64,000 nucleotides of DNA from Cyanobium sp. FGCU6 (lineage in GTDB: Bacteria > Cyanobacteriota > Cyanobacteriia > PCC-6307 > Cyanobiaceae), in contig JANWUR010000002.1 in NCBI GenBank assembly GCA_024958655.1, positions 248,001 through 312,000 on the forward strand, written 5' to 3'. Positions 1 to 64,000 of the stretch are shown here, piece by piece (position 1 is the stretch's first letter; every line of letters starts with the position of its first letter). The notes under the pieces were generated by a model. It made no database searches. It was not told the DNA's origin and saw only the letters and a program-made list of their open reading frames with translations. The translations under genes were made by a program, and so were the position numbers.

Positions 1-725
1 CCAGCCTGGCGGCGATGCAGGCCAGCCTGGAGGCCAGTGGCTGCGAGATCGTCACGGTGGCGGTCCGTCGCGTGCAGTCGGCAGCGGCGGGTCATGAGGG
101 GCTGATCGAGGCGATCGACTGGAGCCGGATCTGGATGCTGCCCAACACCGCCGGCTGCGCCACGGCCGAGGAGGCGGTGCGGGTGGCACGGCTGGGCCGC
201 GAACTGGCGAAGCTGGCCGGCCAGGAGGACAACACCTTCGTGAAGCTGGAGGTGATCCCCGATGCCCGCCACCTGCTGCCCGATCCGATCGGCACCCTGG
301 CCGCAGCCGAGCAGCTGGTGAAGGAAGGCTTCACGGTGCTGCCCTACATCCATGCCGATCCGGTGCTGGCGCAGCGCCTCGAGCAGGTGGGCTGCGCCAC
401 GGTGATGCCACTGGGCTCGCCGATCGGCTCGGGGCAGGGGATCCGCAACGCCGCCAGCATCGCCCTGATCATCGAGAACGCCGGGGTGCCTGTGGTGGTG
501 GACGCGGGGATCGGCGTGCCCAGCGAGGCGGCCCAGGCCATGGAGATGGGGGCCGACGCCCTGCTGATCAACAGCGCCATCGCCCTGGCCGGCGATCCGC
601 CAGCGATGGCGCGAGCCATGGCCCTGGCCTGCGAGGCCGGTCGGGCGGCGCTGCTCGCGGGTCGGCTGCCGGTGCGGGCCGAAGCTTCCCCCAGTTCGCC
701 CCAGTGCGGCCGCGTCGGCACGTGA
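1..725 (+). CDS. thiG: Thiazole synthase ThiG (5' end cut by window)
   Basis: This is the C-terminal part, about 240 residues, of the TIM-barrel enzyme that builds the thiazole phosphate ring of thiamine from deoxyxylulose phosphate, dehydroglycine and ThiS thiocarboxylate. The Schiff-base lysine lies in the motif VKLEVIPD. The phosphate-binding loops GSPIGSGQG and [13 protein letters not shown] are intact, and ALLINSAIA near the end is typical of the family. The reading frame is open to the left edge, so the start lies outside the window. The family is usually about 255-270 residues, so only a little is missing. The final 15 or so residues, rich in S, P and G, are a lineage-specific tail. 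Confidence 0.95.
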
Positions 726-818
726 GGCGCTGATCACGGGGACTGTGACGATCCATGCCGGTTGCCCGGAGCCCACAGATGGGGTCCATAGGGTTTTCCG
801 ACCCTTCCTCCCCCTCCG

Positions 819-986
819 ATGCAAGTCACCGAAGAAGATGGCGGCAAGCTGAACGCCTTCGCCAAGGAGCCGCGCATGGTGATCGTGGAGGAGGGAGAGG
901 AAAGCCCCCGCAGCACCCGCTGGCTGCTGATCGGCGGCCTGGTGCTGGTGGCCGTGATGGTGGCCGTGGCCGCCGGGATCAGCTGA
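819..986 (+). CDS. psb34: Psb34-like (ssl1498 family) PSII assembly protein
   Basis: A 55-residue single-span membrane protein. The N-terminal half carries the family pattern TEEDGGKLNAFAKEP. A basic linker (SPRSTRW) and one transmembrane segment (LLIGGLVLVAVMVAVAAG) end the protein. Psb34 in Synechocystis is a small high-light-inducible-like protein bound to CP47 during photosystem II assembly or repair; that role is inferred here from the sequence pattern and length. It stands alone between thiG and sqdB on the same strand. The start is the ATG that gives the conserved N-terminus. Confidence 0.85.
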   Translation: MQVTEEDGGKLNAFAKEPRMVIVEEGEESPRSTRWLLIGGLVLVAVMVAVAAGIS

Positions 987-1073
987 GTTCGCCCCGTCTC
1001 TCCCCGGCGCCAGGGGCGATCGAACGCCTGTAGTAGCTTGCCCCGTGAGCAACCGCCCGTTCAGGAGTCAGGG

Positions 1074-2270
1074 GTGAAGGTTTTCGTTCTCGGCGGTGAC
1101 GGCTTCTGCGGCTGGCCGTGCGCGGTCAACCTGTCGGATGCGGGCCACGACGTGGTGATCGTCGACAACCTCAGCCGCCGCAAGATCGACGTCGACCTCG
1201 AGGTCGACTCGCTCACGCCCATCGCCACGATCTCCGAGCGCCTGAGGGCCTGGGAGCAGGTGGGTGGGCGTGCGATGCGCTTCGTGCACCTCGACATCGC
1301 CCGTGAGTACGACCGTCTGCTGGATCTGCTGCGCACGGAACGCCCAGAGGCGGTGGTTCATTTCGCCGAACAGCGGGCTGCTCCCTACTCGATGAAGAGC
1401 AGCGCCAACAAGCGCTACACGGTCGACAACAACGTCAACGGCACCCACAACCTGCTGGCCGCGATCGTGGAGAGCGGCCTTGACATCCACATCGTGCACC
1501 TGGGCACGATGGGGGTCTACGGCTATGGCTCGCACAGGGGCGCCACCATCCCCGAGGGTTATCTCACGGTGGAAGTGCCGCAGCCCGATGGCAGCCGCTT
1601 CACCGAGAAGATCCTGCACCCAGCGGATCCCGGCAGCGTTTATCACATGACGAAAACGCTCGATCAGCTGCTGTTCTTCTACTACAACAAGAACGACAGC
1701 ATCCGCGTCACCGATCTTCACCAGGGCATCGTCTGGGGCACCAACACCGACCTCACCGATCGCGATCCGCGGCTCACCAACCGTTTCGACTACGACGGTG
1801 ACTACGGCACGGTGCTGAACCGCTTCCTGATGCAGGCCGCCATCGGTTATCCCCTCACCGTGCATGGCACCGGCGGCCAGACCCGCGCGTTCATCCACAT
1901 CCGCGACTCGGTGAAGTGCGTACAGCTGGCGCTTGAACATCCGCCTACGAGCGGCGAGAAGGTCAAGATCTTCAACCAGATGACGGAAAGTCACCAGGTG
2001 GGCGAACTGGCCCGCAAGGTGGCCTCCCTCACAGGAGCTCAGATCAACTATCTGCCGAATCCGCGCAAGGAGGCGATCGAGAACGACCTGATCGTCGACA
2101 ACCGCTGCTTCATTGAACTGGGCCTCAGTCCCACCACCCTCGATGACGGACTTCTGGCGGAAGTGGTGGATGTGGCCCGGCGCTGGGCCGACCGCTGCGA
2201 CCGCTCACGCATTCCCTGCGTTTCGGCATGGACGCAGCGTCAGGCAGAAGCGATCAGGGCCATGGCCTGA
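1074..2270 (+). CDS. sqdB: UDP-sulfoquinovose synthase SqdB
   Basis: A 398-residue short-chain dehydrogenase/reductase that converts UDP-glucose and sulfite to UDP-sulfoquinovose, the head-group donor for the thylakoid sulfolipid SQDG. The Rossmann loop is GGDGFCGWP at the extreme N-terminus. The catalytic YxxxK appears as YHMTK and the conserved threonine is in LGTMGVYGYG. Length fits the family (about 400). The GTG at 1074 is chosen because it places the Rossmann fold at residue 3 and is preceded by CAGGAG at about 1062-1067. The next gene, sqdX, starts 12 bases downstream, so the two form an operon. Confidence 0.97.
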   Translation: MKVFVLGGDGFCGWPCAVNLSDAGHDVVIVDNLSRRKIDVDLEVDSLTPIATISERLRAWEQVGGRAMRFVHLDIAREYDRLLDLLRTERPEAVVHFAEQRAAPYSMKSSANKRYTVDNNVNGTHNLLAAIVESGLDIHIVHLGTMGVYGYGSHRGATIPEGYLTVEVPQPDGSRFTEKILHPADPGSVYHMTKTLDQLLFFYYNKNDSIRVTDLHQGIVWGTNTDLTDRDPRLTNRFDYDGDYGTVLNRFLMQAAIGYPLTVHGTGGQTRAFIHIRDSVKCVQLALEHPPTSGEKVKIFNQMTESHQVGELARKVASLTGAQINYLPNPRKEAIENDLIVDNRCFIELGLSPTTLDDGLLAEVVDVARRWADRCDRSRIPCVSAWTQRQAEAIRAMA

Positions 2271-2282
2271 TCCGGGGCCCAC

Positions 2283-3419
2283 GTGAAGATCGTCTTTTTC
2301 AGCGAAACCTTTTTGCCCAAGGTCGACGGGATCGTCACCCGTCTCACCAAGACCGTGCAGCACCTTGTGGCCGCTGGCGATGAGGTGCTGATCTTCTGTC
2401 CGGAGGGGGCGCCGGAGACCTGGATGGGCGCCCGTGTGGTCGGGGTGCCGGCCCTGCCCCTGCCCCTCTACCCCGAACTGAAGCTGGCCCTGCCCCGGCC
2501 CTCGGTGTCGGAGGCGCTCGAGGCGTTCGCCCCCGATCTGATCCACGTGGTGAACCCCGCCGTGCTGGGTCTGGGCGGCATCTGGCTGGCGAAGACCCGC
2601 GGCATCCCGCTGGTGGCCAGCTACCACACCCATCTGCCCAAGTACCTGGAGCACTACGGCATGGGCATGCTGGAGCCGCTGCTGTGGGAACTGCTCAAGG
2701 CAGCGCACAACCAGGCCCAGCTCAACCTCTGCACCTCCACCGCGATGGTGGGCGAACTGAGCGCCAAGGGCATCCAGCACACCGCCCTCTGGCAGCGCGG
2801 CGTGGACACCGAACTGTTCCGCCCCGCCCTGCGCAGCGAGGCCATGCGCCAGCGGCTGCACGGCCGCCACGACGACACCGGCAATCTGCTGCTCTACATC
2901 GGCCGGCTGTCGGCGGAGAAGCAGATCGAGCGCATCCGACCGGTACTTGAAGCCCTGCCCGACACCCGCCTGGCCCTGGTGGGGGACGGGCCGTACCGCC
3001 AGCAGCTTGAACGCCTGTTCGAGAGCACCCCCACCACCTTCGTGGGCTACCTGGCCGGGGAGGACCTCGCCAGCGCCTATGCCAGTGGCGACGCCTTCCT
3101 GTTCCCCTCCAGCACCGAAACCCTGGGCCTGGTGCTGCTGGAGGCGATGGCGGCCGGCTGTCCGGTGGTGGGCGCCAATCGCGGTGGCATCCCCGACATC
3201 GTGAGCGACGGGGTGAATGGCTTTCTCTACGACCCTGATCAGGACGGCAGCCTCACCACCGCCGTGAGGAACCTGCTGGGTGAAGCGAACACCCGCGGCG
3301 CCCTCAGGCTCGCTGCCCGCGAGGAGGCAGAGCGCTGGGGCTGGGCCGCCGCCACCGAGCAACTGCGGGGCTACTACAGGCAGGTGCTCGGTCAGCGCCG
3401 GCTCGAACTGGTGGCCTGA
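2283..3419 (+). CDS. sqdX: SQDG synthase, GT4 glycosyltransferase SqdX
   Basis: A 378-residue GT-B glycosyltransferase that moves sulfoquinovose from UDP-sulfoquinovose to diacylglycerol, finishing sulfolipid synthesis at the membrane. The N-terminal acceptor domain starts KIVFFSETFLPKVDGIV. The GT4 donor-site motif SSTETLGLVLLEAMAAG, with the two glutamates of EX7E, lies near residues 275-295. It follows sqdB with 12 bases between, and GTG is the start. It converges on the PBP2 gene with only 6 bases between the stop codons, so no room is left for a strong terminator. Confidence 0.95.
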   Translation: MKIVFFSETFLPKVDGIVTRLTKTVQHLVAAGDEVLIFCPEGAPETWMGARVVGVPALPLPLYPELKLALPRPSVSEALEAFAPDLIHVVNPAVLGLGGIWLAKTRGIPLVASYHTHLPKYLEHYGMGMLEPLLWELLKAAHNQAQLNLCTSTAMVGELSAKGIQHTALWQRGVDTELFRPALRSEAMRQRLHGRHDDTGNLLLYIGRLSAEKQIERIRPVLEALPDTRLALVGDGPYRQQLERLFESTPTTFVGYLAGEDLASAYASGDAFLFPSSTETLGLVLLEAMAAGCPVVGANRGGIPDIVSDGVNGFLYDPDQDGSLTTAVRNLLGEANTRGALRLAAREEAERWGWAAATEQLRGYYRQVLGQRRLELVA

Positions 3420-3425
3420 GACTCT

Positions 3426-5189
3426 TCAGGGGGCTGGGGTTGGCGGGGCGGCGGTGCTGCCGGGTCGGAACCAGGTGGTCATCAGGGCCTTCACCATCGG
3501 CGCCGCAACGGTGCCGCCATAACCGCCGGAGTTTTCGCCGAAGGCGATGATCACCAGATTGGGGCGATCGGCCGGGGCATAGCCACCGAACCAGGCATGA
3601 TCCGGACGCGGTGGATCCTCGGCGGTACCGGTCTTGCCGGCCACCGGCGGCAGGGAGGAATCGTTGAGCAGACGGGCGGTGCCTTCGGTGACCACCATCC
3701 TCAGCCCCTTGCGCACCACTTCCAGGGTCTCGGGTTTGAGGCCGATCCAGGTGCGCTGGGTGGGGCGTTCCACCAGGTGGGGGGTCACCAGCCAGCCGCC
3801 ATTCGACACGGCCGCATAGAGCCGGGCCATCTGGAGAGCCGTCACGGTCACCGCCCCCTGGCCGATGGCGGAGGTGATCGTGTCCACCGGCGTCCAGGGT
3901 TCGCCGAGCACCTTCTTCTTCCAGGCTGGATCCCCGAGCAGACCAGGGGTTTCCTCGTCCTTCAGTTCCACGCCGGTGAGCCGCCCGTACCCCATCCGAC
4001 GGGCGGCCTTGAACAATTCCTCGGGGCCCACCTTCAACCCCACCTGGTAATAGAAGCTGTTGCTGCTCACGGCCAGGGCGAAGGGGAAGCCGATGCTGCC
4101 GAAGGAGCCGTGATCGGCGTAGCACTGGCCGTAGTAACAGAAGCTCCCCATCGTGGGCACGGTGGAGGTGGGGCCGTAGCTGCCCGACTCCAGCCCGGCG
4201 ATCGTGGTGACGATCTTGAAGGTGCTGGCCGGCGGGAACCCCTGGAACGCCCGGTTGAGCATCGGCGCCTCGGGGCGGTTGAGATCGTTCCACTGGGCGA
4301 TGGTGGGTCCCGTGGAGAAGATGTTGGGATCAAACGCCGGGCGGCTGGCCAGCGCCCGGATGGCTCCGGTCTGGGGATCAAGGGCGACGATCGCCCCCTT
4401 CGCCACCGTGTCGAGGGCCCGTTCAGCGGCTTTCTGGAGATCGAGATCGAGGGTCAGCCGCAGGTCGCGGCCGGCCCGGGCCGGTTTGTCGCCGAGAACG
4501 CGCTGCACCTGTCCGGCGGCATTCACCTCCAGCTGCTGTCCTCCCCATTCGCCCCGGAGGTGGGATTCATAGGCCTGCTCGATGCCGCTGCGGCCGATGC
4601 GATCACGGATCCGATAGCCGCGCTCGCGCAGACGTTCGTACTCCTCCTCGGTGATGCTGCTGGTGTACCCCATCACGTGGGCACCGAGGCGGCCGTGGGG
4701 ATAGGTGCGCAGCACATCGGCCCCCACCTCGGCTCCGGAGAGGGTGGAGGCCTGCTCGCGGAAGCGCAGCACCTGCTCCGGCGAGAGGGAGGAGGCCAGC
4801 AGGATGCGGAAGCCTTCGTCATTGGCGCCCCGCCGACGCTGATCATCGAGCGTTCCGGCCTGCAGGCCGAGCAGCGCCGCCAGCCGGTCCCGCAGGGCAG
4901 GCCATTGGCGCTCGCTCACCAGCCGAGGCTGGACATAGAGGTTGTAGGTGAGCCGATTGGTGGCCAGGACCCGGCCATGGCGATCGAGCAGCCGGCCGCG
5001 GATCGGATCGCGGGGAATCAGGCGAATGCGGTTCTCGTCGGCCATCGCCCGGTGCTCCCGGCCATGCAGCAGCTGCAGCCAGGCCAGGCGCACCGTCATC
5101 GCCCCGCACAGGGCAAGCACCAGAGCCATCAGCACCGCCGCCTGGGAGCCGACGCCGGTGTGGCGGGAGGTACCCGGGACGTAAGCCAT
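3426..5189 (-). CDS. mrdA: Penicillin-binding protein 2 (class B transpeptidase)
   Basis: A 587-residue class B PBP that cross-links peptidoglycan, in the PBP2/MrdA (elongasome) family. One N-terminal membrane anchor spans roughly residues 15-40, followed by a dimerisation domain containing RGRLLDRHG. The transpeptidase active site is complete: S-x-x-K as STFK (about 322-325), S-x-N as SSN (about 375-377) and KTGTAE (about 519-524). The last 20 residues are proline-rich. Its ATG overlaps the stop of the upstream gene (shared base at 5189), so the two are probably translationally coupled. Confidence 0.95.
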   Translation of the reverse strand: MAYVPGTSRHTGVGSQAAVLMALVLALCGAMTVRLAWLQLLHGREHRAMADENRIRLIPRDPIRGRLLDRHGRVLATNRLTYNLYVQPRLVSERQWPALRDRLAALLGLQAGTLDDQRRRGANDEGFRILLASSLSPEQVLRFREQASTLSGAEVGADVLRTYPHGRLGAHVMGYTSSITEEEYERLRERGYRIRDRIGRSGIEQAYESHLRGEWGGQQLEVNAAGQVQRVLGDKPARAGRDLRLTLDLDLQKAAERALDTVAKGAIVALDPQTGAIRALASRPAFDPNIFSTGPTIAQWNDLNRPEAPMLNRAFQGFPPASTFKIVTTIAGLESGSYGPTSTVPTMGSFCYYGQCYADHGSFGSIGFPFALAVSSNSFYYQVGLKVGPEELFKAARRMGYGRLTGVELKDEETPGLLGDPAWKKKVLGEPWTPVDTITSAIGQGAVTVTALQMARLYAAVSNGGWLVTPHLVERPTQRTWIGLKPETLEVVRKGLRMVVTEGTARLLNDSSLPPVAGKTGTAEDPPRPDHAWFGGYAPADRPNLVIIAFGENSGGYGGTVAAPMVKALMTTWFRPGSTAAPPTPAP

Positions 5190-5584
5190 CAGCGCCCGGC
5201 CGTGTCTCCGGAGCCGCCGGCGATCAGATGACGCTCAAGGGCATCGAGCCGGGCCCCGATGCGGGCGAGAGCGGTCTGCAGTTCGGCCGTGTCCTCCGGG
5301 TCGGCGGGGGTGGGCGCCGGCTCGGGCTCCACATCCCTCACCTCCACCTTCATCACCGGATTGCCGAGGCCCGGCTGGAGGCGATCCAGGCCTTCGCGCA
5401 CCCGGCTGGCCGCCGGCTCGCCCTCCTGCCGAAGATGCCCGAGCGGATCGGGGTGACTGCCGTCGAAGGCGGCGAGCACCTCCCGGGGGCCGCCCTTGCG
5501 GACCCGGTCCGCCACCGCCATCCCCACCGGCAGGACGTCCTGCATCAGTGCCAGGCGCAGGGCATCGAGGGGATCGGTGGCCAT
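5189..5584 (-). CDS. Conserved hypothetical protein, acidic with coiled C-terminus
   Basis: The 131-residue protein starts MATDPLDALRLALMQDVLPVG. A longer in-frame start at 5683 would overlap the neighbour and adds an unlikely basic leader, so the ATG at 5584 is preferred. The middle is amphipathic, followed by a proline-rich linker (EPEPAPTPADPED) and a short helix near the end (ELQTALARIGARLDALERHLI) suited to a coiled coil. No catalytic motif is visible. It is coupled to the PBP2 gene by overlapping stop and start, so a link to envelope growth is possible but unproven. Confidence 0.7.
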   Translation of the reverse strand: MATDPLDALRLALMQDVLPVGMAVADRVRKGGPREVLAAFDGSHPDPLGHLRQEGEPAASRVREGLDRLQPGLGNPVMKVEVRDVEPEPAPTPADPEDTAELQTALARIGARLDALERHLIAGGSGDTAGR

Positions 5585-5651
5585 GGCTGAAGGAGAAGCG
5601 CCGTTGACCACCAGTCTGGCGTGGCGGGTGGATGAGAGGAGCGGCCGTCCG

Positions 5652-6281
5652 TCAGGGCTGGGGCCGCTGGACCCCGGGGTCAACGATCAGCTGGCGGCAG
5701 AAGCGCTGGCTCCCCAGCCACCAGCCCCCTGCCACGGCGAGCACCAGCAGCAGGCTGAGGGGCAGGAGAGCCTGGCGGGTGACGTCGAGACTCACCCACT
5801 CCAACCATCCCCGCAGCAGGCGCTCGCGGTCGAAGCGGCGCCGCTCGCGCAGGCCCTCCCTCTCCCGGCGCTGCAGCGCCCGCTCGACCCAGCGCTCGAA
5901 AGCCCGCTTCTTGGTGACGGCCATCTTGCGCTCCACCTCGAGCAGGTGGCCGGCGGTGAGCTCGGGGTTGAAGGTGCTGATCAGCTCCAGGCTCTTGAGG
6001 AACATCTCCACGGCGCCGTCCTTCACCGCCAGCTCGCCCGGCTCGAGAGCGCCCCAGTCGAGTTCGGGGTAGAAGCGCAGGCGGTTGGCCTGGATCTGCT
6101 CCTCGCTCAGCTGTCCGGGTTCCCGCAGCCAGCGATCGGTGTTGGCATCGAAACGACGCCAGTAAAGGAAGGGGTTGAGATAGATGACACGTCCAGCGAG
6201 CAGGATGCTGTCCTGCTGGAGCCGGCGCTGAAGCTGGAGGTCCGGCTCGCTGGTGCCGGCGGTCGGGACGGCGGAAGTCAC
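5652..6281 (-). CDS. Conserved hypothetical membrane-anchored protein
   Basis: About 209 residues from a GTG at 6281; a GTG-type start at 6362 would overlap guaA and add a low-quality leader. The N-terminal half contains a WRRFDANTDRWL stretch; the middle is very rich in Arg and Glu (a long charged helix, EREGLRERRRFDRERLL). A single membrane segment near the C-terminus (LLPLSLLLVLAVAGGWWLG) suggests a tail-anchored or inward-facing protein. It lies between guaA and the PBP2 operon on the same strand. No family function is recognised. Confidence 0.65.
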   Translation of the reverse strand: MTSAVPTAGTSEPDLQLQRRLQQDSILLAGRVIYLNPFLYWRRFDANTDRWLREPGQLSEEQIQANRLRFYPELDWGALEPGELAVKDGAVEMFLKSLELISTFNPELTAGHLLEVERKMAVTKKRAFERWVERALQRREREGLRERRRFDRERLLRGWLEWVSLDVTRQALLPLSLLLVLAVAGGWWLGSQRFCRQLIVDPGVQRPQP

Positions 6282-6352
6282 AGCGGTCGCGGCACGGGCC
6301 GATGGATGCTGATCGTATCGGCGTGGACCCGAAGCGGCCAGCCCCCCGTGCC

Positions 6353-7963
6353 CTACTCCCACTCGATCGTGCCCGGCGGTTTGCTGGTGATGTCCAGCAC
6401 CACCCGGTTCACGCCCTTCACCTCGTTGACGATCCGGTTGGAGATCAGCTCCAGCAGGTCGTAGGGCAGACGCGACCAGTCGGCGGTCATGCCGTCTTCG
6501 GAGGAGACGCAGCGCAGCACCACCGGGAACGCGTAGGTGCGCTTGTCGCCCATCACGCCCACGCTGCGAACCGGCAGCAGCACGGCGAAGGCTTGCCAGA
6601 TCTCGTCGTAGAGGCCGGCGTCACGCACCTCCTCGCGCACGACCAGGTCGGCATCGCGCAGGATGTCGAGCTTCTCGTCGGTGACCTCCCCCAGGATCCG
6701 GATCGCCAGGCCGGGGCCGGGGAACGGATGGCGGCCCACGATCTCCTGGGGCAGGCCGAGGCTGCGGCCCACCTTGCGCACCTCGTCCTTGAACAGGCGG
6801 CGCAGGGGTTCCACCAGCTTGAACTGCAGGTCCTTGGGCAGACCACCGACGTTGTGGTGGCTCTTGATCTTCACGGCCACCCGCTCGCCGGTTTTGGGAT
6901 CAATATTGGTGCCGGCCGATTCAATCACATCCGGATAGAGCGTTCCCTGGGCGAGGTAGTCGAAGGGACCGAGCCGCTTGCTTTCCTCCTCGAAGACGCG
7001 GATGAATTCGGTGCCGATCAGCTTGCGCTTCTCCTCCGGATCGGTGACACCGGCAAGCTTGCCGATGAAGCGCTCGCGGGCATTGATGTATTCCACGTTG
7101 ATGTGGAACTTCCTGTCGAAGAAGTCCATCAGAAACTCGGGCTCGCCCTTGCGCATGAAGCCCTGGTCGATGAACATGCAGGTGAGCTGATCGCCGATCG
7201 CCCGGTGCAGCAGGAAGGCGAGGGTGGAGGAATCCACACCGCCCGAGAGGGCCAGCAGCACGCGTTTGTCGCCCACCTGGGCCCGCACGTCGGCGATCGC
7301 TTCGTCGATGAAGGCGGCGGTGGTCCAGTCGGGTGCACAGCCGCAGATGTGATAGACGAAATTGCGGATCAGGGCCATGCCGCATAGGGAGTGCACCACC
7401 TCCGGGTGAAACTGCACGCCGTAGAGCCGGCGCCCGTGGTGGGCCACTGCGGCCTCCGGCGTGTTCTCGGTATGGGCGAGACGCACGAAGCCCTCCGGCA
7501 GGCGCTCCACCGAATCGCCATGGCTCATCCACATCGTCGAGCCGTTCTCAACGTTGGTGAGCAGATCGATCGGATCATCCACGTACAGCGGCGCCTTGCC
7601 GTATTCGGCCCGTCCCGCGGCCACCACCGATCCCCCCAGCTGCTGCACCATCAGCTGCATGCCGTAGCAGACACCCAGCACGGGGATGCCGAGATTCCAG
7701 ATCTCCGGATCGCACACCGGGGCCCCCGGTTCGTACACCGAACTGGGCCCACCGCTGAGGATGATGCCGCGAGGAGCGAGGGCCCTCAGGTCGGCGGCGC
7801 TGGTGGTGTAGGCCATCACCAGTGAGAACACCTCGGTTTCGCGCACGCGCCGCGCGATCAGCTCGGAATACTGGGAGCCGAAATCCAGGATGACGATGGC
7901 CGGATGGCGGGACGACCCGCTCGCCGCATCGCGCACCGCGGCGGAGGGAGCGGTCTGGGTCAT
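6353..7963 (-). CDS. guaA: GMP synthase (glutamine-hydrolysing)
   Basis: A 536-residue enzyme that aminates XMP to GMP. It has an N-terminal class I glutamine amidotransferase domain ([18 protein letters not shown]; nucleophile in [16 protein letters not shown]) followed by an ATP pyrophosphatase domain with the P-loop LSGGVDSS and the dimerisation domain ending in [10 protein letters not shown]. Length and order fit the family. The ATG at 7963 is preferred over a GTG 15 bases upstream. It is 27 bases downstream of cbiD on the same strand, so the two may be co-transcribed. Confidence 0.97.
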
Positions 7964-7990
7964 GTAGGGCGGCGGCACGCTGTCTGCACC

Positions 7991-9151
7991 CTACGGCGCA
8001 CCCCCAAGGGTCTCCAGCAGGGGTCCGCCGATCGGTCCGGCAGCCCGGATGCGCCGACTGCGGTCGAACAGCACGGCTCCCACCGCCGTGCCGGTCTCGC
8101 CGTGGCGGGCCAGATAGTCGCGGCAACGGTCCTCGATGGTGACGGCAAGGCGCCGCCGCAGCCGCTCAGCCAGCTCGGGATCGGTCGCATCGAGGCCGGC
8201 GAGGGCCGCCTCCGTGGTGGGGGCGGCGTACAGATCCGCCAGGGCACTCCCGGCGAGACCCTCGAGGGCCGCCAGGGCGGTGAGCACCTCCGCGCGGCCA
8301 TCGGCCAGGTGGTGGTGGGTGTGGAAGATCCCGCCCGCCAGCTTCACGAGCTTGCCCTGCACGCCGAACAGCAACAGCCGCTGCACCCGCTGCTGGGCCG
8401 CGGCCACCAGCAGCGGCCCGAGCCAGTTGCCGGCTTTGAGCAGCAGGGCGGGGGGCAGACCGCAGCGGGGCGCCAGGTCGAGCCCGTTCTCGCCGATCAC
8501 CAGCACCAGATCACCGCCGAAGCCGGGGGCCGCCGCCCGGGCCGCGAGCTCGTCGCGGGCCGAGCCGAGCTGATCGGGATCAGCGCCGGCCTGCACCTCG
8601 GCCCGTGTGCCGATCAGGGCCAGCCCGTCCACTACTCCGAAGGCGGCATTGCTGGTGCGCTCAGCCAGCACCCGACCGGCCGGCAGCACCACCTTCAGCC
8701 GCAGCCCACGGCCGGGCGGCAGCAGGGGTCGCAGGTTGGCCCGCAGCAGGCGGCGGGCGTAGTCCGAAACACAGGCGTCGGCGCTGCCGGCCCGCACACC
8801 CACCCCCTCACCCGCCTCGATCAACAGAGGATCGGCCCCATCGGCGGCTGGTGACTCATGCCAACAGGCGAGCACCCACACCACCAGCCCGCGGGTGAGA
8901 TCGAGCCGATCGCCCGGATCACACACCGCCTCGCCCAGGGCCCAGCCATCCACCAGAAGGGCCGCCGCCCGCACCGCCACGGGCCGCATACCGGGCGGCT
9001 CCAGCAGCTCCAGCTGCCGCTGTGGATTGAAGGGATGCCCAAGCAAGGCTCCCAGGGCCGCCCGGGCCGCCGCGGCCACCCACACCGGCAGGGTGAAGCC
9101 CGCGGGCCCAGGATCAGGCGCCACCGGCTCGTTCGGGGCGGAAACGTCCAT
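7991..9151 (-). CDS. cbiD: Cobalt-precorrin-5B C1-methyltransferase CbiD
   Basis: A 386-residue enzyme of the anaerobic (early cobalt insertion) corrin pathway that methylates C1 of cobalt-precorrin-5B. The family signature is the TSNAAFGVVDGLALIGT stretch, and a second is GNWLGPLLVAAA with FGVQGKLVKLAGGIFHTHHH. Picocyanobacteria make pseudocobalamin by this route. The ATG at 9151 gives the expected N-terminus; the longer open frame upstream reads through the divergent aminotransferase promoter and is rejected. Confidence 0.92.
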   Translation of the reverse strand: MDVSAPNEPVAPDPGPAGFTLPVWVAAAARAALGALLGHPFNPQRQLELLEPPGMRPVAVRAAALLVDGWALGEAVCDPGDRLDLTRGLVVWVLACWHESPAADGADPLLIEAGEGVGVRAGSADACVSDYARRLLRANLRPLLPPGRGLRLKVVLPAGRVLAERTSNAAFGVVDGLALIGTRAEVQAGADPDQLGSARDELAARAAAPGFGGDLVLVIGENGLDLAPRCGLPPALLLKAGNWLGPLLVAAAQQRVQRLLLFGVQGKLVKLAGGIFHTHHHLADGRAEVLTALAALEGLAGSALADLYAAPTTEAALAGLDATDPELAERLRRRLAVTIEDRCRDYLARHGETGTAVGAVLFDRSRRIRAAGPIGGPLLETLGGAP

Positions 9152-9245
9152 CGGCAGGGGTGGTGCGGCAAGGCCGTTTTTTATGGTGGTCGATTGCGCT
9201 GCCGCCGCCCGGCCGGCACCGCCCGCCTTCCGCGCCGCTCCCACC

Positions 9246-10397
9246 ATGCAGGACAAGCTCACCCTGATGATCCCCGGCCCTACGCCGGTGCCGGAAACGG
9301 TCCTGCAGGCGCTGGCGCGCCATCCGATCGGCCACCGCAGCGCCGACTTCCAGAAGATCGTCAAGCGCACCACCGCGCAGCTGAAGTGGCTGCACCAGAC
9401 CAGCCACGACGTGCTGGTGATCACCGGCAGCGGCACGGCGGCGATGGAAGCCGGGATCGTGAACACCCTCAGCCGCGGCGACCGGGTGCTCTGCGGCGAC
9501 AACGGCAAGTTCGGCGAGCGCTGGGTGAAGGTGGCGAAGGCCTATGGCCTCGACGTGCAGGTGATCAAGGCGGAATGGGGCCAGCCGCTGGATCCGGAGG
9601 CCTTCCGCGCCGCCCTGGAGGCCGACAGCGCCAAGGCGATCCGGGCCGTGATCCTCACCCACTCGGAAACTTCCACCGGGGTGATCAACGACCTGCAGAC
9701 GATCGCCAGGCACGTGCGTGCCCACGGCACCGCGCTCACGATCGCCGACTGCGTCACCAGCCTGGGGGCCACCGACGTGCCGATGGATGCCTGGGGCATC
9801 GACGTGATCGGCTCGGGGTCTCAGAAGGGTTACATGATGCCGCCGGGCCTGAGCTTCGTGGCGATGAGCGAACGGGCCTGGGCGGCCTACGAGCGCTCCG
9901 ATCTGCCGAAGTTCTATCTGGATCTGGGCAGGTACCGCAAATCAGCCCACGCCGACAGCAATCCCTTCACCCCGGCCATCAATCTCTACTTCGCCCTCGA
10001 GGCGGCGCTGGAGATGATGGAGAAGGAAGGCCTGGAGGCGATCTTCGCCCGCCACGACCGTCACCGGCGAGCCACGATCGCCGCGATGCAGGCGATCGGC
10101 CTGCCCTTATACGCCGCCGAGGGGCACGGCAGCCCGGCGATCACCGCGGTGGCGCCGGAGGGCATCGATGCCGAGAGCCTGCGCAAGAAGGTGAAGGAGC
10201 GCTTCGACATCCTGCTGGCCGGTGGTCAGGACCACCTAAAGGGGCATGTGTTCCGCATCGGCCACCTCGGCTTCGTCTGCGACCGCGACATCCTCACGGC
10301 TGTGGCGGCGATCGAGGCCACCCTGCAGGACCTGGGTCTGGCCAAGGCGGCCACGGGCGCCGGCGTGGCCGCTGCTGCAGCGGAACTGTCGCGCTGA
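9246..10397 (+). CDS. Class V PLP aminotransferase (serine/alanine-glyoxylate type)
   Basis: A 383-residue fold-type I aminotransferase. The N-terminus MIPGPTPVPETVLQA is typical of the alanine-glyoxylate / serine-glyoxylate / hydrogenase-subunit family. The PLP lysine is in GSGSQKGYMMPPGL (about K194) and the PLP-binding aspartate is in IADCVTSLGATDV. It probably handles glyoxylate from photorespiration. It is divergent from cbiD, and the 94-base gap between the two starts holds both promoters. The open frame to the left of the ATG reads through that gap and is not coding. Confidence 0.92.
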   Translation: MQDKLTLMIPGPTPVPETVLQALARHPIGHRSADFQKIVKRTTAQLKWLHQTSHDVLVITGSGTAAMEAGIVNTLSRGDRVLCGDNGKFGERWVKVAKAYGLDVQVIKAEWGQPLDPEAFRAALEADSAKAIRAVILTHSETSTGVINDLQTIARHVRAHGTALTIADCVTSLGATDVPMDAWGIDVIGSGSQKGYMMPPGLSFVAMSERAWAAYERSDLPKFYLDLGRYRKSAHADSNPFTPAINLYFALEAALEMMEKEGLEAIFARHDRHRRATIAAMQAIGLPLYAAEGHGSPAITAVAPEGIDAESLRKKVKERFDILLAGGQDHLKGHVFRIGHLGFVCDRDILTAVAAIEATLQDLGLAKAATGAGVAAAAAELSR

Positions 10398-10456
10398 GCG
10401 GGGATGGCAAGGCGGTGCACCCTCCCTAGGGTTCACAACGAACGAAATCCGCGACC

Positions 10457-10900
10457 ATGCGCCGCCCCCTGCTCGCCCTCACCTGCCTGTTCGCCCTGAG
10501 CGCCGCCGGCTGCCAGAAACAGGATCTGGCCCTCAAGGAACAGAAGACCGAAGCCAAGATCTGCACCCAGCTCGCCGCTGTGGGGGCGGCGCTGGATCAG
10601 GTGGGAGCTCTCCAGCCCACCTCCACGGTGGGCGAGGCGGTGGCGGCCGATCAGGCTCTGGCCAAGGCGCTCAATTCCCTTGAAACGTCCGAACAGACCC
10701 TCGAGAAGCTGCGCCTGAAGAACTTCCAGAACCAGTTGCGCACCTTCAAGGAGGATGTCGCCAGGGTGGCCAGCAGAAAGAATCAGACCATCGAACAGGC
10801 CGCCCAGCAATTGAAGGCCAAGGCCGCGCCGGTGGTCGTCGCCCGTCGCCAGCTCTCCGCTGCCGTGAAGTGCGAGGAACCTGCAGCGGCCAAGCCCTGA
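10457..10900 (+). CDS. Small lipoprotein, helical
   Basis: A 147-residue protein with a type II signal peptide: basic start (MRRP), hydrophobic core and lipobox LSAAGC. The mature part is one long charged helical region (KEQKTEAKICTQL, SEQTLEKLRLKNFQNQLRTFKEDV) with two further cysteines. This suits a periplasmic or thylakoid-lumen lipoprotein. No function is recognised. It is the last clearly host gene before the tRNA used by the integrated element. Confidence 0.75.
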   Translation: MRRPLLALTCLFALSAAGCQKQDLALKEQKTEAKICTQLAAVGAALDQVGALQPTSTVGEAVAADQALAKALNSLETSEQTLEKLRLKNFQNQLRTFKEDVARVASRKNQTIEQAAQQLKAKAAPVVVARRQLSAAVKCEEPAAAKP

Positions 10901-10920
10901 GACGACCATCTGGAGCCTCC

Positions 10921-10995
10921 GTCCGCAACGAGCGGACACCCAGGCCTCCAGCGTGCCTTAGCACCACTGCCTTCTTCGCCGGCCGTGGTGCTAAG
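10921..10995 (+). terminator. Two tandem hairpins after the lipoprotein gene
   Basis: GTCCGC pairs with GCGGAC around an AACGA loop at 10921-10937. Then CTTAGCACCAC (10957-10967) pairs perfectly with GTGGTGCTAAG (10985-10995) around a 17-base loop. There is no long T-run after either stem, so intrinsic termination is not certain. Confidence 0.45.
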
Positions 10996-11086
10996 GTGTG
11001 TAGAAATTGTGTTGATTGCTCTTCTCGCTGATCGACTCCAATCGACTCGGCGAGACATCCAACTCAACCAACGCAGTTTCAACGGC

Positions 11087-11158
11087 GCGGGTGTAATTCA
11101 GTGGTAGAATGTCAGCTTCCCAAGCTGAACGTCGCCGGTTCGAGTCCGGTCACCCGCT
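11087..11158 (+). tRNA. trnG: tRNA-Gly (anticodon CCC)
   Basis: A complete 72-base cloverleaf. The acceptor stem GCGGGTG pairs with CACCCGC, the D loop contains AGTGGTAGA, the anticodon stem TCAGC/GCTGA encloses TTCCCAA giving anticodon CCC, and the T arm is GCCGG TTCGAGT CCGGT. CCA is not encoded. The integrase gene lies 127 bases downstream, so the 3' half of this tRNA is the likely attachment site; a repeat of it marking the other end was not seen in the window. Confidence 0.95.
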
Positions 11159-11284
11159 TTCAGTCCAGGCCTGAGAAATCCCCCAAAAAGCCAGTCTGGC
11201 ACTGGCTTTAAGGCTGCCAGCGGCTGACCGCACCTGACAGGCCGTGCCAGGCTGTAGGGCCGACCTTCTCACAGACCTTCTCAC

Positions 11285-12529
11285 ATGGCTGAGGCAGCCC
11301 CCTGGGAGATCGCCATCCGCGTCGAGACCGCTCACGCCTTGTCCCGCAAGGGATGTCCAAGGGGCTGGGCGCTCACGGAGCACCGAGGCTTCGCCAGACT
11401 GAACATCACGGCCAAAGCGGGCGGCGGGAAGCGGCGTCAGATACAACTACCGATCCCCTGGCACTTCGATCATGCCAAGAAGATTGGCGAGGCCGTTTGC
11501 AGGATCTACGACGATTTCACCAGCGGAATAGAACCTGAACAGGCGGCGAAGAAGATCGCGTTTACCTCATCAGAGCAATCAGACAACGGATCTACTATTG
11601 CTCAAAGGGCAAATCCTGAACAGCAGATAGACTGGAATGACTTAATCGAGCGCTATCGCGAGTACAAAATCCGCAGCGGCGAAATCAAGGAATCAACTTG
11701 GACCAGGGTGCACCGGCACCACATGAAGCTGGTACTGGAAGCCTTCGCCACCCGACAGCCACCCCGAAGCGCCCCCCAGCTGCTGGATCGGCTCACCCTG
11801 CACTGGGCAGACAAGCCTGGTGGGCGGACCCGGCAGATTCAGATGCAGGCCACCTCGGCGCTGCTCCGTTGGGCGGTGGCCCAGGGCCAACTCCCAGCAA
11901 CCCAGTGGGAGCCACCAACCGACCTCAGCCCCTTTGTGGGGCGGTCACGCTCCGCGAAAGCAGTCACCACCCCCCTGGAGGTGGACCACATCCTTGCTTT
12001 GGTGCGGGCTTTGCCCGACCCGCGGTGGCGACTGGCCTTCCAGCTGATGGCCGCCTACGGATTGCGCCCCGAGGAGCTCCAGCACCTGCAGCTACGCGAT
12101 GGGCGTCTGTGGTGCACCTATGAAAAGGTGGCTTCCCGCGGCAAGACCAAACCTCGCGCCCTGCGGCTGCTGCCCTGTGACGACTGGGCAGTCGAATGGA
12201 AGCTGGCCGAGCAGTTCTGCCCTGGCGATCTCCCGCCGATGCGTTCCGGCTTCTGCGGCAACGACATCAGGCAGTACCTGCACCGACGCCCCCTCTGGAA
12301 CAAGCTCCGGCAGGAGTACGAAGCTAAGGGCGAGAAGCTCGTGCCCTACTCCTGCCGGCACGGCTACGCCCACCGGGCCCACGTGATCTGCGACCTGCCG
12401 CCCAAGGTGGTGGCCGCGGCGATGGGCCACAGCGTGCAGACCCACCTGGCCGCCTACAGCCGCTGGTGCGGGGATGACGTGGTCGATGACGCCTTCGCCA
12501 AGGCAGAGCAGCGCCTGCTCGCCTCCTGA
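11285..12529 (+). CDS. int: Tyrosine recombinase (phage integrase)
   Basis: A 414-residue integrase. The N-terminus holds an arm-binding-like region, residues about 115-215 the SAM-like core-binding domain, and the rest the catalytic domain. Visible catalytic residues are Arg in YGLRPEEL (about R261), Arg in the box-II motif YSCRHG (R358), His in MGHS (H382) and the nucleophile Tyr in LAAYSRW (Y391). The box-II His (HxxR) is replaced by Tyr, a variant seen in some integrases. Its place right after a tRNA gene and the prophage genes that follow support its role in integration at tRNA-Gly. Confidence 0.93.
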   Translation: MAEAAPWEIAIRVETAHALSRKGCPRGWALTEHRGFARLNITAKAGGGKRRQIQLPIPWHFDHAKKIGEAVCRIYDDFTSGIEPEQAAKKIAFTSSEQSDNGSTIAQRANPEQQIDWNDLIERYREYKIRSGEIKESTWTRVHRHHMKLVLEAFATRQPPRSAPQLLDRLTLHWADKPGGRTRQIQMQATSALLRWAVAQGQLPATQWEPPTDLSPFVGRSRSAKAVTTPLEVDHILALVRALPDPRWRLAFQLMAAYGLRPEELQHLQLRDGRLWCTYEKVASRGKTKPRALRLLPCDDWAVEWKLAEQFCPGDLPPMRSGFCGNDIRQYLHRRPLWNKLRQEYEAKGEKLVPYSCRHGYAHRAHVICDLPPKVVAAAMGHSVQTHLAAYSRWCGDDVVDDAFAKAEQRLLAS

Positions 12530-12618
12530 AGCCGGCCGGTCAGAAACCCGTGACCGCTGGCAGAGCCTGTTGCCCATGACAGGTCGCGGTGAGCGAGCCA
12601 TCTTTGGGGCGGCTTCGT

Positions 12619-12633
12619 GGCGAATGGTTCGCC
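12619..12633. promoter_or_regulatory. Palindrome upstream of the toxin-antitoxin pair
   Basis: GGCGAA and TTCGCC are separated by 3 bases, and the site is nested inside a wider GGGGCG/CGCCCC pair. It lies about 60 bases upstream of the small gene at 12693, where an autoregulatory operator would sit. Alternatively it could be a weak terminator hairpin of the integrase transcript. Confidence 0.3.
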
Positions 12634-12692
12634 CCACACCGCAACACCACCCCACAGACCTACAGTTCAGGGCCCACGAGGCCAGTGCTTCC

Positions 12693-12914
12693 ATGGCCCT
12701 GCTTACCCCCCACCAAAATCCAGCAGGCCAGGGCACGCCCGAAGCCTCCGCCCAAGAGACGCGTCTGACGTCCGAGAACCTGGCTTGGGTGGATGAGAAG
12801 ATCAAGGAGCCCGGTTGGGCCAAGCAATTCCTGATCTCTGCCGGTCTCCTCGATTCCAAGGGTCATTGGAATCCCTCGTATTGGCCTGAAGATGGCGAAG
12901 CCGGTTCGAAATAG
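12693..12914 (+). CDS. Small protein, candidate antitoxin
   Basis: A 73-residue protein. The C-terminal half reads SENLAWVDEKIKEP then AKQFLISAGLLDSKGH, a pattern (helix, then AxxFLxxAGIL-x-x-xG) that I associate with small antitoxin-like proteins. Its end overlaps the next gene by 23 bases, as toxin-antitoxin pairs often do. The ATG at 12693 is chosen because the open frame upstream is low quality. Assignment as antitoxin is inference from arrangement; no DNA-binding domain is obvious. Confidence 0.5.
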   Translation: MALLTPHQNPAGQGTPEASAQETRLTSENLAWVDEKIKEPGWAKQFLISAGLLDSKGHWNPSYWPEDGEAGSK

Positions 12915-13488
12915 CCTCGGCCCCCTTCTTCTGCATCACGGCTGCGATCGATCTCTTGCGGAGCTTGTGCTCGAAGGCAAGACCTCACCGATTGCAAGCG
13001 AGAACAAATACGACTGGCTGGGGCCAGGGATCTACTTCTGGGTCGACAGCCCCTCCCGCGCCATGACCTGGGCGAGAGAGAAACAACAGAAGAAACCAGA
13101 CGAGATGGCTGAGCCCTCTGTCTTGGGAGCCTTCGCTTACCCGGGGCATTGCCTCAATCTGACGGACTATGGTGCCCTTGATGAACTACGGGTCGCCTAC
13201 GAGAAAGTGAAGCTTGTGGTCGAAAGCGAGGGCGGCAAGCTGCCATCCAACGGAGCAAAGGAGGACGGCATCTACCTCTACCGGCCCCTTGATTGCCTCG
13301 TGATCAAGATGGTCCACAAGCTCAGGGAAGAGAGCGGCCTTGAGGCCTATGACAGCGTCTATGGCATCTTTGTTGAAGGCCAAGACCTCTTCCCAGGGTC
13401 AGGCTTCAAGGCAAAGAGTCACGCTCAGATCGCCATTCGCAATCCTGAGTGCATTGCCGGCTACTTCCGAGTCCCTGATTTCACCTGA
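12892..13488 (+). CDS. ADP-ribosyltransferase-like protein (candidate toxin)
   Basis: A 198-residue protein with a layout like the PARP/ART fold: a histidine in LLLHHGCDRS (residues about 12-21), then DWLGPGIYFW (41-50) followed by SPSRAMTWA, resembling the FGxGIYF block of PARPs, and an H-x-Q-I...E element near the C-terminus (SHAQIAIRNPECI, 176-188). These would be the H-Y-E NAD-binding and catalytic positions. The gene overlaps a small upstream gene, so the pair is read as toxin and antitoxin. Base composition is lower in GC than the surroundings. The family is not named with certainty. Confidence 0.55.
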   Translation: MAKPVRNSLGPLLLHHGCDRSLAELVLEGKTSPIASENKYDWLGPGIYFWVDSPSRAMTWAREKQQKKPDEMAEPSVLGAFAYPGHCLNLTDYGALDELRVAYEKVKLVVESEGGKLPSNGAKEDGIYLYRPLDCLVIKMVHKLREESGLEAYDSVYGIFVEGQDLFPGSGFKAKSHAQIAIRNPECIAGYFRVPDFT

Positions 13489-13514
13489 GCTGGTGTCCCG
13501 CCCCGTTTGCAGCG

Positions 13515-13760
13515 TCAGAACCGCAGATGGCGCCGGCTCCAGCCGGTGATCGTGGCCTCCACGTTCTCCAAGTGCCACTGCAGCGGTCCCCGGCCCTGGG
13601 TGCAGCCCCAGCGGCGGTAGTGCTTGCCTGGCTGGAGCACCCCCCGCAGCCGTAGCTGGCGGAGGGTTTCGCGGCTCATCCCCAGTGCAGTGCACGCTTC
13701 TGCAGTCGTCACCCAGACCCTCTGACGATTGGATGTTGCTTGTGCGTCCTGACCCTCCAT
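13515..13760 (-). CDS. Excisionase-like helix-turn-helix protein
   Basis: An 81-residue protein with a MerR/excisionase-type helix-turn-helix: VTTAEACTALGMSRETLRQL, a basic turn, then YRRWGCTQG and a short tail. Size and position close to the integrase fit a recombination directionality factor, although it could instead be a transcription regulator. Its start overlaps the stop of the upstream antirepressor gene at 13760, so both belong to one minus-strand operon. It converges on the toxin gene with 26 bases between stops. Confidence 0.65.
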   Translation of the reverse strand: MEGQDAQATSNRQRVWVTTAEACTALGMSRETLRQLRLRGVLQPGKHYRRWGCTQGRGPLQWHLENVEATITGWSRRHLRF

Positions 13761-14548
13761 CAGCTCAGCTCTCGAAGGAGGTCAACCACATCGGGATTCC
13801 AGAGGATCTGGTACCCGCTGTGGCCATGGCGGCAGTAGGGCATGGCCTCTGCCCAATCCTGACCTCGCTTCGTCAGCTCCCACTCGTCGCGGGCATTGCG
13901 GGTCTGCAGCCCGCATGCCGCCAGGTGCTGGTTCATCACCCGGGCCGACATGCCCACCTTTCGACCCAGCTGCGTGGCATTCAGCGAACAGATGGGCTCT
14001 TCTGCAGCCGGCAAGGCACGGCGCAGGGTCTCCACTGCCAGGCCAGTGTTTTCCTGGATGCAGTTGAGCGTGGCAGCCATGGCGATGCCGGCTTTCACGC
14101 CGGGCAGCCGTGCGATGGCTTGGCCGATCAGCAGAAGAGCGACGACGCTGTCCTGCTTCTCGGAGGGCAACGATGCCGGTGTGGGGACCGTGCCTGGCAC
14201 GGTGTAGCTCCCAGTCCGGCGGATCGCAGGTAGCACCTGGTGCGTCACCCAGCGCTTGAAGCGCTTGGCTTCCGGCTTGCGGCTGCCGAGCACCAAGGTG
14301 TAGAGCCCAGGTTCGTTGATCAGGTTCAGGCTCGGGGGCCCGCCTGCTGGGGCACCCTCATTTGAAATGAGGGTCTTCTCGTCCCCGTCCAGACGGCTGA
14401 GTGCCTGGCTGACGTTGCCGATGCCGAGGGTTGAGCAGACATCTGCGGCGACAAACCAGGGCTCACCCTGCTCGTCGGTGAAGACGCGGATCTGACTGCC
14501 TTCGAAGTCAAAGGGAACCAGGGAGCTTGAGGAGGTCGTGTTGTTCAT
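13760..14548 (-). CDS. Bro-N family phage antirepressor
   Basis: A 262-residue protein. Residues about 10-115 form a Bro-N domain: FDFEGSQIRVF, GEPWFVAADVCSTLGI, a Dxx(E)K block, LINEPGLYTLVLGSRKPEA and KRFKRWVTHQVLPAIRRTGSY. The C-terminal part contains a likely winged-helix (NATQLGRKVGMSARVMNQHL and GLQTRNARDEWELT), as in KilAC-type antirepressors. Such proteins oppose the phage repressor or modulate lysogeny. It is preceded by a small membrane protein gene that overlaps its start by about 40 bases. Confidence 0.85.
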   Translation of the reverse strand: MNNTTSSSSLVPFDFEGSQIRVFTDEQGEPWFVAADVCSTLGIGNVSQALSRLDGDEKTLISNEGAPAGGPPSLNLINEPGLYTLVLGSRKPEAKRFKRWVTHQVLPAIRRTGSYTVPGTVPTPASLPSEKQDSVVALLLIGQAIARLPGVKAGIAMAATLNCIQENTGLAVETLRRALPAAEEPICSLNATQLGRKVGMSARVMNQHLAACGLQTRNARDEWELTKRGQDWAEAMPYCRHGHSGYQILWNPDVVDLLRELS

Positions 14549-14810
14549 CGGTCTGATGTGGCGTGACGGGTATGACCCCGGGGCGAAAAACGGTGTTGGG
14601 GCTGGTGACTGGCCGCGGCGGCACGGGCCCGGCGATCACGAGAAGCAGGGTGCTGAGCTGAAAGAGGAGCCCCAGCAGCACCAAGCCGCGTAGGCAAGCC
14701 AGGCTGGAGGCCGTGACCATGACGGTGGTGGGCCGCCGGGTGCGGCAGAAGGCAGGCAACTGGGGACGGGGCCCGACGGCCCCGTTGCTGCGCACGTGTG
14801 GCGAGGCCAT
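14508..14810 (-). CDS. Small membrane protein of the early phage operon
   Basis: A 100-residue protein with one strong membrane segment (LVLLGLLFQLSTLLLVIAG). The start ATG at 14810 shares a base with the stop of the upstream SSB-like gene (TGATG), a sign of translational coupling that supports the gene. Its end overlaps the antirepressor start. No function is recognised; small membrane proteins in this position are sometimes superinfection-exclusion factors, which is only a guess. Confidence 0.55.
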   Translation of the reverse strand: MASPHVRSNGAVGPRPQLPAFCRTRRPTTVMVTASSLACLRGLVLLGLLFQLSTLLLVIAGPVPPRPVTSPNTVFRPGVIPVTPHQTDEQHDLLKLPGSL

Positions 14811-15403
14811 CAGAAGGGGGCTTCGTCGTCGTCATCAACAACCCAGCCCGTTGTGCTGTCGGACTCGGCAGTGCGAGCGGTGGTGTAGCCATCCAGCTCA
14901 TCGAAGCCATCGGTCGGGTCGACCTGCTCGTAGGGCACGAACTCGACGACCTGAACGGCACGCGGCTGGAAGGTCATGCCGCAGCCGTTCTCTCCGTCCC
15001 AGTCGTAGATGTCGAAGGCAACGATCACCTTCGAGCCGTTGCCGATGGCAGCCCCATCCCAGGGCTGCTTCTTGGCATCAACAATGCGGGGCCCCTCGGA
15101 GAGGGAGCCGTCGCGCCGCTGGAACTGCGGCACCTTGAAGCGCACCACGGTGATCTCGCTGGGCTTCTCCTTGTCGGGCTTCCAGGGGAAACCCTTCTCG
15201 GCGCGGCGCTTGCGGCTCCCGTGCAGGGCGATGAACTGGTCCTCCATCGCCAGCAGGAAGGACTGGGCCTTCTCGTCGCTGTTGGCCAGCAGCAGATCGG
15301 CAGTCCAGGCCTTGGGTTTGCTCTTGTCGAGCTGATGCCTTGGGGTGATCAGGTGGGCCCAGCGCACTTCGGCGAGGGGCGTGCGGAAGATGTCCTTAGC
15401 CAT
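14810..15403 (-). CDS. Phage single-stranded DNA-binding protein (DUF2815/gp2.5-like)
   Basis: A 197-residue protein starting MAKDIFRTPLAEVRWAHL. The layout (FRTPLAEVRWA..., a RRAEKGFPW block, SKVIVAFDIYDWDG, then a long acidic end) fits the DUF2815 family of phage ssDNA-binding proteins. The last residues DDDDEAPF imitate the DDDIPF tail by which bacterial SSB recruits repair and replication partners. It is flanked by coupled genes on both sides. The ATG at 15403 gives the expected N-terminus; the longer frame adds a proline-rich leader. Confidence 0.75.
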   Translation of the reverse strand: MAKDIFRTPLAEVRWAHLITPRHQLDKSKPKAWTADLLLANSDEKAQSFLLAMEDQFIALHGSRKRRAEKGFPWKPDKEKPSEITVVRFKVPQFQRRDGSLSEGPRIVDAKKQPWDGAAIGNGSKVIVAFDIYDWDGENGCGMTFQPRAVQVVEFVPYEQVDPTDGFDELDGYTTARTAESDSTTGWVVDDDDEAPF

Positions 15404-15632
15404 GGGCTGAATCGGGGTGAACGGTGGAATTGGGCTGTTGATCGAAAGGGGGAAGGGGCGGCAGGCCAAAGCGCTCGCGCAGCAGGTGATGCACCGCTCC
15501 GCTGGCCGAGAGGTTGTGGCGCTCCATCACCTCGCGGACTCGCAGGTAGACGTCGGTGCGCACCTGGGTCTGGATGAAATGGCGGCCGGCCTGGGAGCGG
15601 GGCTGCTCGCCGTAGCGACGAAGGCCTTTCAT
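15396..15632 (-). CDS. Small ribbon-helix-helix-like DNA-binding protein
   Basis: A 78-residue protein. After a basic start, GRHFIQTQVRTDVYLRVREVM looks like the strand and first helix, and HNLSASGAVHHLLRERFG the second helix, of a ribbon-helix-helix fold. The ATG at 15632 overlaps the previous gene's stop (TGATG), and its end overlaps the start of the SSB-like gene by 8 bases. It is a likely regulator within the early operon. Confidence 0.6.
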   Translation of the reverse strand: MKGLRRYGEQPRSQAGRHFIQTQVRTDVYLRVREVMERHNLSASGAVHHLLRERFGLPPLPPFDQQPNSTVHPDSAHG

Positions 15633-16354
15633 GGCGCCACCGGCGCCGCGGCGCCACCCCGGCCTTGTTCTTCGCACTCCTCAAGGAAGTGATCGATGAA
15701 GGCGGCGTGCTGGTGCTGGGTGATGCGATCGCCGATCGAGCGGGCATTGCGCGGCACCTGGAAGTGCTCGCGGAAGGCCTTGGTCAGCGCCTGACGTCCG
15801 GCCTGCGGCAGGGCGAGGATTCGCTGGTGGGTGGCCTCGATCTCCTGGGGCGTGAGCGGCTCCAAAGCGACATCGCCGTCAACCACTGGAGCCGTGTCCT
15901 CCTCCTTGCTGGGCCCAGGCCCAGCCGCTGCATCGAGAACCCTGACGACTGCAAGGCCTTTGACCTCTGCCGTCTCAGCCTCTACAGGCCGAGCCTGCTT
16001 GGCCAAAGGAATGCCCAGCAGCATGGCCAGCATCCAGCCGGCGGCCTGCAGCAAGTCGTCGACCTCGTCGGCCCACTCCTCGCTGGTGACCTCTGCGCCG
16101 CCGGCGTGCATCACGATGACGCGCAACTTGTGGCGGCCGCGGACGTCGACCAGCTGGGCGCTGAAGGCAATGCCAGAGGCGAAAGCTGGCTTGGCTGCTT
16201 CGACCACGGCAGCCAGATCAAGGGATGGAACGGCCTGCACCTGCTCCTGAAAGGAGGCCAGGGCGGCGGTGAGCGCGCGCTCGGCGCCGCCTTTTTCGCC
16301 GAGCAGCTCGAGAGCGTCGGGTGGCACGCCTGCGCGTGCGGGGGATTGCGTCAT
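15629..16354 (-). CDS. Early phage protein of unknown function
   Basis: A 241-residue protein, not recognised. The first half is alpha-helical and acidic with a hydrophobic helix (LLQAAGWMLAMLLGIPLAK). The second half (EPLTPQEIEATHQRILALPQ, then LTKAFREHFQVPR and ITQHQHAAFIDHFLEECEEQ) reads like a compact helical domain. It heads the operon encoding the RHH and SSB-like proteins, so a role in phage recombination or replication is plausible. The stretch between this gene and the repressor carries a GGCTAGC motif. Confidence 0.6.
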   Translation of the reverse strand: MTQSPARAGVPPDALELLGEKGGAERALTAALASFQEQVQAVPSLDLAAVVEAAKPAFASGIAFSAQLVDVRGRHKLRVIVMHAGGAEVTSEEWADEVDDLLQAAGWMLAMLLGIPLAKQARPVEAETAEVKGLAVVRVLDAAAGPGPSKEEDTAPVVDGDVALEPLTPQEIEATHQRILALPQAGRQALTKAFREHFQVPRNARSIGDRITQHQHAAFIDHFLEECEEQGRGGAAAPVAP

Positions 16355-16397
16355 GGCAACTGAGAGCCGGGCTTGTGCCCGCTGGCCTGAGCTTAGC

Positions 16398-16404
16398 GGC
16401 TAGC
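16398..16404. promoter_or_regulatory. GGCTAGC motif, candidate operator (site 1)
   Basis: GGCTAGC lies between the early operon start (16354) and the end of the repressor gene (16474), followed 6 bases later by a second CTAG. CTAG-containing words are normally rare in bacterial DNA, and the same core recurs in three other gaps of this region. Confidence 0.4.
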
Positions 16405-16473
16405 TGACGCTAGGCGCAACCCTGACCCGGCTCGGGTTCGTCCTGGTCGCCATGTCAGGGGTGCTTGGCGGGC

Positions 16474-17169
16474 CTAAATGATTGGATTTTCTTCGTCCCA
16501 GAGGATGATCCACTTTTCGGGCATGAAGTACTCCCCCTCCAGCCACAGCTGGGAGAGCTCTGCCGGGCTGTAGTCATCCACAGCCAACACCTCGCGGAAT
16601 CGCTTCTGGTGCTCCGATGGAACGCTGGCCTCCAACAGCTCCAGAGCCTCGGTGACATCAAAACCGCGCTCTTTGATGACTCGGCGCACGTGCTGCCGCC
16701 ACTTCTGACAGAGCTCCTCCGCTCGCTTGGCAGTCAGTGTCGGTGCCGGAGCGGTTTGATAGGTGCTCGGCACCGGCACATAGCCGATGTAGCAGCTCCA
16801 GAAGTCCACGGCATCCCAGAGCTTGTCGTCATCGCCGCGCAGGGGCTCCGCATTCTTGAGCTGGTCCTTCAACCGCTGGGACTTGACTGTTCCCCAGTCC
16901 TTCTCCGCCAGGCGACGGTTGAGCTCCTCGAGCTGGAAGAAGGCCTTCTGGCGCAGCTCACCGGCCTTGCCCTGCTCGATCACCGAGAGGTTGCCGTAGG
17001 AGATCACCTCAAACTCGGCTTCCGCACCCCACTCGCAGGCGGTGTACTGGGTCCAGCCATTGCGGCGGCGCCAGTTGAGCAGCATCTTCCCGAAGGCTCT
17101 GCGGGACTCGTCCTGCCAGTCCAGAACGGCCTGGTAGGTGCGCTTGACGGGCTTCTTTGCTTGTGCCAT
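16474..17169 (-). CDS. HTH-type phage repressor
   Basis: A 231-residue protein whose N-terminal 100 residues resemble an XRE-type DNA-binding domain: FGKMLLNWRRRNGWTQYTAC, SYGNLSVIEQGKAGELRQKAF. The rest is helical and tryptophan-rich, with no S24/LexA peptidase motif, so any induction would not be by RecA-driven self-cleavage. It lies between the two minus-strand early operons and close to the candidate operators. An alternative is a general phage HTH regulator. Confidence 0.65.
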   Translation of the reverse strand: MAQAKKPVKRTYQAVLDWQDESRRAFGKMLLNWRRRNGWTQYTACEWGAEAEFEVISYGNLSVIEQGKAGELRQKAFFQLEELNRRLAEKDWGTVKSQRLKDQLKNAEPLRGDDDKLWDAVDFWSCYIGYVPVPSTYQTAPAPTLTAKRAEELCQKWRQHVRRVIKERGFDVTEALELLEASVPSEHQKRFREVLAVDDYSPAELSQLWLEGEYFMPEKWIILWDEENPII

Positions 17170-17197
17170 AGCCCAATCCTAAGCGCTGCTTGGCACT

Positions 17198-17205
17198 GCT
17201 AGCCA
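17198..17205. promoter_or_regulatory. GGCTAGC motif, candidate operator (site 2)
   Basis: On the minus strand this reads TGGCTAGCAGTGCC, about 30 bases upstream of the repressor start at 17169. A further CTAG follows within 20 bases. The shared 10-base core TGGCTAGCAG is identical at 23147-23156. Confidence 0.45.
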
Positions 17206-17218
17206 TAGCTTGTTACAG

Positions 17219-17392
17219 CTAGGCGGGCTGGCCTCGGTCGTTTCCTGGCTCGGCCAAGAGCTGTTTGACCTGTTGGCCGCTGAGAACCCGGCCCGTCTGT
17301 GCCTGAAATCGAAGGGACAGCGTGTACGGGTGGATGCCGGGATAGCGGCGGGCCAGGGCCTGCAGCTGCCGGCGCAACTCGGGCCGGTTCAT
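17219..17392 (-). CDS. 57-residue protein coupled to the VRR-NUC gene
   Basis: The start ATG (17390-17392) overlaps the stop of the nuclease gene (TGATG), and the frame stays open to the TAG at 17219-17221. It encodes MNRPELRRQLQALARRYPGI, then HPYTLSLRFQ and a hydrophilic end. It is too short for most ORF callers but has the same coupling signature as the other genes in this operon. Function unknown. Confidence 0.55.
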   Translation of the reverse strand: MNRPELRRQLQALARRYPGIHPYTLSLRFQAQTGRVLSGQQVKQLLAEPGNDRGQPA

Positions 17393-17766
17393 GCGCCTGG
17401 TCCTCCTGCATGGTCGAGGTCCAGGACGGCCTGGGCCTGAGCAATGGAGCGGCAGACCGCCCCCAGGCCACCCAACTGCTGCACCAGCCGCAGAAAGGCC
17501 CGCTGCTCAGTGCTGACGGTTCCGCTCTCCGTCTTGACCTCCAGGGCAACGAATTGGGCGAGCCGCATGCCGACCATCTCCGGAGTGATCTCAAGCGACC
17601 GCAGGCCGATCAGGTCACTGCTGCCCTTGCACAGACCAAAGCGCACAAAGCGCCCCTGCTGGTCGACCAGGGCACCGGTGTTGTTGCGCCAGAGCCGCAC
17701 CGCCCCGCGGCCACAGGCCAGACGGATGCGTTGCTGGATCTCGTGTTCGCTGGGTGAGGAGGCCAT
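17389..17766 (-). CDS. VRR-NUC domain nuclease
   Basis: A 125-residue protein made almost entirely of a VRR-NUC domain, a PD-(D/E)XK-type nuclease common in phages as a Holliday-junction or branched-DNA resolvase. Visible elements are ACGRGAVRLWRNNTGAL, GLCKGSSDLIGL (the catalytic aspartate) and FVALEVKTESGTVS (the ExK pair), then EQRAFLRLVQQLGG. It lies 21 bases downstream of the DEAH helicase gene, a usual phage neighbourhood. Confidence 0.85.
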   Translation of the reverse strand: MASSPSEHEIQQRIRLACGRGAVRLWRNNTGALVDQQGRFVRFGLCKGSSDLIGLRSLEITPEMVGMRLAQFVALEVKTESGTVSTEQRAFLRLVQQLGGLGAVCRSIAQAQAVLDLDHAGGPGA

Positions 17767-17787
17767 GCCTCCTGTTGCCGGGCTGGC

Positions 17788-19215
17788 CTATCGCTGCTGG
17801 CGGGCAGCCCAGACGTGCCTGGCCCAGCCGGGTTTGTAGCCACGCTCCCGCTCCCTCTGCAGGAGGTCCTCGAAGGTGCGGCAGCCGGCTGCAGGGTGCG
17901 TGCGCCGGGGCTTCTGCTGCTGCTTGGGTTTGGGCCGGTGGCGGGCGGCGCCCGTGACTTCAACCAGCTCGCCCTCCAGCTGCTGCAGCCCGCGGCGCTG
18001 CTCATCGCGCTCGTCGTCCAGGAACAGGTGGCCGCAGTCCGGGCACACCTGCGCAGCACTCGGACAGCTGCAGAAGCAGGCCGGGCAGTCCTTGATCGGA
18101 ATCGAGACACCTTCCCGGCGGCGGCGGCCGGCCAGGTTCCACTGACGCTCATCGGTGGGCAGGCCGTGGCGATGGGCATTGCCGACGTGATCGAGGATCA
18201 CCGCCTCCTGCTTCCCCGGCGCGGGCCGCAGGGCCCGGCCCACCATCTGCAAGTAGAGGCTCAGGGAAGCGGTGGGGCGCATCAGGATCGCGCCGCCCAC
18301 CGAAGGGATATCGGTGCCCTCGGAAATGATCATGCAGCTGCTGAGCACCTCCACCTCGCCGGTGCCGAGCCCGGCGATCAGGCGTTTGCGCTCCTCGGCC
18401 GGCGTGCCGCCGCTCACCGCCGCGGCCCGGATTCCCGCAGTGCGGAAGGCCGTGGCCATCTGCTCGGCATGCTCGATGGTGCAGCAGAAGCAGATCGCCG
18501 TGCCGGGGTGCAGCCGGCGGCGGTAGTGGGAGACGGCATCGCCAATGGCGGCCCGGTCCCCGTAGGCGCGTGCAGCCTGCTCCAGGTCGAACTCGCCCAT
18601 GCGGCGGCGGAGTTTGCTGTTGCGGGCTCCTGGCCAGGAGAACACCTTGGGCCGGGCCAGCCAGCCCTGTTCGACCAGCCAGGCCGCTGAAGGTCCCAGC
18701 ACCAGGGCCTCGATATAGCCGCCGGCCTCCACGCCGAGCCCTTTGCCGTCGAGCCGCTCCGGGGTGGCGGTTTTGCCGATCAGATGGGCGCCCGGCCAGG
18801 CCTCAATGATCCGGCCCCAGACGTTGCCGGCGACCAGGTGGTGGGCCTCGTCCTGAATGATCAGATCCGGCGGCGGCAGCTGCCCCAGACGCCGGGCCAC
18901 GGTCTGCACCGAACCCACCGCCACCTGCCGGCCCTGCAGCGCGTGGCCAGGGGCGATCACATCGGGTTCCAGGCCCCAGGCGCGCACAGTTCCGGTGAGC
19001 TGCTCAATCAGCTCAGCCCGGTGAGCCAGCACCAGCACCCGCCGGCCCTTGCCGGCCGCGCCCTGAACGATGGCACCGATGGTCTGGCCTTTGCCCGCAC
19101 CGGTGGGCATCACGGCGCAGACCCGCCGGTGGACTTTGAGGGCCGCGCGGAGATCGACCAGCAGCTGCTGCTGGTAGTCGCGCAGGACGATCGGGGCCAT
19201 CAGGATCACAGGCAA
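17788..19215 (-). CDS. SF2 DEAD/DEAH-box helicase with zinc ribbon
   Basis: A 475-residue superfamily 2 helicase of the short phage type. Q-like motif RDYQQ, Walker A MPTGAGKG (about 36-43; the usual Thr/Ser after Lys is Gly here), motif II DEAH (122-125), motif III TATPERLDG, motif VI QMVGRALRP. After the core comes a cysteine cluster (CPACFCSCPS then CPDCGHLF) that should bind zinc, and a basic tail. It is likely used for phage DNA replication or repair together with the VRR-NUC protein. It is transcribed away from the 19.3 kb control region. Confidence 0.88.
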   Translation of the reverse strand: MPVILMAPIVLRDYQQQLLVDLRAALKVHRRVCAVMPTGAGKGQTIGAIVQGAAGKGRRVLVLAHRAELIEQLTGTVRAWGLEPDVIAPGHALQGRQVAVGSVQTVARRLGQLPPPDLIIQDEAHHLVAGNVWGRIIEAWPGAHLIGKTATPERLDGKGLGVEAGGYIEALVLGPSAAWLVEQGWLARPKVFSWPGARNSKLRRRMGEFDLEQAARAYGDRAAIGDAVSHYRRRLHPGTAICFCCTIEHAEQMATAFRTAGIRAAAVSGGTPAEERKRLIAGLGTGEVEVLSSCMIISEGTDIPSVGGAILMRPTASLSLYLQMVGRALRPAPGKQEAVILDHVGNAHRHGLPTDERQWNLAGRRRREGVSIPIKDCPACFCSCPSAAQVCPDCGHLFLDDERDEQRRGLQQLEGELVEVTGAARHRPKPKQQQKPRRTHPAAGCRTFEDLLQRERERGYKPGWARHVWAARQQR

Positions 19216-19225
19216 TCAGGACAGG

Positions 19226-19234
19226 GGCTAGCCA
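19226..19234. promoter_or_regulatory. GGCTAGCC motif, candidate operator (site 3)
   Basis: GGCTAGCCA lies in the divergent gap between the helicase (start 19215) and the small RHH gene (start 19307). A second CTAG follows about 25 bases on. This is the natural place for a switch controlling both arms. Confidence 0.45.
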
Positions 19235-19306
19235 CTGGCCGTCTTTGGCTCAGCCTAGCGAGAGCTGGCCCAGGGCATTAGGCTGTAGTTCACGAGCGGA
19301 GTTCCC

Positions 19307-19510
19307 ATGTCCGACTACGCCCTGCCGGTGAGTGTCTCGATCACCCAAGAGCAGCTGGCCTGGCTTGATGCACGCCGTCGGCACGGCTCGCTGAGTCGCT
19401 CAGCCGCCCTGCGCCAGGTGCTCGACGCGGTGATCCACCGTGAGTCTCTGGTGCCCGCGCCTGATCGCGGCTCGTCGGGGAACCAGGCAGTCACCAGCCA
19501 GGGCTGGTGA
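19307..19510 (+). CDS. Small ribbon-helix-helix-like protein
   Basis: A 67-residue protein. LPVSVSITQEQLAWLDARR followed by SLSRSAALRQVLDAV has the strand-helix-helix pattern of ribbon-helix-helix regulators. It is the first gene of the rightward early transcript, ending 10 bases before the primase-helicase gene. It probably regulates its own promoter or the divergent one. Confidence 0.6.
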   Translation: MSDYALPVSVSITQEQLAWLDARRRHGSLSRSAALRQVLDAVIHRESLVPAPDRGSSGNQAVTSQGW

Positions 19511-19520
19511 GCGAGATCCC

Positions 19521-22133
19521 ATGGCCGATGCCATTGCTGCGGCCCGGGGCCGCTGGCCAGAGATCCTTGCTGCCCTGGCAGGGTTGAGCGACGCGGAGCT
19601 GAGCGATCGCCATCAGCCCTGCCCGATCTGCGGCGGAACGGATCGCTACCGCTTTGATGACAAGGGCGGCAGCGGCTCCTGGTTCTGCAACCAGTGCGGC
19701 GGCAAGGACCAGCGTGGTGGCGCTGGCTCCGGCATGGACCTGCTGATGCGCCGGCAGGGCTGGAGCTTTGTGGAGGCCGCCCGGCAGGTGGAGGCCTTCC
19801 TTGGCCTGGTGCCCGATGGCCAGAACACTGGTTCCGGCCAGAGCTCCAGCCGCACCGGCAAGCCCTGGCGCATGCCCGAGAAACCGCCCATTGATGCCCC
19901 GCCGCCGCCGCTTAACCGCGGGGCCACCGCCCAGTGGGCCTACCGGAACGCCGCCGGTGAGGTGCTGTTCTGGATCCAGCGGATCCGGCTGCGCAGCGGC
20001 GGCAAAGCCTTTCTGCATCGGGTCTGGCTGGATGGCAACTGGCATCGCCCCAGCCGCCGCGATGCCTTCACCTGCGACTGGCCCGCACCGCGGCCCCTCT
20101 ACGGCCTGCCGGGTTTGGTCCAACGACCAGAAGCCCTGGTGCTGGTGGTGGAGGGGGAGGGCACCGCCGATGCGGCCGCACGCCTGTTCCCGCAGCACGT
20201 GGTGCTCACTTGGGCCAACGGCTCCAAGGCGATCGCCAAGGCGGACTGGACGCCGTTGGCCGGCCGTTCGGTGACGCTCTGGCCTGATGCCGATACCTCC
20301 GGGGTGGAGGCCATGCAGAGCCTGGCCGCCTTGCTGCATCCCCTCGACTGCCAGCTGCAACTGGTGGCCCTGCCGGCGGATTTGCCCCAGGGCTGGGACC
20401 TGGCTGATGCCGACTGGACGCCCCGGCAGGCCACGCGGCAGCTGGCGAAAGCAGCCCAGCCATGGACACCCTCAGAGACGGGTGCCGATGGCAGCGACCA
20501 CGCCCCGGCAGCGGCGGCGGCACCCAGGCCGGCAGCGCCCTTCCTCTGCCTGGGCTTCGATGCGGATGCGAACTTCTACCAACCCGCCAGCACCGGCCAG
20601 GTGATCCGCCTGCCCCGCGGCTGCCACACCGCCACCCATCTGGTGGCCCTGGCACCACTGGAGTACTGGGAGACCCTCTACCCCAGCCGCACCGGTGTGA
20701 ACTGGCCGGCCGCGGCCAGCGATCTGCACAAGAGCTCCGCCGCGATGGGGATTTTTGCGGTGGAGCGCATCCGCGGCCGCGGGGCCTGGTGGGATGAGGG
20801 CCGCACCGTGCTGCACCTCGGCGATCGTCTGATCACCCCCGAGGGGGAGCACCCGATCACCAAACCGTTCAGCTCGCGGTACATCTACCAGCGCCTCGAA
20901 CGCCAGGAGGGGCCCTGCAGCGTTAAGCCCCTCACCGTGGAGGAAGCGGCGGTGATCGTCAGCATCGCCAACCGCTTTCGCTGGGAGGTGCCCGCCTCCG
21001 GCACCCTGCTGCAGGGCTGGGTGGTGCTGGCGCCGATCTGCGGTGCCCTGCGCTGGCGGCCGCACCTCTGGCTCACCGCCGGTGCCGGCTCGGGCAAGAG
21101 CCAGATCCTGGATCGCTTCGTGGTGCCGCTGCTCGGCGACCTGCGCCTGCCGGTGTCGGGCGCCACGACAGAGGCTGGCTTGCGCCAGACCATCTGCTCG
21201 GACGCCGTGCCGGTGGTCTTTGATGAGGCGGAGAGCAACGAGAAGGGCGACCAGCAGCGGATGCAGGCGATCCTCTCGCTGGCGCGGGTGGCCAGCAGCG
21301 AGAGCAGCGCCGAGATGCTCAAGGGTTCCCCCAGCGGCGATGTCAGCCGCTACCGGGTGCGCTCGATGTTCCTGATGTCCTCGATCGCCACCGCCCTCAA
21401 ACAGGGAGCCGACAAGAGCCGCTTTGCCCAGCTCACCCTGCGCAGCCCCAGCGAGATGGGCCCGGAGGAGCGCGAGGCCCACTGGCAGAGCCTCGATCGG
21501 GATCTTGAACGCCACATCACCCCGGAGCTCGCGCGGCGGTTGATCGCCCGCACCGTGTCGCTGATCCCGGTGATCCGCCAGTCGGTCGTGGTCTTCTCCG
21601 CAGCTGCCGCCCGCCACTTCGATTCCCAGCGCCTGGGGGATCAGTACGGCACCTTGATGGCCGGCGCCTGGTCGCTACTCAGCGATGCAGTTCCCAGCCA
21701 GAAGGAAGCCGAGGAATGCATTGAGGTCCACAACTGGGACAGCTACAGCCAGAGCACCGAAATCCCCGACGAGGCCCGCTGCATCCAGACGATCCTGCAG
21801 CGGCAGGTGCGGGTGGAAACCGACGACAAGCCCGTCACCCGCACCATCGGTGAACTGGTGGAGCTGGCCGCCTGCCACAGCAGCTGCATCGACGTGAGCC
21901 CGGGCCTGGCAGCCCAGACCCTGGGCCGCCATGGCCTGCGGGTGGATCAGGAGCGCCTGCTGGTGAGCAACACCGCCAAGGCGATCGAGCAGTTCCTCGC
22001 CGATACCGCCTGGCAGAACAGCTGGTCGGTGGTGCTGCTGCGCTTGAGCGGTGCGCAACGGGCTGGACCGGTGCGTTTCTGTGGCGCCGGCATGGTCAGC
22101 CGTGCGGTCGCCATTCCCCTGAGCGTGCTGTAA
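19521..22133 (+). CDS. Phage primase-helicase (zinc finger, TOPRIM, P-loop ATPase)
   Basis: An 870-residue replication protein. The N-terminal zinc ribbon uses C34, C37, C56 and C59 (CPICGG and WFCNQCGG). A TOPRIM domain follows (LVVEGEGTADAA with E211, then LWPDADTSG). The C-terminal half is a DUF927-type ATPase: Walker A TAGAGSGKSQIL (about 521-527) and Walker B VVFDEAESNEK (about 566-570). This arrangement is typical of primase-helicases in phage satellites and small temperate phages. The ATG at 19521 is preferred; the frame upstream overlaps the RHH gene. Confidence 0.9.
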   Translation: MADAIAAARGRWPEILAALAGLSDAELSDRHQPCPICGGTDRYRFDDKGGSGSWFCNQCGGKDQRGGAGSGMDLLMRRQGWSFVEAARQVEAFLGLVPDGQNTGSGQSSSRTGKPWRMPEKPPIDAPPPPLNRGATAQWAYRNAAGEVLFWIQRIRLRSGGKAFLHRVWLDGNWHRPSRRDAFTCDWPAPRPLYGLPGLVQRPEALVLVVEGEGTADAAARLFPQHVVLTWANGSKAIAKADWTPLAGRSVTLWPDADTSGVEAMQSLAALLHPLDCQLQLVALPADLPQGWDLADADWTPRQATRQLAKAAQPWTPSETGADGSDHAPAAAAAPRPAAPFLCLGFDADANFYQPASTGQVIRLPRGCHTATHLVALAPLEYWETLYPSRTGVNWPAAASDLHKSSAAMGIFAVERIRGRGAWWDEGRTVLHLGDRLITPEGEHPITKPFSSRYIYQRLERQEGPCSVKPLTVEEAAVIVSIANRFRWEVPASGTLLQGWVVLAPICGALRWRPHLWLTAGAGSGKSQILDRFVVPLLGDLRLPVSGATTEAGLRQTICSDAVPVVFDEAESNEKGDQQRMQAILSLARVASSESSAEMLKGSPSGDVSRYRVRSMFLMSSIATALKQGADKSRFAQLTLRSPSEMGPEEREAHWQSLDRDLERHITPELARRLIARTVSLIPVIRQSVVVFSAAAARHFDSQRLGDQYGTLMAGAWSLLSDAVPSQKEAEECIEVHNWDSYSQSTEIPDEARCIQTILQRQVRVETDDKPVTRTIGELVELAACHSSCIDVSPGLAAQTLGRHGLRVDQERLLVSNTAKAIEQFLADTAWQNSWSVVLLRLSGAQRAGPVRFCGAGMVSRAVAIPLSVL

Positions 22134-22172
22134 CCAGCCGCCGTCACAAAACGGCCAGACATAACAGCAGCG

Positions 22173-22340
22173 GTAACGTCCAGATCGCCTGCCCCACAAG
22201 CGATCTGGACCACCGTAACGATGTAACGCTCCAGGGAGCATAGAGAGCCCCCTATGAATTCAAAGACACATGCACACCTGCACAACCAGACACGGCTGCT
22301 TGCTAATGCTTCTATCTCTGAAAAAGGGTTACATCGTTAC
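22173..22340. other. Candidate replication origin: iteron-like repeats and hairpin
   Basis: GTAACG occurs at 22173-22178, 22215-22220 and 22223-22228, and its complement CGTTAC at 22335-22340. The 13-base word GTAACGATGTAAC (22215-22227) is repeated exactly in inverted orientation at 22328-22340. Between the first repeats, GTCCAGATCGC (22178-22188) pairs perfectly with GCGATCTGGAC (22200-22210) around an 11-base loop. The 287-base gap behind the primase-helicase has no convincing gene, and AT-richer sequence lies between the inverted repeats. Confidence 0.5.
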
Positions 22341-22420
22341 CAGCACCGCCAGAAGCCTCTGCCAGCAAGCGATCTCGGCTGTGACGCCCATCGATACGCC
22401 ACGTCACATCTGAAACGGCC

Positions 22421-23113
22421 ATGCAGACCACCACATCGACCTGGCTTGATCCCATCCCCGGCCTCTGGCGGGATGAGGAGGCCCACCGCTATTGGCTGGG
22501 CGATCACCTGTTCCCCGTATCGATCACCGGCGTGCTGGCCCATGGCCTGAGCGACACCGCCAAGCGCTCAATCGAAGCCAAGCGGTCGATCTGGGAGCCG
22601 CGCGGCACCACGGTGCACGCGGCCCTGGAGCGCTACAGCCAGGCCCGCTTCCTGGTGGGCCGGAGCGCCGCCGATGCCCTGCTGGAAGCCGAGACCTTGC
22701 CGGGTCATCACCAGTACCGGGACTGGATCCTGCCGCTGCTGCAGCTGCCGCTCTGGGAGGAGGTGCAGGTGATCGCCAGCGAGCGGCTCACCTGCTGTCT
22801 GGCCCGCAACGTGGCCGGGGCCTTCGATGGCGCCTACATCTCACCGGCGCTGAGCGAGCGCCGGGGCCGCGAAGTGCGGGTGCTCTATGACCTCAAGACC
22901 CTGTCGGCCCACGGCCGGCCCTATTCCACTGCCGCCCAGCTCGGCGGCTACATGGTGCTGGAGGCGGCTCAGGGGAACCACTACGAGCTGGGCCAGACGA
23001 TCTGGAGCAAACCCGGCGCAGCGTTCTGCAGCACCTTCTACAGCCGTGAGCAGTGCCTGGCGGCCTGGGCTGCGGCCTGGAGCGGCTACTGCTCAGCCCG
23101 CAGGCCCTTCTGA
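22421..23113 (+). CDS. PD-(D/E)XK nuclease, RecB/Cas4-like
   Basis: A 230-residue protein resembling phage RecB-type exonucleases. Motif I is RGTTVHAALERY, the metal-binding block is NVAGAFDGAY followed by VLYDLKTLS (the D and D-x-K residues), and QLGGYMVLEAA is the Q-x-x-x-Y element. It lies downstream of the primase-helicase and candidate origin and may process phage DNA ends. Confidence 0.8.
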   Translation: MQTTTSTWLDPIPGLWRDEEAHRYWLGDHLFPVSITGVLAHGLSDTAKRSIEAKRSIWEPRGTTVHAALERYSQARFLVGRSAADALLEAETLPGHHQYRDWILPLLQLPLWEEVQVIASERLTCCLARNVAGAFDGAYISPALSERRGREVRVLYDLKTLSAHGRPYSTAAQLGGYMVLEAAQGNHYELGQTIWSKPGAAFCSTFYSREQCLAAWAAAWSGYCSARRPF

Positions 23114-23146
23114 GAGCCAGGGCAGCCGCGAGCTGAATCGATGGGT

Positions 23147-23156
23147 TGGCTAGCAG
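23147..23156. promoter_or_regulatory. TGGCTAGCAG motif, candidate operator (site 4)
   Basis: TGGCTAGCAG lies in the gap before the small gene at 23218, with a second CTAG 10 bases on. It is identical over 10 bases to the minus-strand word at site 2. Confidence 0.4.
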
Positions 23157-23217
23157 ATGCTGGCCGCTAGATTGAGCAGGCTCGGAAACGTCCGAGCAAC
23201 TGTTCTGGTGCTCCTCG

Positions 23218-23604
23218 ATGGCGGACCTGCTACTCGCTGCTCCCCCTGCGCCAGCCGCTGATGCGGCTGCTGATGCTGATCTCGACGCCCTGCTGGACGC
23301 GGTCACCGCGATCAAGGCGCAGCAGAAGCAGCTGGAGCAGCAGCTCGAGCCGCTGCTGGAGGCCCTCAACACGGCGATGGCCAGCGGCCAGCTGGATCCC
23401 TCCTTCTCCCACAACGACTGGTCCTTCTGCCACAGCCCCGGCCGGCTGACCTACGACTTCCCGGCGGCGGTGCAGCAGATCGAGAAACAGCTCAAGGCCG
23501 CCAAGGAAGCCGCCATCCAGCAGGGCAGTGCCACCGAGAAGCGTGGCAACCCCTTCTGGACCATCCGCCCCCCGAAGACCCAGCCCCCTGCCGTTCTGAG
23601 TTGA
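23218..23604 (+). CDS. Small phage protein with coiled coil
   Basis: A 128-residue protein: an alanine-rich start, a coiled coil (DAVTAIKAQQKQLEQQLEPL), then SHNDWSFCHSPGRLTYDF and another charged helix. No known family is recognised. It shares a base with the next gene (TGATG at 23602-23606), so it begins the terminase operon. The candidate operator site 4 lies just upstream. Confidence 0.65.
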   Translation: MADLLLAAPPAPAADAAADADLDALLDAVTAIKAQQKQLEQQLEPLLEALNTAMASGQLDPSFSHNDWSFCHSPGRLTYDFPAAVQQIEKQLKAAKEAAIQQGSATEKRGNPFWTIRPPKTQPPAVLS

Positions 23605-24134
23605 TGTCGCCCCGGGCCCACAACCTGAGCGTGAGCGCTGCTGATCCGGTGGAGGAGCTGCGATCTGCCCCGGATCAGCAGGACGCGGATGGTGAGGCTG
23701 TCTGGGAGCCGCCGGTAGCGGTGGACCCCAGCCGGCCGATCAGTCAGACCAATCCGCCACGGCGGGCGCCCCATCACGCCCAGACCCCCAGGGCCACTGC
23801 CGGCGAGGTGGAGCGGCGGATTGCAGAGGCCCAGCTGTGGATTGCGCAACGGTTGCCGCTGCTGGAGATCAGGGCAAAAGCGGGCGAAAGCTGGGGGGTG
23901 AGCAATGTCAAAACGGTCAATCGCTATCTCGACCTGGCGCGGATGCGCATGGTGGAGGAGCTGATCTCTGACCGGCGCCGTCACCAGGCCGAGCAGATCT
24001 TTGCCCTCAATGACTGCGCCCGCCGGGCCATGGACGCCGAGCAGTTCAGTGCTGCGGTGGGTGCCTTCCGGGTGATTGCTGAGATCGGCGGGCTGCTGCG
24101 CGCGCCGATCAAACCGCCGGAGGCGAAAAGCTGA
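23604..24134 (+). CDS. Terminase small subunit
   Basis: A 176-residue protein directly before the large terminase and coupled to it (stop and start share base 24134). Residues about 55-105 contain a helix-turn-helix-like part (QRLPLLEIRAKAGESWGVS, VKTVNRYLDLARMRM), followed by a helical oligomerisation-like region (SAAVGAFRVIAEIGGLL). This is the usual make-up of TerS, which recognises phage DNA for packaging. The assignment depends mainly on position and pattern. Confidence 0.75.
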   Translation: MSPRAHNLSVSAADPVEELRSAPDQQDADGEAVWEPPVAVDPSRPISQTNPPRRAPHHAQTPRATAGEVERRIAEAQLWIAQRLPLLEIRAKAGESWGVSNVKTVNRYLDLARMRMVEELISDRRRHQAEQIFALNDCARRAMDAEQFSAAVGAFRVIAEIGGLLRAPIKPPEAKS

Positions 24135-25825
24135 TGGGCCGCATCGCCTCCACCCTGCGGCCGACAGCCTCGCCTGGCCTCGACGGAGGACTGCTGCTGG
24201 ATCCCGCCACCGACCTCTGGGCCGACTGGGGTCTGCTGGGGGCTCCCGATCCCGACCGGGCGACAACGACCCGCCAAGGCTTGCTGTTCCGCGACTTCAT
24301 CCGCAGCGCCTTCCCCTCCTTCCAGTTCCACCGCCTCTCTGAGCTCCTGATCGACCTGCTGCAGCAGGTGGCTGACGGAAAACTGACGCGCCTGATCGTC
24401 TGCTGTCCGCCCCGCCATGGAAAAAGCCAGCTGGTGTCGCGGCTGTTCCCGGCCTACTGGGTGAGCCGGCACCCGGAACTGTTCTGCGCGATCGCCAGCT
24501 ACTCGGGTGAGCTGGCGTACGCCCACTCCAGGGAAGCCCGCCACTACTACCGCCTGACCGGCCACGCCCTCTCCAAGGATTCGGCTGCTGTGGGCAACTG
24601 GCTCACCCCCCAGCGCGGTGGCTGCATCGCTGCTGGCGTGAGGGGCCCGTTCACCGGCAAGGGCTACAACCTCGGCATCATCGATGACCCCTACAAGGGG
24701 CCCGAGGACGCCAAGTCGGCGCTGCAGCGCGAGCGGCTGATCGACTGGCTCAAGAGCGTCTGGTTCACCCGTGCCGAGCCAGGGCTGACTGCAGAGGGAG
24801 TTCTGCTCCCGGCGGCGCAGGTGGTGGTGCAGACCCGCTGGGACCACCAGGACATGACCGCCTGGTTGCTCGAGCAGGAGAGCCAGGAAAACCCGGAGCA
24901 CTGGACGGTGCTCAACCTCCCGGCCATTGCCGAGCCCGAGGCGATTTCTATGCAGATTCCGCATACCTGCACGAAGGTCGTCGACTGGCGCCAGCCGGGC
25001 GAACCCCTCTGCCCTGAGCGTGTGCCGCTGGCGGTGCTGCAACGCATCCGCACCCGTCTGGGCTCCTACTGGTGGAATGCCCTGTACCAGCAGCGGCCCA
25101 GCCCGGCGGAGGGACTGCTGTTCCGCAAGGGCTGGATCCAGCCGCCGCTGCCGGTCGCTCCCGGCCAGCCCCGTCGCTATGCGCCGCTGGTGCTGAGCTG
25201 CGACCTGAGCTTCAAGGACGGCAAGGAGAACGACGCCTGCGGCTTTGCGTTGCTGGGCCTGCTTGAGCCGCAGCGGCATCCGGCAGCTGAGGCGCGGCGG
25301 AAGGGACTGGCGCTGGCCACGAACGCCGGCATCGCCCATCGCCCTGGGCGGCACGCTCCAGAGGGGGCGACTGCTCCTGATCCCTGGGCGGAACTCCAGA
25401 TCGAGGCCCTCTGGGCCCACCGCCAGCGGCTCGATCTGCCGGGGGTGATCAAGTTTCTGCTGGCTTCCCTCACTTCTTTGGAGCGCCAGGGCCTGCGCCC
25501 CAACGCGGTGCTGATCGAGGACGCTGCCAACGGCCCGGCCGTTTGCCAACTGCTCAAGCGTCAGGTGCCCGGGCTGATCGCCATCCCTCCCAAGGGCAGC
25601 AAGGCCTCCCGCGCCCATGCCGTCGCCCCGCTGGTGGAAGCCGGCCAGGTGCGCTTTGCCCGCAAGGCCGAGTCCCTGGTGGAAGAGCTGCTGGCCTTCT
25701 CGCCCCGGGGCGGGGTGGACGACCAGGTGGATGCCTTCTGCCAGGGGGTGCTCTGGATCGAGGCCCAGTTCTGGCGGGGTCGGGGTTATGGCAGCTCGCC
25801 GGTGCCGATGGTCTTCTCCCGCTGA
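24134..25825 (+). CDS. Terminase large subunit
   Basis: A 563-residue packaging motor. The N-terminal ATPase shows Walker A PPRHGKS (about 92-98) and Walker B LGIIDDP (about 180-186), with the coupling motif region ASYSGELA. The C-terminal RNase H-like nuclease has acidic residues in LSCDLSFKD, VLIEDAANGPA and DDQVDAFCQG. An extended loop containing RKGLALATNAGIAH sits in the nuclease. It is coupled to TerS and followed after 3 bases by a sigma-factor gene. Confidence 0.93.
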   Translation: MGRIASTLRPTASPGLDGGLLLDPATDLWADWGLLGAPDPDRATTTRQGLLFRDFIRSAFPSFQFHRLSELLIDLLQQVADGKLTRLIVCCPPRHGKSQLVSRLFPAYWVSRHPELFCAIASYSGELAYAHSREARHYYRLTGHALSKDSAAVGNWLTPQRGGCIAAGVRGPFTGKGYNLGIIDDPYKGPEDAKSALQRERLIDWLKSVWFTRAEPGLTAEGVLLPAAQVVVQTRWDHQDMTAWLLEQESQENPEHWTVLNLPAIAEPEAISMQIPHTCTKVVDWRQPGEPLCPERVPLAVLQRIRTRLGSYWWNALYQQRPSPAEGLLFRKGWIQPPLPVAPGQPRRYAPLVLSCDLSFKDGKENDACGFALLGLLEPQRHPAAEARRKGLALATNAGIAHRPGRHAPEGATAPDPWAELQIEALWAHRQRLDLPGVIKFLLASLTSLERQGLRPNAVLIEDAANGPAVCQLLKRQVPGLIAIPPKGSKASRAHAVAPLVEAGQVRFARKAESLVEELLAFSPRGGVDDQVDAFCQGVLWIEAQFWRGRGYGSSPVPMVFSR

Positions 25826-25828
25826 GCG

Positions 25829-26455
25829 ATGACGGTCGCTATCGCCCGGCCCCTGCGAACCCCCGCTTGCCGCGCTGCGGCAATGGGCCAGCTGGATCTG
25901 CCGCTACGGCCGCCGGTGGTGGCGAGCTGCCTGGCTCGCCGTCCGCGCCGCCCCCAGCGTGCGCGGCCCGCGCCCTGCCAGCAGGCCGTTCAGCTGGTAA
26001 TTGCCTTCCCGGCCAAGCCGCGGCGGCACAGGCCAATCAATCCCCACGCCGCGGCCAATGCCCTGGCGTTGCAGCACCGCGACATCGCCAAGACCGTGGC
26101 TGGCAACATCTCTCGCCGCACCGGACACCCAAGAGAGGACCTGGAGCAGATCGCCATGCTTGGCATCCTCCAGGCAGCTCGGCGCTATTCACCGGAGCGA
26201 GGATCGTTCCGCCCCTATGCCCGCACCTACGCCAATGGGGAGGTGTATCACTACCTCAGGGACAAGGGCTTCCTAATCAAGGTGCCGGCAAGCTGGCGGG
26301 AGTTGCATGCAAGGGGGCAGAAGCTGCTGCGGTTGGGGTTGCCTGCAGGAGAGCTGCCGCAGACGCTAGAAATCAGCGCGGAGCGATGGGAGGAAATTGC
26401 AGCGGCCTGCAACCAGCGAGTGGTGGCAATACACCTCGTCGAAACCGAAGAATGA
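25829..26455 (+). CDS. Phage-encoded sigma-70-like factor (regions 2-3)
   Basis: A 208-residue protein. A basic, unstructured N-terminus of about 70 residues precedes a clear sigma region 2 (HREDLEQIA-type block as HPREDLEQIAMLGILQAAR, then RYSPERGSFRPYARTYANGEVYHYL). The -10-recognition part and start of region 3 follow (RDKGFLIKVPASWRELHARG). Region 4 is missing or very divergent, so contact with a -35 element is doubtful. It starts 3 bases after TerL and precedes the late structural genes, fitting a role as a late-gene activator. Confidence 0.75.
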   Translation: MTVAIARPLRTPACRAAAMGQLDLPLRPPVVASCLARRPRRPQRARPAPCQQAVQLVIAFPAKPRRHRPINPHAAANALALQHRDIAKTVAGNISRRTGHPREDLEQIAMLGILQAARRYSPERGSFRPYARTYANGEVYHYLRDKGFLIKVPASWRELHARGQKLLRLGLPAGELPQTLEISAERWEEIAAACNQRVVAIHLVETEE

Positions 26456-26527
26456 CAAGCGACGGTTTGCGGCAATACTTGTCCTTGTATCAGGAGCTGG
26501 AACATGAATCCTGTTCCATAATTGCTG

Positions 26528-26929
26528 CTATAGGCCAAAATCGCGCCTCATCTCCTCCCTCCAGTCAGGACCAATAGAGCGCCTCAATCTGCGATTAACT
26601 TTATCTGCAACAGCCGCGATATCCATCGCCTCATCATCGCTATACCCCATGTAGTGGTTGTCAACGATAGTTTTTGCCCACTCAGTGATAGCGTACTTGG
26701 CCACCTTGGCGATCGCCGACTTTGCGGGAAGGCTTTGGATCCAGCCGTCGAAAAGTTCCTTTACGCTTTTCACATTCAGCCAATAGCGATAGATCTCCTT
26801 CTCGTTAAGCGAGTAGAACTCACTGATCTGCTTCGGGCTCATGTAGGCCTCAAGGGGCTGCCCACTTGCTATTTCTAGCAACTCCTTATCGCTAAACATA
26901 ATGCGCACAATCCTGATGGGTTGTATCAT
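26528..26929 (-). CDS. Low-GC hypothetical protein (moron-like)
   Basis: 133 residues from an ATG at 26929, or 123 from ATG 26899 (MFSDKELLEIASGQPLEAYM), which may be the better start. It is helical and contains SPKQISEFYSLNEKEIYRYW and GYSDDEAMDIAAVADKVNRRLR. It is transcribed against its neighbours and is visibly richer in A and T than the genes around it. That fits a recent insertion carried between late genes. No family is recognised. Confidence 0.6.
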   Translation of the reverse strand: MIQPIRIVRIMFSDKELLEIASGQPLEAYMSPKQISEFYSLNEKEIYRYWLNVKSVKELFDGWIQSLPAKSAIAKVAKYAITEWAKTIVDNHYMGYSDDEAMDIAAVADKVNRRLRRSIGPDWREEMRRDFGL

Positions 26930-27121
26930 TTGACAGAGCCTCGATTACAGCGAGCAAGGCGGTTGCCCCACGATCGGTCTTTTCGAGGCTCAGAAGAGCT
27001 GATATCCACCAGTGTTTGCACGAAATATCGCAACGTGGATCGTGGCTTGCTTGGTTTACGCATCCCTGATTCAGGCGAAGGCAAAGTTTTAAAGATCAAC
27101 GAGTATTCCTTGGCCGCCCCT

Positions 27122-27130
27122 TGGCAATAG
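27122..27130 (+). promoter_or_regulatory. TGGCAATAG element, copy A, upstream of portal gene
   Basis: TGGCAATAG followed by GCCGTAGCCC, 29 bases before the portal start codon. It is the most divergent of four copies outside the 9-base core. The others are at 30445, 33634 and 37560. Confidence 0.5.
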
Positions 27131-27159
27131 GCCGTAGCCCATAGGTCAATCGCGTCTTC

Positions 27160-28785
27160 GTGCCCGCTCAATCGGTTTTGGCTGCTGCTGCCGTTGTGGC
27201 CCCTTGGCAGGAACACTCCACTCTCAACGCCCTTAAGGGCTCTTTGCAGATTACGACCGACTGCTGGGCGCTGCTCGCCGCTCCCAACGGCAGCAGCCGC
27301 AAGGAGCACTACCTACCTAAGGGCGAGCGGGAACCGGAGACCGCCTACTGCAAGCGCCTTGACGCTGCTCGGCCATCGGGCTTCTTCCGCGATGCCCTGC
27401 GCACCTACGCCGGCATGCTCAGCCGGGGTAGCTGGATCAGCCTTCCGGCCACCCTGTCTTCGGTGCTCACCGACGTGGACGGTCGGGGCACGGACATGGG
27501 CGTCTTCCTGGCCGCTGCTGACCTGCTGGTCCTTCGCGACGGCGCAGCCTTGATGCTGGTGCTCCCTCCCGAGCACAGCTGGCCCAGTGAGGGGGACCGG
27601 CAGGAGGCCCTCCGTCGCGGTGATCGCCTGTCTCTCCCCCGGCTGCAGCTGGTGCCCCGCGCCAACTGCCTGAACTGGGAGCTGCCGGTGTCCTACGGCC
27701 TTCCGGGCCGGATTGTCTGGCGAGAGCCGGTGAACCGGCCGATGAGTGCTGAGCCGGCGGGCCCAGAAGCAGCCGTGGCAGAGCAAATCAACGCCCTGCT
27801 CGGCGATGCCGACGCCCCTGACCGCTGGCACTACCGCAGCCTGTCGCTGCTCACCACCGGCGACACCACCAAGGGTGGGACCGCCAGGGGCAGGGCCGTC
27901 ACCGGCCTGCAACTGGCCCACCACCCGGTCTGCGCCGACCCCCAGGCCACCAGCGGCTGGCGTTGCGAGGAGCCGGTGGTCACCACGTTTGATGGCATCA
28001 ACCGGCTGCCGGCCTGCTGGTACACCTCCGATGGCTCGGCCTTCGGGGAAGGGGACCTCCCCCACCTGGGCCTGGCGCATCAGTACCTCAACCACTTCCG
28101 CTGCAAGAGCGAATACGAGGAGCTCCTCTCCAGGACTGCTCTACCAGTTGGCGTCCGGAAGGGGATGGTCGATGCCATGGGCAACAGCCAGGCCGGTCCG
28201 GTGGTGCTGGGCCCGAACACCTGCATGGACCTTCCCTCGGACGCCTCCTTCGAGTTCGTGGAGATCCGGGCCCGCTCGCTGGCAGAGCACCGGGCCTGGC
28301 TGCAGATCCTCGACGACACCATGCGCCGCGATGCTCTGATCCCCTCTCAGAACCGGGGCGCCGCCCGCACTGAAATGGAGATCAGCCTCACCGCCAGCCA
28401 GAGCTATGCGCTGCTCCAGGCGATGGCGATCCAGAAGGCCTCGCTGTTCTCGACCCTGCTACAGCACTGGTGTGGCCTGACCGGTGAGGCCCTGGATCCG
28501 GGAGCTGGCCTGCAGGTGACGGTGAGCCCGCTCACCCCGCCGATCCAGCCCCAGCCCCAGGTGAAGGAATGGATCGAGCTCTTCGACAAGGGGGTGATCA
28601 GCAGGGAGGAGCTGCGTCACCAACTGGCCCTGGCCACGGCCAATGCGATCAGCAGCCCGACACTCGATGACAGCCCGGCCACCAAGGCTGGGGAGGGAAG
28701 CCAAGCCCAGGAACCCAAGGTTGCTGAGAGCTCAGCGCCGGTGCCCCTCAGGCAAGAGGAGTCAGCCGCGCCTGCAGCCGCATGA
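27160..28785 (+). CDS. Phage portal protein (DUF4055 type)
   Basis: A 541-residue protein resembling the DUF4055 portal family. It begins at a GTG. Typical parts are the early SSRKEHYLPKGEREPETAYC block, an aromatic and charged middle (FDGINRLPACWYTSDGSAF, LGLAHQYLNHFRCKSEYEELL), FEFVEIRARSLAEHRAWL, and a C-terminal helical stretch before a proline/alanine-rich tail. It forms the ring through which DNA enters the capsid. The next gene overlaps its end by 4 bases (ATGA). Confidence 0.82.
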   Translation: MPAQSVLAAAAVVAPWQEHSTLNALKGSLQITTDCWALLAAPNGSSRKEHYLPKGEREPETAYCKRLDAARPSGFFRDALRTYAGMLSRGSWISLPATLSSVLTDVDGRGTDMGVFLAAADLLVLRDGAALMLVLPPEHSWPSEGDRQEALRRGDRLSLPRLQLVPRANCLNWELPVSYGLPGRIVWREPVNRPMSAEPAGPEAAVAEQINALLGDADAPDRWHYRSLSLLTTGDTTKGGTARGRAVTGLQLAHHPVCADPQATSGWRCEEPVVTTFDGINRLPACWYTSDGSAFGEGDLPHLGLAHQYLNHFRCKSEYEELLSRTALPVGVRKGMVDAMGNSQAGPVVLGPNTCMDLPSDASFEFVEIRARSLAEHRAWLQILDDTMRRDALIPSQNRGAARTEMEISLTASQSYALLQAMAIQKASLFSTLLQHWCGLTGEALDPGAGLQVTVSPLTPPIQPQPQVKEWIELFDKGVISREELRHQLALATANAISSPTLDDSPATKAGEGSQAQEPKVAESSAPVPLRQEESAAPAAA

Positions 28786-29300
28786 GCCAGACCCACACCG
28801 ACTCCCCATTCCGCTGGCGGACTGCTGACCTGGAGGGGATTCGCGTCGCCCTCTCGATCCCGGCCCTGATGGCCGCGATCCGAGCCATCAACGACGCCAT
28901 GGCAGATCTGGAGCAGCTCTACCCCGATGCCATCCCCACCGCTCGGCGGGAGCTGGATGCCATCGCCGCCATCGACATCGAGCTGGCGGGGCTGGGCCCC
29001 GACCAGCTGCAGGCCCCGATCGAGAGCCGCCGCAAGGCAGTGCCCGCGGACGCCTTGCCGGATGACGGCACCCTGCCGGTCAAGAAGGCGGACGTGATCG
29101 AGTACGACACCGAACTGCTGCGGGAGGAGACCATCACCCGCTATGGCGAGGGGCTCTCGATCGAGGCCGCTCTCCGCCGCCAGCGCGGCAGCCATGCCCA
29201 GGCGCTGCTGCTGATGCTCCCCACCCTGGCGAACTGGAGCCGTGACCCGCAGCTGAGCGGCAACGGCGGTGGCTTCACTGCAGCGCTGGAGCGGGGCTGA
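28782..29300 (+). CDS. Late phage protein, unknown
   Basis: A 172-residue protein coupled to the portal gene. A helical N-terminus (IRVALSIPALMAAIRAIND) is followed by ELDAIAAIDIELAGLGPDQL and a last part with ETITRYGEGLSIEAALRRQRG. The position between portal and scaffold suggests a head-completion or connector role, but no family is recognised. Confidence 0.65.
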   Translation: MSQTHTDSPFRWRTADLEGIRVALSIPALMAAIRAINDAMADLEQLYPDAIPTARRELDAIAAIDIELAGLGPDQLQAPIESRRKAVPADALPDDGTLPVKKADVIEYDTELLREETITRYGEGLSIEAALRRQRGSHAQALLLMLPTLANWSRDPQLSGNGGGFTAALERG

Positions 29301-29303
29301 ACC

Positions 29304-30203
29304 GTGACCCCGACCCCAGTGCTGCCGCCTTCTGCGCTGCAGCCCTACGCCAATGCCCGCATCCTCCTGTTCTCCAACCAACTGCCGGGCGTGCTCGATT
29401 CCACCCGCACGGGGAGGTTCCTGTTCGAGGGTTTTCTCAAGCGCCTGCGGGGCATCTCCAGCAAGGAGAACGCCCCGGGGCTCGATACGGGGGACTTCAC
29501 CTACGAGGGCTACCTCACCCGCGGGGCGGTGCTGCCGCTGACACCATCTCAACCCTGGGACTGGCTGGCGGCGGCCATCAGCTGGAGCACCAGCGGCATC
29601 CGGCCGGTCTCTGCCACCACCCCGGCGCTGCTCACCCCATGCTTCGGGGCGGTGTGGCTGGGCCCACTTTCCGAGCTGCGCACCCCAGGCCTGCTCCCTT
29701 CCCCCAGCCGCGGCCAGCTGGGGGCCTTCTCGGTGACCGAATTCGGCGGCCTCTATGGCGCCGGTGGAATCGGATCCTTGACCCAGCCGCTGCTCGGCGA
29801 ACGGATCCAGGCCGCGCTCAAACCCAACCGGGTGGCGGTGGTGGGCACCGGCGACAGCCTCAACGTGCTGGCCGAGCGCCACGGCACCACCGTGACCACC
29901 CTGCGAGGCCTGAACCCCACCATCACCGCCCGTCCATCGGATCAGCTGCCGCTGGGGAGCTGGCTGTTTCTGCCCAAGCGCCGCGCCGCCGCCAACGCCG
30001 ACAGCAGCACCACCTCGCTGCCATCCGGCTTCTACACGCCTGAAACCCTGGCGGCGTACCTGGGGGTCTCGACCTCCACGATCTACAGCTGGAACTCCAG
30101 TGGCTACGGCCCGCCCTTCGTGAAGCTGGGCAACCTGGTCCGCTACACCTACGAGGACGTGGAGCTGTGGCTGGCCAGGCAGCTGGAGCTGTCGCGGGGC
30201 TGA
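29304..30203 (+). CDS. LysM-like domain fused to helix-turn-helix, late phage protein
   Basis: A 299-residue protein starting at a GTG 3 bases after the previous stop. The first 180 residues are unrecognised (aromatic and glycine-rich, GFLKRLRGISSKEN). Residues about 183-228 form a LysM-like unit (VAVVGTGDSLNVLAERHGTT, TLRGLNPTITA). After a short linker, residues about 243-295 form an excisionase/MerR-type helix-turn-helix (FYTPETLAAYLGVSTSTIYS, then YTYEDVELWLARQLE). A glycan-binding-type fold joined to a DNA-binding fold in one late phage protein is unusual. Confidence 0.7.
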   Translation: MTPTPVLPPSALQPYANARILLFSNQLPGVLDSTRTGRFLFEGFLKRLRGISSKENAPGLDTGDFTYEGYLTRGAVLPLTPSQPWDWLAAAISWSTSGIRPVSATTPALLTPCFGAVWLGPLSELRTPGLLPSPSRGQLGAFSVTEFGGLYGAGGIGSLTQPLLGERIQAALKPNRVAVVGTGDSLNVLAERHGTTVTTLRGLNPTITARPSDQLPLGSWLFLPKRRAAANADSSTTSLPSGFYTPETLAAYLGVSTSTIYSWNSSGYGPPFVKLGNLVRYTYEDVELWLARQLELSRG

Positions 30204-30228
30204 CTGACTGCTCAGAAGGAAAGAGGCC

Positions 30229-30360
30229 TTACTTCTTGGCTCCTTCGGTGTTGGTGTCGCTGCTGTTCTGGTGGCCGTTCAGGTGCTTCTCACAGGCTAT
30301 GGCAGCGCTGCCTCCCAGCACTGCTGCGGCGATCAAAGCAATCGAGAGCAGGCGCTTCAC
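30229..30360 (-). CDS. 43-residue secreted peptide (antisense to late genes)
   Basis: A GTG start (30358-30360) opens a 43-codon frame to TAA: a basic start (MKRLL), a hydrophobic signal segment (SIALIAAAVLGGSAAIA) ending AIA-C, and a hydrophilic end CEKHLNGHQNSSDTNTEGAK. The single cysteine just after a cleavable signal suggests a secreted or lipid-anchored peptide. I associate the CEKHLNGHQNSS pattern with small proteins of marine and freshwater picocyanobacteria, from memory only. It runs against the flanking late genes. Confidence 0.55.
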   Translation of the reverse strand: MKRLLSIALIAAAVLGGSAAIACEKHLNGHQNSSDTNTEGAKK

Positions 30361-30444
30361 GGGGGGCAGGCATCTGATCTTGACCGTAGGCAGCTCCACG
30401 GCTTCCGCTCTCTCTCCGCTGCCGTCTCCTCACAGATAGATGGC

Positions 30445-30453
30445 TGGCAATAG
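30445..30453 (+). promoter_or_regulatory. TGGCAATAG element, copy B, upstream of scaffold gene
   Basis: TGGCAATAG followed by CTGGTGAGCAC, 53 bases before the scaffold start. It lies in a 303-base stretch with no plus-strand gene and an antisense peptide gene at its left. Confidence 0.5.
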
Positions 30454-30506
30454 CTGGTGAGCACAGCCCGGACGGGGTGCTCACTCCACGACAGCCGCGT
30501 TGGGTC

Positions 30507-31403
30507 ATGGCCACTGCCACAGCTTCTTCCACCTCCAGCACCACCGCCGCCAGCGGCCAGGGTGCTGACGACAATTACGCCGCCACCGGCCTGCCCGGTG
30601 AGACCACGACTGCCGGCGGCCCCACGGGTGATCCCAACGGCGCTGGCGGCCAGGGCGGTTCTGCCGCAAGTAGCAGCGACAGCTCTGGCGCTGCTCAATC
30701 CGAGGCCGGTGCTCCCCCTGCGGACGACAGCCGCCTCACCGACCCCCTGCGGGCCGAGCGACGCAAAAGCAACCAGCTCGAAAAAGAGATCCGCACCCTG
30801 CGCCAGCAGCTGAACCGCTTCTCGGAGATCAACCCCGAGGAGTACGCCCGCCTGCAGGAAGCCGAACGGCAAAAGCAGATCCTCGAGCAGCAGATGGAGC
30901 TGCGCGAACGGCAGATGGAGGAGGCCTCTGCCCAGAAGGTGGCTGCTGTTGCCGCCGAGCGCGACGAGGCCAAGCAGCAGATCCTGCAGCTGCGCAAGGA
31001 CCGCCTGCTGGAGCGCGCCTTTTCCCAGGCCGAGGGCCGCACCGGTGGTGATGCCAGGGGCACGTTCTTCGACATCTTCAAGGGGCAGCTGGGCACCTGT
31101 TTCCGGCTGACCACTGGCGCCGATGGCAAGGACGTGCTCGAACCCCTGGACTCCCAGGGCAAGCCGTTGCTCGGCGATGACGGTCGGCCGATGACGACGA
31201 CCGAGTTCCTCGATCAGATGCGCGTGCATCCCGTCTACGGCTTCCTGTTCCAGCAGCGGGGGCCGGCCGGCATGCAGGCAGCTGGGGGACTGACGGTGTC
31301 GGGGATCGGCAGCAATGGCGAGCCGATCAATCCCCAGGCCATGTCGGCGTCTGAGCTCTACCGGGCGTCCTTCGCGGTCAATGGCCGCGGGGCTCGGCGC
31401 TGA
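30507..31403 (+). CDS. Capsid scaffold-like protein
   Basis: A 298-residue protein with an alanine, glycine and serine-rich N-terminus, a long coiled coil (RAERRKSNQLEKEIRTLRQQ, LQEAERQKQILEQQMELRER) and a C-terminal part containing DVLEPLDSQGKPLLGDDGRP and INPQAMSASELYRASF. This architecture and its place before the capsid gene fit a phage scaffold protein. A decayed copy of its C-terminal part lies at 43,090-43,378, with the same conserved words. Confidence 0.75.
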   Translation: MATATASSTSSTTAASGQGADDNYAATGLPGETTTAGGPTGDPNGAGGQGGSAASSSDSSGAAQSEAGAPPADDSRLTDPLRAERRKSNQLEKEIRTLRQQLNRFSEINPEEYARLQEAERQKQILEQQMELRERQMEEASAQKVAAVAAERDEAKQQILQLRKDRLLERAFSQAEGRTGGDARGTFFDIFKGQLGTCFRLTTGADGKDVLEPLDSQGKPLLGDDGRPMTTTEFLDQMRVHPVYGFLFQQRGPAGMQAAGGLTVSGIGSNGEPINPQAMSASELYRASFAVNGRGARR

Positions 31404-31419
31404 GGCCGCTGCTCACCTG

Positions 31420-31806
31420 ATGGCACGACGGCCCCGCAACTTCTATGCCGGCCTCTCCTTCCGGCCACCGGAGCCGGTGGCGGCTGCCGCCCGTCGTGCC
31501 CTGGAGCGCCGGGCCCAGCAGCCTCCCTCCAACCGGGGCATGACGCCGGTGGGCCTGGCCCGCGCCCGTCAGCTGCTCCATCGTCAGGAGCTCTCACCCA
31601 CCACCATCGATCGAATGGTGAGTTACTTCGCCCGCCACGAGGTCGACAAGCAGGGCTCCAGCTGGGAGACCTACGGCAAGGGCCGTCAGGCCTGGGATGG
31701 CTGGGGCGGTGACCCCGGCCGCCGCTGGGCCAGTGCTGTCGCGCGGCGCATGGATGCAGCTGAACGCAATGCCCAGCGCGCAACCAAACAACCTCGCCGC
31801 CGCTGA
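31420..31806 (+). CDS. Small late phage protein with tryptophan motif
   Basis: A 128-residue basic protein. The ATG at 31420 (MARRPRNFYAGLSFRPPEP) is chosen over longer in-frame starts that overlap the scaffold gene. The main pattern is SPTTIDRMVSYFARHEVDKQ followed by GKGRQAWDGWGGDPGRRWA, which looks like a small conserved helical domain seen in phage structural modules. Function unknown. Confidence 0.6.
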   Translation: MARRPRNFYAGLSFRPPEPVAAAARRALERRAQQPPSNRGMTPVGLARARQLLHRQELSPTTIDRMVSYFARHEVDKQGSSWETYGKGRQAWDGWGGDPGRRWASAVARRMDAAERNAQRATKQPRRR

Positions 31807-32182
31807 TGCGCGAGCCGATCAACCCCGCAACTGCCCGGAGCCCGGAAAACACCGCCGGCCAAACGATCAACACCTCAAAAGGGGAGAAACTGACGCAAAA
31901 AAAATCGCGAATTCTCCTCATAATTTGCGTTTCAAAATCAGCTCCCTGCAACTCCCTGTAGATCCCCGCAGATCGCCGTAGAAGAATGCAAACCCGGGGG
32001 TATTCCCCCTGTTTCCGGCGGCGGCGCAGGGTGCCTCGGAAATTTTTCAGGTTCTGGGAAATCCCCCTCTCTCAGGCTCTGCTGTCCTGATCGGTTTCCG
32101 CGCCAGCCGCCTGATCCCCGCCACCTGTGGTGGAGACACGGAGCTCGTGCCACCATCTATAGCGGCAGCGGACCCTGCGCTG
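31807..32182. other. 376-base stretch without a convincing gene
   Basis: It begins with GC-rich sequence and then has an A/T-rich patch at about 31900-31945 framed by ACGCAAA and its complement TTTGCGT, followed by repeated CTCCCTG words and short imperfect repeats. A 51-codon open frame overlaps the previous stop (ATGA at 31806) but its composition is poor. No promoter or gene is called with confidence. Confidence 0.4.
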
Positions 32183-32476
32183 ATGACGGCCACCACCTTC
32201 AACGTCCAGAACCTGCGGGGCCAGTCCCTGCTGTTTCGCTGTCTGGAGACGGGCTTCGTGACCACGGCACCAGCCCTCACCCGCTACCAGCAGGGCAGGG
32301 GCATCGACCCCAGCCGCCGCGAGTTGGTGGGTGAGCGACCCGAGCAGTGGTGCAGAAGTCGGCCGGTGACGATCTGCGAGCACTGCGGTGTGGCGATCAA
32401 GGGCAACCAGTGGACCGTCCGCCAACACCAGCAGAGCCAGCGCTGTAGAAGAGCGAGGACGCCGCTGCCGGCCTGA
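32183..32476 (+). CDS. Small zinc-finger-like protein
   Basis: A 97-residue protein from ATG 32183. The C-terminal part VTICEHCGVAIKGNQWTVRQ then HQQSQRC has C-x2-C and H-x5-C metal-binding spacing, as in small zinc fingers. The N-terminal half is neutral. Its stop overlaps the start of the next gene (TGATG at 32474-32478). Confidence 0.6.
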   Translation: MTATTFNVQNLRGQSLLFRCLETGFVTTAPALTRYQQGRGIDPSRRELVGERPEQWCRSRPVTICEHCGVAIKGNQWTVRQHQQSQRCRRARTPLPA

Positions 32477-32652
32477 TGGAACATCCGCTCTGGCTTCTGG
32501 TGCCCTGGCTGGTTTTCGCTGTCGGCATGGGGCTCAAGGCCTGGAAGGTGACTCGGCTGATCAACCGTCAGATGCGTCGCAGCACTTGGGGAACCGAGCG
32601 CTATCGGGCGGAGCTGGAGCGCAGCTGGCAGCGGAATCAGTCGGTGCGCTGA
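32476..32652 (+). CDS. 58-residue single-span membrane protein
   Basis: This ORF is coupled to the upstream zinc-finger gene by an overlapping stop and start. It begins MEHPLWLLVPWLVFAVGMGL, one membrane helix, and ends in a basic, arginine-rich tail (RYRAELERSWQRNQS). It could be a small membrane factor of the late operon. Function unknown. Confidence 0.55.
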   Translation: MEHPLWLLVPWLVFAVGMGLKAWKVTRLINRQMRRSTWGTERYRAELERSWQRNQSVR

Positions 32653-32659
32653 GTCAGCG

Positions 32660-32692
32660 AAAAGCCCCGGGGACCCGCAGGCCCACCGGGGC
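32660..32692 (-). terminator. Hairpin with T-run, minus-strand terminator
   Basis: GCCCCGG (32664-32670) pairs with CCGGGGC (32686-32692). Read on the minus strand the stem is followed by TTTT, so this is a likely intrinsic terminator of the small gene at 32715-32927. It also separates the two convergent genes. Confidence 0.6.
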
Positions 32693-32714
32693 AAGGGGCC
32701 GCAGCCCCGGCGGC

Positions 32715-32927
32715 TCACAGCACCGCCACGGTGCCGAGCCGCTTGGCCTGCAGCTTGCGGGCCAGCTGATGGGCCAGCCGAGCCGGAATGAAGCGGGGCT
32801 TTTTGACCGGCAGGCCGCGGCGGCCATAGAAGACCGTGATGCGCTCGGCATCATGCGCCTTGATCCCACCGGGATACACGAACACCGCCAGCTGGCGGAT
32901 CTCGCAGCGGGGGAAAGAGGAGGCCAT
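32715..32927 (-). CDS. Small basic protein, paralogous family member 1
   Basis: A 70-residue protein (ATG 32927). The end reads GRRGLPVKKPRFIPARLAHQ and LARKLQAKRLGTVAVL, closely matching a second gene at 44,375-44,560 (GPPVKKARFIP, IARKLAAERLGTVTVL). The common block suggests a small basic helical protein. A conserved structured element sits exactly 34 bases upstream of this start, and a T-run hairpin follows the gene. Function unknown. Confidence 0.6.
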   Translation of the reverse strand: MASSFPRCEIRQLAVFVYPGGIKAHDAERITVFYGRRGLPVKKPRFIPARLAHQLARKLQAKRLGTVAVL

Positions 32928-32961
32928 CACGAAGGAGGCGAGGGACACCCGCGTCAGGCCC

Positions 32962-33020
32962 CGGCTGTAGCGACCTGGCAAGGACGCCTCGCAGAGGCGC
33001 CTGGCCCGATCCTTGCCAGG
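32962..33020 (-). promoter_or_regulatory. Structured element, copy 1
   Basis: CTGGCAAGGA (32975-32984) pairs perfectly with TCCTTGCCAG (33010-33019). Inside, CGCCTC (32985-32990) pairs with GAGGCG (32994-32999) around a GCA loop. A related element occurs at 55,953-56,009. Both end exactly 34 bases before the start codon of a minus-strand gene. Confidence 0.6.
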
Positions 33021-33242
33021 GCGAGACGGCTGGGGCAGCGGTGCCCCCTTTCTTCCCCTCGCCGACCGTGAGGCCTCCGGCCCCCGCGCGTGCTGAACCC
33101 CCGCCAGCTCGGTCGTTGGGTTCGCACCCGGTGGATCGATGGCCCGCCAGGTCCGCTGAGCCTCTTGGGCTTTCTGTCCGGTGGTCGCGACCAGCAGAAA
33201 GGCAGGGCCCTGGGGAGCCCCGCCGGCTGCTGGCCCTGGCCC

Positions 33243-33428
33243 TCAGAAGGGCAGCAGTGCCTCCAGCTCTGGATCAACCGGCACGGCCGGAGCAGCTGCC
33301 TGCCGCTCAAACAGCACCTGGGCTGCCAGCTCAGCCAGCCGCGGCCAGCGCCCGCTGCAGAAGGCCAGATCTTCCAGCACCTGCCAAGAGAACTGCTGCA
33401 GCTGAGCTTTGTGGGATAGAGGGGCCAT
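33243..33428 (-). CDS. Small hypothetical protein
   Basis: A 61-residue frame starting MAPLSHKAQLQQFSWQVLED with a GGAG about 8-11 bases upstream. It is helical with a Trp, and ends DPELEALLPF. Several other short frames overlap it on the plus strand, all poorer. It is a possible gene only. Confidence 0.35.
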   Translation of the reverse strand: MAPLSHKAQLQQFSWQVLEDLAFCSGRWPRLAELAAQVLFERQAAAPAVPVDPELEALLPF

Positions 33429-33633
33429 GGGAGGGCTCCGCGTAGGACCCCTCAGCCGGCGGGGGGCGGGTCAAGGGCCCGTCCACCACTGAGAAAGCGG
33501 AGCGCAGCGCAGCCAACGTCCACACCGGCGGGCTCGTATCACCCTTGACGCGCCCCCCGACCATGAAGAGGGCCGGAGCGGAGCCCCAACAGAGATCTTT
33601 CGGCGACATCACCGCTGCGCTGCTCACGCCCCA

Positions 33634-33642
33634 TGGCAATAG
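33634..33642 (+). promoter_or_regulatory. TGGCAATAG element, copy C, upstream of capsid gene
   Basis: CATGGCAATAGGCGGTGACG lies 43 bases before the major capsid start. It matches copy D at 18 of 20 positions. Confidence 0.55.
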
Positions 33643-33685
33643 GCGGTGACGTGATCTGGGGCCGGACCCCGGGAGTGCAGCACCG

Positions 33686-34603
33686 ATGGGCCTCACCCTG
33701 ATCGAGGCAGCCAAGTACGAGACCCGCCTGGAGCACCTGGCGGTGATCAAGACCTTCGCTGAGGGCGAACTGCTCAGCTGGCTGCCGTTCATGAACATCG
33801 CCGGCGGCGGCCTCTTCTATTCCGTCGAGAAGGAACTCCCCTCGGTGGGCTTCCGGGCGGTGAACGAGGGCTACAAGCAGAGCTACGGCGTCGTCGACCC
33901 CCAGTCGGAAGCCGTGCACCTCTTCGGGGGTGACGTGGATGTGGACCGCTCTATCGTTGACCTGCAGGGCCCTGAGGCTCGTGCTGCGCAGACCGAGATG
34001 AAGGTCCGCTCGATGCGCCTCACCCTCGAGGCCGCCCTGATCAATGGTGATGCCACCGCCAGCCAGGGCCGGGGCTTTGACGGCCTGGCCAAGCGCCTCT
34101 CCCCTGGCAGCGAGATGGCGCTGAACAACGGCGGCGGGGCGCTCGATTTCGACAAGCTCGACGAGCTGATCGACTCGGTCAACTCCTACGGCGGCAGGAA
34201 GTACCTGGTGATGAGCAAGGCGATGCGCCGCCAGCTCAATGCCCTCGCCCGCCAGACCGTCGGCCAGGGCGTTTACAACGTGAGCACCAACAACCTGGGG
34301 GTGATGGTGCATCACTACCAGGAGTGCCAGATCCTCACCGTCGACCGTGACGCGCAGGGCCTGGAAGTGCTCGGTTACGGCGAGGCCGGGGGCACCAGCT
34401 CGATCTACTGCTGCACCTTCGGGGATCAGGCGGTGACCGGCCTGCAGGGTCCGTTCCAGGGTCGCTACGGGATTTCGGTGCGGGATCTGGGCGAGGTGCC
34501 TGATGCCCCGGTGTTCCGCACCCGGATCGATTGGTACGTGGGCTTCGGCGTCATGCACCCCCGCGCCGCGGGCCGGCTGCATTCCATTGCTCCGATCGCT
34601 TGA
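33686..34603 (+). CDS. Major capsid protein
   Basis: A 305-residue protein with HK97-type capsid character: an N-terminal helix region (LTLIEAAKYETRLEHLAVIK), a central strand-rich part (VHLFGGDVDVDRSIVDLQGP; ALINGDATASQGRGFDGLA; LDELIDSVNSYGGRKYLVMS) and a C-terminal part (FRTRIDWYVGFGVMHPRAAG). Its position after the scaffold gene fits the assignment. A TGGCAATAG element lies upstream, consistent with strong late expression. No protease gene is apparent nearby. Confidence 0.82.
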   Translation: MGLTLIEAAKYETRLEHLAVIKTFAEGELLSWLPFMNIAGGGLFYSVEKELPSVGFRAVNEGYKQSYGVVDPQSEAVHLFGGDVDVDRSIVDLQGPEARAAQTEMKVRSMRLTLEAALINGDATASQGRGFDGLAKRLSPGSEMALNNGGGALDFDKLDELIDSVNSYGGRKYLVMSKAMRRQLNALARQTVGQGVYNVSTNNLGVMVHHYQECQILTVDRDAQGLEVLGYGEAGGTSSIYCCTFGDQAVTGLQGPFQGRYGISVRDLGEVPDAPVFRTRIDWYVGFGVMHPRAAGRLHSIAPIA

Positions 34604-34656
34604 TCGCCCCCCATTGCCTGAGACGCACACCACCCACCTGATCTGGAGATCGACCG

Positions 34657-35094
34657 ATGACTCGCCTGAAAGCCAATGCCCTCCTCGATGCCGCCACGGT
34701 GCTGGTGGGCTGGACCAACCGCTCTGCCACCCGTGACACCGAGAAGGTCTTCACCAGCGGTGAGGTGGTCAAGCTCAACACCAAGCTCGACGCCGCGGCC
34801 CGCTTCTCGCTGCTGGTGTCGCACCCCGGCCACAGCGCTGCGGTGACCGTGGTGCTGCACCTGGCGCCTGAGCTGCGCGACGGAACGATGGGGACCTTCG
34901 TGCCGGTGGCCACCGTGGCTGTGCCGGCGGAAGGCGGCCGGGTCGAGGCCTACATCTCCGGCCACGACATCCTCCTCGATACGGCCGATGTGGATAACGC
35001 CGACCTGCCGGCGCTCTGCTTTGCCAAGGCTGTCGTCACCCCCTCCACGCCTGAGGGAATGGTCGTCGGCCTGACCGCCACCCTGCCGGCCTGA
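34657..35094 (+). CDS. Putative capsid decoration or head protein
   Basis: A 145-residue protein, strand-rich: VLVGWTNRSATRDTEKVFTS, AARFSLLVSHPGHSAAVTVV, GTMGTFVPVATVAVPAEGGR, then VLDTADVDNADLPALCF. It immediately follows the capsid gene, where decoration or stabilisation proteins are encoded. The assignment is from position and fold character alone. Confidence 0.55.
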   Translation: MTRLKANALLDAATVLVGWTNRSATRDTEKVFTSGEVVKLNTKLDAAARFSLLVSHPGHSAAVTVVLHLAPELRDGTMGTFVPVATVAVPAEGGRVEAYISGHDILLDTADVDNADLPALCFAKAVVTPSTPEGMVVGLTATLPA

Positions 35095-35096
35095 CC

Positions 35097-35591
35097 ATGA
35101 ACCACTCCCCCATGGCCGGGATCGCTGCCCAGGGACCTCTTCCGGCCGGGATGCTGCGCATCCGCCTGGGCAGCCAGGAGCGCTACGTCTGGCCGGTGCA
35201 CCTGCCGGGCTGGCTGGGGCTGGGTTGGCGGGTGGCCGGGGCCGAGGCCCCTTCGGTTGGGGTCGCAGCTGCAGAGCCGCCGGCACCCATCTCCGCGGCC
35301 GCTGGCGAGGCGCGTGAGCAGGACGATGCAAAACCTGCATCACCCCGCGGCCGGCGCGGGCGTCGCCGCAAGGACGAGGCCCTGCCCGTGGAACCGGCTG
35401 ACACCGGCGCCAGCACGGTTGGCGATGCCAGCGGTCCTGAGCCCAGCGAACAGGAGCGGGACGGTGAGTCGCCTGCTGCTGGCGGCGCAGAGCCGGATCC
35501 AGATCCCGACCCAGCCGCTGATCCATCGCCCGATGCAGAGCTGGCTCTCACTGCCCTACCGGATGACCTCTTCGACGACCCGCTGATCTGA
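35097..35591 (+). CDS. Late phage protein with acidic, low-complexity C-terminus
   Basis: A 164-residue protein beginning 2 bases after the previous stop. Only the first 60 residues look folded (LRIRLGSQERYVWPVHLPGW). The remainder is a Pro, Ala, Glu and Asp-rich tail with a short basic block (PRGRRGRRRKDE), ending LPDDLFDDPLI. Function unknown. Confidence 0.55.
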   Translation: MNHSPMAGIAAQGPLPAGMLRIRLGSQERYVWPVHLPGWLGLGWRVAGAEAPSVGVAAAEPPAPISAAAGEAREQDDAKPASPRGRRGRRRKDEALPVEPADTGASTVGDASGPEPSEQERDGESPAAGGAEPDPDPDPAADPSPDAELALTALPDDLFDDPLI

Positions 35592-35604
35592 TCCCCTACT
35601 GGCG

Positions 35605-36381
35605 ATGCCCTACCCCCTGCCCCAGCAACCAAGCACCGTGGGCGGCCAACGGGTACGGCTGCTTCCACCGATCGGCTGCCCTGGGGTGGAGCAGTGGGTG
35701 CTGCCGATGGAGTTCAGCCGCTGGGCCGAGCTGGGCTACCGCAAAGGCCCGATCCCGGCGGATGACCTGGAATTGTTCTGGCTACCGGCCGACAGCCGCT
35801 GGAACGAACCGATCGGTTCGGCGGCGATCGAGCTGCTGATCAACCCGCGGCAGACCATCCCCTCACCGATCTCGGTGACCTGGGGCGATGGCAGCAGCAA
35901 CGTGGTGCCCTGGCCGGCTGTCTCCAGGCAGGCGCCACGCCTGCGGCACGTCTATGCCCAGCGGGCTGATGTGACGGTGCAGGTGCAGCTGGGGATGCTG
36001 ATCGCCACCCTTCGTGTCGCCCTGGTGGGTTGCCCGGTTCCGCCCCAGCAACTCCTCAACAACCGCGACGGCGGCGGCGGCACCGGTGGAGTGATCCAAC
36101 CGCTGATCCCCAGCGGCGGCATCACCGGCGAGCCCTACGACGGCCGTCATGCCGTGGTCTGGCGCCTGCGGCTTCACCCGAATGGGGGCTTGGGGTTCAT
36201 GCCGGACCCCAGCAGCGGTGAGCCGGCACTGGCGGTGGTGCAGGAATCAGGCGTCGGCAGCCGCGCCACCCGCTGGTACTCCGGCGATGGGCCGCCGCCC
36301 ACGACCTTGCAGCCTGCTCCAGCGGTGGGGGACTTCTACCTGGACCGCCTCAGCGGCCAGGTCTACGAACTTTCTGCCTGA
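35605..36381 (+). CDS. Late phage protein, unknown (virion-like)
   Basis: A 258-residue protein. The first 160 residues are aromatic and proline-rich (GCPGVEQWVLPMEFSRWAEL, DDLELFWLPADSRWNE), followed by a glycine-rich linker (DGGGGTGGVIQPL) and a C-terminal block (HAVVWRLRLHPNGGLGFMPD). It could be a tail- or connector-associated protein. No family is recognised. Confidence 0.6.
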   Translation: MPYPLPQQPSTVGGQRVRLLPPIGCPGVEQWVLPMEFSRWAELGYRKGPIPADDLELFWLPADSRWNEPIGSAAIELLINPRQTIPSPISVTWGDGSSNVVPWPAVSRQAPRLRHVYAQRADVTVQVQLGMLIATLRVALVGCPVPPQQLLNNRDGGGGTGGVIQPLIPSGGITGEPYDGRHAVVWRLRLHPNGGLGFMPDPSSGEPALAVVQESGVGSRATRWYSGDGPPPTTLQPAPAVGDFYLDRLSGQVYELSA

Positions 36382-36386
36382 TCGCC

Positions 36387-37088
36387 GTGCCCGACACCAA
36401 CAAGGGCCTGGCCGAGCGGGTGGAAGTGTTCACTCGCGCCACCAGCGATGCGCTGCAGAAAGCGGTGGGCGACGTGCTCGATGCTCGCAATCCCTGGCAG
36501 CTGCTCTACCGGCTGCTGCGCATCGTGCTGCTCGGCCTGGTGCTCTATTCCGGCTGGCTGCTTGTGACTCTCCAGCCTGATCTGGCCAAGCGGCTCTTGC
36601 GTCCACCCGATCACAACCTCACAGACCGGGTGGAGCAACGCAAGGCCAAAATCCAGAGCCTGCTGCGCACTGCACTGGAGAGCAACGGCGAGGGGCTCCA
36701 CACCCTCGTGCTCCTGCGCTGGGAGGGGGGCACCAGCGTGACCGTGCTGGCGGCGGCCGGCCGCGATGGCCAGCTGGGACTCACCCCCGGTCAGCAACCC
36801 CTGCTGGGGGTGGAGATGGCCGATGCCCTGGGCCACCTCGCCCTGGGCCTGTGCGCCACGGAACAACCAGAAGCCCTGCCCATCCGCACCTCCGGCGGTT
36901 CCCTGGCCGGTGCGGCCCTGCTCTGCCCGGTGGGCTGCGCCGCCAGCTCCACCAGCCGGCTCCTGCTGCTGAGCCTCTACGACGAGCGCCCCTCACGGCC
37001 AAAGAAGCCCTCCATCGACGAGCAGCGGCGGCAGCAGGAGCTGCTGCTCATCGCCCAACGGCTCGGGGAGCTCTTGGGCGGGCCCTGA
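36387..37088 (+). CDS. Membrane-anchored phage protein
   Basis: A 233-residue protein from a GTG. The start is helical (KGLAERVEVFTRATSDALQ), followed by one membrane segment (LLRIVLLGLVLYSGWLLVTL) and a cytoplasmic or virion-internal domain ending in a coiled, charged helix (DEQRRQQELLLIAQRLGELL). The domain between (LHTLVLLRWEGGTSVTVLAA) has a GAF-like feel but this is not certain. A single membrane segment in a late phage protein is notable. Confidence 0.6.
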   Translation: MPDTNKGLAERVEVFTRATSDALQKAVGDVLDARNPWQLLYRLLRIVLLGLVLYSGWLLVTLQPDLAKRLLRPPDHNLTDRVEQRKAKIQSLLRTALESNGEGLHTLVLLRWEGGTSVTVLAAAGRDGQLGLTPGQQPLLGVEMADALGHLALGLCATEQPEALPIRTSGGSLAGAALLCPVGCAASSTSRLLLLSLYDERPSRPKKPSIDEQRRQQELLLIAQRLGELLGGP

Positions 37089-37121
37089 TGGCAAGAGCAG
37101 GAGCAGGCCGCAGCGGCATCG

Positions 37122-37520
37122 ATGGTTCTCTCCTGGCGCCAGCTGGCCTCCCTGCTCGGCCCGCCCGGGCCGATGGCGCCCCAGCTGATCTGGCTCGCCA
37201 ATCCCCAAACCGCTGAGCGGCGCATCCTGCTGAGAGCACCCCAGCCGCTGAGCCTGCAGCGGATCGAGGCCGTGCTCACTGGCGGCACCAGCCCGAGCGT
37301 CAGCCTCACCCTCCGCCATGGCGCCGATGTCTCTGCGGCCGGCACGGCGGTGAGCAGCTCCCCGCTCACGATCAGCAGCGCCAATGGCGGCGCCACCACC
37401 GGCGCGGTCTTCTCTGGCTTCCAGAACCCTGCCGTGCCGATGGATCACTGGCTCTGGCTGGAGATCACCGCCGTCAGTGGGTCACCAACCGGCCTGGCGG
37501 TGTCGCTGCGTTTCAGCTGA
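37122..37520 (+). CDS. Late phage protein, strand-rich
   Basis: A 132-residue protein. It begins MVLSWRQLASLLGPPGPMAP, then LIWLANPQTAERRILLRAPQ and a serine/threonine-rich region of alternating strands (GTSPSVSLTLRHGADVSAAG). The layout suits a fibre or spike accessory protein. It is the last gene before the collagen-like protein. Confidence 0.55.
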   Translation: MVLSWRQLASLLGPPGPMAPQLIWLANPQTAERRILLRAPQPLSLQRIEAVLTGGTSPSVSLTLRHGADVSAAGTAVSSSPLTISSANGGATTGAVFSGFQNPAVPMDHWLWLEITAVSGSPTGLAVSLRFS

Positions 37521-37559
37521 GGTCGCGGCCGCTCTGCAGCAACGCGTCACACCGCTTCA

Positions 37560-37568
37560 TGGCAATAG
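37560..37568 (+). promoter_or_regulatory. TGGCAATAG element, copy D, upstream of collagen-like protein
   Basis: CATGGCAATAGCCGATGACG lies 28 bases before the start of the fibre gene. It is nearly identical to copy C over 20 bases. Confidence 0.55.
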
Positions 37569-37596
37569 CCGATGACGCAACACCCGTCTGGCTGCC

Positions 37597-38841
37597 ATGG
37601 GGTCCTGGAATTCCACCGGTTCAATCCGCGGTCCTGAGGGCCCCGCCGGCCCGCAGGGTTCACCTGGTGTGCAGGGCAACCAGGGGCCTGCTGGCCCCCA
37701 GGGACCCCAGGGCCCGGCCGGTCTGCAGGGCCCCGAGGGTCCCGCTGGTCCTTCTGGCCCGGCTGGTCCGACCGGATCGCAGGGCATCCAGGGCCCGGCA
37801 GGGATCGGCATCAACTTCAAGGGCTCGGTGGCGGCGATCGCCAACCTGCCCGCCAATGCCGCCCAGGGCGATGCCTACCTGGTGCAGGCCGATGACTCGC
37901 TGCGGGTCTGGGACAGCGGCACCAGCAGCTGGGTGAATGGCGGCTCGATTCAGGGGCCGCAAGGTCCTGCTGGTGTGGCCGGCCCTGCTGGTGCGACTGG
38001 TCCTCAGGGCCCGGCTGGGCCGCAAGGGCCCCAGGGCATTCAGGGACCTGCCGGCATCGATGGGGCGATCGGTCCTCGCGGTACCGGCTGGTTCACCGGC
38101 AGCGGGGCACCACCGCTGAACATTCCTGGTGCGGTGGATGGTGACCTCTACCTCGATCTGCTCACGGGCACCGTCTATCAGCTTGGCCCGATCCGCGTGG
38201 CTGATCTGCCCGCCATCGGCAGCTCCTTCCAGGGCGGCTACTACGCCGGCCTGATCAGCCACACCGCCAATGGGGTGGCCACCCATGCGTTGATCATTTC
38301 GCCCAAGGCTGTTGGCTCGCTGCTGAACGTGGCCTGGAAGACCACCAACACCGCCAGCACCGGCACCACGAGCGTGTTTGACGGCTGGGCGAACAGCGAG
38401 GCGATGAACAACGCCAGCCATCCGGCGGCGCAGTTCTGCCGCTCGCTCAACATCGGCGGCTACGACGACTGGTACCTGCCCGCCACCCAGGAGTGGGATG
38501 TGCTGTACCGGGCCTTCAAGCCGGAGGCGACGGCGAACGGCACCTATTCCGGGGCCGGCTACGGCGCCAACCCCTATGCAGTGCCGGCGGGCGGCAACTA
38601 CACCGACAGCAATCCGGCCCTCACTTCGGTGCTCGCCTTCCGCGCTGGTGGGGCGGAGACGCTCAAGCACTTCGACGAGAACTACGGCGACGATCCCTTC
38701 TTCCACTGGACCTCCACCCAGGCCGCCAGTGGCACCGCCTTCCTGCGGATGACCTACATGGGGGATCAATACGCCGAGGCCAAGACGAGCGCTTCCATCA
38801 CCCAGGTGCGGGCCATCCGCCGCATCCAGGTGCTGCCTTAA
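37597..38841 (+). CDS. Collagen-like fibre with DUF1566-type C-terminus
   Basis: A 414-residue protein. Two G-X-Y runs occupy residues about 12-70 and 118-158 ([26 protein letters not shown]), separated by a short globular insert. The C-terminal 200 residues form a DUF1566/Lcl-type domain with [20 protein letters not shown] and [20 protein letters not shown], as in adhesins and phage fibres. It is a likely receptor-binding fibre. A TGGCAATAG element lies upstream. Confidence 0.8.
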
Positions 38842-38862
38842 CCAACAGGGAGGAGAGCAGCC

Positions 38863-39282
38863 ATGGCCAACTGGCTGCCGCGCACCCAGGTCCCTGGCCA
38901 GCGACTGAACGTGAGCGCCACCACCACGCCGCTGCTGCCGGGCGCCAGTGCCCTGCTCGATCTGCCGGGTCTGGGGCGGCTGGGCCATTTCCTGGCCGTG
39001 AGCACCGATGCGCCGGGCTGGGTGAGCTTCTACAGCTCGGCAGCAGCGCGCGAGGCCGATGGCAGCCGCCCGATCACCCAGGACCCGGCGCCAGGCAGCG
39101 GGGTGCTGCTCGATCTGGTCACGACCGCCGCCTCTCTCACCGTCACCGCTCCACCGGGCGGCACCTACTTCTCCACCGAAACCGCTGGGGCGGCGCCGCT
39201 GCTGCGGGCGCTGGTGCGCAACACCGGCACCAGCCAGGCCGCCATTGCCGTGACCGTGACCGCCGTCGTGCTGGCGCCCTGA
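38863..39282 (+). CDS. Late phage protein, strand-rich
   Basis: A 139-residue protein: GASALLDLPGLGRLGHFLAV, WVSFYSSAAAREADGSRPIT, then GAAPLLRALVRNTGTSQAAI. It looks like an all-beta virion component, possibly a fibre accessory. No family is recognised. RBS-like GGAGGAG lies upstream. Confidence 0.6.
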   Translation: MANWLPRTQVPGQRLNVSATTTPLLPGASALLDLPGLGRLGHFLAVSTDAPGWVSFYSSAAAREADGSRPITQDPAPGSGVLLDLVTTAASLTVTAPPGGTYFSTETAGAAPLLRALVRNTGTSQAAIAVTVTAVVLAP

Positions 39283-39297
39283 GATGAGGCCTACCAG

Positions 39298-40203
39298 ATG
39301 AGCAGTCGCACCCTGATCGACATCAGCCGCCTCGGCACCGAGACCACCTGGCCCTCGGTGGCCACCGAGGTGAACGGCTATCTGCAGAACTGGATCGCCG
39401 CGGCCAATGCCCAGGTGAGCCAGCACCAGCTGCGCATCGCCACCGCACCCAACCCCGAGGCCACTGCCACGGACCCATGCGGCTGGCGCATCGAGGCGAC
39501 CCTCGCCCAACTCACCCCTGGTGGTGAGCCGGCGGTGCTGCTGCTGGAGGTGTTCCTCACCGGCACCACCCTTCAGATTCGCCCGGGCATCGGCAACACC
39601 GAGCCCTACGTGGGGGCCGACACTGAACAGGGCTGGGTGTACCCCGCTGGAGACGTGGGCTACACCAGCGGCACCTGGAGCACCACGCCGCTTCCTTTCA
39701 ATGCCCAGGTGGGCTGGTCGCTCGCCCCTGGGTCTGAATATTTCGTGTTCGCCTACAGCCAACACCGCTTTACGAACAGGCAGGCGGTGCCGCTGCTGAT
39801 CGCCCGTGACCAGGTGTCCGGCCACTGGATCCTGGCGGCCTCGCCCCCCTCCACCTCCAGCTTCGACGGATTGCGGGCCGTGAGCTGGAACGTCCGCTCC
39901 GGCCAGCCCTCCGGCTCCCGCGGCCTGCTGCGGGATGGGCTGCTCACCGTGGTGCGGATCAGCCGGCCCGCCGAGCTGGTGATCGCCACCACCGACTGGA
40001 GCTACTACGAGGTCGCCAACGAACCCGCCCAGTTCTGGGAGCCGCTGCTGCTGCCGCCTGACTTCGCGACGGTGAATCTGAGCAGCGCAGCGATGAGCTA
40101 CTACAAGGCGCCCGATGGCAACGAGTGGCTGGCGATCGGAGGCCACGGCCTGCTCCTGCGCACCAAGGACGCCCCCGCCCCACAGGGAGGTGCGGGGCCA
40201 TGA
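39298..40203 (+). CDS. Phage fibre or baseplate-like protein
   Basis: A 301-residue protein: SSRTLIDISRLGTETTWPSV, a helix with NGYLQNWIAAANAQVSQHQL, then many aromatic strands (VGYTSGTWSTTPLPFNAQVG, GLRAVSWNVRSGQPSGSRG). The stop overlaps the next start (ATGA at 40200-40203). A role in adsorption is likely from position. No family is named. Confidence 0.6.
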   Translation: MSSRTLIDISRLGTETTWPSVATEVNGYLQNWIAAANAQVSQHQLRIATAPNPEATATDPCGWRIEATLAQLTPGGEPAVLLLEVFLTGTTLQIRPGIGNTEPYVGADTEQGWVYPAGDVGYTSGTWSTTPLPFNAQVGWSLAPGSEYFVFAYSQHRFTNRQAVPLLIARDQVSGHWILAASPPSTSSFDGLRAVSWNVRSGQPSGSRGLLRDGLLTVVRISRPAELVIATTDWSYYEVANEPAQFWEPLLLPPDFATVNLSSAAMSYYKAPDGNEWLAIGGHGLLLRTKDAPAPQGGAGP

Positions 40204-41426
40204 CCTATCAGGTGTTCTGCCAGAGCTTTGCCCCCGGCAGCTGGAAGTGGACCAGCAAGGACCCCGCTGGGGTCGGCATGCAGCTCGACGGGGCCTTCCG
40301 CGCCTTTGCCGCCGCCGTCAACGTCCTGCCCGGCAACGCCAGCACGCCCCTCTCGGTGATCCGCTCCCATGCCGATGCGACCGCCAACCGCTGGGGCTAC
40401 ACCTGGCAGCTGGGCCATCCCGTGGAACCCGCCCACCTCTGGTTCCTCGCCGACAGCAGCACGGCCCAGGGGGAGACCCAATCCAGCAGCAGTGCGGTCT
40501 TTGGGAACGCGCTGGCCAGCACCTTCACCAACAACACCAGCAACGGCGGCTACGGCACCTACAACAATTCCACCATCAGCAGCACCGCGCTGGCCTACGT
40601 CGACAGCACCCTCAGCGGTGCCACGTCGATCGGCGCGATCCTGCTGATCGCCCAGGACACCACCCCCGGCAAGGAGTTCTTCTGCTGGGCCCTCAAGACC
40701 CATGGCGGCAACGACGAGCTGCATCGCGACAGCTGCCATGCGCTCTACAAGAGCCCCGGCACCACGGGCTGGAACTCGATCGCGATCTTCCCCCGCACCA
40801 GCAAGCAGTTCTATGGCCAGGTCGTGTTGCACGGCTATTCCGGCAACAGCTTCGGGGGGCTCCCGTCGGCGATCAGCGCCAGCATCTACGCCAACGGCCA
40901 CCAGCTGCGCAGTGGCATCGCCCTGGGCCACTACGAATTCACTCTCCAGAACCAGGGCCTGTTCGATGCACCGCCGCCGTTGATCCAGCTGCCGGCGCCG
41001 CTTTTCATCGGCTCCACCACCACCCGAGGTGCCAGCACCCATTTCGGCAAGGTGACCCGCCCCGATGGCGTGATGCTGCAGCTGGGCCAGCGCTCCAGCG
41101 ACCGGGACGTGTGGCTGTGGGTGCCGTCGGGCACCAGCCACAACCAGGTCAGCCCCTGGACCTCCGCCACCTCCCTGAGCCACTGGCGGGAGTGCAACGA
41201 GCTGCACTTCATCAGCAGCCTGCCCCCGGGCGGGATGCAGCTGGTCTCCGGTTCGGCGGACTTCATCCGCCACTTCCCGCCGATGAGCGCCGTGGGTGCC
41301 CGCCAGCACCCGCAGCAGGGACCACTGCTCTCGGGGTCTGGTGGCGGCGGCGGTGGAGGCGATGGGGAATCGGGTGGCGGCCCGACGCGACCTGCAACAG
41401 GCCTGCTCTGGCCGCGGGGGATGTGA
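40200..41426 (+). CDS. Phage fibre or adhesin-like protein
   Basis: A 408-residue protein starting MTYQVFCQSFAPGSWKWTSK. It is strand-rich with many Ser, Thr and Asn (TFTNNTSNGGYGTYNNSTIS) and has a glycine-only linker before the C-terminal end (GSGGGGGGGDGESGGG). It is the last gene of the late operon and converges on a toxin-antitoxin pair with 8 bases between. No specific family is recognised. Confidence 0.6.
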   Translation: MTYQVFCQSFAPGSWKWTSKDPAGVGMQLDGAFRAFAAAVNVLPGNASTPLSVIRSHADATANRWGYTWQLGHPVEPAHLWFLADSSTAQGETQSSSSAVFGNALASTFTNNTSNGGYGTYNNSTISSTALAYVDSTLSGATSIGAILLIAQDTTPGKEFFCWALKTHGGNDELHRDSCHALYKSPGTTGWNSIAIFPRTSKQFYGQVVLHGYSGNSFGGLPSAISASIYANGHQLRSGIALGHYEFTLQNQGLFDAPPPLIQLPAPLFIGSTTTRGASTHFGKVTRPDGVMLQLGQRSSDRDVWLWVPSGTSHNQVSPWTSATSLSHWRECNELHFISSLPPGGMQLVSGSADFIRHFPPMSAVGARQHPQQGPLLSGSGGGGGGGDGESGGGPTRPATGLLWPRGM

Positions 41427-41434
41427 GACCTGGT

Positions 41435-41950
41435 TCAGCGCCCCAGGGTGCGGCGGATGTCCTTGACCAGCAGCAGCAGATGCAAAGGATCGGTGGGTGA
41501 GCGCTCAAACTCCGGGATCAGGTGCTCGTAGAAGCTGCGGGCCTGCTCGGATTCGGCGTGCACCAGCAAGCCGCGGCAACCGATGGCCTCGCTGAGGCTG
41601 GCGACCCGGGTGATCGCATCCAACAGCAGGGCTGCACCGAGGCCCTGGCCTTCATGGCGTTCGTCCACTCCCAGGCGGGCCAGCAAGGCGATGGGCTGGG
41701 GGTAGCGGCCGGCGCCACGGCGCAGCCGCTCCGGCAGATCGGCGATCGCCACGCTCGCTATGCACCAGGCGTAGTAGGCAACCACTTGGGGCTGATCCAC
41801 CGCAGTGACGACAAACACGCGGGTGGTGCCGGTGCCATGGGCCTGCCTGGCCACCTCCACCAGCCAGGCGGTCTGCTCCTCGGAGCGGCAGCGGAAGCCG
41901 GCGAGCTGGTCACGGGCCGCCAGCAGCTCTGGCGGTTGGTAGAGGCTCAT
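41435..41950 (-). CDS. GNAT acetyltransferase toxin (TacT/AtaT type)
   Basis: A 171-residue GNAT-fold protein with the acetyl-CoA loop in LGVDERHEGQGLGAALL, a central strand ending VVAYYAWCIASVAI, and a C-terminal tyrosine (ARSFYEHLIPEF), as in TacT-type toxins that acetylate aminoacyl-tRNA. It shares an ATGA overlap with the upstream antitoxin gene. This is the standard arrangement of type II DUF1778-GNAT pairs. Confidence 0.88.
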   Translation of the reverse strand: MSLYQPPELLAARDQLAGFRCRSEEQTAWLVEVARQAHGTGTTRVFVVTAVDQPQVVAYYAWCIASVAIADLPERLRRGAGRYPQPIALLARLGVDERHEGQGLGAALLLDAITRVASLSEAIGCRGLLVHAESEQARSFYEHLIPEFERSPTDPLHLLLLVKDIRRTLGR

Positions 41951-42279
41951 GCCTGGGGCTGATCCGCCACTGGGGTGACAAAAGGCGAGGGCCGCTCCAG
42001 CAGCCGCGCCAGCCCGGGCAGGCTGCGGGCCGGGCGGCTGTTGATCCGCTCCCACTCCTGCTGGGCGGCGGCATCAAGCACGAACTGCTCCCGGTCGGCC
42101 AGCACCCGCTGGGCCGCCAGCCGCCCTTGAGAGAGCAGGAAGGAACTGCGGTCGGTGCCGAGGGCCGCCGCGGCCCGATCCAGCAGATCGCGGTCGTCGT
42201 CTGTGGCCCGCAGCTCGATCCGGCTGGTCCTGGCCGGCCGGTGGCCCTGCGGTTTGGTGCTGGTCAAGGCGACACCCAC
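41947..42279 (-). CDS. DUF1778/TacA-type antitoxin
   Basis: A 110-residue ribbon-helix-helix antitoxin. The N-terminal part RIELRATDDDRDLLDRAAAA and LGTDRSSFLLSQG is the DUF1778 signature, and the tail (EWERINSRPARSLPGLARLL) is the toxin-wrapping region. A GTG at 42279 is the annotated start, although a TTG shortly downstream is possible because a repeat resembling an operator lies directly upstream. It is encoded just before the toxin with a 4-base overlap. Confidence 0.85.
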   Translation of the reverse strand: MGVALTSTKPQGHRPARTSRIELRATDDDRDLLDRAAAALGTDRSSFLLSQGRLAAQRVLADREQFVLDAAAQQEWERINSRPARSLPGLARLLERPSPFVTPVADQPQA

Positions 42280-42286
42280 CCAGAAC

Positions 42287-42303
42287 GTACGGACACTGTA
42301 CGG
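42287..42303. promoter_or_regulatory. Direct repeat, candidate TacA operator
   Basis: GTACGG is repeated with a 5-base spacer (42287-42292 and 42298-42303), immediately upstream of the antitoxin start. RHH antitoxins of this type repress their own promoter through such repeats. Confidence 0.45.
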
Positions 42304-42348
42304 CGCCCATTCGGAGAGGGGGCCGAAGAAGCCCCCCGGCCCTGGGCC

Positions 42349-42672
42349 TCAGGCCATCTGCAGCCTCAACGCACCCAGCGCCTTACGATCGGCCTCCAGC
42401 TGGCAGCGGTGCAGCAGCTCCTGCTGGGCCAGCAGCCGCCCATCCAGCTCATCCACCCGCGCCAGGCACTGCTGGATCGCCGGGATCACCTCCTCCTCCA
42501 GCAGGGTGATTTCCTCTTCTCCATAGGGCTGCTCGATCCAGGTGCGCCGCAGCGGCAGCCCCCGCCGCAGCTGCAGGATCCGCTCGATCGCCTTGAGGCT
42601 GGATTCGAGCAGCAGGAACGGATCCTCCTCTGGTTTGCAGAACGGAGAAACCGCAGCAGAAAGCATGGCCAT
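42349..42672 (-). CDS. Coiled helical protein, paralogous to a remnant at 45.2 kb
   Basis: A 107-residue protein beginning MAMLSAAVSPFCKPEEDPF. It is helical, with the block WIEQPYGEEEITLLEEEVIP followed by ARVDELDGRLLAQQELLHRC. A related but broken copy lies at 45,195-45,365 on the same strand. Function unknown; the order relative to scaffold and small-basic gene is the same in both copies. Confidence 0.6.
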   Translation of the reverse strand: MAMLSAAVSPFCKPEEDPFLLLESSLKAIERILQLRRGLPLRRTWIEQPYGEEEITLLEEEVIPAIQQCLARVDELDGRLLAQQELLHRCQLEADRKALGALRLQMA

Positions 42673-42951
42673 GGAATCGGCGCCGAGAGCGGCGCAGCGA
42701 CGGGACCGATCCCAGCGGGGGCCTGACGCAGGAAGGCCCCAGACTGGAGAGGACCCGGAGCAAGACCGGCGGGGGGGATAGCCACAGGAGGCTGAGGTCC
42801 GCCGCCACGGCGCAGCGGCTCACTCGCGGTAGAGGCCCCCGGACCGATTAATCACCGTGGCTGTGCCATTGGTTGCACGGCCCTGTCACCTTCTGCGCTG
42901 GTGGCGCGGGCCAGCCCGATCAGGCAGGTGGGCATCAGTTCAGCCAACGCC

Positions 42952-43089
42952 ATGCTCCGCATTCACGGCGACCGCAGCAGCCTCCTGGCGGCCCTCGCTG
43001 CCCACTGGGCCGACCAGCAACTGCAGATCCCGGCGACGCTCAAGCCGGTGGTGCGGCCGATCCGCCGTCAGCCTCGGCCGCTGCGCTGA
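42952..43089 (+). CDS. Possible 45-residue gene
   Basis: A short frame (MLRIHGDRSSLLAALAAHWA, then QIPATLKPVVRPIRRQP) that ends just before the scaffold remnant. Composition and lack of a clear ribosome-binding site make it doubtful. It may be part of the decayed segment. Confidence 0.25.
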   Translation: MLRIHGDRSSLLAALAAHWADQQLQIPATLKPVVRPIRRQPRPLR

Positions 43090-43378
43090 ACGGGCCGCTC
43101 AGGCCACTGGCAGACAGCTTTCGCCTCAGCACCGCCAAGGACGGCAGCGATGTGCTCGAGCCTCTCGACAGCCAGGGGCACCCGCTGTTGGGTGATGACG
43201 GCCGGGCGATGAGATCGGCTGAGTACCTCGATCAGCTGCGGCTGCATCCGTTGTACGGCCTCTGACCACTGGCGCAGCAGGTGTCGGCTATGGCGAGGTG
43301 ATCAACCCGCAGGCCATGAGCGCCAGTGAGCTGTACCGGGCTGGCTTTGTCAGCAAGGGCCGCCTGGCCCGACGCTGA
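43090..43378 (+). pseudogene. Remnant of a scaffold-like gene
   Basis: In one frame the translation contains ADSFRLSTAKDGSDVLEPLD and SQGHPLLGDDGRAMRSAEYL up to an early stop at 43263-43265. It then continues in another frame with NPQAMSASELYRAGFVSKGR to a stop at 43376-43378. The same words in the same order occur in the intact scaffold at 30,507-31,403. The frameshift, stop and missing N-terminal half make it a clear pseudogene. Confidence 0.85.
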
Positions 43379-43435
43379 ACGCATCTGCCAGCCGTGCCTA
43401 CGGTGAATTCATCGGGAGGATAGGGGTGAAAAGCG

Positions 43436-44320
43436 ATGGCCAGGCCTGAACAGCGGTTGGCGGCCAACGTTCCTGGCCCCTTCTTTGTCGATGCCACCTG
43501 CATCGACTGCGGCACCTGCTGGCAGTTCGATCCGCTGCACTACGCCCCGACCGGCTGCAGTTCACGGGTGCAGCGCCAACCTGAGGGCGATGCCGAACTG
43601 CGGCTGGCGCTGCTGGCGCTGCAGGCCTGTCCGGTGGCCGCGATCGGCACCAGCCGCGAACTGCTGCGTCAGATGCCGTCTGATGGCTTTCCGGTTCTGA
43701 TCACGCGCCATGCAGGCGGGGATGTCTACTACTGCGGTTGGGCGTCCAAGCGCAGCTTTGGTGCCAGCAGCTGGCTGGTGGTCCGCCCTGAGGGCAACGT
43801 GTTGATCGATGGTCCGCGCTGGAGCGCACCGCTGGCGCGGCGCATCATGGATTTGGGCGGCCTGCAGCGGATCGTGCTCACGCATCGCGATGACGTGGCC
43901 GATCATGCGCAGTGGGCCCGGGCGTTTGGAGCCGAGCGCTGGATCCACGCGGCCGACGCCGATGCCGCCCCCCAGGCCGAGCACCAGCTGAGCGGCAGCG
44001 ATGCCCAGCATCTGGATGCGGACCTGCAGCTGATCCCCACCCCCGGTCACACGGCCGGTTCGATGGTGGCGGTACTGGGAGCGCGCAAACAGGTGCTGTT
44101 CAGCGGCGATCACCTCTGGTGGAACCCGGCGCATCAAGCGGTCGTGGCTTCCAGGACGTACTGCTGGTGGAACTGGAGCGCGCAGCTGTGCTCAGTCGAG
44201 CGGCTCCTGGATCTGGATGTGGCCTGGCTGCTGCCTGGTCATGGCCATCAGCATCAGTTCGCGCCCGGCCAGTGGCGAGTTGCTCTGGAGCAGACGCTGG
44301 CCTACGCCAATGCGCAATGA
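43436..44320 (+). CDS. MBL-fold hydrolase with N-terminal [4Fe-4S] ferredoxin domain
   Basis: A 294-residue protein. Cysteines C22, C25, C28 and C65 (CIDCGTC...ACPVAAIG) form a single-cluster ferredoxin motif at the N-terminus. A metallo-beta-lactamase domain follows: THRDDVADH (in place of the usual HxHxDH), TPGHTAGS, FSGDHLWW and LLPGHGHQH. The ferredoxin plus MBL combination is known from cyanobacteria and plants, where the function is unsettled. It lies between two remnants of prophage genes, not in a phage operon. Confidence 0.85.
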   Translation: MARPEQRLAANVPGPFFVDATCIDCGTCWQFDPLHYAPTGCSSRVQRQPEGDAELRLALLALQACPVAAIGTSRELLRQMPSDGFPVLITRHAGGDVYYCGWASKRSFGASSWLVVRPEGNVLIDGPRWSAPLARRIMDLGGLQRIVLTHRDDVADHAQWARAFGAERWIHAADADAAPQAEHQLSGSDAQHLDADLQLIPTPGHTAGSMVAVLGARKQVLFSGDHLWWNPAHQAVVASRTYCWWNWSAQLCSVERLLDLDVAWLLPGHGHQHQFAPGQWRVALEQTLAYANAQ

Positions 44321-44331
44321 GGGGACAGCAG

Positions 44332-44353
44332 AAAGGCCCGCTGGTGCCGGGCC
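44332..44353 (-). terminator. Hairpin with T-run, minus-strand terminator
   Basis: GGCCCG (44335-44340) pairs with CGGGCC (44348-44353), and on the minus strand the stem is followed by TTT. It would end the small gene at 44375-44560 and mirrors the hairpin after its paralogue at 32.7 kb. Confidence 0.5.
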
Positions 44354-44374
44354 GGAGGCGATCGCCAACAGGCC

Positions 44375-44560
44375 TCAGAGCACTGTGACGGTGCCGAGGC
44401 GTTCGGCAGCCAGCTTGCGGGCGATCGCGTAGGCCTGGGTCCTAGGGATGAACCGGGCCTTTTTGACTGGGGGGCCTGAGCGGCCGTCGTTGCGCACGAT
44501 GCGCTCTTGATCAGTGGCTTTGCTGCCGTTGGGATCGAGGGGCAGGATCACCTGCCGCAC
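44375..44560 (-). CDS. Small basic protein, paralogous family member 2
   Basis: A 61-residue protein (MRQVILPLDPNGSKATDQER) ending GPPVKKARFIPRTQAYAI and ARKLAAERLGTVTVL. It is closely related to the gene at 32,715-32,927 in the late phage region but with a different N-terminus. The structured element found upstream of that gene is not obvious here. It may be a surviving gene of the decayed second copy. Confidence 0.5.
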   Translation of the reverse strand: MRQVILPLDPNGSKATDQERIVRNDGRSGPPVKKARFIPRTQAYAIARKLAAERLGTVTVL

Positions 44561-44696
44561 CGGGCAAGAGACGGCGGCAGGTAGCCATCGAGAGGTGGGG
44601 GGGGATGGACACCTCCGGATCGCCCATGCCGTTGCCAGCGTCTGAGCTGAAACCCGCTGGGCAGTGCTGGTGACACACGGGTCGCGGATTGATGGC

Positions 44697-45101
44697 TCAA
44701 CGGCGCTGCGGCACCACCTCCATGCCGATCGGTGCCAGAGCGATCAGGGCCAGCTTGATGTGCTGAATGCCAAAGGGGATGCCGATGATCGTGACGAAAC
44801 AGGCCACCGCTGAGCTGAGGTGACCGATCGCCAGCCACCAGCCGGCCACCACAAACCAGATCACGTTGCCGAGCAGACCAAAGGGGCCGGTGCCGAAATC
44901 GCTTTGGCCGGTGAGCTCATGGCGGCTGACGGCTTCCAGACCGAACGGCCAGAAGGAGAAGTTGCCGATCACAAAGCAGGCCCGCGCCCACGGGATCCCC
45001 ACGATCGTGATGGCGCAGACCACACCCGCCAGCCACCACCCGAGGCCCATCACCAGTCCGCCGAGCACGAACCAGAGGATGTTGAGCAGGAAGCGGAGCA
45101 T
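44697..45101 (-). CDS. yccF: YccF domain membrane protein
   Basis: A 134-residue protein with several hydrophobic segments and the duplicated YccF motif: FVLGGLVMGLGWWLAGVVCA ITIVGIPWARACF, and again VIWFVVAGWWLAIGHL with FVTIIGIPFGIQH. The family is a small conserved inner-membrane protein of unknown function. The ATG at 45101 gives the standard N-terminus LRFLLNILWFVLGG. Confidence 0.9.
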   Translation of the reverse strand: MLRFLLNILWFVLGGLVMGLGWWLAGVVCAITIVGIPWARACFVIGNFSFWPFGLEAVSRHELTGQSDFGTGPFGLLGNVIWFVVAGWWLAIGHLSSAVACFVTIIGIPFGIQHIKLALIALAPIGMEVVPQRR

Positions 45102-45194
45102 GGCTGCAGATTGCCACGGTTCGCCGCCTGGAGCAGCCATCAAAGCTGGCCCAGCGGCCAGGGCGACGGGTGGCTGACCAGCAGCAGCTGAGTC

Positions 45195-45365
45195 GGCGGG
45201 GGGCTGCGCCATGGCCTGCAGCAGAGCACCACGGGCTTGTGGAGGGCTTCCAGCTCGGTATCGATCTCCTCGATCCGGCGCAGAAGTTTGCTCAGCACAG
45301 GCATCGGTTCTTCCTTCAGCTACGTGATCTCCGCCTCGCCGTAGGGGTGATCAATCCAGCAGCAT
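45195..45365 (-). pseudogene. Remnant related to the 42.3 kb coiled protein
   Basis: Read on the minus strand, CWIDHPYGEAEIT, an in-frame TAG, then LKEEPMPVLSKLLRRIEEID TELEALHKP parallels the intact protein at 42,349-42,672 (WIEQPYGEEEITLLEEE). The stop codon is at the place of a leucine in the intact copy (TTG to TAG would explain it). No start is present in a suitable place, so it is a dead fragment. Confidence 0.8.
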
Positions 45366-45550
45366 GGGATGGGCCGGTGGCGGCGGCAGAGCGCTGATTC
45401 CGCGGAAGCCGGGATGCCAGCATCACAGCGTGTGGCCGTGACGATCGGCGCCGCGACGGGCGGGGGGGGGCAAGAGACCTTGTTCACCACCGTCACTGAA
45501 GTTCCTATCCTACTGATTACACGTCACAACTGTCTTGGATCTTGTTCACC

Positions 45551-46480
45551 ATGAAGCCAGGTCTCACCCTGCCAAGCCGTTCGGTTCGGGATTACCTCAG
45601 CTGCTCTGAGGTCTGGAGTGCCTTTCTTGCTGATGGGGGCTTCATGATAGGCGACATTGTTGTCGCCGACCCCTTCAAGGCCGGCACAACCTGGACGCAA
45701 TGGATTCTTCAGCAGATCCTCCACAATGGCGCCGAACTGGAGGCGTCGCTCTCTGACTCCTCGCCTTGGCTGGACTCGAGCTTCGGGGATCATTCCGCGA
45801 TGCTGGCATGCCTCACTCAGCAGCGGCAGCGTGGTGAACGCCGTGTGATTAAATCTCACCTACCTGCCGATTGCCTGCCCATTGATGATGCAGCCCGCTA
45901 TGTATTCGTTGGACGCAACGGCAAGGACCTTGCCATCAGCTTTCATCGCTACTTGCGGCAGTTCACCCCCGACACGCTGGAGCGCATCAATGACATCCAC
46001 GCGACATGGTCCGCCGAGGCGAGACCGCTTGTGATCCCTGAAGATCCCCAGGAATTCTTCGAGGCGTGGCTTTCCAGCGATGGCTATGGCTGCTGCGATC
46101 TCTTTGATGTGGTGGGGTCGTGGTGGCAGCTGCGTCACCAGGCCAATGTGCTGCTGCTGCACTACGCCCAGCTGAACCAGGATCCAGAAGGACAGATCCG
46201 GCGCCTTGCCGCCTTCATCGGGGTGGAGCCTGAGGCGTTGAAGCTCGATCGCATTCTTGAGCACGCGTCCTTCTCCTTCATGCGTGCACATGCCGAGCGG
46301 CTGGCGCCGTTTGGGGGCAAACATATGCAGGACGCCAGGATGTTCTTCGATCAGGGGCCTGCCCGTGATCACCGCGACGTGCTCAGCCCGGAGCACATCG
46401 AGCGCTTTGATCAGCAGGCCCATCAGAAGCTCTCCCCAGCCTGCGCCCACTGGCTCGAGACCGGTCAGTGGCCAGCGTGA
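45551..46480 (+). CDS. PAPS-dependent sulfotransferase
   Basis: A 309-residue protein of the Sulfotransfer_1 type. The PAPS-binding loop is FKAGTTWTQW near residue 40, the 3'-phosphate motif includes YVFVGRNGKDLAISFHRY, and a C-terminal part contains FMRAHAERLAPFGGKHM as in the conserved RKGxxGDWK-like region (here divergent). The substrate is unknown; cyanobacterial members are thought to act on metabolites or cell-surface glycans. The ATG at 45551 is used. It lies outside the phage operons and is the first of the cargo-like genes. Confidence 0.82.
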   Translation: MKPGLTLPSRSVRDYLSCSEVWSAFLADGGFMIGDIVVADPFKAGTTWTQWILQQILHNGAELEASLSDSSPWLDSSFGDHSAMLACLTQQRQRGERRVIKSHLPADCLPIDDAARYVFVGRNGKDLAISFHRYLRQFTPDTLERINDIHATWSAEARPLVIPEDPQEFFEAWLSSDGYGCCDLFDVVGSWWQLRHQANVLLLHYAQLNQDPEGQIRRLAAFIGVEPEALKLDRILEHASFSFMRAHAERLAPFGGKHMQDARMFFDQGPARDHRDVLSPEHIERFDQQAHQKLSPACAHWLETGQWPA

Positions 46481-46586
46481 CACGGCAATCGGTCCAAATC
46501 CTTGGGACGCCCCGTCGCGTGCAGATCAACCGTGCGGACAATCGCGAGGCTGGTGGCCAGCGGATACGCCCCCCTCGGACCCATAA

Positions 46587-47675
46587 TTGCGAGTGGCCGC
46601 TTCAACGCCGCTGCCCTCATCAGGCGCTTCTCTCCGGTCAACGACGGCTGAATCTGCACAGGTCTTGCGCGGCCGGATGCTGGCCGTTGGCTACTGCAGC
46701 CTGTTGGGCGGCCTGTCCACCCTGCCGGGCTGGGGCTTTCTGCTCTTTCCGGAGCTGGGCCCTCTGGCGGCCACCGTGCTGAGCCGGCCCAACGGTCGAT
46801 GGGCCTCGTCGCCCTGGCAGCTGGTCGTGGTGCCCACAACGGCGGCAGTGGGCGGGCTGTGGATCCACAATCACGTCGCCATCGAAAGCCTGGCTCTGCT
46901 GCTGGCGGTGCTGGCGGCCCGGCTGTTACTCAGCCTGTTTCGCAGCACCCTGGCGCCGGCGCTGTCTGCCGCCGCTCTGCCGGTGATCGTGGGCATCCAC
47001 AGCTGGGCCTACCCCGTGCAGATCGCCATCGGTCTGATCGGCCTGAATGCCGTGTTGGCCGTTTTGCGTCGCAGGCAGGGGGGGAGGGGGGATATGGCTT
47101 CCCCGGTTGACGCCGATGTCGCAGCGGAACCGGGCTGGCAGAGGTCCTGGTGGGTCTACCTGTCACTGATGGTGGGGCTGGTTCAGCTCACTGGATGGCG
47201 GGTGCTGCTGCTCCCGCCGCTGATCGTCATCTCCCATGAGCGCTTCATCGAGCCGACCCACTGTCCCTGGCTGGGGCGGGCCTGGCAACTGCCGCTTGCC
47301 TGCGGCATCGCCGGTGGCGTGGGGGTGCTCGCAGCCCAGCTGCTGAAGCCGCACATCGCCCTGGGGATGGGGATGAGCCTGGGGGTCAATCTGCTGTTGA
47401 TGCAGAGGCTGCGGATGTGGTTGCCGCCGCTTCTCGCGGCGGGCCTACTGCCGTTCCTGATCCCTGATGCCGATGGCCGCTACGTCCTCGGCATCACCGT
47501 CGCTGCGGCGGTGCTGGCGCTCAGCTCTCCACTTGCACGCGCAAGATGGGCGAGGTCGGGGCCTTCAGTTCGCTCTTGTTCAGCACCGAGGCCCGGCACC
47601 ACCTTCAGCACCTCACCCGCGATCAGGAGGGCAGCCCGGAGGTGGATGGCCTGCCTGTCCGGGAAATGGAGCTGA
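46587..47675 (+). CDS. HPP-like membrane protein, internally duplicated
   Basis: About 362 residues from a TTG; a GTG at 46593 or the ATG at 46677 is also possible. Two similar membrane halves are visible: FLLFPELGPLAATVLSRPNG with WQLVVVPTTAAVGGLWIHNH, and LLLPPLIVISHERFIEPTHC with WQLPLACGIAGGVGVLAAQL. The first half resembles the HPP family. The last 50 residues look unlike the rest (low complexity, RARWARSGPSVRSC) and may result from a frameshift that lengthened the protein. Function unknown; HPP proteins have been linked to nitrite transport in chloroplasts. Confidence 0.65.
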   Translation: MRVAASTPLPSSGASLRSTTAESAQVLRGRMLAVGYCSLLGGLSTLPGWGFLLFPELGPLAATVLSRPNGRWASSPWQLVVVPTTAAVGGLWIHNHVAIESLALLLAVLAARLLLSLFRSTLAPALSAAALPVIVGIHSWAYPVQIAIGLIGLNAVLAVLRRRQGGRGDMASPVDADVAAEPGWQRSWWVYLSLMVGLVQLTGWRVLLLPPLIVISHERFIEPTHCPWLGRAWQLPLACGIAGGVGVLAAQLLKPHIALGMGMSLGVNLLLMQRLRMWLPPLLAAGLLPFLIPDADGRYVLGITVAAAVLALSSPLARARWARSGPSVRSCSAPRPGTTFSTSPAIRRAARRWMACLSGKWS

Positions 47676-47676
47676 A

Positions 47677-47814
47677 CGTGACGTCAACTCCTGCTACGAC
47701 GGTTCTGAAGAAAACACAAGCTGGAACTGCGGCGGGGAGGACGCGACCGAGGATCCCGAGGTGCCGGCCCGTTCGGTGCTGATGCTGCGGGCAGAAGCTC
47801 GCGACACCGCATGA
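47677..47814 (+). pseudogene. Fragment resembling the GlgX/isoamylase C-terminal region
   Basis: In one frame the translation includes NSCYDGSEENTSWNCGGEDA followed by TEDPEVPARSVLMLR. This strongly resembles the block (NRDGSxxNxSWNCGxEGPTxDPxVxxLR) of glycogen debranching enzymes. Only this block is present, with no start and a stop within a few codons, so it is a remnant. It overlaps a short frame on the same strand that is not supported. Confidence 0.6.
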
Positions 47815-47824
47815 TCGCAGCGCC

Positions 47825-49216
47825 ATGCAAACCCTCGCGAGCCGCTCAACGCCCGTCTCCGCCATGTCAGTGACACCCCCAACCTCCGCCACTCCAGGGC
47901 TGCGCCGCTGCCTTGGCCCAGCGGCGATCCTCGGCCAGTCCCTGGCCACGGTCGGGCTCACCCTCACGGCCGTTCTCAACATTCCCGATGTGCAGCAGGC
48001 TGCAGGGAGAGCCACCTGGCTCGCCTATGCCATCGCCCTCGCGGTGATCTTGCTGGTAAGCGAGACATTGGTGCTTTTCCGCCATGAGCCCGCCCGCCCC
48101 ACCGGCATCGCCGGTTATGTGGAGGTGGGCCTGGGCCAGGGTGTCGGCGGTCTCGCCAGTTGGGCAATGCTGCTGGGCTACGGCGCCGCAGCCCTGGCCT
48201 GCATGGCTTTTCTCGGCTCCTACCTCAGCTTCCTACTGTCACCCCTGGGGCTGCCGCCGCTGCCCCTGGCCACCTTTCTGGTCGGTGCCCTGGCCAGCCT
48301 GGACCTGGCCCGCCGCGACGTGCGTCTCTCAACCACCACCATGCTGCTCACCGAGACCTTCTCGGTGCTGATCGTGCTGGGGCTCTGCCTGGCGGTGCTG
48401 CATCAGGGAGGTGCGGCGGCTGATCTGCAGGCGATCGATCCCAGCGGGGACACGGGCTCCCAGGTGCGCGCCGGGCTGATGGTGGCCGTGCTCAGCTTCA
48501 TGGGATTCGAAAGCGCCGCCAACCTCGGTCAGGAAGCGCTGCGGCCGGAGCAGGCCGTGCCCCGGGCTCTGCGGACTTCGGTGTTGGTGGCGGGTGGGCT
48601 GTTTCTGTTCTGGGCGGTGGTGCTCAGCGAGGGGCTGGGCTGGTTGCCGGCCGCGCAGCGCACGGCCCTCGATCCGATCACCCTGCTCGCCGATCAGCTC
48701 GGCCAGAGCGGTTCCGGCCGCTGGATCCAGTTCGGCACATTTCTCTGCCTGTTCGGCAGCAGCCTGGGCAGCCTCACGGCCTTTGGCCGTTTGGGTCTGG
48801 GGCTGGCCAGGCAGGGGGTTCTGCCACGCCGCCTGGCTGCCGTTCACCCCCGATTCCAGACTCCCGCGCCAGCCATGATTGGCCTTGGGCTGCCGATCAT
48901 CGGCTTCGGTGCCGTACTGGTGCAGCGGGGTCTGCCCCCGGAGACGCTCTACAACCTGTTTGGAGGGGTCACGGTGCTCAGCTTCCTGCTGGTGTACGGG
49001 CTGGTGGGGGTGTCGAGCATGAGAACGCCGCTGGCTGGCTGCAGGCCCTGGCGCAGGGTGCTGACAGGGGTCTGCTCCCTAATGGCGGTGTTGGCGGTGG
49101 CCTGCGGCTATCTCTGGGGGGTGATCGGCCACCAGAACGGCCTGCTGATCAGTTTTGCCGGATTGATCGGAATCGGAGCGGTGCTTACCGCTCACCGCTC
49201 TCGGCGCATCGGCTGA
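47825..49216 (+). CDS. APC family amino-acid permease
   Basis: A 463-residue multi-span protein with the APC core: LGPAAILGQSLATVGLTLTA at the N-terminus, ARPTGIAGYVEVGLGQGVGG, SFMGFESAANLGQEALRPEQ (the conserved GFE-x-A-x-x region), and about 12 hydrophobic segments in total. It would exchange or import amino acids or amines; the substrate is not evident. The ATG at 47825 or the one 13 residues later are both plausible. Confidence 0.85.
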   Translation: MQTLASRSTPVSAMSVTPPTSATPGLRRCLGPAAILGQSLATVGLTLTAVLNIPDVQQAAGRATWLAYAIALAVILLVSETLVLFRHEPARPTGIAGYVEVGLGQGVGGLASWAMLLGYGAAALACMAFLGSYLSFLLSPLGLPPLPLATFLVGALASLDLARRDVRLSTTTMLLTETFSVLIVLGLCLAVLHQGGAAADLQAIDPSGDTGSQVRAGLMVAVLSFMGFESAANLGQEALRPEQAVPRALRTSVLVAGGLFLFWAVVLSEGLGWLPAAQRTALDPITLLADQLGQSGSGRWIQFGTFLCLFGSSLGSLTAFGRLGLGLARQGVLPRRLAAVHPRFQTPAPAMIGLGLPIIGFGAVLVQRGLPPETLYNLFGGVTVLSFLLVYGLVGVSSMRTPLAGCRPWRRVLTGVCSLMAVLAVACGYLWGVIGHQNGLLISFAGLIGIGAVLTAHRSRRIG

Positions 49217-49405
49217 TGGGGTTGCCGGCGGTGAATCTGCAGGGGGTGGGGCGTCTGGCAGATGCGATCGGCGATGGAGGGCGGCATCTGCCGGCACCTG
49301 GAACCGCTGGCGCAAGGTTTTGGTGTACTCACCAGCACCACGACTTGTGCGGCACTGCTCTGAGTTTCAAGTGTTAAAATATTACGGTATGGATTTGTTG
49401 AAGTC

Positions 49406-50050
49406 ATGCTGCGCTGTTTCCCCTACGGGTTTCTGGCCGTTGGCGCCACCGCTGTGCTCGCTGTTGCCAGCCCTGCGCAGGCAGTTCTCACTTACAACAT
49501 CTACGAGAGCGGCAGCGATGTGATCATCGCAGCGACCGGTTCGCTGGCCATCGGCAATCCCTTCTTGCCCGGCGGGATCGCCTGCATCGATCCTGGATCG
49601 ATTATTTCTGTGTCTGCATCGATCTGCACAGGACCCTCCGGCATCAGTCTGCCTTTTTACGCTGTCACAGGCCCAGCTTCTTTTAATGACAACGCTAACC
49701 TGTATCTTGCGTCGTCCGTCTCCGGCATTGCGACTACCTTCTCCGGCGACCCGAATACCTTTATCGGCACGGGCTTCGTCGGCCTTCCTTCGACATACTC
49801 ACCCGGTTCTCCGCTCTTCAGCAGTGCAACATTCGGCTCCACCACCCTAGCCACGCTCGGCTTCACCACGACAGGCCTGATCGGTAGCTGGACCCTTACC
49901 GATGGCGGTGACACCATCAACGTGGTGGTTGGACCGACAGCAGTGCCCGCGCCCCTGCCGCTGCTCGGCGCAGGCGCCGCCTTATCCTTCAGCCGGCGTC
50001 TCCGCCGCCGCGTCAGGCTGGGCAGATCCACACCTGTGGATCAGGGCTGA
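49406..50050 (+). CDS. PEP-CTERM exported protein
   Basis: A 214-residue protein with a cleavable signal (MLRCFPYGFLAVGATAVLAV ASPAQA), a strand-rich mature part, and the PEP-CTERM end VPAPLPLLGAGAALSFSRRL followed by basic residues. The C-terminal helix and arginines match the EpsH/exosortase-processed tail of cyanobacteria. It probably forms part of the envelope or exopolysaccharide layer. Base composition is lower in GC than adjacent genes. Confidence 0.85.
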   Translation: MLRCFPYGFLAVGATAVLAVASPAQAVLTYNIYESGSDVIIAATGSLAIGNPFLPGGIACIDPGSIISVSASICTGPSGISLPFYAVTGPASFNDNANLYLASSVSGIATTFSGDPNTFIGTGFVGLPSTYSPGSPLFSSATFGSTTLATLGFTTTGLIGSWTLTDGGDTINVVVGPTAVPAPLPLLGAGAALSFSRRLRRRVRLGRSTPVDQG

Positions 50051-50105
50051 GCAGCAGAGCCCAAGGCGGGCCCCACTCACCGGCCGGCTGCGGCCCGCCT
50101 CAGAC

Positions 50106-52775
50106 TCAGTTTCCCTTGTGAAACGGACAGCCGCCGGCAGCCTGGGGCTGGGCGCTGAGCCAGGGATCGGGCTGGAGAAAGAAGTTGGGCTTGAGGATCT
50201 GTTCGCCGTCAAAGCTGGCATGAAAGGTAGGCGTGAGTGATGCTGAGATCGGCGGCACCACGTAACGGCGATCCACCTGCACGCTGCGGCCGCACTGGTG
50301 TTCGCTGGCGCTGAACTCCATGAACGAGCGGGTCAGCGTGTGGTGATCCGCCATCCGCACCCCTGCCTGTGCATAGGAGTGAAGCACCGCCACATTGAGC
50401 TCGACCACGGCACGGTCGCGCCAGAGACTGCGCTCCGAGCTGGTGTCCAGTCCCAGTCTGGCGGCAATCAGCGGCAGCTGGTTGTAGCGGTCGAGATCGG
50501 CGAAATTGCGGGCGCCGATCTCGGTGCCCATGTAGAAGCCGTTGAACGGCGCCGCCGTGTACTGAATGCCGCCGCAGTCAAAGGCCATGTTGCTCACCGC
50601 CGGCAACGCATACCAACGCAGATCGAGCTCCGCGAACCAGGAGTACTCCGGATGGCGGATCGGCACCTCCAGAATCAGTTCGCGCGGCAGCTCAAACCAG
50701 CGGGGCGACCGGCCAGGCCGCTGAATGACGATCGGCAGCAGATCGAAGCGGCCCCGCTCGCCCGGCTCCCAGCCCATGGCGAGCAGCGCGTCGGTGAACG
50801 CCAGCTGCATCGGGTCTCCCAGGATGGAGCCATCGCTCTGCCGGTAGCCCGCATAGCGGCAGAACTGCGGATTCCAGATCCGCCGGCCATCGGGCTTGAA
50901 CACCGTGATCGTGGAGCGCAGTTCGCCGCCATTGGTGGCGGCGGCAATGTGATCGAGGATGGCCTCGAACATCTCCTCCTCGCTCTCAAGCTCGCGCCGA
51001 TCGCGCACATCGAGCTCATGCCAGAGATGCCGGCCGAGGCAGCGGGTGGCATTGCGCCAGGCGAGCCGGGCACCCGTGGCGAGTTCGTCGTAAGTGTGGC
51101 TGTAGTGACCCTGCCGCTGCAGCTGTTCCTCCACCTCCGCCAGGCGCGGCTGCAGCACATCAACCAGGTTCTGCTCGCCGTAGGACTGCTGCAGAAAGGC
51201 CCGGGCCTCGCTGAGCTGGTCATGAATGGGCTGCAGCGATGGGCTGGTGGCCACCACCGGCTGCACGTCGCTGCCGGCGATGGACAGCAAGGGCCCCGTC
51301 GCGGTTGCCGCCGCACCGGGGGGCATCGGGCCGCCGGCGGCCAGCCAGCTCTCGAACATCGGGATGCAGCCGCCACAGACGGTCGTCGCCTTGGTCTGAC
51401 GGGCCAGATCGGCCAGGGTGAGCGACGGCTGCTGCTGGATCAGCTGTGCTGCACGATCGCAACGGACCCGGGCGCAGCGGCAGACGAGGTCGGCCGGGGC
51501 CCGCGGCAGCTCCTGCTGCAGCTGAAACTCACCGCTGCGGCGGAACAGCACCCGCATCCAGGCGGGTATCAGCTCACCCCGGATCAGCAGCCGTTCGGCC
51601 CGATGCAGATCGCCCCAGTGGCCCCGCACCTTCAGCGCCACCACCCGATGCTCGACCAGGGTCAGGCTGCGTTCGAGATCGCCCTGACGCCAGGTCAGCA
51701 GCTCACCGGAGTCGTGGACATCCCGGTCGCGCAGATCGAACAGGCGGAAATCAAGGCTGCGCTCCAGCACATCGACACGGCCATCGCGGCGTCGATACGT
51801 GAACAGCAGGGCGTTCTGCCCCTCGAGGCGGCCCGCCCGCCGGCTGATCACCCCCAGGGCCGGCACGATCTCGACCGGAATCCAGTCGACGACCCTGGTG
51901 CGAAGCATCTCGGCCAACGGTGTCCTGCCCTTGCAGAGACTGACGCTGGCGGCCGGACGCGGCGCAGCGGGTCGCTGATGAAAGTCGGTGGCCGCAGACT
52001 GGCTCCATCCATGCAGCAGCAGTTCCGCGACGGCGGCCTGAGGCTCCAGCCGCACGAGCTGAACTGACGCCTGTTGTTCGGCCAGGGCGAGCTCCAGTGC
52101 GGGGTCCAAGGCCTCATGAAACTGGCTGGCATCCACCCCGGTGGTGCTGCCGAGCAGTTCCAGCGCCCAGCCGGCCTCGCTGGCGCTGACGCCGGCCTGC
52201 AGGAGCGTGGCGCGCAGTTCGTCGGGGTCAAGCCGTCCATCGCCATCCCGGTCGCTGGCCTGGAACTTGAGGGCGGCAAAGCTCTCGGCACTGGAGATGG
52301 CCGTCTGCAGAGCGGAGCTGATGGCTGCCGCCGTCTGCTCCGCCGTGAACGCCTCAGGACCTTCCAGCCAGCGCTCCCCCCACCAGGGGTCGCGCAGCCA
52401 GTCCTCGATCGCAGCCAGCAGATCCTCAATAGCCAACCAGGCCAGCGGTTCGTTGCCATAGGGCCAGAGCAGCAGCCGCTGCAGGCTGAGCGCCTGATCG
52501 TGATGGCCCAGATCGGAGAGCAGCGGGCCATGGCGCAGCAGGGCAGCTCCGGGGGGACCATCAGGCAGATCCAGATGCCAGGGAGCGATCAGCAACACCG
52601 GTCGCTCGCCGGGTTCACAACGCGACGGTGACGCGCTGACCGTGTGCAGGAGCAGCAGCGGACCGTCTTCTCCCTCCGATGCTGCGCCTGGAAGCTGGGC
52701 CTGAATCCCGAGGCGCTCGGCGATCAGCCGGTTCAGCGGGTGATGGGGATCAGCGCAGACAAGCGTGGGACTCAT
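50106..52775 (-). CDS. Multidomain nitric oxide synthase (EF-hand, BFD [2Fe-2S], NOS oxygenase)
   Basis: An 889-residue protein. Residues 1-160 are unrecognised. Residues 175-186 form an EF-hand loop (DRDGDGRLDPDE). Residues about 285-425 are an unrecognised globular region. Cysteines C432, C434, C467 and C470 (CRC, then CGGC) fit a BFD-type [2Fe-2S] domain. Residues about 535-870 are a NOS oxygenase: AWRNATRCLGR with the haem-thiolate C579, PAVSNMAFDCGGIQ, FNGFYMGTEIGARNFADLDR with the arginine-binding E752, and ADHHTLTRSFMEF. No flavin reductase domain is attached. It would make NO from arginine or act on a related substrate, with an outside reductase. Confidence 0.9.
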   Translation of the reverse strand: MSPTLVCADPHHPLNRLIAERLGIQAQLPGAASEGEDGPLLLLHTVSASPSRCEPGERPVLLIAPWHLDLPDGPPGAALLRHGPLLSDLGHHDQALSLQRLLLWPYGNEPLAWLAIEDLLAAIEDWLRDPWWGERWLEGPEAFTAEQTAAAISSALQTAISSAESFAALKFQASDRDGDGRLDPDELRATLLQAGVSASEAGWALELLGSTTGVDASQFHEALDPALELALAEQQASVQLVRLEPQAAVAELLLHGWSQSAATDFHQRPAAPRPAASVSLCKGRTPLAEMLRTRVVDWIPVEIVPALGVISRRAGRLEGQNALLFTYRRRDGRVDVLERSLDFRLFDLRDRDVHDSGELLTWRQGDLERSLTLVEHRVVALKVRGHWGDLHRAERLLIRGELIPAWMRVLFRRSGEFQLQQELPRAPADLVCRCARVRCDRAAQLIQQQPSLTLADLARQTKATTVCGGCIPMFESWLAAGGPMPPGAAATATGPLLSIAGSDVQPVVATSPSLQPIHDQLSEARAFLQQSYGEQNLVDVLQPRLAEVEEQLQRQGHYSHTYDELATGARLAWRNATRCLGRHLWHELDVRDRRELESEEEMFEAILDHIAAATNGGELRSTITVFKPDGRRIWNPQFCRYAGYRQSDGSILGDPMQLAFTDALLAMGWEPGERGRFDLLPIVIQRPGRSPRWFELPRELILEVPIRHPEYSWFAELDLRWYALPAVSNMAFDCGGIQYTAAPFNGFYMGTEIGARNFADLDRYNQLPLIAARLGLDTSSERSLWRDRAVVELNVAVLHSYAQAGVRMADHHTLTRSFMEFSASEHQCGRSVQVDRRYVVPPISASLTPTFHASFDGEQILKPNFFLQPDPWLSAQPQAAGGCPFHKGN

Positions 52776-52990
52776 GCGGGGGGACGCTCGGATGAAGATG
52801 GTTGGGGCAGGGGACGCGAAATCCGGACAGCCTTAGCGAGCCAGCCATTCCGGGCCCATGGCATCAGCAATTCCTGCCAGGTACGGATCAGAGCATCAAG
52901 ATCAGCGTCGCGCGCATCGGGACGAGCAGAGGCATTGGCCATGCACTGGAGCGAGCCGCGATGGTCAGCAGCAGAATCATTGATGGTCAA
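52772..52990 (-). CDS. Small protein coupled to the NOS gene
   Basis: A 72-residue frame whose stop overlaps the NOS start (ATGA at 52772-52775). It begins MTINDSAADHRGSLQCMANA and contains DADLDALIRTWQELLMPWAR NGWLAKAV. It has no recognised family. The coupling to NOS and the absence of other genes in the gap make it worth keeping, with moderate confidence. Confidence 0.45.
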   Translation of the reverse strand: MTINDSAADHRGSLQCMANASARPDARDADLDALIRTWQELLMPWARNGWLAKAVRISRPLPQPSSSERPPA

Positions 52991-53188
52991 AGATCACTGC
53001 CGCGGACCTGAATCTATCGGCGCATGGCTTGCGTGGCAGCAGCCATATGACATCGATACGCGATCAAGCCCCGCAAAGCAGGCCGTGAGATCGATGCCGC
53101 CTGCCAGACAGGCCGGACGATGCCGCCTTCTGTGACCCAGGCGGCACGTCAACGCCGCCGCCCACTGCCGCTGCGTTGAACGCTTCGC

Positions 53189-54493
53189 TCAGCCGAGGCT
53201 GTCCACCACCACCGCCCAGCCCTTGCCGGGTGCATAGCGATAGGCACCGCCGCCGATGGGCTCCACCATCCAGCGCTTGCCGAAGTTCAGGCGGCTGAAA
53301 CTCAGCCCCATCCCCTTGGCGTTGAGGGTGGTGCCATGGATCAGATCCGACTCACCCCAGGGGTCGTTCACCACCACCTGGGTGGGGGTGTGGCCATAGA
53401 CGATCAGCCAATGCCCCGAGCCGGTGGGCCGATCGACAGGCCCGCGGTGGATGTAGCCGCAGGGGACGGGGATGCCGCGATTGATCTGCTGCTCGATCAG
53501 CTGGAAATCTGCGTTCTGCACCAACCGGGCTGTGACGCCGTAGTGAGCCAGGGCACGGAGCTGGGCGCTGGCGTCGGTGGTGTCGCCAAAGCGCTGCACC
53601 ACCGCCAGGTACTGGTCATCGCCATTGGCGCCCTTGAGCGTGCCGGGCTTGATCGTCTCCAGCAACATGGCGCAACTCGATGAGAAGCAGGTGCGGTCGC
53701 GCTGGGCCAGCTGGGCCGAGTCGCGCTGACTGAACCGGGGTACTCCCACCAGCGGGTTGGGATGGCGAATCACGCCTGCCCCGACCGGGGGGTTGTTGTT
53801 CACCCGAATGGGGGATGCGCTCCAGAGCGCGGCCTCTGCCTTGCGCCGCCGCCGCAGGCCGGCCTCACTGGGGCCACCGGGATTGACGTAAAGCATCAAC
53901 GCCGCGGGGAGCTTCTCCAGCTCACCGGCCTGCAGCACCTTGGTGATGGTGGTGAACCCCTTGCTGCCGAACCAGGCCGGGCCGCAGTTGTAGGTGAACG
54001 ACAGCAGTGCCGCCTGCTGGTTGTGGCCCAGCTCCGCCCAGCCAGGGATGCGCTGGGCCAGCAGCTGGGCGTCACGATTCAGTCGGCCGGCGAGCAGGGC
54101 ATCGGCCAGCTCCTGGCTGATCCGATCGCCCTTCTTGACCGGTGCACCGTCGTTGTACGTGGTGCTGCCCCAGCCGATGGTCCAGGGCTCAGCGCCAGTC
54201 TCGGGATCGGGGTAGGCGGTGAGCTTGCAGCCCTCGAACTCCTTGACCAGGGGCATGGCCACCGCGACGCCCGCGGGGATCTCAGTGGGCGCCTTGGTCT
54301 CCACCACTGCCTTCCACAGGTCCCGCAGCTCACTGCCCTCAGCCAGCGCCTCGGGCTCGTGCTGCACCAACCGGTCCAGCACCGCCTGCAGCCAAGCCCG
54401 GTGATGGCTCTTGGCCGGGTCGTAGTGGCTGACGTAGTTGCTGGTGGGGATCGCAGGCTTCCCCTGCAGAGGCGACCTGCTCATGGCTGCCAC
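53189..54493 (-). CDS. Endolysin: GH24 lysozyme fused to a C39-like peptidase
   Basis: A 434-residue protein. Residues about 80-225 form a T4-type lysozyme with catalytic Glu in KEFEGCKL (E87), Asp in YPDPETG (D96) and Thr in PWTIGWG (T105), then RDAQLLAQRIPGWAEL and GLRRRRKAE. Residues about 253-420 are papain-like C39: Cys in RTCFSSSCAMLL (C274), His in GSGHWLIVYGH (H361) and Asn/Asp in VVVNDPWGE. The two activities would cut glycan and peptide bonds. It overlaps the upstream small gene by 13 bases. Confidence 0.88.
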   Translation of the reverse strand: MAAMSRSPLQGKPAIPTSNYVSHYDPAKSHHRAWLQAVLDRLVQHEPEALAEGSELRDLWKAVVETKAPTEIPAGVAVAMPLVKEFEGCKLTAYPDPETGAEPWTIGWGSTTYNDGAPVKKGDRISQELADALLAGRLNRDAQLLAQRIPGWAELGHNQQAALLSFTYNCGPAWFGSKGFTTITKVLQAGELEKLPAALMLYVNPGGPSEAGLRRRRKAEAALWSASPIRVNNNPPVGAGVIRHPNPLVGVPRFSQRDSAQLAQRDRTCFSSSCAMLLETIKPGTLKGANGDDQYLAVVQRFGDTTDASAQLRALAHYGVTARLVQNADFQLIEQQINRGIPVPCGYIHRGPVDRPTGSGHWLIVYGHTPTQVVVNDPWGESDLIHGTTLNAKGMGLSFSRLNFGKRWMVEPIGGGAYRYAPGKGWAVVVDSLG

Positions 54494-54852
54494 CGCTCCA
54501 GATCGTCCGGCGACGCCCCGTCCAGCCAGGCCGAGAAGCCCTCATCGCCCATCTGCCCCACGGCGTGATCCGCTGCAGCCCGCGGGTCAAACAGGGCAAA
54601 CAGCGGCTCCAGGTCGTCACTGGTCCAGCTCTCGCCGGTGAGGGTCTCCAGCTTCTGGCGCACCACCTGCTCGAGCTCGGCGCCGGAGCAGCGCTGCAGC
54701 AGCCCCGGCAGCAGGGGATCGAGCTGGCGGAACAGCACCGGCGCCGCCTTCAGGATGCGGCGCTGCACAAACCGCCGCGCCAGCGGTTTCACCATGGCCT
54801 CCAGGAGCCCAAGGGCCAGGAAGGCGACGGCCAGATCAAGCAGCCAGCGCAT
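54481..54852 (-). CDS. Membrane-anchored lysis-cassette protein
   Basis: A 123-residue protein beginning MRWLLDLAVAFLALGLLEAM, one membrane anchor, then a helical acidic domain (RRILKAAPVLFRQLDPLLPG, LEQVVRQKLETLTGESWTSD). It lies between the holin-like and endolysin genes and overlaps both. A spanin-like or holin-partner role is possible but not shown by sequence. Confidence 0.6.
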   Translation of the reverse strand: MRWLLDLAVAFLALGLLEAMVKPLARRFVQRRILKAAPVLFRQLDPLLPGLLQRCSGAELEQVVRQKLETLTGESWTSDDLEPLFALFDPRAAADHAVGQMGDEGFSAWLDGASPDDLERWQP

Positions 54853-55204
54853 CGTCCCCGTCCTCATCGCTTGTGCCACTGCGGAACTGCCCGAGCCGGT
54901 TCCTGGGCGGCAGGTGCCGCACCGTTCCCGCCGGGATGCCGCCATCGGGGCCGCCGCCACCTGGACCTCGACCACCGGTTCCGGGGCCATGCCCCCGCCC
55001 GGAGTCCATGAAATAGGTGGCGGCCGACTGGCCCGCCAGGGCAATCGCCGGCAGGGCAAGAGCCCAGCGGCTCTCGCACAGGGCGATGTCCTTGGCGCGG
55101 ATCTCGCAGACCCCCACAAAGGCCATCAGCGAGAGGATCTCAGCGCCGACCAGGGCCAGGATCGGGGCGGTGTTGCTGCTCAGTTGCGGTGGTGCCATCG
55201 GCAT
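54836..55204 (-). CDS. Holin-like protein
   Basis: A 122-residue protein with two hydrophobic segments (APILALVGAEILSLMAFVGV and ALALPAIALAGQSAATYF) joined by a short charged loop, then a glycine/proline-rich and charged tail. Size, membrane pattern and place beside the endolysin fit a class II holin. Its stop overlaps the start of the next gene. ATG at 55204; a second ATG two codons later is possible. Confidence 0.65.
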   Translation of the reverse strand: MPMAPPQLSSNTAPILALVGAEILSLMAFVGVCEIRAKDIALCESRWALALPAIALAGQSAATYFMDSGRGHGPGTGGRGPGGGGPDGGIPAGTVRHLPPRNRLGQFRSGTSDEDGDDALAA

Positions 55205-55288
55205 CAGTGGGGCCGCCGCAGGCGAACCGGCCAGCCCTCCATGGGCCTTTGCCAGGCAGGCCCTTAGACCCAGCTGCAGGAAGGGGCC

Positions 55289-55918
55289 TCAGCCCCCACC
55301 TGCAAGCTGCTGGCGCAGGGCGGCGATGGCCTTCTTCTGGGCCCGCTGCACCGACATGGCGCTGATCTGGAGCCGCTCGGCTGCAGCGCGGAGCGACAGG
55401 CCCTCCAGGAGCGTGAGCCGCAGGGCCGTGGCCTGGGCCGCGGGCAGCTGCTCGACCAGCTGCTCCAGCGCCAGCTGCTGCTCGGCCTCGCTGGACCCCA
55501 GCTCGGGCTCAGGAGAGGCCAGCTGATCGAGCAGGCACGGCTCGCCATCACCGCTGGCATCGAGGCTGAGGTGCCCCAGCGGGCACTGGCCCTGCTCATG
55601 CAGCCGGCGCGGCACGCGCACCAGCCGCACCCGATCGCGCAGATGGTGCTGCAGGGCCCCGGTGATGCAGCGGCGCAGATAGGGCGCTGGCGGATCGCCT
55701 GCTCTGCAGCGGGGGGCGGAGCGAACCAGGGCCTCACGGGCCACCTGGATCAGATCCTCCCGCTCCACCAGCGGGAACAGGCGCCGGGCGGTGGCGTAAG
55801 CCAGGGCATCAGCCAGGGGCAGGTGCTCCAGCACCAGGGCATTGCGGGCCTTGAGGGCAGAACGGCTGAGAACCGGCGACTGCTGCTGGCGGCGAGGAGG
55901 GGAAGCGAGGGAAGCCAT
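55289..55918 (-). CDS. Sigma-70-like factor (regions 2 and 4)
   Basis: A 209-residue protein. Region 2 spans about 30-103 (LPLADALAYATARRLFPLVE, REDLIQVAREALVRS, RCITGALQHHLRDRVRLVRV) and region 4 about 150-205 (LEQLVEQLPAAQATALRLTL, LEGLSLRAAAERLQIS, then QRAQKKAIAAL), with a low-complexity linker between. It has the build of an alternative sigma factor. Starting at ATG 55918 puts it exactly 34 bases from a conserved structured element. It precedes the lysis cassette on the same strand and may drive it. Confidence 0.78.
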   Translation of the reverse strand: MASLASPPRRQQQSPVLSRSALKARNALVLEHLPLADALAYATARRLFPLVEREDLIQVAREALVRSAPRCRAGDPPAPYLRRCITGALQHHLRDRVRLVRVPRRLHEQGQCPLGHLSLDASGDGEPCLLDQLASPEPELGSSEAEQQLALEQLVEQLPAAQATALRLTLLEGLSLRAAAERLQISAMSVQRAQKKAIAALRQQLAGGG

Positions 55919-55952
55919 CTGGAGGACGGCGGAGAACCCCACCCCCACCGGC

Positions 55953-56009
55953 CGGCCGTAGCGCCGTGGCAAGGACGCCCCCCTGGGGGCGCATGGCCTG
56001 ATCCTTGAC
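55953..56009 (-). promoter_or_regulatory. Structured element, copy 2
   Basis: The sequence CGGCCGTAGCGCCGTGGCAA starts the copy. CAAGGA (55970-55975) pairs with TCCTTG (56002-56007), and inside CGCCCCC (55976-55982) pairs with GGGGGCG (55985-55991). It matches copy 1 at 32,962 at most positions, but the inner stem has different sequence with pairing kept. Confidence 0.6.
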
Positions 56010-56219
56010 GCGGCGCGAGGACTGGCCGACGGATGCGGTGGGTGCGCGCCGGGCCGGCGGCGACTCGACACCCCACTCAGCAACCAGGGCAGGCCCCAGA
56101 GCCACAGATGCCGCATGACGACTCACCTGATCCGTATTCGTTCCGCCTCCCTGTCCAGTCGGAGGAGAACGGCGCTTCGGCCGAAGACGAAAGAATCCGA
56201 ATCCGAAAGGAAGAGTGTG
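56010..56219. other. Gap between the sigma gene and the restriction operon
   Basis: About 210 bases with no supported gene. Short open frames on both strands overlap the ends of adjacent genes but lack a clear start or recognisable sequence. Base composition falls from GC-rich at the left to the lower-GC operon at the right. Confidence 0.4.
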
Positions 56220-58961
56220 CTACTCGCGCGAATCACCCTGGGTATAGCTATTGGGCAACCCGAGCAGGGTCATGTTGTCGGCAATCACATCGTGGGAAAT
56301 CAACAGGTAACGCCATGGCTTGCCGTTGTGTGCCTGCTCGTGGATGGAGGCGTGGCTACACCACAGGACTGCTGCGCGAGCTTTGGCAAGGACGGTGGCA
56401 TCGTTCACCTGATCCGCTCGCTTGGGTTCACATAGCAACTTTTCTGTCTGTGTTTCGACAACAAAGTCGGGCTCGTAGTTGCTGTCCCTGCCGTATCGAA
56501 TCTGGAAGACGCCCTTGCCAGGCTTGAACCACTTCTCAACAATGGTGTCCCTTTCGAGAAGGCTGGCGAAGCGGCGCTCGGGGTCGCTATCAAATTTTTG
56601 CGTGGGATAAAGGCACTTGTCAAAAAAGCCGAAGAGCATGTTACGGATGTTGCTCTTGTCCTCGACGGGGATTTTGTGATCGCGCACCACTGCGTCGGCT
56701 GGAGCGGCAAACGCTTGCGGGCGCACCTCACTAAAGCCCTGGCTGACCACAACCTCATAACTAGACGCCTGCTCCCACGCGTGATTTTGCATCTGTTCGT
56801 GAATCAGCGAACAGATCCGGCGTTGGTGGAACGTCAGGACATTTTTGATTTTCGAGTCTTCCTGCAAATAACCGCGCAGGCGAGCAATGAATTGGGACGA
56901 CAGATCGTAAAGCAGGTCTGCCTGCTCATCATAATTGATATCATCAAAGTCGATCAGGCCACGAACAATGTAGTCTTCCAGACGCTCCTCCTCGAATCCA
57001 CCCTCCAAGGCACCGATCGTTTCCCGTGTTTCGCTGGCCAGATGCTGGATCAGGATGTCTTGGGAAACAGGTTGCAAGGTAACATTGGCAATGTCAAGCT
57101 GGAAGGGATTGAAGCCTGCTGTGACAGTGCCCTGGGGCAATACGAGGACGCGAGGGATGGCAATCGTGTGCTGAATGTAGACCGCTGTCGTCTCTTTGAC
57201 GACGGCTTCGATCTTGGCAGGATCTATGCCTGGCAGCAGCTCATGCTGCCCACTGTTAAGACGTGCCTGGACCTCTTGCACAATTGCCTGCTGGACCCCT
57301 GTGCTCGCCAAGGCTACGGGGCCCGGAACGGACTTGCTGTCACGGCACACCTTGCGGATTGCGTCCAGTGCCAGCTGGGCCGTGCGCTGCTCAGCTGGAT
57401 TAGTGAAGCGTGGTTTAGGTCCATCAACGGCTTGGACTGTTCCATTCGATGGAGGAGTGTCTCCAGCGGTGGAGCTTGTCTCTGCTGACCCCTTCTCCGA
57501 ATTCGCTGAGACGCCCAGGATGCCAGCGTAGTTAGGGTTGACGACAACGGTTTTGGTTGGCTTGTCGGGAATGTCTTTGCCGATCGCGACGACATTGAAT
57601 GTGTATCCGCCCCTATTGGCCTCATCGACAATGTCCTGAAAACGGTCGTGAGCGACGATGGTGAGGCGATCGACAGCAGCAACACCAGTGCGCTTGCCAT
57701 AAGGAAGCCGCAGGCCGCGCCCGATCGATTGCTCGACGAGGGTGCGTGAGTCCGCTGCTCGTAATGGCACGATTGTGTAGAGGTTGGTGACATCCCAGCC
57801 CTCTTTGAGCATATTCACATGCACAACGATCTCAGTTGGCTCGTCGGAATGTTCAACAGCAAGCAAGCGTTCCACATTCTCATCCTTCTCAGCTCCTCTT
57901 TGGCCTGAGTGCACTTGAATGGCACGCCCTCGGTAGTGTCCGTCGAAGAATGACTCGTCTTCAATCAGGCTGAAGATTTCATTGGCATGGTTGGTGTCAC
58001 GGGCGATGACAAGAAGAAAAGGCTTGACACGTCGAACGGCATTTTGCTGGGCGTATACCTCAAGCTCAACTTTGGTAGCCTCATGAATGCGAATCCCATC
58101 CTCCAGCTTCAGTCGCTCCAGCGCCGCTGGCTCCATAGCGGCGGCGTTGAAGTCTTGGCGGGTGGCTACTGCAGGTTCTTTGACATAGCCATCCTTCATT
58201 GCCGACGAGAGGGGATAGTCAAAAATGATATTCTTAAAGCGAGTGATCGAGCTACCCCTCTCAACCTGCGGTGTGGCGGTGAGCTCTAGGCCCATCACAG
58301 GCTTCAGAGCTTCGATGGACTGCATGCTCGCCAAAGCCCGATAGCGGTGGGCTTCATCCATGATCATGACCAGGTCATCTAGCTCTGATAGGTATTCAAA
58401 ATAGGATTGTCCGAGATATTCAGAAAGGCGCCAAGCCTTGCGGGTCTCCTGAGAGCGAGTATTGAACTTGGCGATATTGAATAGGTTGATCACGACGTCA
58501 TCGAAACCTGCTCGATCCATTTCAATCTGGAATGGGATCTCGTAGGTCTCTCCGGTTACCAACGTGGGTGGCTTAACGGCAAACTCTGAAATTCCTTGAA
58601 AAACATACTTTGGTGTATTCGGCGTGAAGTCAGTGATCAGCTTCTTGTAGATCGTGAGATTGGGCGCCAGCACGAAGAAGTGACGAATACCATGAGCCAC
58701 GAACAGATAGGTGATGAAGGCACCCATCAACCGAGTCTTGCCAACACCCGTTGCCAAGGCAAAGCAGAGACTCGGGAAGGAGGCCTCGAAATCCTCAATG
58801 CTGTTGAAGCCCGAACGAATCGTTGCCAACGACGCATTGAGGTCTGGATTCTTGTGCGGCTTGGCCAGCTCCATCACCTGGTGCAGGATGTCCAGGGATT
58901 GCCGCTGCGGTGTGCGCAGGCTGAGGCGAGAGCTGATGCTGTTCACATGGCTGGCCATCAC
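56220..58961 (-). CDS. Type III-like restriction subunit (Res): SF2 helicase plus PD-(D/E)XK nuclease
   Basis: A 913-residue protein. Walker A ALATGVGKT (about 68-76), motif II DEAH (202-205), ELTATPQVERG, VVHVNMLKEGWDV and QSIGRGLRLPYGKR are SF2 helicase motifs as in Res subunits. Near the C-terminus YEPDFVVETQTEKLLCEPKR contains the PD...ExK of a nuclease (P831/D832, E845, K847). Its ATG overlaps the methyltransferase stop by 4 bases, so the genes are translationally coupled. It is the last gene of the operon in this window. Confidence 0.88.
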   Translation of the reverse strand: MMASHVNSISSRLSLRTPQRQSLDILHQVMELAKPHKNPDLNASLATIRSGFNSIEDFEASFPSLCFALATGVGKTRLMGAFITYLFVAHGIRHFFVLAPNLTIYKKLITDFTPNTPKYVFQGISEFAVKPPTLVTGETYEIPFQIEMDRAGFDDVVINLFNIAKFNTRSQETRKAWRLSEYLGQSYFEYLSELDDLVMIMDEAHRYRALASMQSIEALKPVMGLELTATPQVERGSSITRFKNIIFDYPLSSAMKDGYVKEPAVATRQDFNAAAMEPAALERLKLEDGIRIHEATKVELEVYAQQNAVRRVKPFLLVIARDTNHANEIFSLIEDESFFDGHYRGRAIQVHSGQRGAEKDENVERLLAVEHSDEPTEIVVHVNMLKEGWDVTNLYTIVPLRAADSRTLVEQSIGRGLRLPYGKRTGVAAVDRLTIVAHDRFQDIVDEANRGGYTFNVVAIGKDIPDKPTKTVVVNPNYAGILGVSANSEKGSAETSSTAGDTPPSNGTVQAVDGPKPRFTNPAEQRTAQLALDAIRKVCRDSKSVPGPVALASTGVQQAIVQEVQARLNSGQHELLPGIDPAKIEAVVKETTAVYIQHTIAIPRVLVLPQGTVTAGFNPFQLDIANVTLQPVSQDILIQHLASETRETIGALEGGFEEERLEDYIVRGLIDFDDINYDEQADLLYDLSSQFIARLRGYLQEDSKIKNVLTFHQRRICSLIHEQMQNHAWEQASSYEVVVSQGFSEVRPQAFAAPADAVVRDHKIPVEDKSNIRNMLFGFFDKCLYPTQKFDSDPERRFASLLERDTIVEKWFKPGKGVFQIRYGRDSNYEPDFVVETQTEKLLCEPKRADQVNDATVLAKARAAVLWCSHASIHEQAHNGKPWRYLLISHDVIADNMTLLGLPNSYTQGDSRE

Positions 58962-60736
58962 GCGTCTCCTCCTTGATCGAGAGTGGCAAAGAGAGGTAGC
59001 TCTTGCATCGTTGAACTTCGGCGCCTTTGCCCAGCTCGCCTAGTGGCAGGTCGAGGTGTCACCACCTCGGCAGTGTCGTCAGGGGACGCAATGCCTACGG
59101 CGGAGTCCTCATTGCTTGTATCGGTTTCAGGCTCAGGATCCGACAGGGAATTGACATTGAGGCTGTAGTCGTCCCGGTCCCACTCGCAGCGATGCAGCAC
59201 AGCCTGGGGAATCTTCTTGAGGGTGAGATTAGTAAATTCATCGGGTTTAGCCCGAAAAGCCGAGCAGCAGATCAGAAGGGTGCGCTCATCGCCCACCTGA
59301 TCGCTGATGAATTGCAACTGTTCCCGGCCTAGATTCTGGGTGGTGACATAGATTAGATCCGTCTCGGTTGACTGACCATGGATCCAGAAAACAGCAGGAT
59401 CCGGTGCATAGCGAAACCCCTCAAGCTTGCACATTGCTTCGGCGAGCATCTCGGGATTGTAATTCTTGCTAACAACCCAGTTTCCCCACTTATCCTTCTC
59501 AAGTAGTGAAGAAGCGAGTCGACAAAACCTAAAACCGCCGCCTCCGGGCCAACTGTAAGTAGCCGTAACCCCTCCATGATCCGAGCCATCAATAACCTTC
59601 TTCAGCCTCGGCACGCAATGGGTTACTGCATGTTGATGAATCTCGATCCCGATCCATTTTCTACGCAACTTATGTGCGACTGCTGCGGTTGTCCCGGATC
59701 CTAGAAATGAGTCAAGAATAACATCACCTTGATTGGATGCGATCTGGATTATGCGAGCGATGAGGCGTTCGGGTTTTGGCGTGGGAAATGGGTCTTCAGG
59801 GAATAGAGCTATACTCTCAAGTCGTGCTTTCCTGGTTTGATCCACGTCGTCCGCTAGCCAAAGGGTTGTAGGTACAAGTGATTCAGGTGCCTGAGTACGA
59901 AACCGCTTGAGCTTGGGAAACTTGTAGTTACCAGTTTTTCCCCACCATAGAAGGTTTTCGTTGCCATGCTGATGGCAAACCTCGCGGCTGTAGGCCCAGA
60001 CTCTATTTCTTCGAGGCCATATCTCTTGGCCTGTAAATGGGTGAACGATGGGATAATAGAGATTTGGCCGCTCCTCGGCAGACTTTGCACATTTATAGTC
60101 TCCTTCGCGCCATGGCCCCCTGGGATCATCATCGGGGTTTGAATAGGCCGTTTCCGATGCGGCAGTGCGCGGAAGACCATTGAGCCTGAGCGATTCCTTG
60201 TCTTTTGCAAAAACAAGCAAGTGATCGTGAGACGACGAGAAAAATAGTGCATCATTCCTCGCGCTAGTGGTTTTCTGCCATATGACGTTTGCGACGAAGT
60301 TTAATCTCCCGAATACCTCATCTAGGAGGACCTTGAGGTAGTGAGCCTCAGAATCATCTACAAATACCCATAGTGACCCTGTGGTCGCTAGCAGGTTTCG
60401 CATCACCAACAGCCTCTCTCTCATGAGTGAAAGCCACAATGAATGCTCAATCCCATCATCGTAGTGTGAAAATGCAGAGCCTGTATTGTATGGAGGATCT
60501 ATGCAAATACACTGAACTCTCTCAGCATGACCGGCTTCGAGCGCCTTTAGCGCCAAGAGGTTGTCGCCGTTGATTAGGATGTTGTCGTGATATCCTTCGC
60601 TTGCACTGCCTGCTCCCGCACGATAGGATAAATCTGGGTCTTCAAGAAGAATCCTTGGCTCTAACCGCGGGCTGTTGTCCTTGCCAATCCAGGTGAGTTC
60701 CAGCCGTGTGTGCTTCGCTGCCATGGGAGAGTTCAA
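58958..60736 (-). CDS. Type III-like DNA methyltransferase (Mod), beta class
   Basis: A 592-residue N6-adenine or N4-cytosine methyltransferase. Motif IV is DPPYNTG (80-86) and motif I is DSFLGSGTTAA (about 342-352), with motif IV before motif I, the beta arrangement of type III Mod proteins. A further motif-like block is VDDSEAHYLKVLLDEVFG. A C-terminal part of about 130 residues and an acidic, then basic tail follow. Overlaps of 4 bases with both neighbours make it the middle of a coupled operon. Confidence 0.9.
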   Translation of the reverse strand: MNSPMAAKHTRLELTWIGKDNSPRLEPRILLEDPDLSYRAGAGSASEGYHDNILINGDNLLALKALEAGHAERVQCICIDPPYNTGSAFSHYDDGIEHSLWLSLMRERLLVMRNLLATTGSLWVFVDDSEAHYLKVLLDEVFGRLNFVANVIWQKTTSARNDALFFSSSHDHLLVFAKDKESLRLNGLPRTAASETAYSNPDDDPRGPWREGDYKCAKSAEERPNLYYPIVHPFTGQEIWPRRNRVWAYSREVCHQHGNENLLWWGKTGNYKFPKLKRFRTQAPESLVPTTLWLADDVDQTRKARLESIALFPEDPFPTPKPERLIARIIQIASNQGDVILDSFLGSGTTAAVAHKLRRKWIGIEIHQHAVTHCVPRLKKVIDGSDHGGVTATYSWPGGGGFRFCRLASSLLEKDKWGNWVVSKNYNPEMLAEAMCKLEGFRYAPDPAVFWIHGQSTETDLIYVTTQNLGREQLQFISDQVGDERTLLICCSAFRAKPDEFTNLTLKKIPQAVLHRCEWDRDDYSLNVNSLSDPEPETDTSNEDSAVGIASPDDTAEVVTPRPATRRAGQRRRSSTMQELPLFATLDQGGDA

Positions 60737-63700
60737 AAGCTGCTGACCTGAGGGAGCTGCCAGCGCACCGTGAACAGTGTGTCACGGTCGGTGCTGGTCT
60801 GCAGTTGGCGTTCGATGTCGTCAATCAACCTGCTTCTTTGATTGTCGATCTCGTCCTGCGCGTCGAAGAGTTGGCGTCGCTTGCTATGGAGCTGCTGTTC
60901 CAGTGATTTGATTCGTTTCTGAGCCTCCAGCTTTTCGGCCAGCACTACTTTGGTTTTGGCCTCCTTGCGTACGGCTTTGATCTCTACGTTGAGCTGCTTG
61001 ATGTCGTTCTCCAAAGATAGCTTCATGTCATCAGCCCAGCGATCTAATTTGTCGACCTCTTCCTCAAAATACTCACTGTTGCGTGCCTCAATCTCAGCTA
61101 GCTTGGCCGCGTGCTGCCGGGCCAGCAACGTTTCCAGCTGCTCTGAGCTCTCTTCACTGATCGTCGTCACCTGCCCAACGCGGGCGGGTAGATTCAGCAG
61201 CCGGTCGCACCATCCCGCATCCAGTGCCTCGACGGCACACTCACCCTTCAAGCCAGCATCGGCAACGGCTGCCACTAGCAGATGTTCCTCCGTGTCCACC
61301 CCCTTCACGGTGATCTTCGTGGCACGCAGCCAGCCGCTCTGGGCCTGGCGTTCCGCAAGGATCGCCACAGGTGCGCCATAGGCCTCGTAGTCGAAGACGA
61401 CTTCGCTGCAGTCCATGGGCCGCGCCATGGCTGTTTCAATCAGCTGCTGCGCCAGCGGGTGATCGGTGCGGAAGAAGTGATCGCCCCGCTCCTCGGCCTC
61501 CTTCCAATCGAACAGATAGTGACCTGTGGGACCCAGTGGAGGGCCACTGGGCCGGTAGTTGAAGCCGGCCTCCGTGGCCGAAAACTCCGCTTCACTCCCC
61601 AACTCTTCTCGGGCTAAGGCCAGCAACCGCCTGCCTCGCTCATCAAGAGCAGCTCGTGCTTCGTCTCGGTGCACCTTCAGGCGTTCTTGCACCTCCTCAT
61701 CGAAGTGTTCGAGCACAAACTGCCGCGTCTCTTGCAGGCGATCCTGGATTTGCTGCTCCAGATCCAGCTGCAGCTGGCTGAATGCCTTTGTGATGGCGTC
61801 CTGGCTGCGGCAATCCTGATAGATCTCGGCGATTCGCCGTTCAATGTCCACTCCGGATTCCAAGGCGCCAAGAACCTGATCGCTGGCACCAAACACACCG
61901 TCGAAGAGGTGAAACTTCTCAGCCAGCAGTTCATAGATGCGTTGATCGGCTGCGTTTTTCTGATTCAGGAAATTCACAACCACCACATCATGCTTCTGGC
62001 CATATCGGTGGCAGCGACCGATCCGCTGTTCGATTCGTTGCGGATTCCAAGGGAGGTCGTAGTTGACCACCAGTGAGCAGAACTGAAGATTCACGCCCTC
62101 GGCCGCGGCCTCGGTGGCAACCAGAATCGTGGCACGGTCGCGAAACTCTTCGACGATTGCCGCTTTGACATCTACCGCCTGGCTGCCCGTAATGAAGTCT
62201 TGCCCTTGATGGCGCTCCAGCCATTGCTTATAGATCAACTTGGATCGGTTGTCCTTGTTGTCGCCGTTCAAGATGACAACCTTGCCTTCATAGCCAGATC
62301 GCTCCAGTAGCTCGAACAGATAGCTCTGCGTGCGTTGCGATTCGGTGAACACCACCGCCTTCTGTGCGCCTCCAAGTGCTGCGGCTTTGGGGAAGGCGGC
62401 CGCCAAGGCCTCGACCAGGGCATCGCCTTTTGCATTCCAATTGATGGTTTCCGCCAGCGCTACAAATCCTTCAAGCTCTTTGATCTCCTCGTTCAGCAGT
62501 TCGGGATCGGAGATGGCCTCATCCTCTGACGGGATGGCGGATTCCTCGTCGCCCTCCCATTCATCACTGGTTTCGCCAAGGCTCTCGTAGTCAGGGATAA
62601 ATGATGCATCGCCGTCTTCGGCCACGGCATCAGTAGAAGCGCCGGTGCTACGTTTCTTTAGCAGCCGATTAAGGAGACCCCGCAGGGTCTTGGCAATCGC
62701 AAAGCTGGAGGATGCAAGCAGCTTGCGTAGCACCATCGTCATCAGGGTACGCTGCGCATTCGGCAGTGCATACAGCACCTCTCGCTGCAGATAGGTGGAG
62801 ACACCCTCGTAGAGCTTTTGTTCCGCCTCGCTGGGGTGAAACTCCCAGGTGAGTGGGATGCGCTGTGTGAATTTGATGTATTCCAACACCTGCCTGCGCA
62901 GGGTGCGCTGACACACCGGAAGCAGCCGCACCCGTAATTCAGCATTGCGAGATTCTTCGTTATCTGTCATGACAAACTGTTCACGGAACGACAGCTGATC
63001 TCCGAAAATATGTGGATCGATGAAGCTCACCAAGCCATAGAGCTCCATCAACGAGTTCTGAAGTGGCGTGGCCGTCAGCATCACCTTGGTGTAAGGCCGC
63101 AAAGCCTGCATCAAGGTCTGCGCCATCTTGTTGCTCTTCTTGTAAACATTGCGGAGCCTGTGTGCTTCGTCAATGATCACGAGATCCCACGGGTAACTCG
63201 TAACGGCCGCTGATCGATTAGCGGCAAAGTGGTACGAGCAGACCACGATGCGATCCTCTTGCTGGAACGGGTTAGCCTGTCCTGCTTTGGCGATCTTCTT
63301 GGAACTGGTGGCATCGAGAACCACGGCGGGAAGATGAAACTTCTCCTCCAGCTCCTGGGCCCACTGTTTTCTCAGGGTTGCAGGAACGATCACCAGAATG
63401 CGACGCCTTCGCTCAGCCCAGTATTGGGACAGCACGAGGCCAGCTTCGATCGTCTTGCCCAGTCCGACCTCGTCGGCGAGGATCACACCCTTGGAAAAAG
63501 GGGATCGAACTGCGAACAGTGCTGCATCCACCTGATGGGGATTCAGGTCGACGCGTGCGTTTGAGATCGCCCCTGACAACTGGTTGATCGAACCACCCGC
63601 TGAGCGCAGCGCCAGTTGTGTCGCCCAGTACTTGCTTTGGAAGGGCGTTGCTGAGGTCACACGAGACTGTCTGGTGTTCATTGGCTGGCTCGCTAGCGCA

Positions 63701-63768
63701 CCCACGCCAGGACGTTCAGCCATTAAGTCGGGCTTCTGCAGCGTGGGCTGATGCATCTGGTTGCTCAT
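60733..63768 (-). CDS. SNF2-family helicase with long coiled coil
   Basis: A 1011-residue SNF2/RapA-like ATPase. Walker A ILADEVGLGKTIEAGL (residues 98-106 within), DEAH (200-203), LTATPLQNSLMELYGL, a HELICc domain with AAAEGVNLQFCSLVVNYDLP and QRIGRCHRYGQKHDVVVV, then a long region ending in a coiled coil (EKLEAQKRIKSLEQQLHSKR). Acidic insert near the middle. It resembles SNF2 helicases found in defence operons such as DISARM, but no other DISARM gene is visible. It starts where the upstream gene ends (overlap of 4 bases). Confidence 0.88.
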   Translation of the reverse strand: MSNQMHQPTLQKPDLMAERPGVGALASQPMNTRQSRVTSATPFQSKYWATQLALRSAGGSINQLSGAISNARVDLNPHQVDAALFAVRSPFSKGVILADEVGLGKTIEAGLVLSQYWAERRRRILVIVPATLRKQWAQELEEKFHLPAVVLDATSSKKIAKAGQANPFQQEDRIVVCSYHFAANRSAAVTSYPWDLVIIDEAHRLRNVYKKSNKMAQTLMQALRPYTKVMLTATPLQNSLMELYGLVSFIDPHIFGDQLSFREQFVMTDNEESRNAELRVRLLPVCQRTLRRQVLEYIKFTQRIPLTWEFHPSEAEQKLYEGVSTYLQREVLYALPNAQRTLMTMVLRKLLASSSFAIAKTLRGLLNRLLKKRSTGASTDAVAEDGDASFIPDYESLGETSDEWEGDEESAIPSEDEAISDPELLNEEIKELEGFVALAETINWNAKGDALVEALAAAFPKAAALGGAQKAVVFTESQRTQSYLFELLERSGYEGKVVILNGDNKDNRSKLIYKQWLERHQGQDFITGSQAVDVKAAIVEEFRDRATILVATEAAAEGVNLQFCSLVVNYDLPWNPQRIEQRIGRCHRYGQKHDVVVVNFLNQKNAADQRIYELLAEKFHLFDGVFGASDQVLGALESGVDIERRIAEIYQDCRSQDAITKAFSQLQLDLEQQIQDRLQETRQFVLEHFDEEVQERLKVHRDEARAALDERGRRLLALAREELGSEAEFSATEAGFNYRPSGPPLGPTGHYLFDWKEAEERGDHFFRTDHPLAQQLIETAMARPMDCSEVVFDYEAYGAPVAILAERQAQSGWLRATKITVKGVDTEEHLLVAAVADAGLKGECAVEALDAGWCDRLLNLPARVGQVTTISEESSEQLETLLARQHAAKLAEIEARNSEYFEEEVDKLDRWADDMKLSLENDIKQLNVEIKAVRKEAKTKVVLAEKLEAQKRIKSLEQQLHSKRRQLFDAQDEIDNQRSRLIDDIERQLQTSTDRDTLFTVRWQLPQVSSF

Positions 63769-64000
63769 GCCGTCTTCACCCCTCGCTCATGAACCCTCTG
63801 CCATTGGCACGTTTTAGATTTCCAGGGGCCCTTGAAGCTTCCCGCCCTCTCCTGATGCTCATCCATCCAGCGGTTGCGCTCGTTCTCGAACGCGTCCTCC
63901 AGCTGGGGCGTGAGCCGAAACAGATGGCAGGTGATCGGCCCGCCAGGGGTGGGCTGGATTGCCAGGGCCTCATCGCAGGCCAGCTGGGCCACCCGGAACC
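63765..64000 (-). CDS. Upstream gene of the defence operon, partial
   Basis: The frame is open to the right edge, so only the C-terminal 75-80 residues are seen. They read LACDEALAIQPTPGGPITCH, FRLTPQLEDAFENERNRWMD and end in a basic tail (RVHERGVKTA). Its stop overlaps the SNF2 start, so it belongs to the same operon. No family is recognised from this fragment. Confidence 0.6.
   Translation of the reverse strand, partial: FRVAQLACDEALAIQPTPGGPITCHLFRLTPQLEDAFENERNRWMDEHQERAGSFKGPWKSKTCQWQRVHERGVKTA

Follow-up and report, generated by a model that had tools for sequence, protein, structure and literature searches.

A predicted nitric oxide synthase of Cyanobium sp. FGCU6 with EF-hand and BFD-type iron-sulfur domains and without the reductase of its relatives

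Domain architecture of the predicted NOS

We analyzed a window of 64,000 nucleotides from a contig of Cyanobium sp. FGCU6, which contains on its minus strand an 889-aa gene with the well-supported domain anatomy listed below. A Pfam scan of this open reading frame yielded NO_synthase (E 6e-148, residues 521-872), Fer2_BFD (6.8e-7, 430-478), above its cut-off, and EF-hand_5 (2.6e-4, 171-189), below its own.

50106..52775, minus strand: whole gene, 889 aa, open reading frame with an ATG start
52302..52775, minus strand: NmrA/atypical-SDR-like fold, N-terminal part, residues 1-158 (predicted model and structure search)
52077..52298, minus strand: EF-hand module, residues 160-233, lying within the SDR-like fold as an insertion (model helices and A2 profile)
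52218..52253, minus strand: EF-hand loop 1, DRDGDGRLDPDE, residues 175-186, a canonical 12-residue loop with acidic positions 1, 3 and 12
52122..52154, minus strand: degenerate second EF-hand loop, residues 208-218 (alignment A2)
51882..52070, minus strand: SDR/NmrA-like fold, C-terminal part, residues 236-298, strand 239-242 and the helices after it (predicted model)
51498..51881, minus strand: beta domain, residues 299-426 (predicted model)
51336..51491, minus strand: BFD-type [2Fe-2S] domain, residues 429-480, with Cys432, 434, 467 and 470 (Fer2_BFD over cut-off)
51225..51335, minus strand: linker, residues 481-517, at the site of the ~240-aa FAD/NAD(P) reductase of relatives
50160..51224, minus strand: NOS oxygenase domain, residues 518-872 (PF02898), with Cys579 as heme thiolate and Glu752 at the arginine site
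50262..50273, minus strand: pterin-site stretch DRRY, residues 835-838, R..Y in place of the Trp pair found in most NOS
50118..50129, minus strand: C-terminal CPFH tail, residues 883-886, with a similar tail in relatives

Sequence evidence confirms that the gene is real and encodes a NOS oxygenase domain, an EF-hand loop and a BFD-type [2Fe-2S] domain. The pN/pS ratio is 0.34 across the whole gene (884 codons) and stays below 0.5 in all retained domains (0.19 in the oxygenase, 0.33 in the BFD domain, 0.39 in the EF module and 0.45 in the beta domain), with 0.75 in the linker. Among NCBIfam models, those for NirB, NifU and GlpA matched the BFD region weakly and one calcium-binding family weakly matched the EF region, every one of them far under cut-off.

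The PF02898 match covers model positions 6-361 of 362, and the best PDB match of the oxygenase domain is 2flq (2.6e-118). A reading of the DNA made earlier without database searches (the sequence-only reading) had recognized this C-terminal oxygenase by a heme-thiolate cysteine in RCLGR and an arginine-site glutamate in GFYMGTEIG; both hold, as Cys579 (RCLGR 578-582) and Glu752, and the protein is predicted to have NOS activity, producing NO from L-arginine. Of 69 oxygenase domains scored at the pterin site, 61 have W..W; the Cyanobium protein has R..Y. The Trp pair is common, not universal, in NOS, so it is not decisive for membership; its replacement could make catalysis differ from that of standard NOS. 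Several NOS of Flavobacteriales and of the cyanobacterial BFD type end in tails of the CPFH kind as well.

The four cysteines of the BFD domain, found at the positions given in the sequence-only reading (CxC...CxxC, 432-470), are invariant in all nine rows of alignment A1. The A1 profile matches Pseudomonas Bfd (6e6r) at 5e-5, and VIA aligns the domain with the same structure over 53 residues (Z 7.7, 1.6 A). The domain probably binds a [2Fe-2S] cluster.

The first EF-hand loop lies exactly where it had been read, at residues 175-186. Its single-sequence EF-hand_5 score is 20.8 bits, below the 25.9-bit Pfam cut-off; since D175, D177 and E186 are invariant (12/12 rows of A2, 10/10 rows of A3) and the A2 profile, built with relatives, reaches PDB calmodulins at about 1e-20, the loop is more than a chance resemblance. 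The outcomes named as fatal to the earlier reading, a missing NOS match or unconserved EF-hand and cysteine motifs, did not occur. The predicted helices of the module span residues 163-174, 184-193, 198-208 and 216-232. The second loop is intact in 10 of the 12 rows of A2 and degenerate in the Cyanobium protein and in L026, a protein from a Spartobacteria MAG; it is also degenerate in the homolog G443 described below, so that none of these three has an intact EF-hand pair. Lone EF-hands are usually weak Ca2+ binders. The EF-hand is a possible Ca2+ switch.

The sequence-only reading had counted two further regions as unrecognized. Both are present and come out folded in structure prediction (pLDDT 81.5 for residues 1-304 and 84.8 for 290-482), and both can be recognized after all, one as an SDR/NmrA-like fold split by the EF-hands and the other as a beta domain. 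With the 1-304 model, Foldseek found SwaQ2 (2e-6) and SimC7 (1.4e-5) at TM-scores of 0.4-0.5, and VIA found SimC7 (Z 15.8, 210 aligned, 3.1 A), with matches spanning residues 1-304. On the predicted model, the N-terminal region is an NmrA/atypical-SDR-like fold interrupted by EF-hands, and an SDR-like domain split by EF-hands can now be proposed for the N-terminal region of Sorangium/Microcoleus-type NOS as well. An NmrA profile match appeared in one relative, L091 (E 0.0079, 16.3 bits against a 27-bit cut-off). The scan covered six further N-terminal regions without an NmrA match, among them that of L093, which lacks the domain. The glycine-rich dinucleotide motif GxxGxx[GA] was not found in the Cyanobium protein; among 14 sequences, of which L042 and L034 are cut in the SDR-like part and L093 lacks it, the motif matched in two (L026 and L034), in neither case at the first strand.

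In the 290-482 model, ten-residue blocks score 84-95 over most of the beta domain. NirB carries a Reductase_C-kind domain ahead of its BFD, and we considered that the beta domain might be left over from a NirB-like flavoprotein. We did not retain this origin: Foldseek gave no match to the model at E <= 0.001, the VIA matches to C-terminal domains of BphA4-type FAD reductases (Z 6.7-7.3, spanning about residues 45-129 of the model) fall inside the noise range of the tool, and in the Cyanobium row Pfam yielded Fer2_BFD only, with no Reductase_C-type match for the domain.

Relatives and the missing reductase

The gap between BFD and oxygenase is 46 aa in the Cyanobium protein and 273-298 aa in 11 relatives that have FNR and BFD in one frame; in these, BFD directly precedes the reductase, the place of an electron relay. 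The absence of a flavin domain, as first read, is borne out: no FAD or NAD domain family was matched in the Cyanobium frame by Pfam, nor any globin or diflavin reductase family, and the reductase domain of the Microseira protein L042 found no match in this frame or in that of G443.

G443 is a full-length homolog with 67% identity from another genus of the same family. It has the same layout without reductase (gap 50 aa), the same linker start (GGPMPPGA), the four BFD cysteines and the whole N-terminal half, so the reductase-less order recurs in a second genus. The third FNR-less protein, L033 (gap 36 aa), comes from an archaeal MAG; its archaeal origin is unsure because it lies on a single 7.7-kb contig.

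In the oxygenase tree, the Cyanobium protein and G443 form a pair (100/99) that is sister to the FNR-bearing L026 (99/96). The pair sits in a group of nine (100/97), the other seven rows of which carry the reductase, and the Cyanobium protein groups with FNR-bearing cyanobacterial and Sorangium sequences (98/95). N-terminal alignments with relatives are colinear. The nesting among reductase-bearing relatives is most simply explained by loss of the reductase in the lineage of the Cyanobium protein. L033 stands elsewhere on a long branch, and parsimony gives two changes; a single clade of the three FNR-less proteins was not rejected by the AU test (p 0.159). The nearest relative outside the family is L026 (61% identity in the oxygenase, 32% in the N-terminal half), which shares the degenerate second EF-hand and the R..Y pterin site but retains the reductase.

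Two other scenarios were dropped. A natural split into subunits had been considered for G030, where three overlapping frames look, by reading, like two frameshifts in one gene. Mobile spread was considered as well; two matches turned up among phage records, each from a staphylococcal phage and confined to the oxygenase, no relative was confirmed on scanning viral contigs, and all 14 plasmid records cover less than 80% of the query.

The combination of EF-hands, BFD and oxygenase in one chain is already known, and the new point is the absent reductase: in the literature searched, mostly open-access, neither a BFD-type NOS without reductase nor the SDR fold is described.

Candidate electron donors and proposed mechanism

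The source genome has one NAD_binding_1 match, a PetH-like protein with NAD_binding_1 and FAD_binding_6 above cut-off and CpcD below; G443's genome also has one, and four searched genomes with FNR-type NOS have 2 to 4. Relocation of the reductase elsewhere in the genome was rejected, as the L042 reductase domain finds the PetH-like protein only (E 0.09). We further found nine Fer2 matches and no stand-alone flavodoxin (G443's genome does carry one, of 177 aa). Pyr_redox_2 was matched 23 times at E <= 0.001, in part below cut-off, and each of these could act as a reductase of BFD. By elimination, we infer PetH or ferredoxin as the donor to BFD. Bfd offers a precedent, passing electrons from NADPH via ferredoxin reductase to the heme of bacterioferritin, as described in a section of PMC12363616.

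The reading we prefer, with a probability of about 0.6, is a trimmed NOS of the Sorangium/Microcoleus lineage that misses its reductase as a unit, is fed from PetH/ferredoxin through BFD to the heme, and has its EF-hand as a possible Ca2+ switch. The lineage order would be SDR-like fold with inserted EF-hands, beta domain, BFD, FAD/NAD reductase and oxygenase; departure of the reductase would have left BFD joined to the oxygenase through a linker of about 40 residues. A reductase acting in trans, most likely PetH (ferredoxin-NADP reductase) or its photosynthetic ferredoxin, would then reduce the [2Fe-2S] cluster of BFD, BFD would hand single electrons to the thiolate heme, and the heme would oxidize L-arginine to NO and citrulline. 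Ca2+ on the one remaining EF-hand might shift the SDR-like domain and so help or hinder contact between BFD and heme. Only tentatively do we propose a more specific form, in which photosynthetic ferredoxin, with or without PetH, reduces the BFD in cis, NO follows light-driven electron flow, and the EF-hand within a non-binding SDR fold gates the BFD-heme contact with Ca2+.

Alternatively, the oxygenase may work like single-domain bacterial NOS, general reductases or ferredoxins reducing the heme directly while BFD and the N-terminal half persist as leftovers. Bacterial NOS usually consist of the oxygenase only and use cellular reductases, according to passages of PMC6104048 and PMC9311577, and here the reductase module is already absent; yet the pN/pS of BFD (0.33) and the conservation of its cysteines and of the whole N-terminal half in G443 make this unlikely. 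We give somewhat less credit still to BFD as a sensor or fuse, whose cluster would be destroyed by NO or reactive oxygen, switching the enzyme off while electrons enter elsewhere: reactive oxygen does damage the Bfd cluster and suppress Bfd-dependent iron release (part of PMC12363616), but the position of BFD next to the reductase in the 11 FNR-bearing relatives is that of an electron relay. That the reductase is missing because of faulty assembly or a recent inactivating deletion is very improbable, for although frameshifts or stops interrupt several of the cyanobacterial relatives, the layout and linker start shared with G443 at 67% identity and the pN/pS below 0.5 in each domain speak against it, and an artifact or pseudogene was rejected once that homolog was found.

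The trimmed NOS of the preferred reading amounts to a natural deletion experiment on a one-piece enzyme. Two genera have retained its iron-sulfur relay and calcium-binding part without the reductase. The roles of the modules can thereby be told apart, and the BFD relay seems to be of importance in itself. The more specific form with photosynthetic ferredoxin and a Ca2+ gate, if correct, would represent an evolutionary step back from a one-piece to a two-component enzyme and a third route to calcium-dependent NOS, besides calmodulin and the C2 domain of syNOS. With photosynthetic ferredoxin as donor, these cyanobacteria would couple NO synthesis to light.

Comparison with known NOS and Bfd systems

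The sequence-only reading had set the protein apart from the globin-type syNOS of Synechococcus PCC 7335. The difference in domain order stands; as a separate design it does not, since Sorangium-like cyanobacterial NOS are already known and the Cyanobium protein is a reduced version of them. syNOS, too, is a multidomain enzyme of a cyanobacterium and carries its own calcium sensor; an excerpt of PMC12922734 gives its order as C2-pseudoglobin-globin-oxygenase-flavodoxin-FNR, with calcium sensed by the C2 domain. Four cyanobacterial NOS with frames of 1325-1362 aa, taken as syNOS type, fall elsewhere in the oxygenase tree.

The scNOS of Sorangium cellulosum (Agapie et al. 2009, as covered in parts of PMC3701330, PMC9311577 and PMC7400543) shares with the Cyanobium protein an N-terminal electron module, a C-terminal oxygenase, BFD, EF-hands and an N-terminal SDR-like region, and differs in having FAD and NAD domains in the chain, neither of which is present in the Cyanobium protein. 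The Sorangium sequences L029-L032 are 26-32% identical to it in the N-terminal regions and 54.5-57.5% in the oxygenase; unlike it, they have an intact second EF-hand and no CPFH tail. A passage of PMC3701330 notes the Sorangium-like 2Fe2S-FAD-NAD-oxygenase form in Microcoleus and Crinalium, and a 2020 figure legend (PMC7400543) assigns EF-hands to the NOS of Microcoleus and of Sorangium, and BFD to the latter. NOS of the Microcoleus/Crinalium type (Microseira L042, G163, G135) share with the Cyanobium protein the succession of EF-hands, beta domain, BFD and oxygenase, but retain the FAD/NAD reductase. Finally, Bfd has the fold and four-cysteine motif of the BFD domain and is a one-electron donor to a heme; it is a free small protein serving bacterioferritin, whereas the Cyanobium BFD is a domain fused within the NOS chain.

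Domain architecture of the NOS gene

The genome of Cyanobium sp. FGCU6 (4.07 Mb, 69 contigs) contains a sole NOS match, the gene in the window, with the following features:

50106-52775, minus strand: NOS gene, an open frame of 889 codons from ATG
50262-50273: residues 835-838, replaced pterin-site Trp pair (R..Y)
50118-50129: C-terminal CPFH tail

The motifs from which the sequence-only reading had recognized a NOS oxygenase, an EF-hand and a BFD-type [2Fe-2S] domain in one chain were found when the sequence was checked. The Pfam profiles NO_synthase and Fer2_BFD match residues 521-872 (6e-148) and 430-478 (6.8e-7, over the cut-off), respectively, and an EF-hand match at residues 171-189 (2.6e-4) is under the cut-off. 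Among solved structures, chain 2flq is the closest in sequence (2.6e-118).

The model of residues 1-304 (pLDDT 81.5, pTM 0.81) resembles the atypical SDR folds SwaQ2 (2e-6) and SimC7 (1.4e-5) with TM-scores of 0.4-0.5, and structural alignment gave Z scores of 15.8 for SimC7, 14.1 for HSCARG and 13.5 for fungal NmrA. By sequence the link to NmrA is weak, appearing in one of seven N-terminal regions (E 0.0079, below the cut-off). The EF-hand helices (163-232) are predicted to sit between the two halves of the SDR-like fold. The glycine-rich nucleotide motif after the first strand is absent from the window protein and the relatives that could be judged, which suggests that the SDR-like region is probably not a working dehydrogenase. 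The model of residues 290-482 (pLDDT 84.8) ends with the BFD domain (6e6r, Z 7.7, 1.6 A) and begins with a beta domain, whose likeness to the C-terminal domain of BphA4-type reductases is within noise.

An amino acid permease (47825-49216; PF13520, 4.2e-25) lies near the NOS gene on the opposite strand. The segment 56220-63768, with G+C lowered to 0.53-0.57 vs about 0.67, encodes a type III restriction subunit; judging from its frames, it also has a likely modification subunit and an SNF2-type helicase. This segment, not far from the NOS gene, is a possible defence island.

Spread and history of the reductase-less form

Among 93 NOS-matching ORF rows (duplicates counted in), an upstream BFD motif is present in 14 distinct genes. 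The BFD-to-oxygenase distance is 46 residues in the window protein, 50 in the homologue from G443 (a genome of another genus of the same family) and 36 in L033 (a Euryarchaeota MAG), vs 273-298 in the other 11 genes. The G443 protein, identified by a NOS-profile search of 400 genomes of the family, is 67% identical to the window protein across the full length and has the identical layout. The overall pN/pS between the two genes is 0.34, with 0.48 and 0.41 in the SDR parts, 0.39 in the EF module, 0.45 in the beta domain, 0.33 in the BFD, 0.75 in the linker and 0.19 in the oxygenase; these ratios are rough, the synonymous distance being ~1.1. Both the shared layout at this identity and the pN/pS values speak against both an artefact and gene decay.

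The NOS gene distribution is sporadic. These two genomes are the only ones with a match among the 400, representing 1 of 42 genomes in the window's genus and 1 of 3 in that of G443; in the phylum sample of 386 genomes, 13 have a match over the cut-off and 17 have one at E <= 0.001.

A tree built from 73 oxygenase domains, analyzed with no outgroup root, pairs the window and G443 proteins (100/99), with L026 (a Spartobacteria MAG) as sister (99/96). They fall within a group of nine rows, cyanobacterial for the most part (100/97), that adjoins Sorangium and relatives (98/95). Since all seven other rows of this group have a reductase domain (in G030, in a separate frame), the simplest reading is reductase loss on the stem of the window and G443 proteins. 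L033 may have lost the reductase separately or in a shared event: parsimony gives two changes with L033 counted, and the AU test does not reject one clade of reductase-less proteins including L033 (p 0.159). The L033 NOS is preceded on the same strand by a ferritin-like gene (L033:4234-4704; PF00210, 7e-16), which ends 33 bases before the listed NOS start; bacterioferritin is the partner of free BFD.

Oxygenase details and electron supply

The CPFH-like tail, which resembles haem-regulatory CP motifs, is common to several cyanobacterial BFD-type NOS and single-domain Flavobacteriales NOS, two groups distant in the oxygenase tree, and is absent from the four Sorangium proteins checked. The pterin-site R..Y is also found in L026 and L027, and G443 has P..Y there; of the 69 domains scored, 61 have W..W, whose replacement may alter pterin binding. 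In the alignments of motif WYALPAVSN the window protein sides with the eNOS row against the 2flq row (Ile). We read this position as possibly the one discussed in a review, which contrasts Ile in bacterial with Val in mammalian NOS and ties Val to efficient NO release (PMC9500659).

The single NAD_binding_1 match in the window's genome is in a 392-aa protein with FAD_binding_6 also over the cut-off and a CpcD match below it, which reads as a candidate PetH. One NAD_binding_1 match each was found in genomes G443, G471, G020 and G023. In G163, G135, G030 and G057, where the reductase is part of the NOS gene, there are 3, 2, 3 and 4. The window's genome has nine Fer2 matches and no stand-alone flavodoxin, since its only two flavodoxin matches belong to longer frames (611 and 776 aa); a 177-aa flavodoxin is present in G443. 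PetH or ferredoxin would pass electrons to the NOS-bound BFD, by analogy with the Bfd system, where the route is thought to be from NADPH via ferredoxin reductase and Bfd to haem (PMC12363616). Other donors are possible, given 23 Pyr_redox_2 matches, some below the cut-off.

Related and described enzymes

The majority of 65 loci from a scan of genome contigs align with the oxygenase alone. The N-terminal half is also aligned in L026, L042 (Microseira), L028 (a cyanobacterial MAG), L029-L032 (Sorangium), L034 (a Deltaproteobacteria MAG), L033 and the cyanobacterial genomes G163, G135 and G030. FAD_binding_6 and NAD_binding_1 lie between BFD and oxygenase in eight of nine proteins analyzed with Pfam, the exception being L033. 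EF-hands exceed a cut-off in five of these nine (L042, L030, L032, L033, L034), with weaker matches in L026; they also do so in the longer version of L091 (G163). No EF-hand match was found in the pieces L008-L010, which end at the locus edge.

The G057 alignment starts only at the beta domain: instead of the SDR/EF-hand part, L093:1843-5121 (G057) has cyclic-nucleotide-binding domains (two stretches, 1.4e-46), followed by beta domain, BFD, reductase and oxygenase, and is a swapped input module. Several cyanobacterial relatives (L094, L028, L042, L095) are apparently broken by frameshifts or stops; the NOS is spread over three frames in G030 and two in L028, the N-terminal frame of L042 is separate, and the G167 NOS is in pieces. 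A bestrophin-family gene is directly downstream of the reductase-bearing NOS in G163 (L091:4982-5890) and G135 (L092:5018-5992), which belong to different families.

No description of a reductase-less BFD-type NOS was found in the literature searched, relative to which this form is new. An SDR fold with inserted EF-hands was likewise not found there; the original paper on Sorangium cellulosum NOS (scNOS) may have it. Already described are scNOS, composed of 2Fe2S, FAD, NAD and oxygenase parts, together with cyanobacterial forms of a similar kind (PMC3701330), and EF-hands in the NOS of Microcoleus and of Sorangium, the latter also with BFD (PMC7400543).
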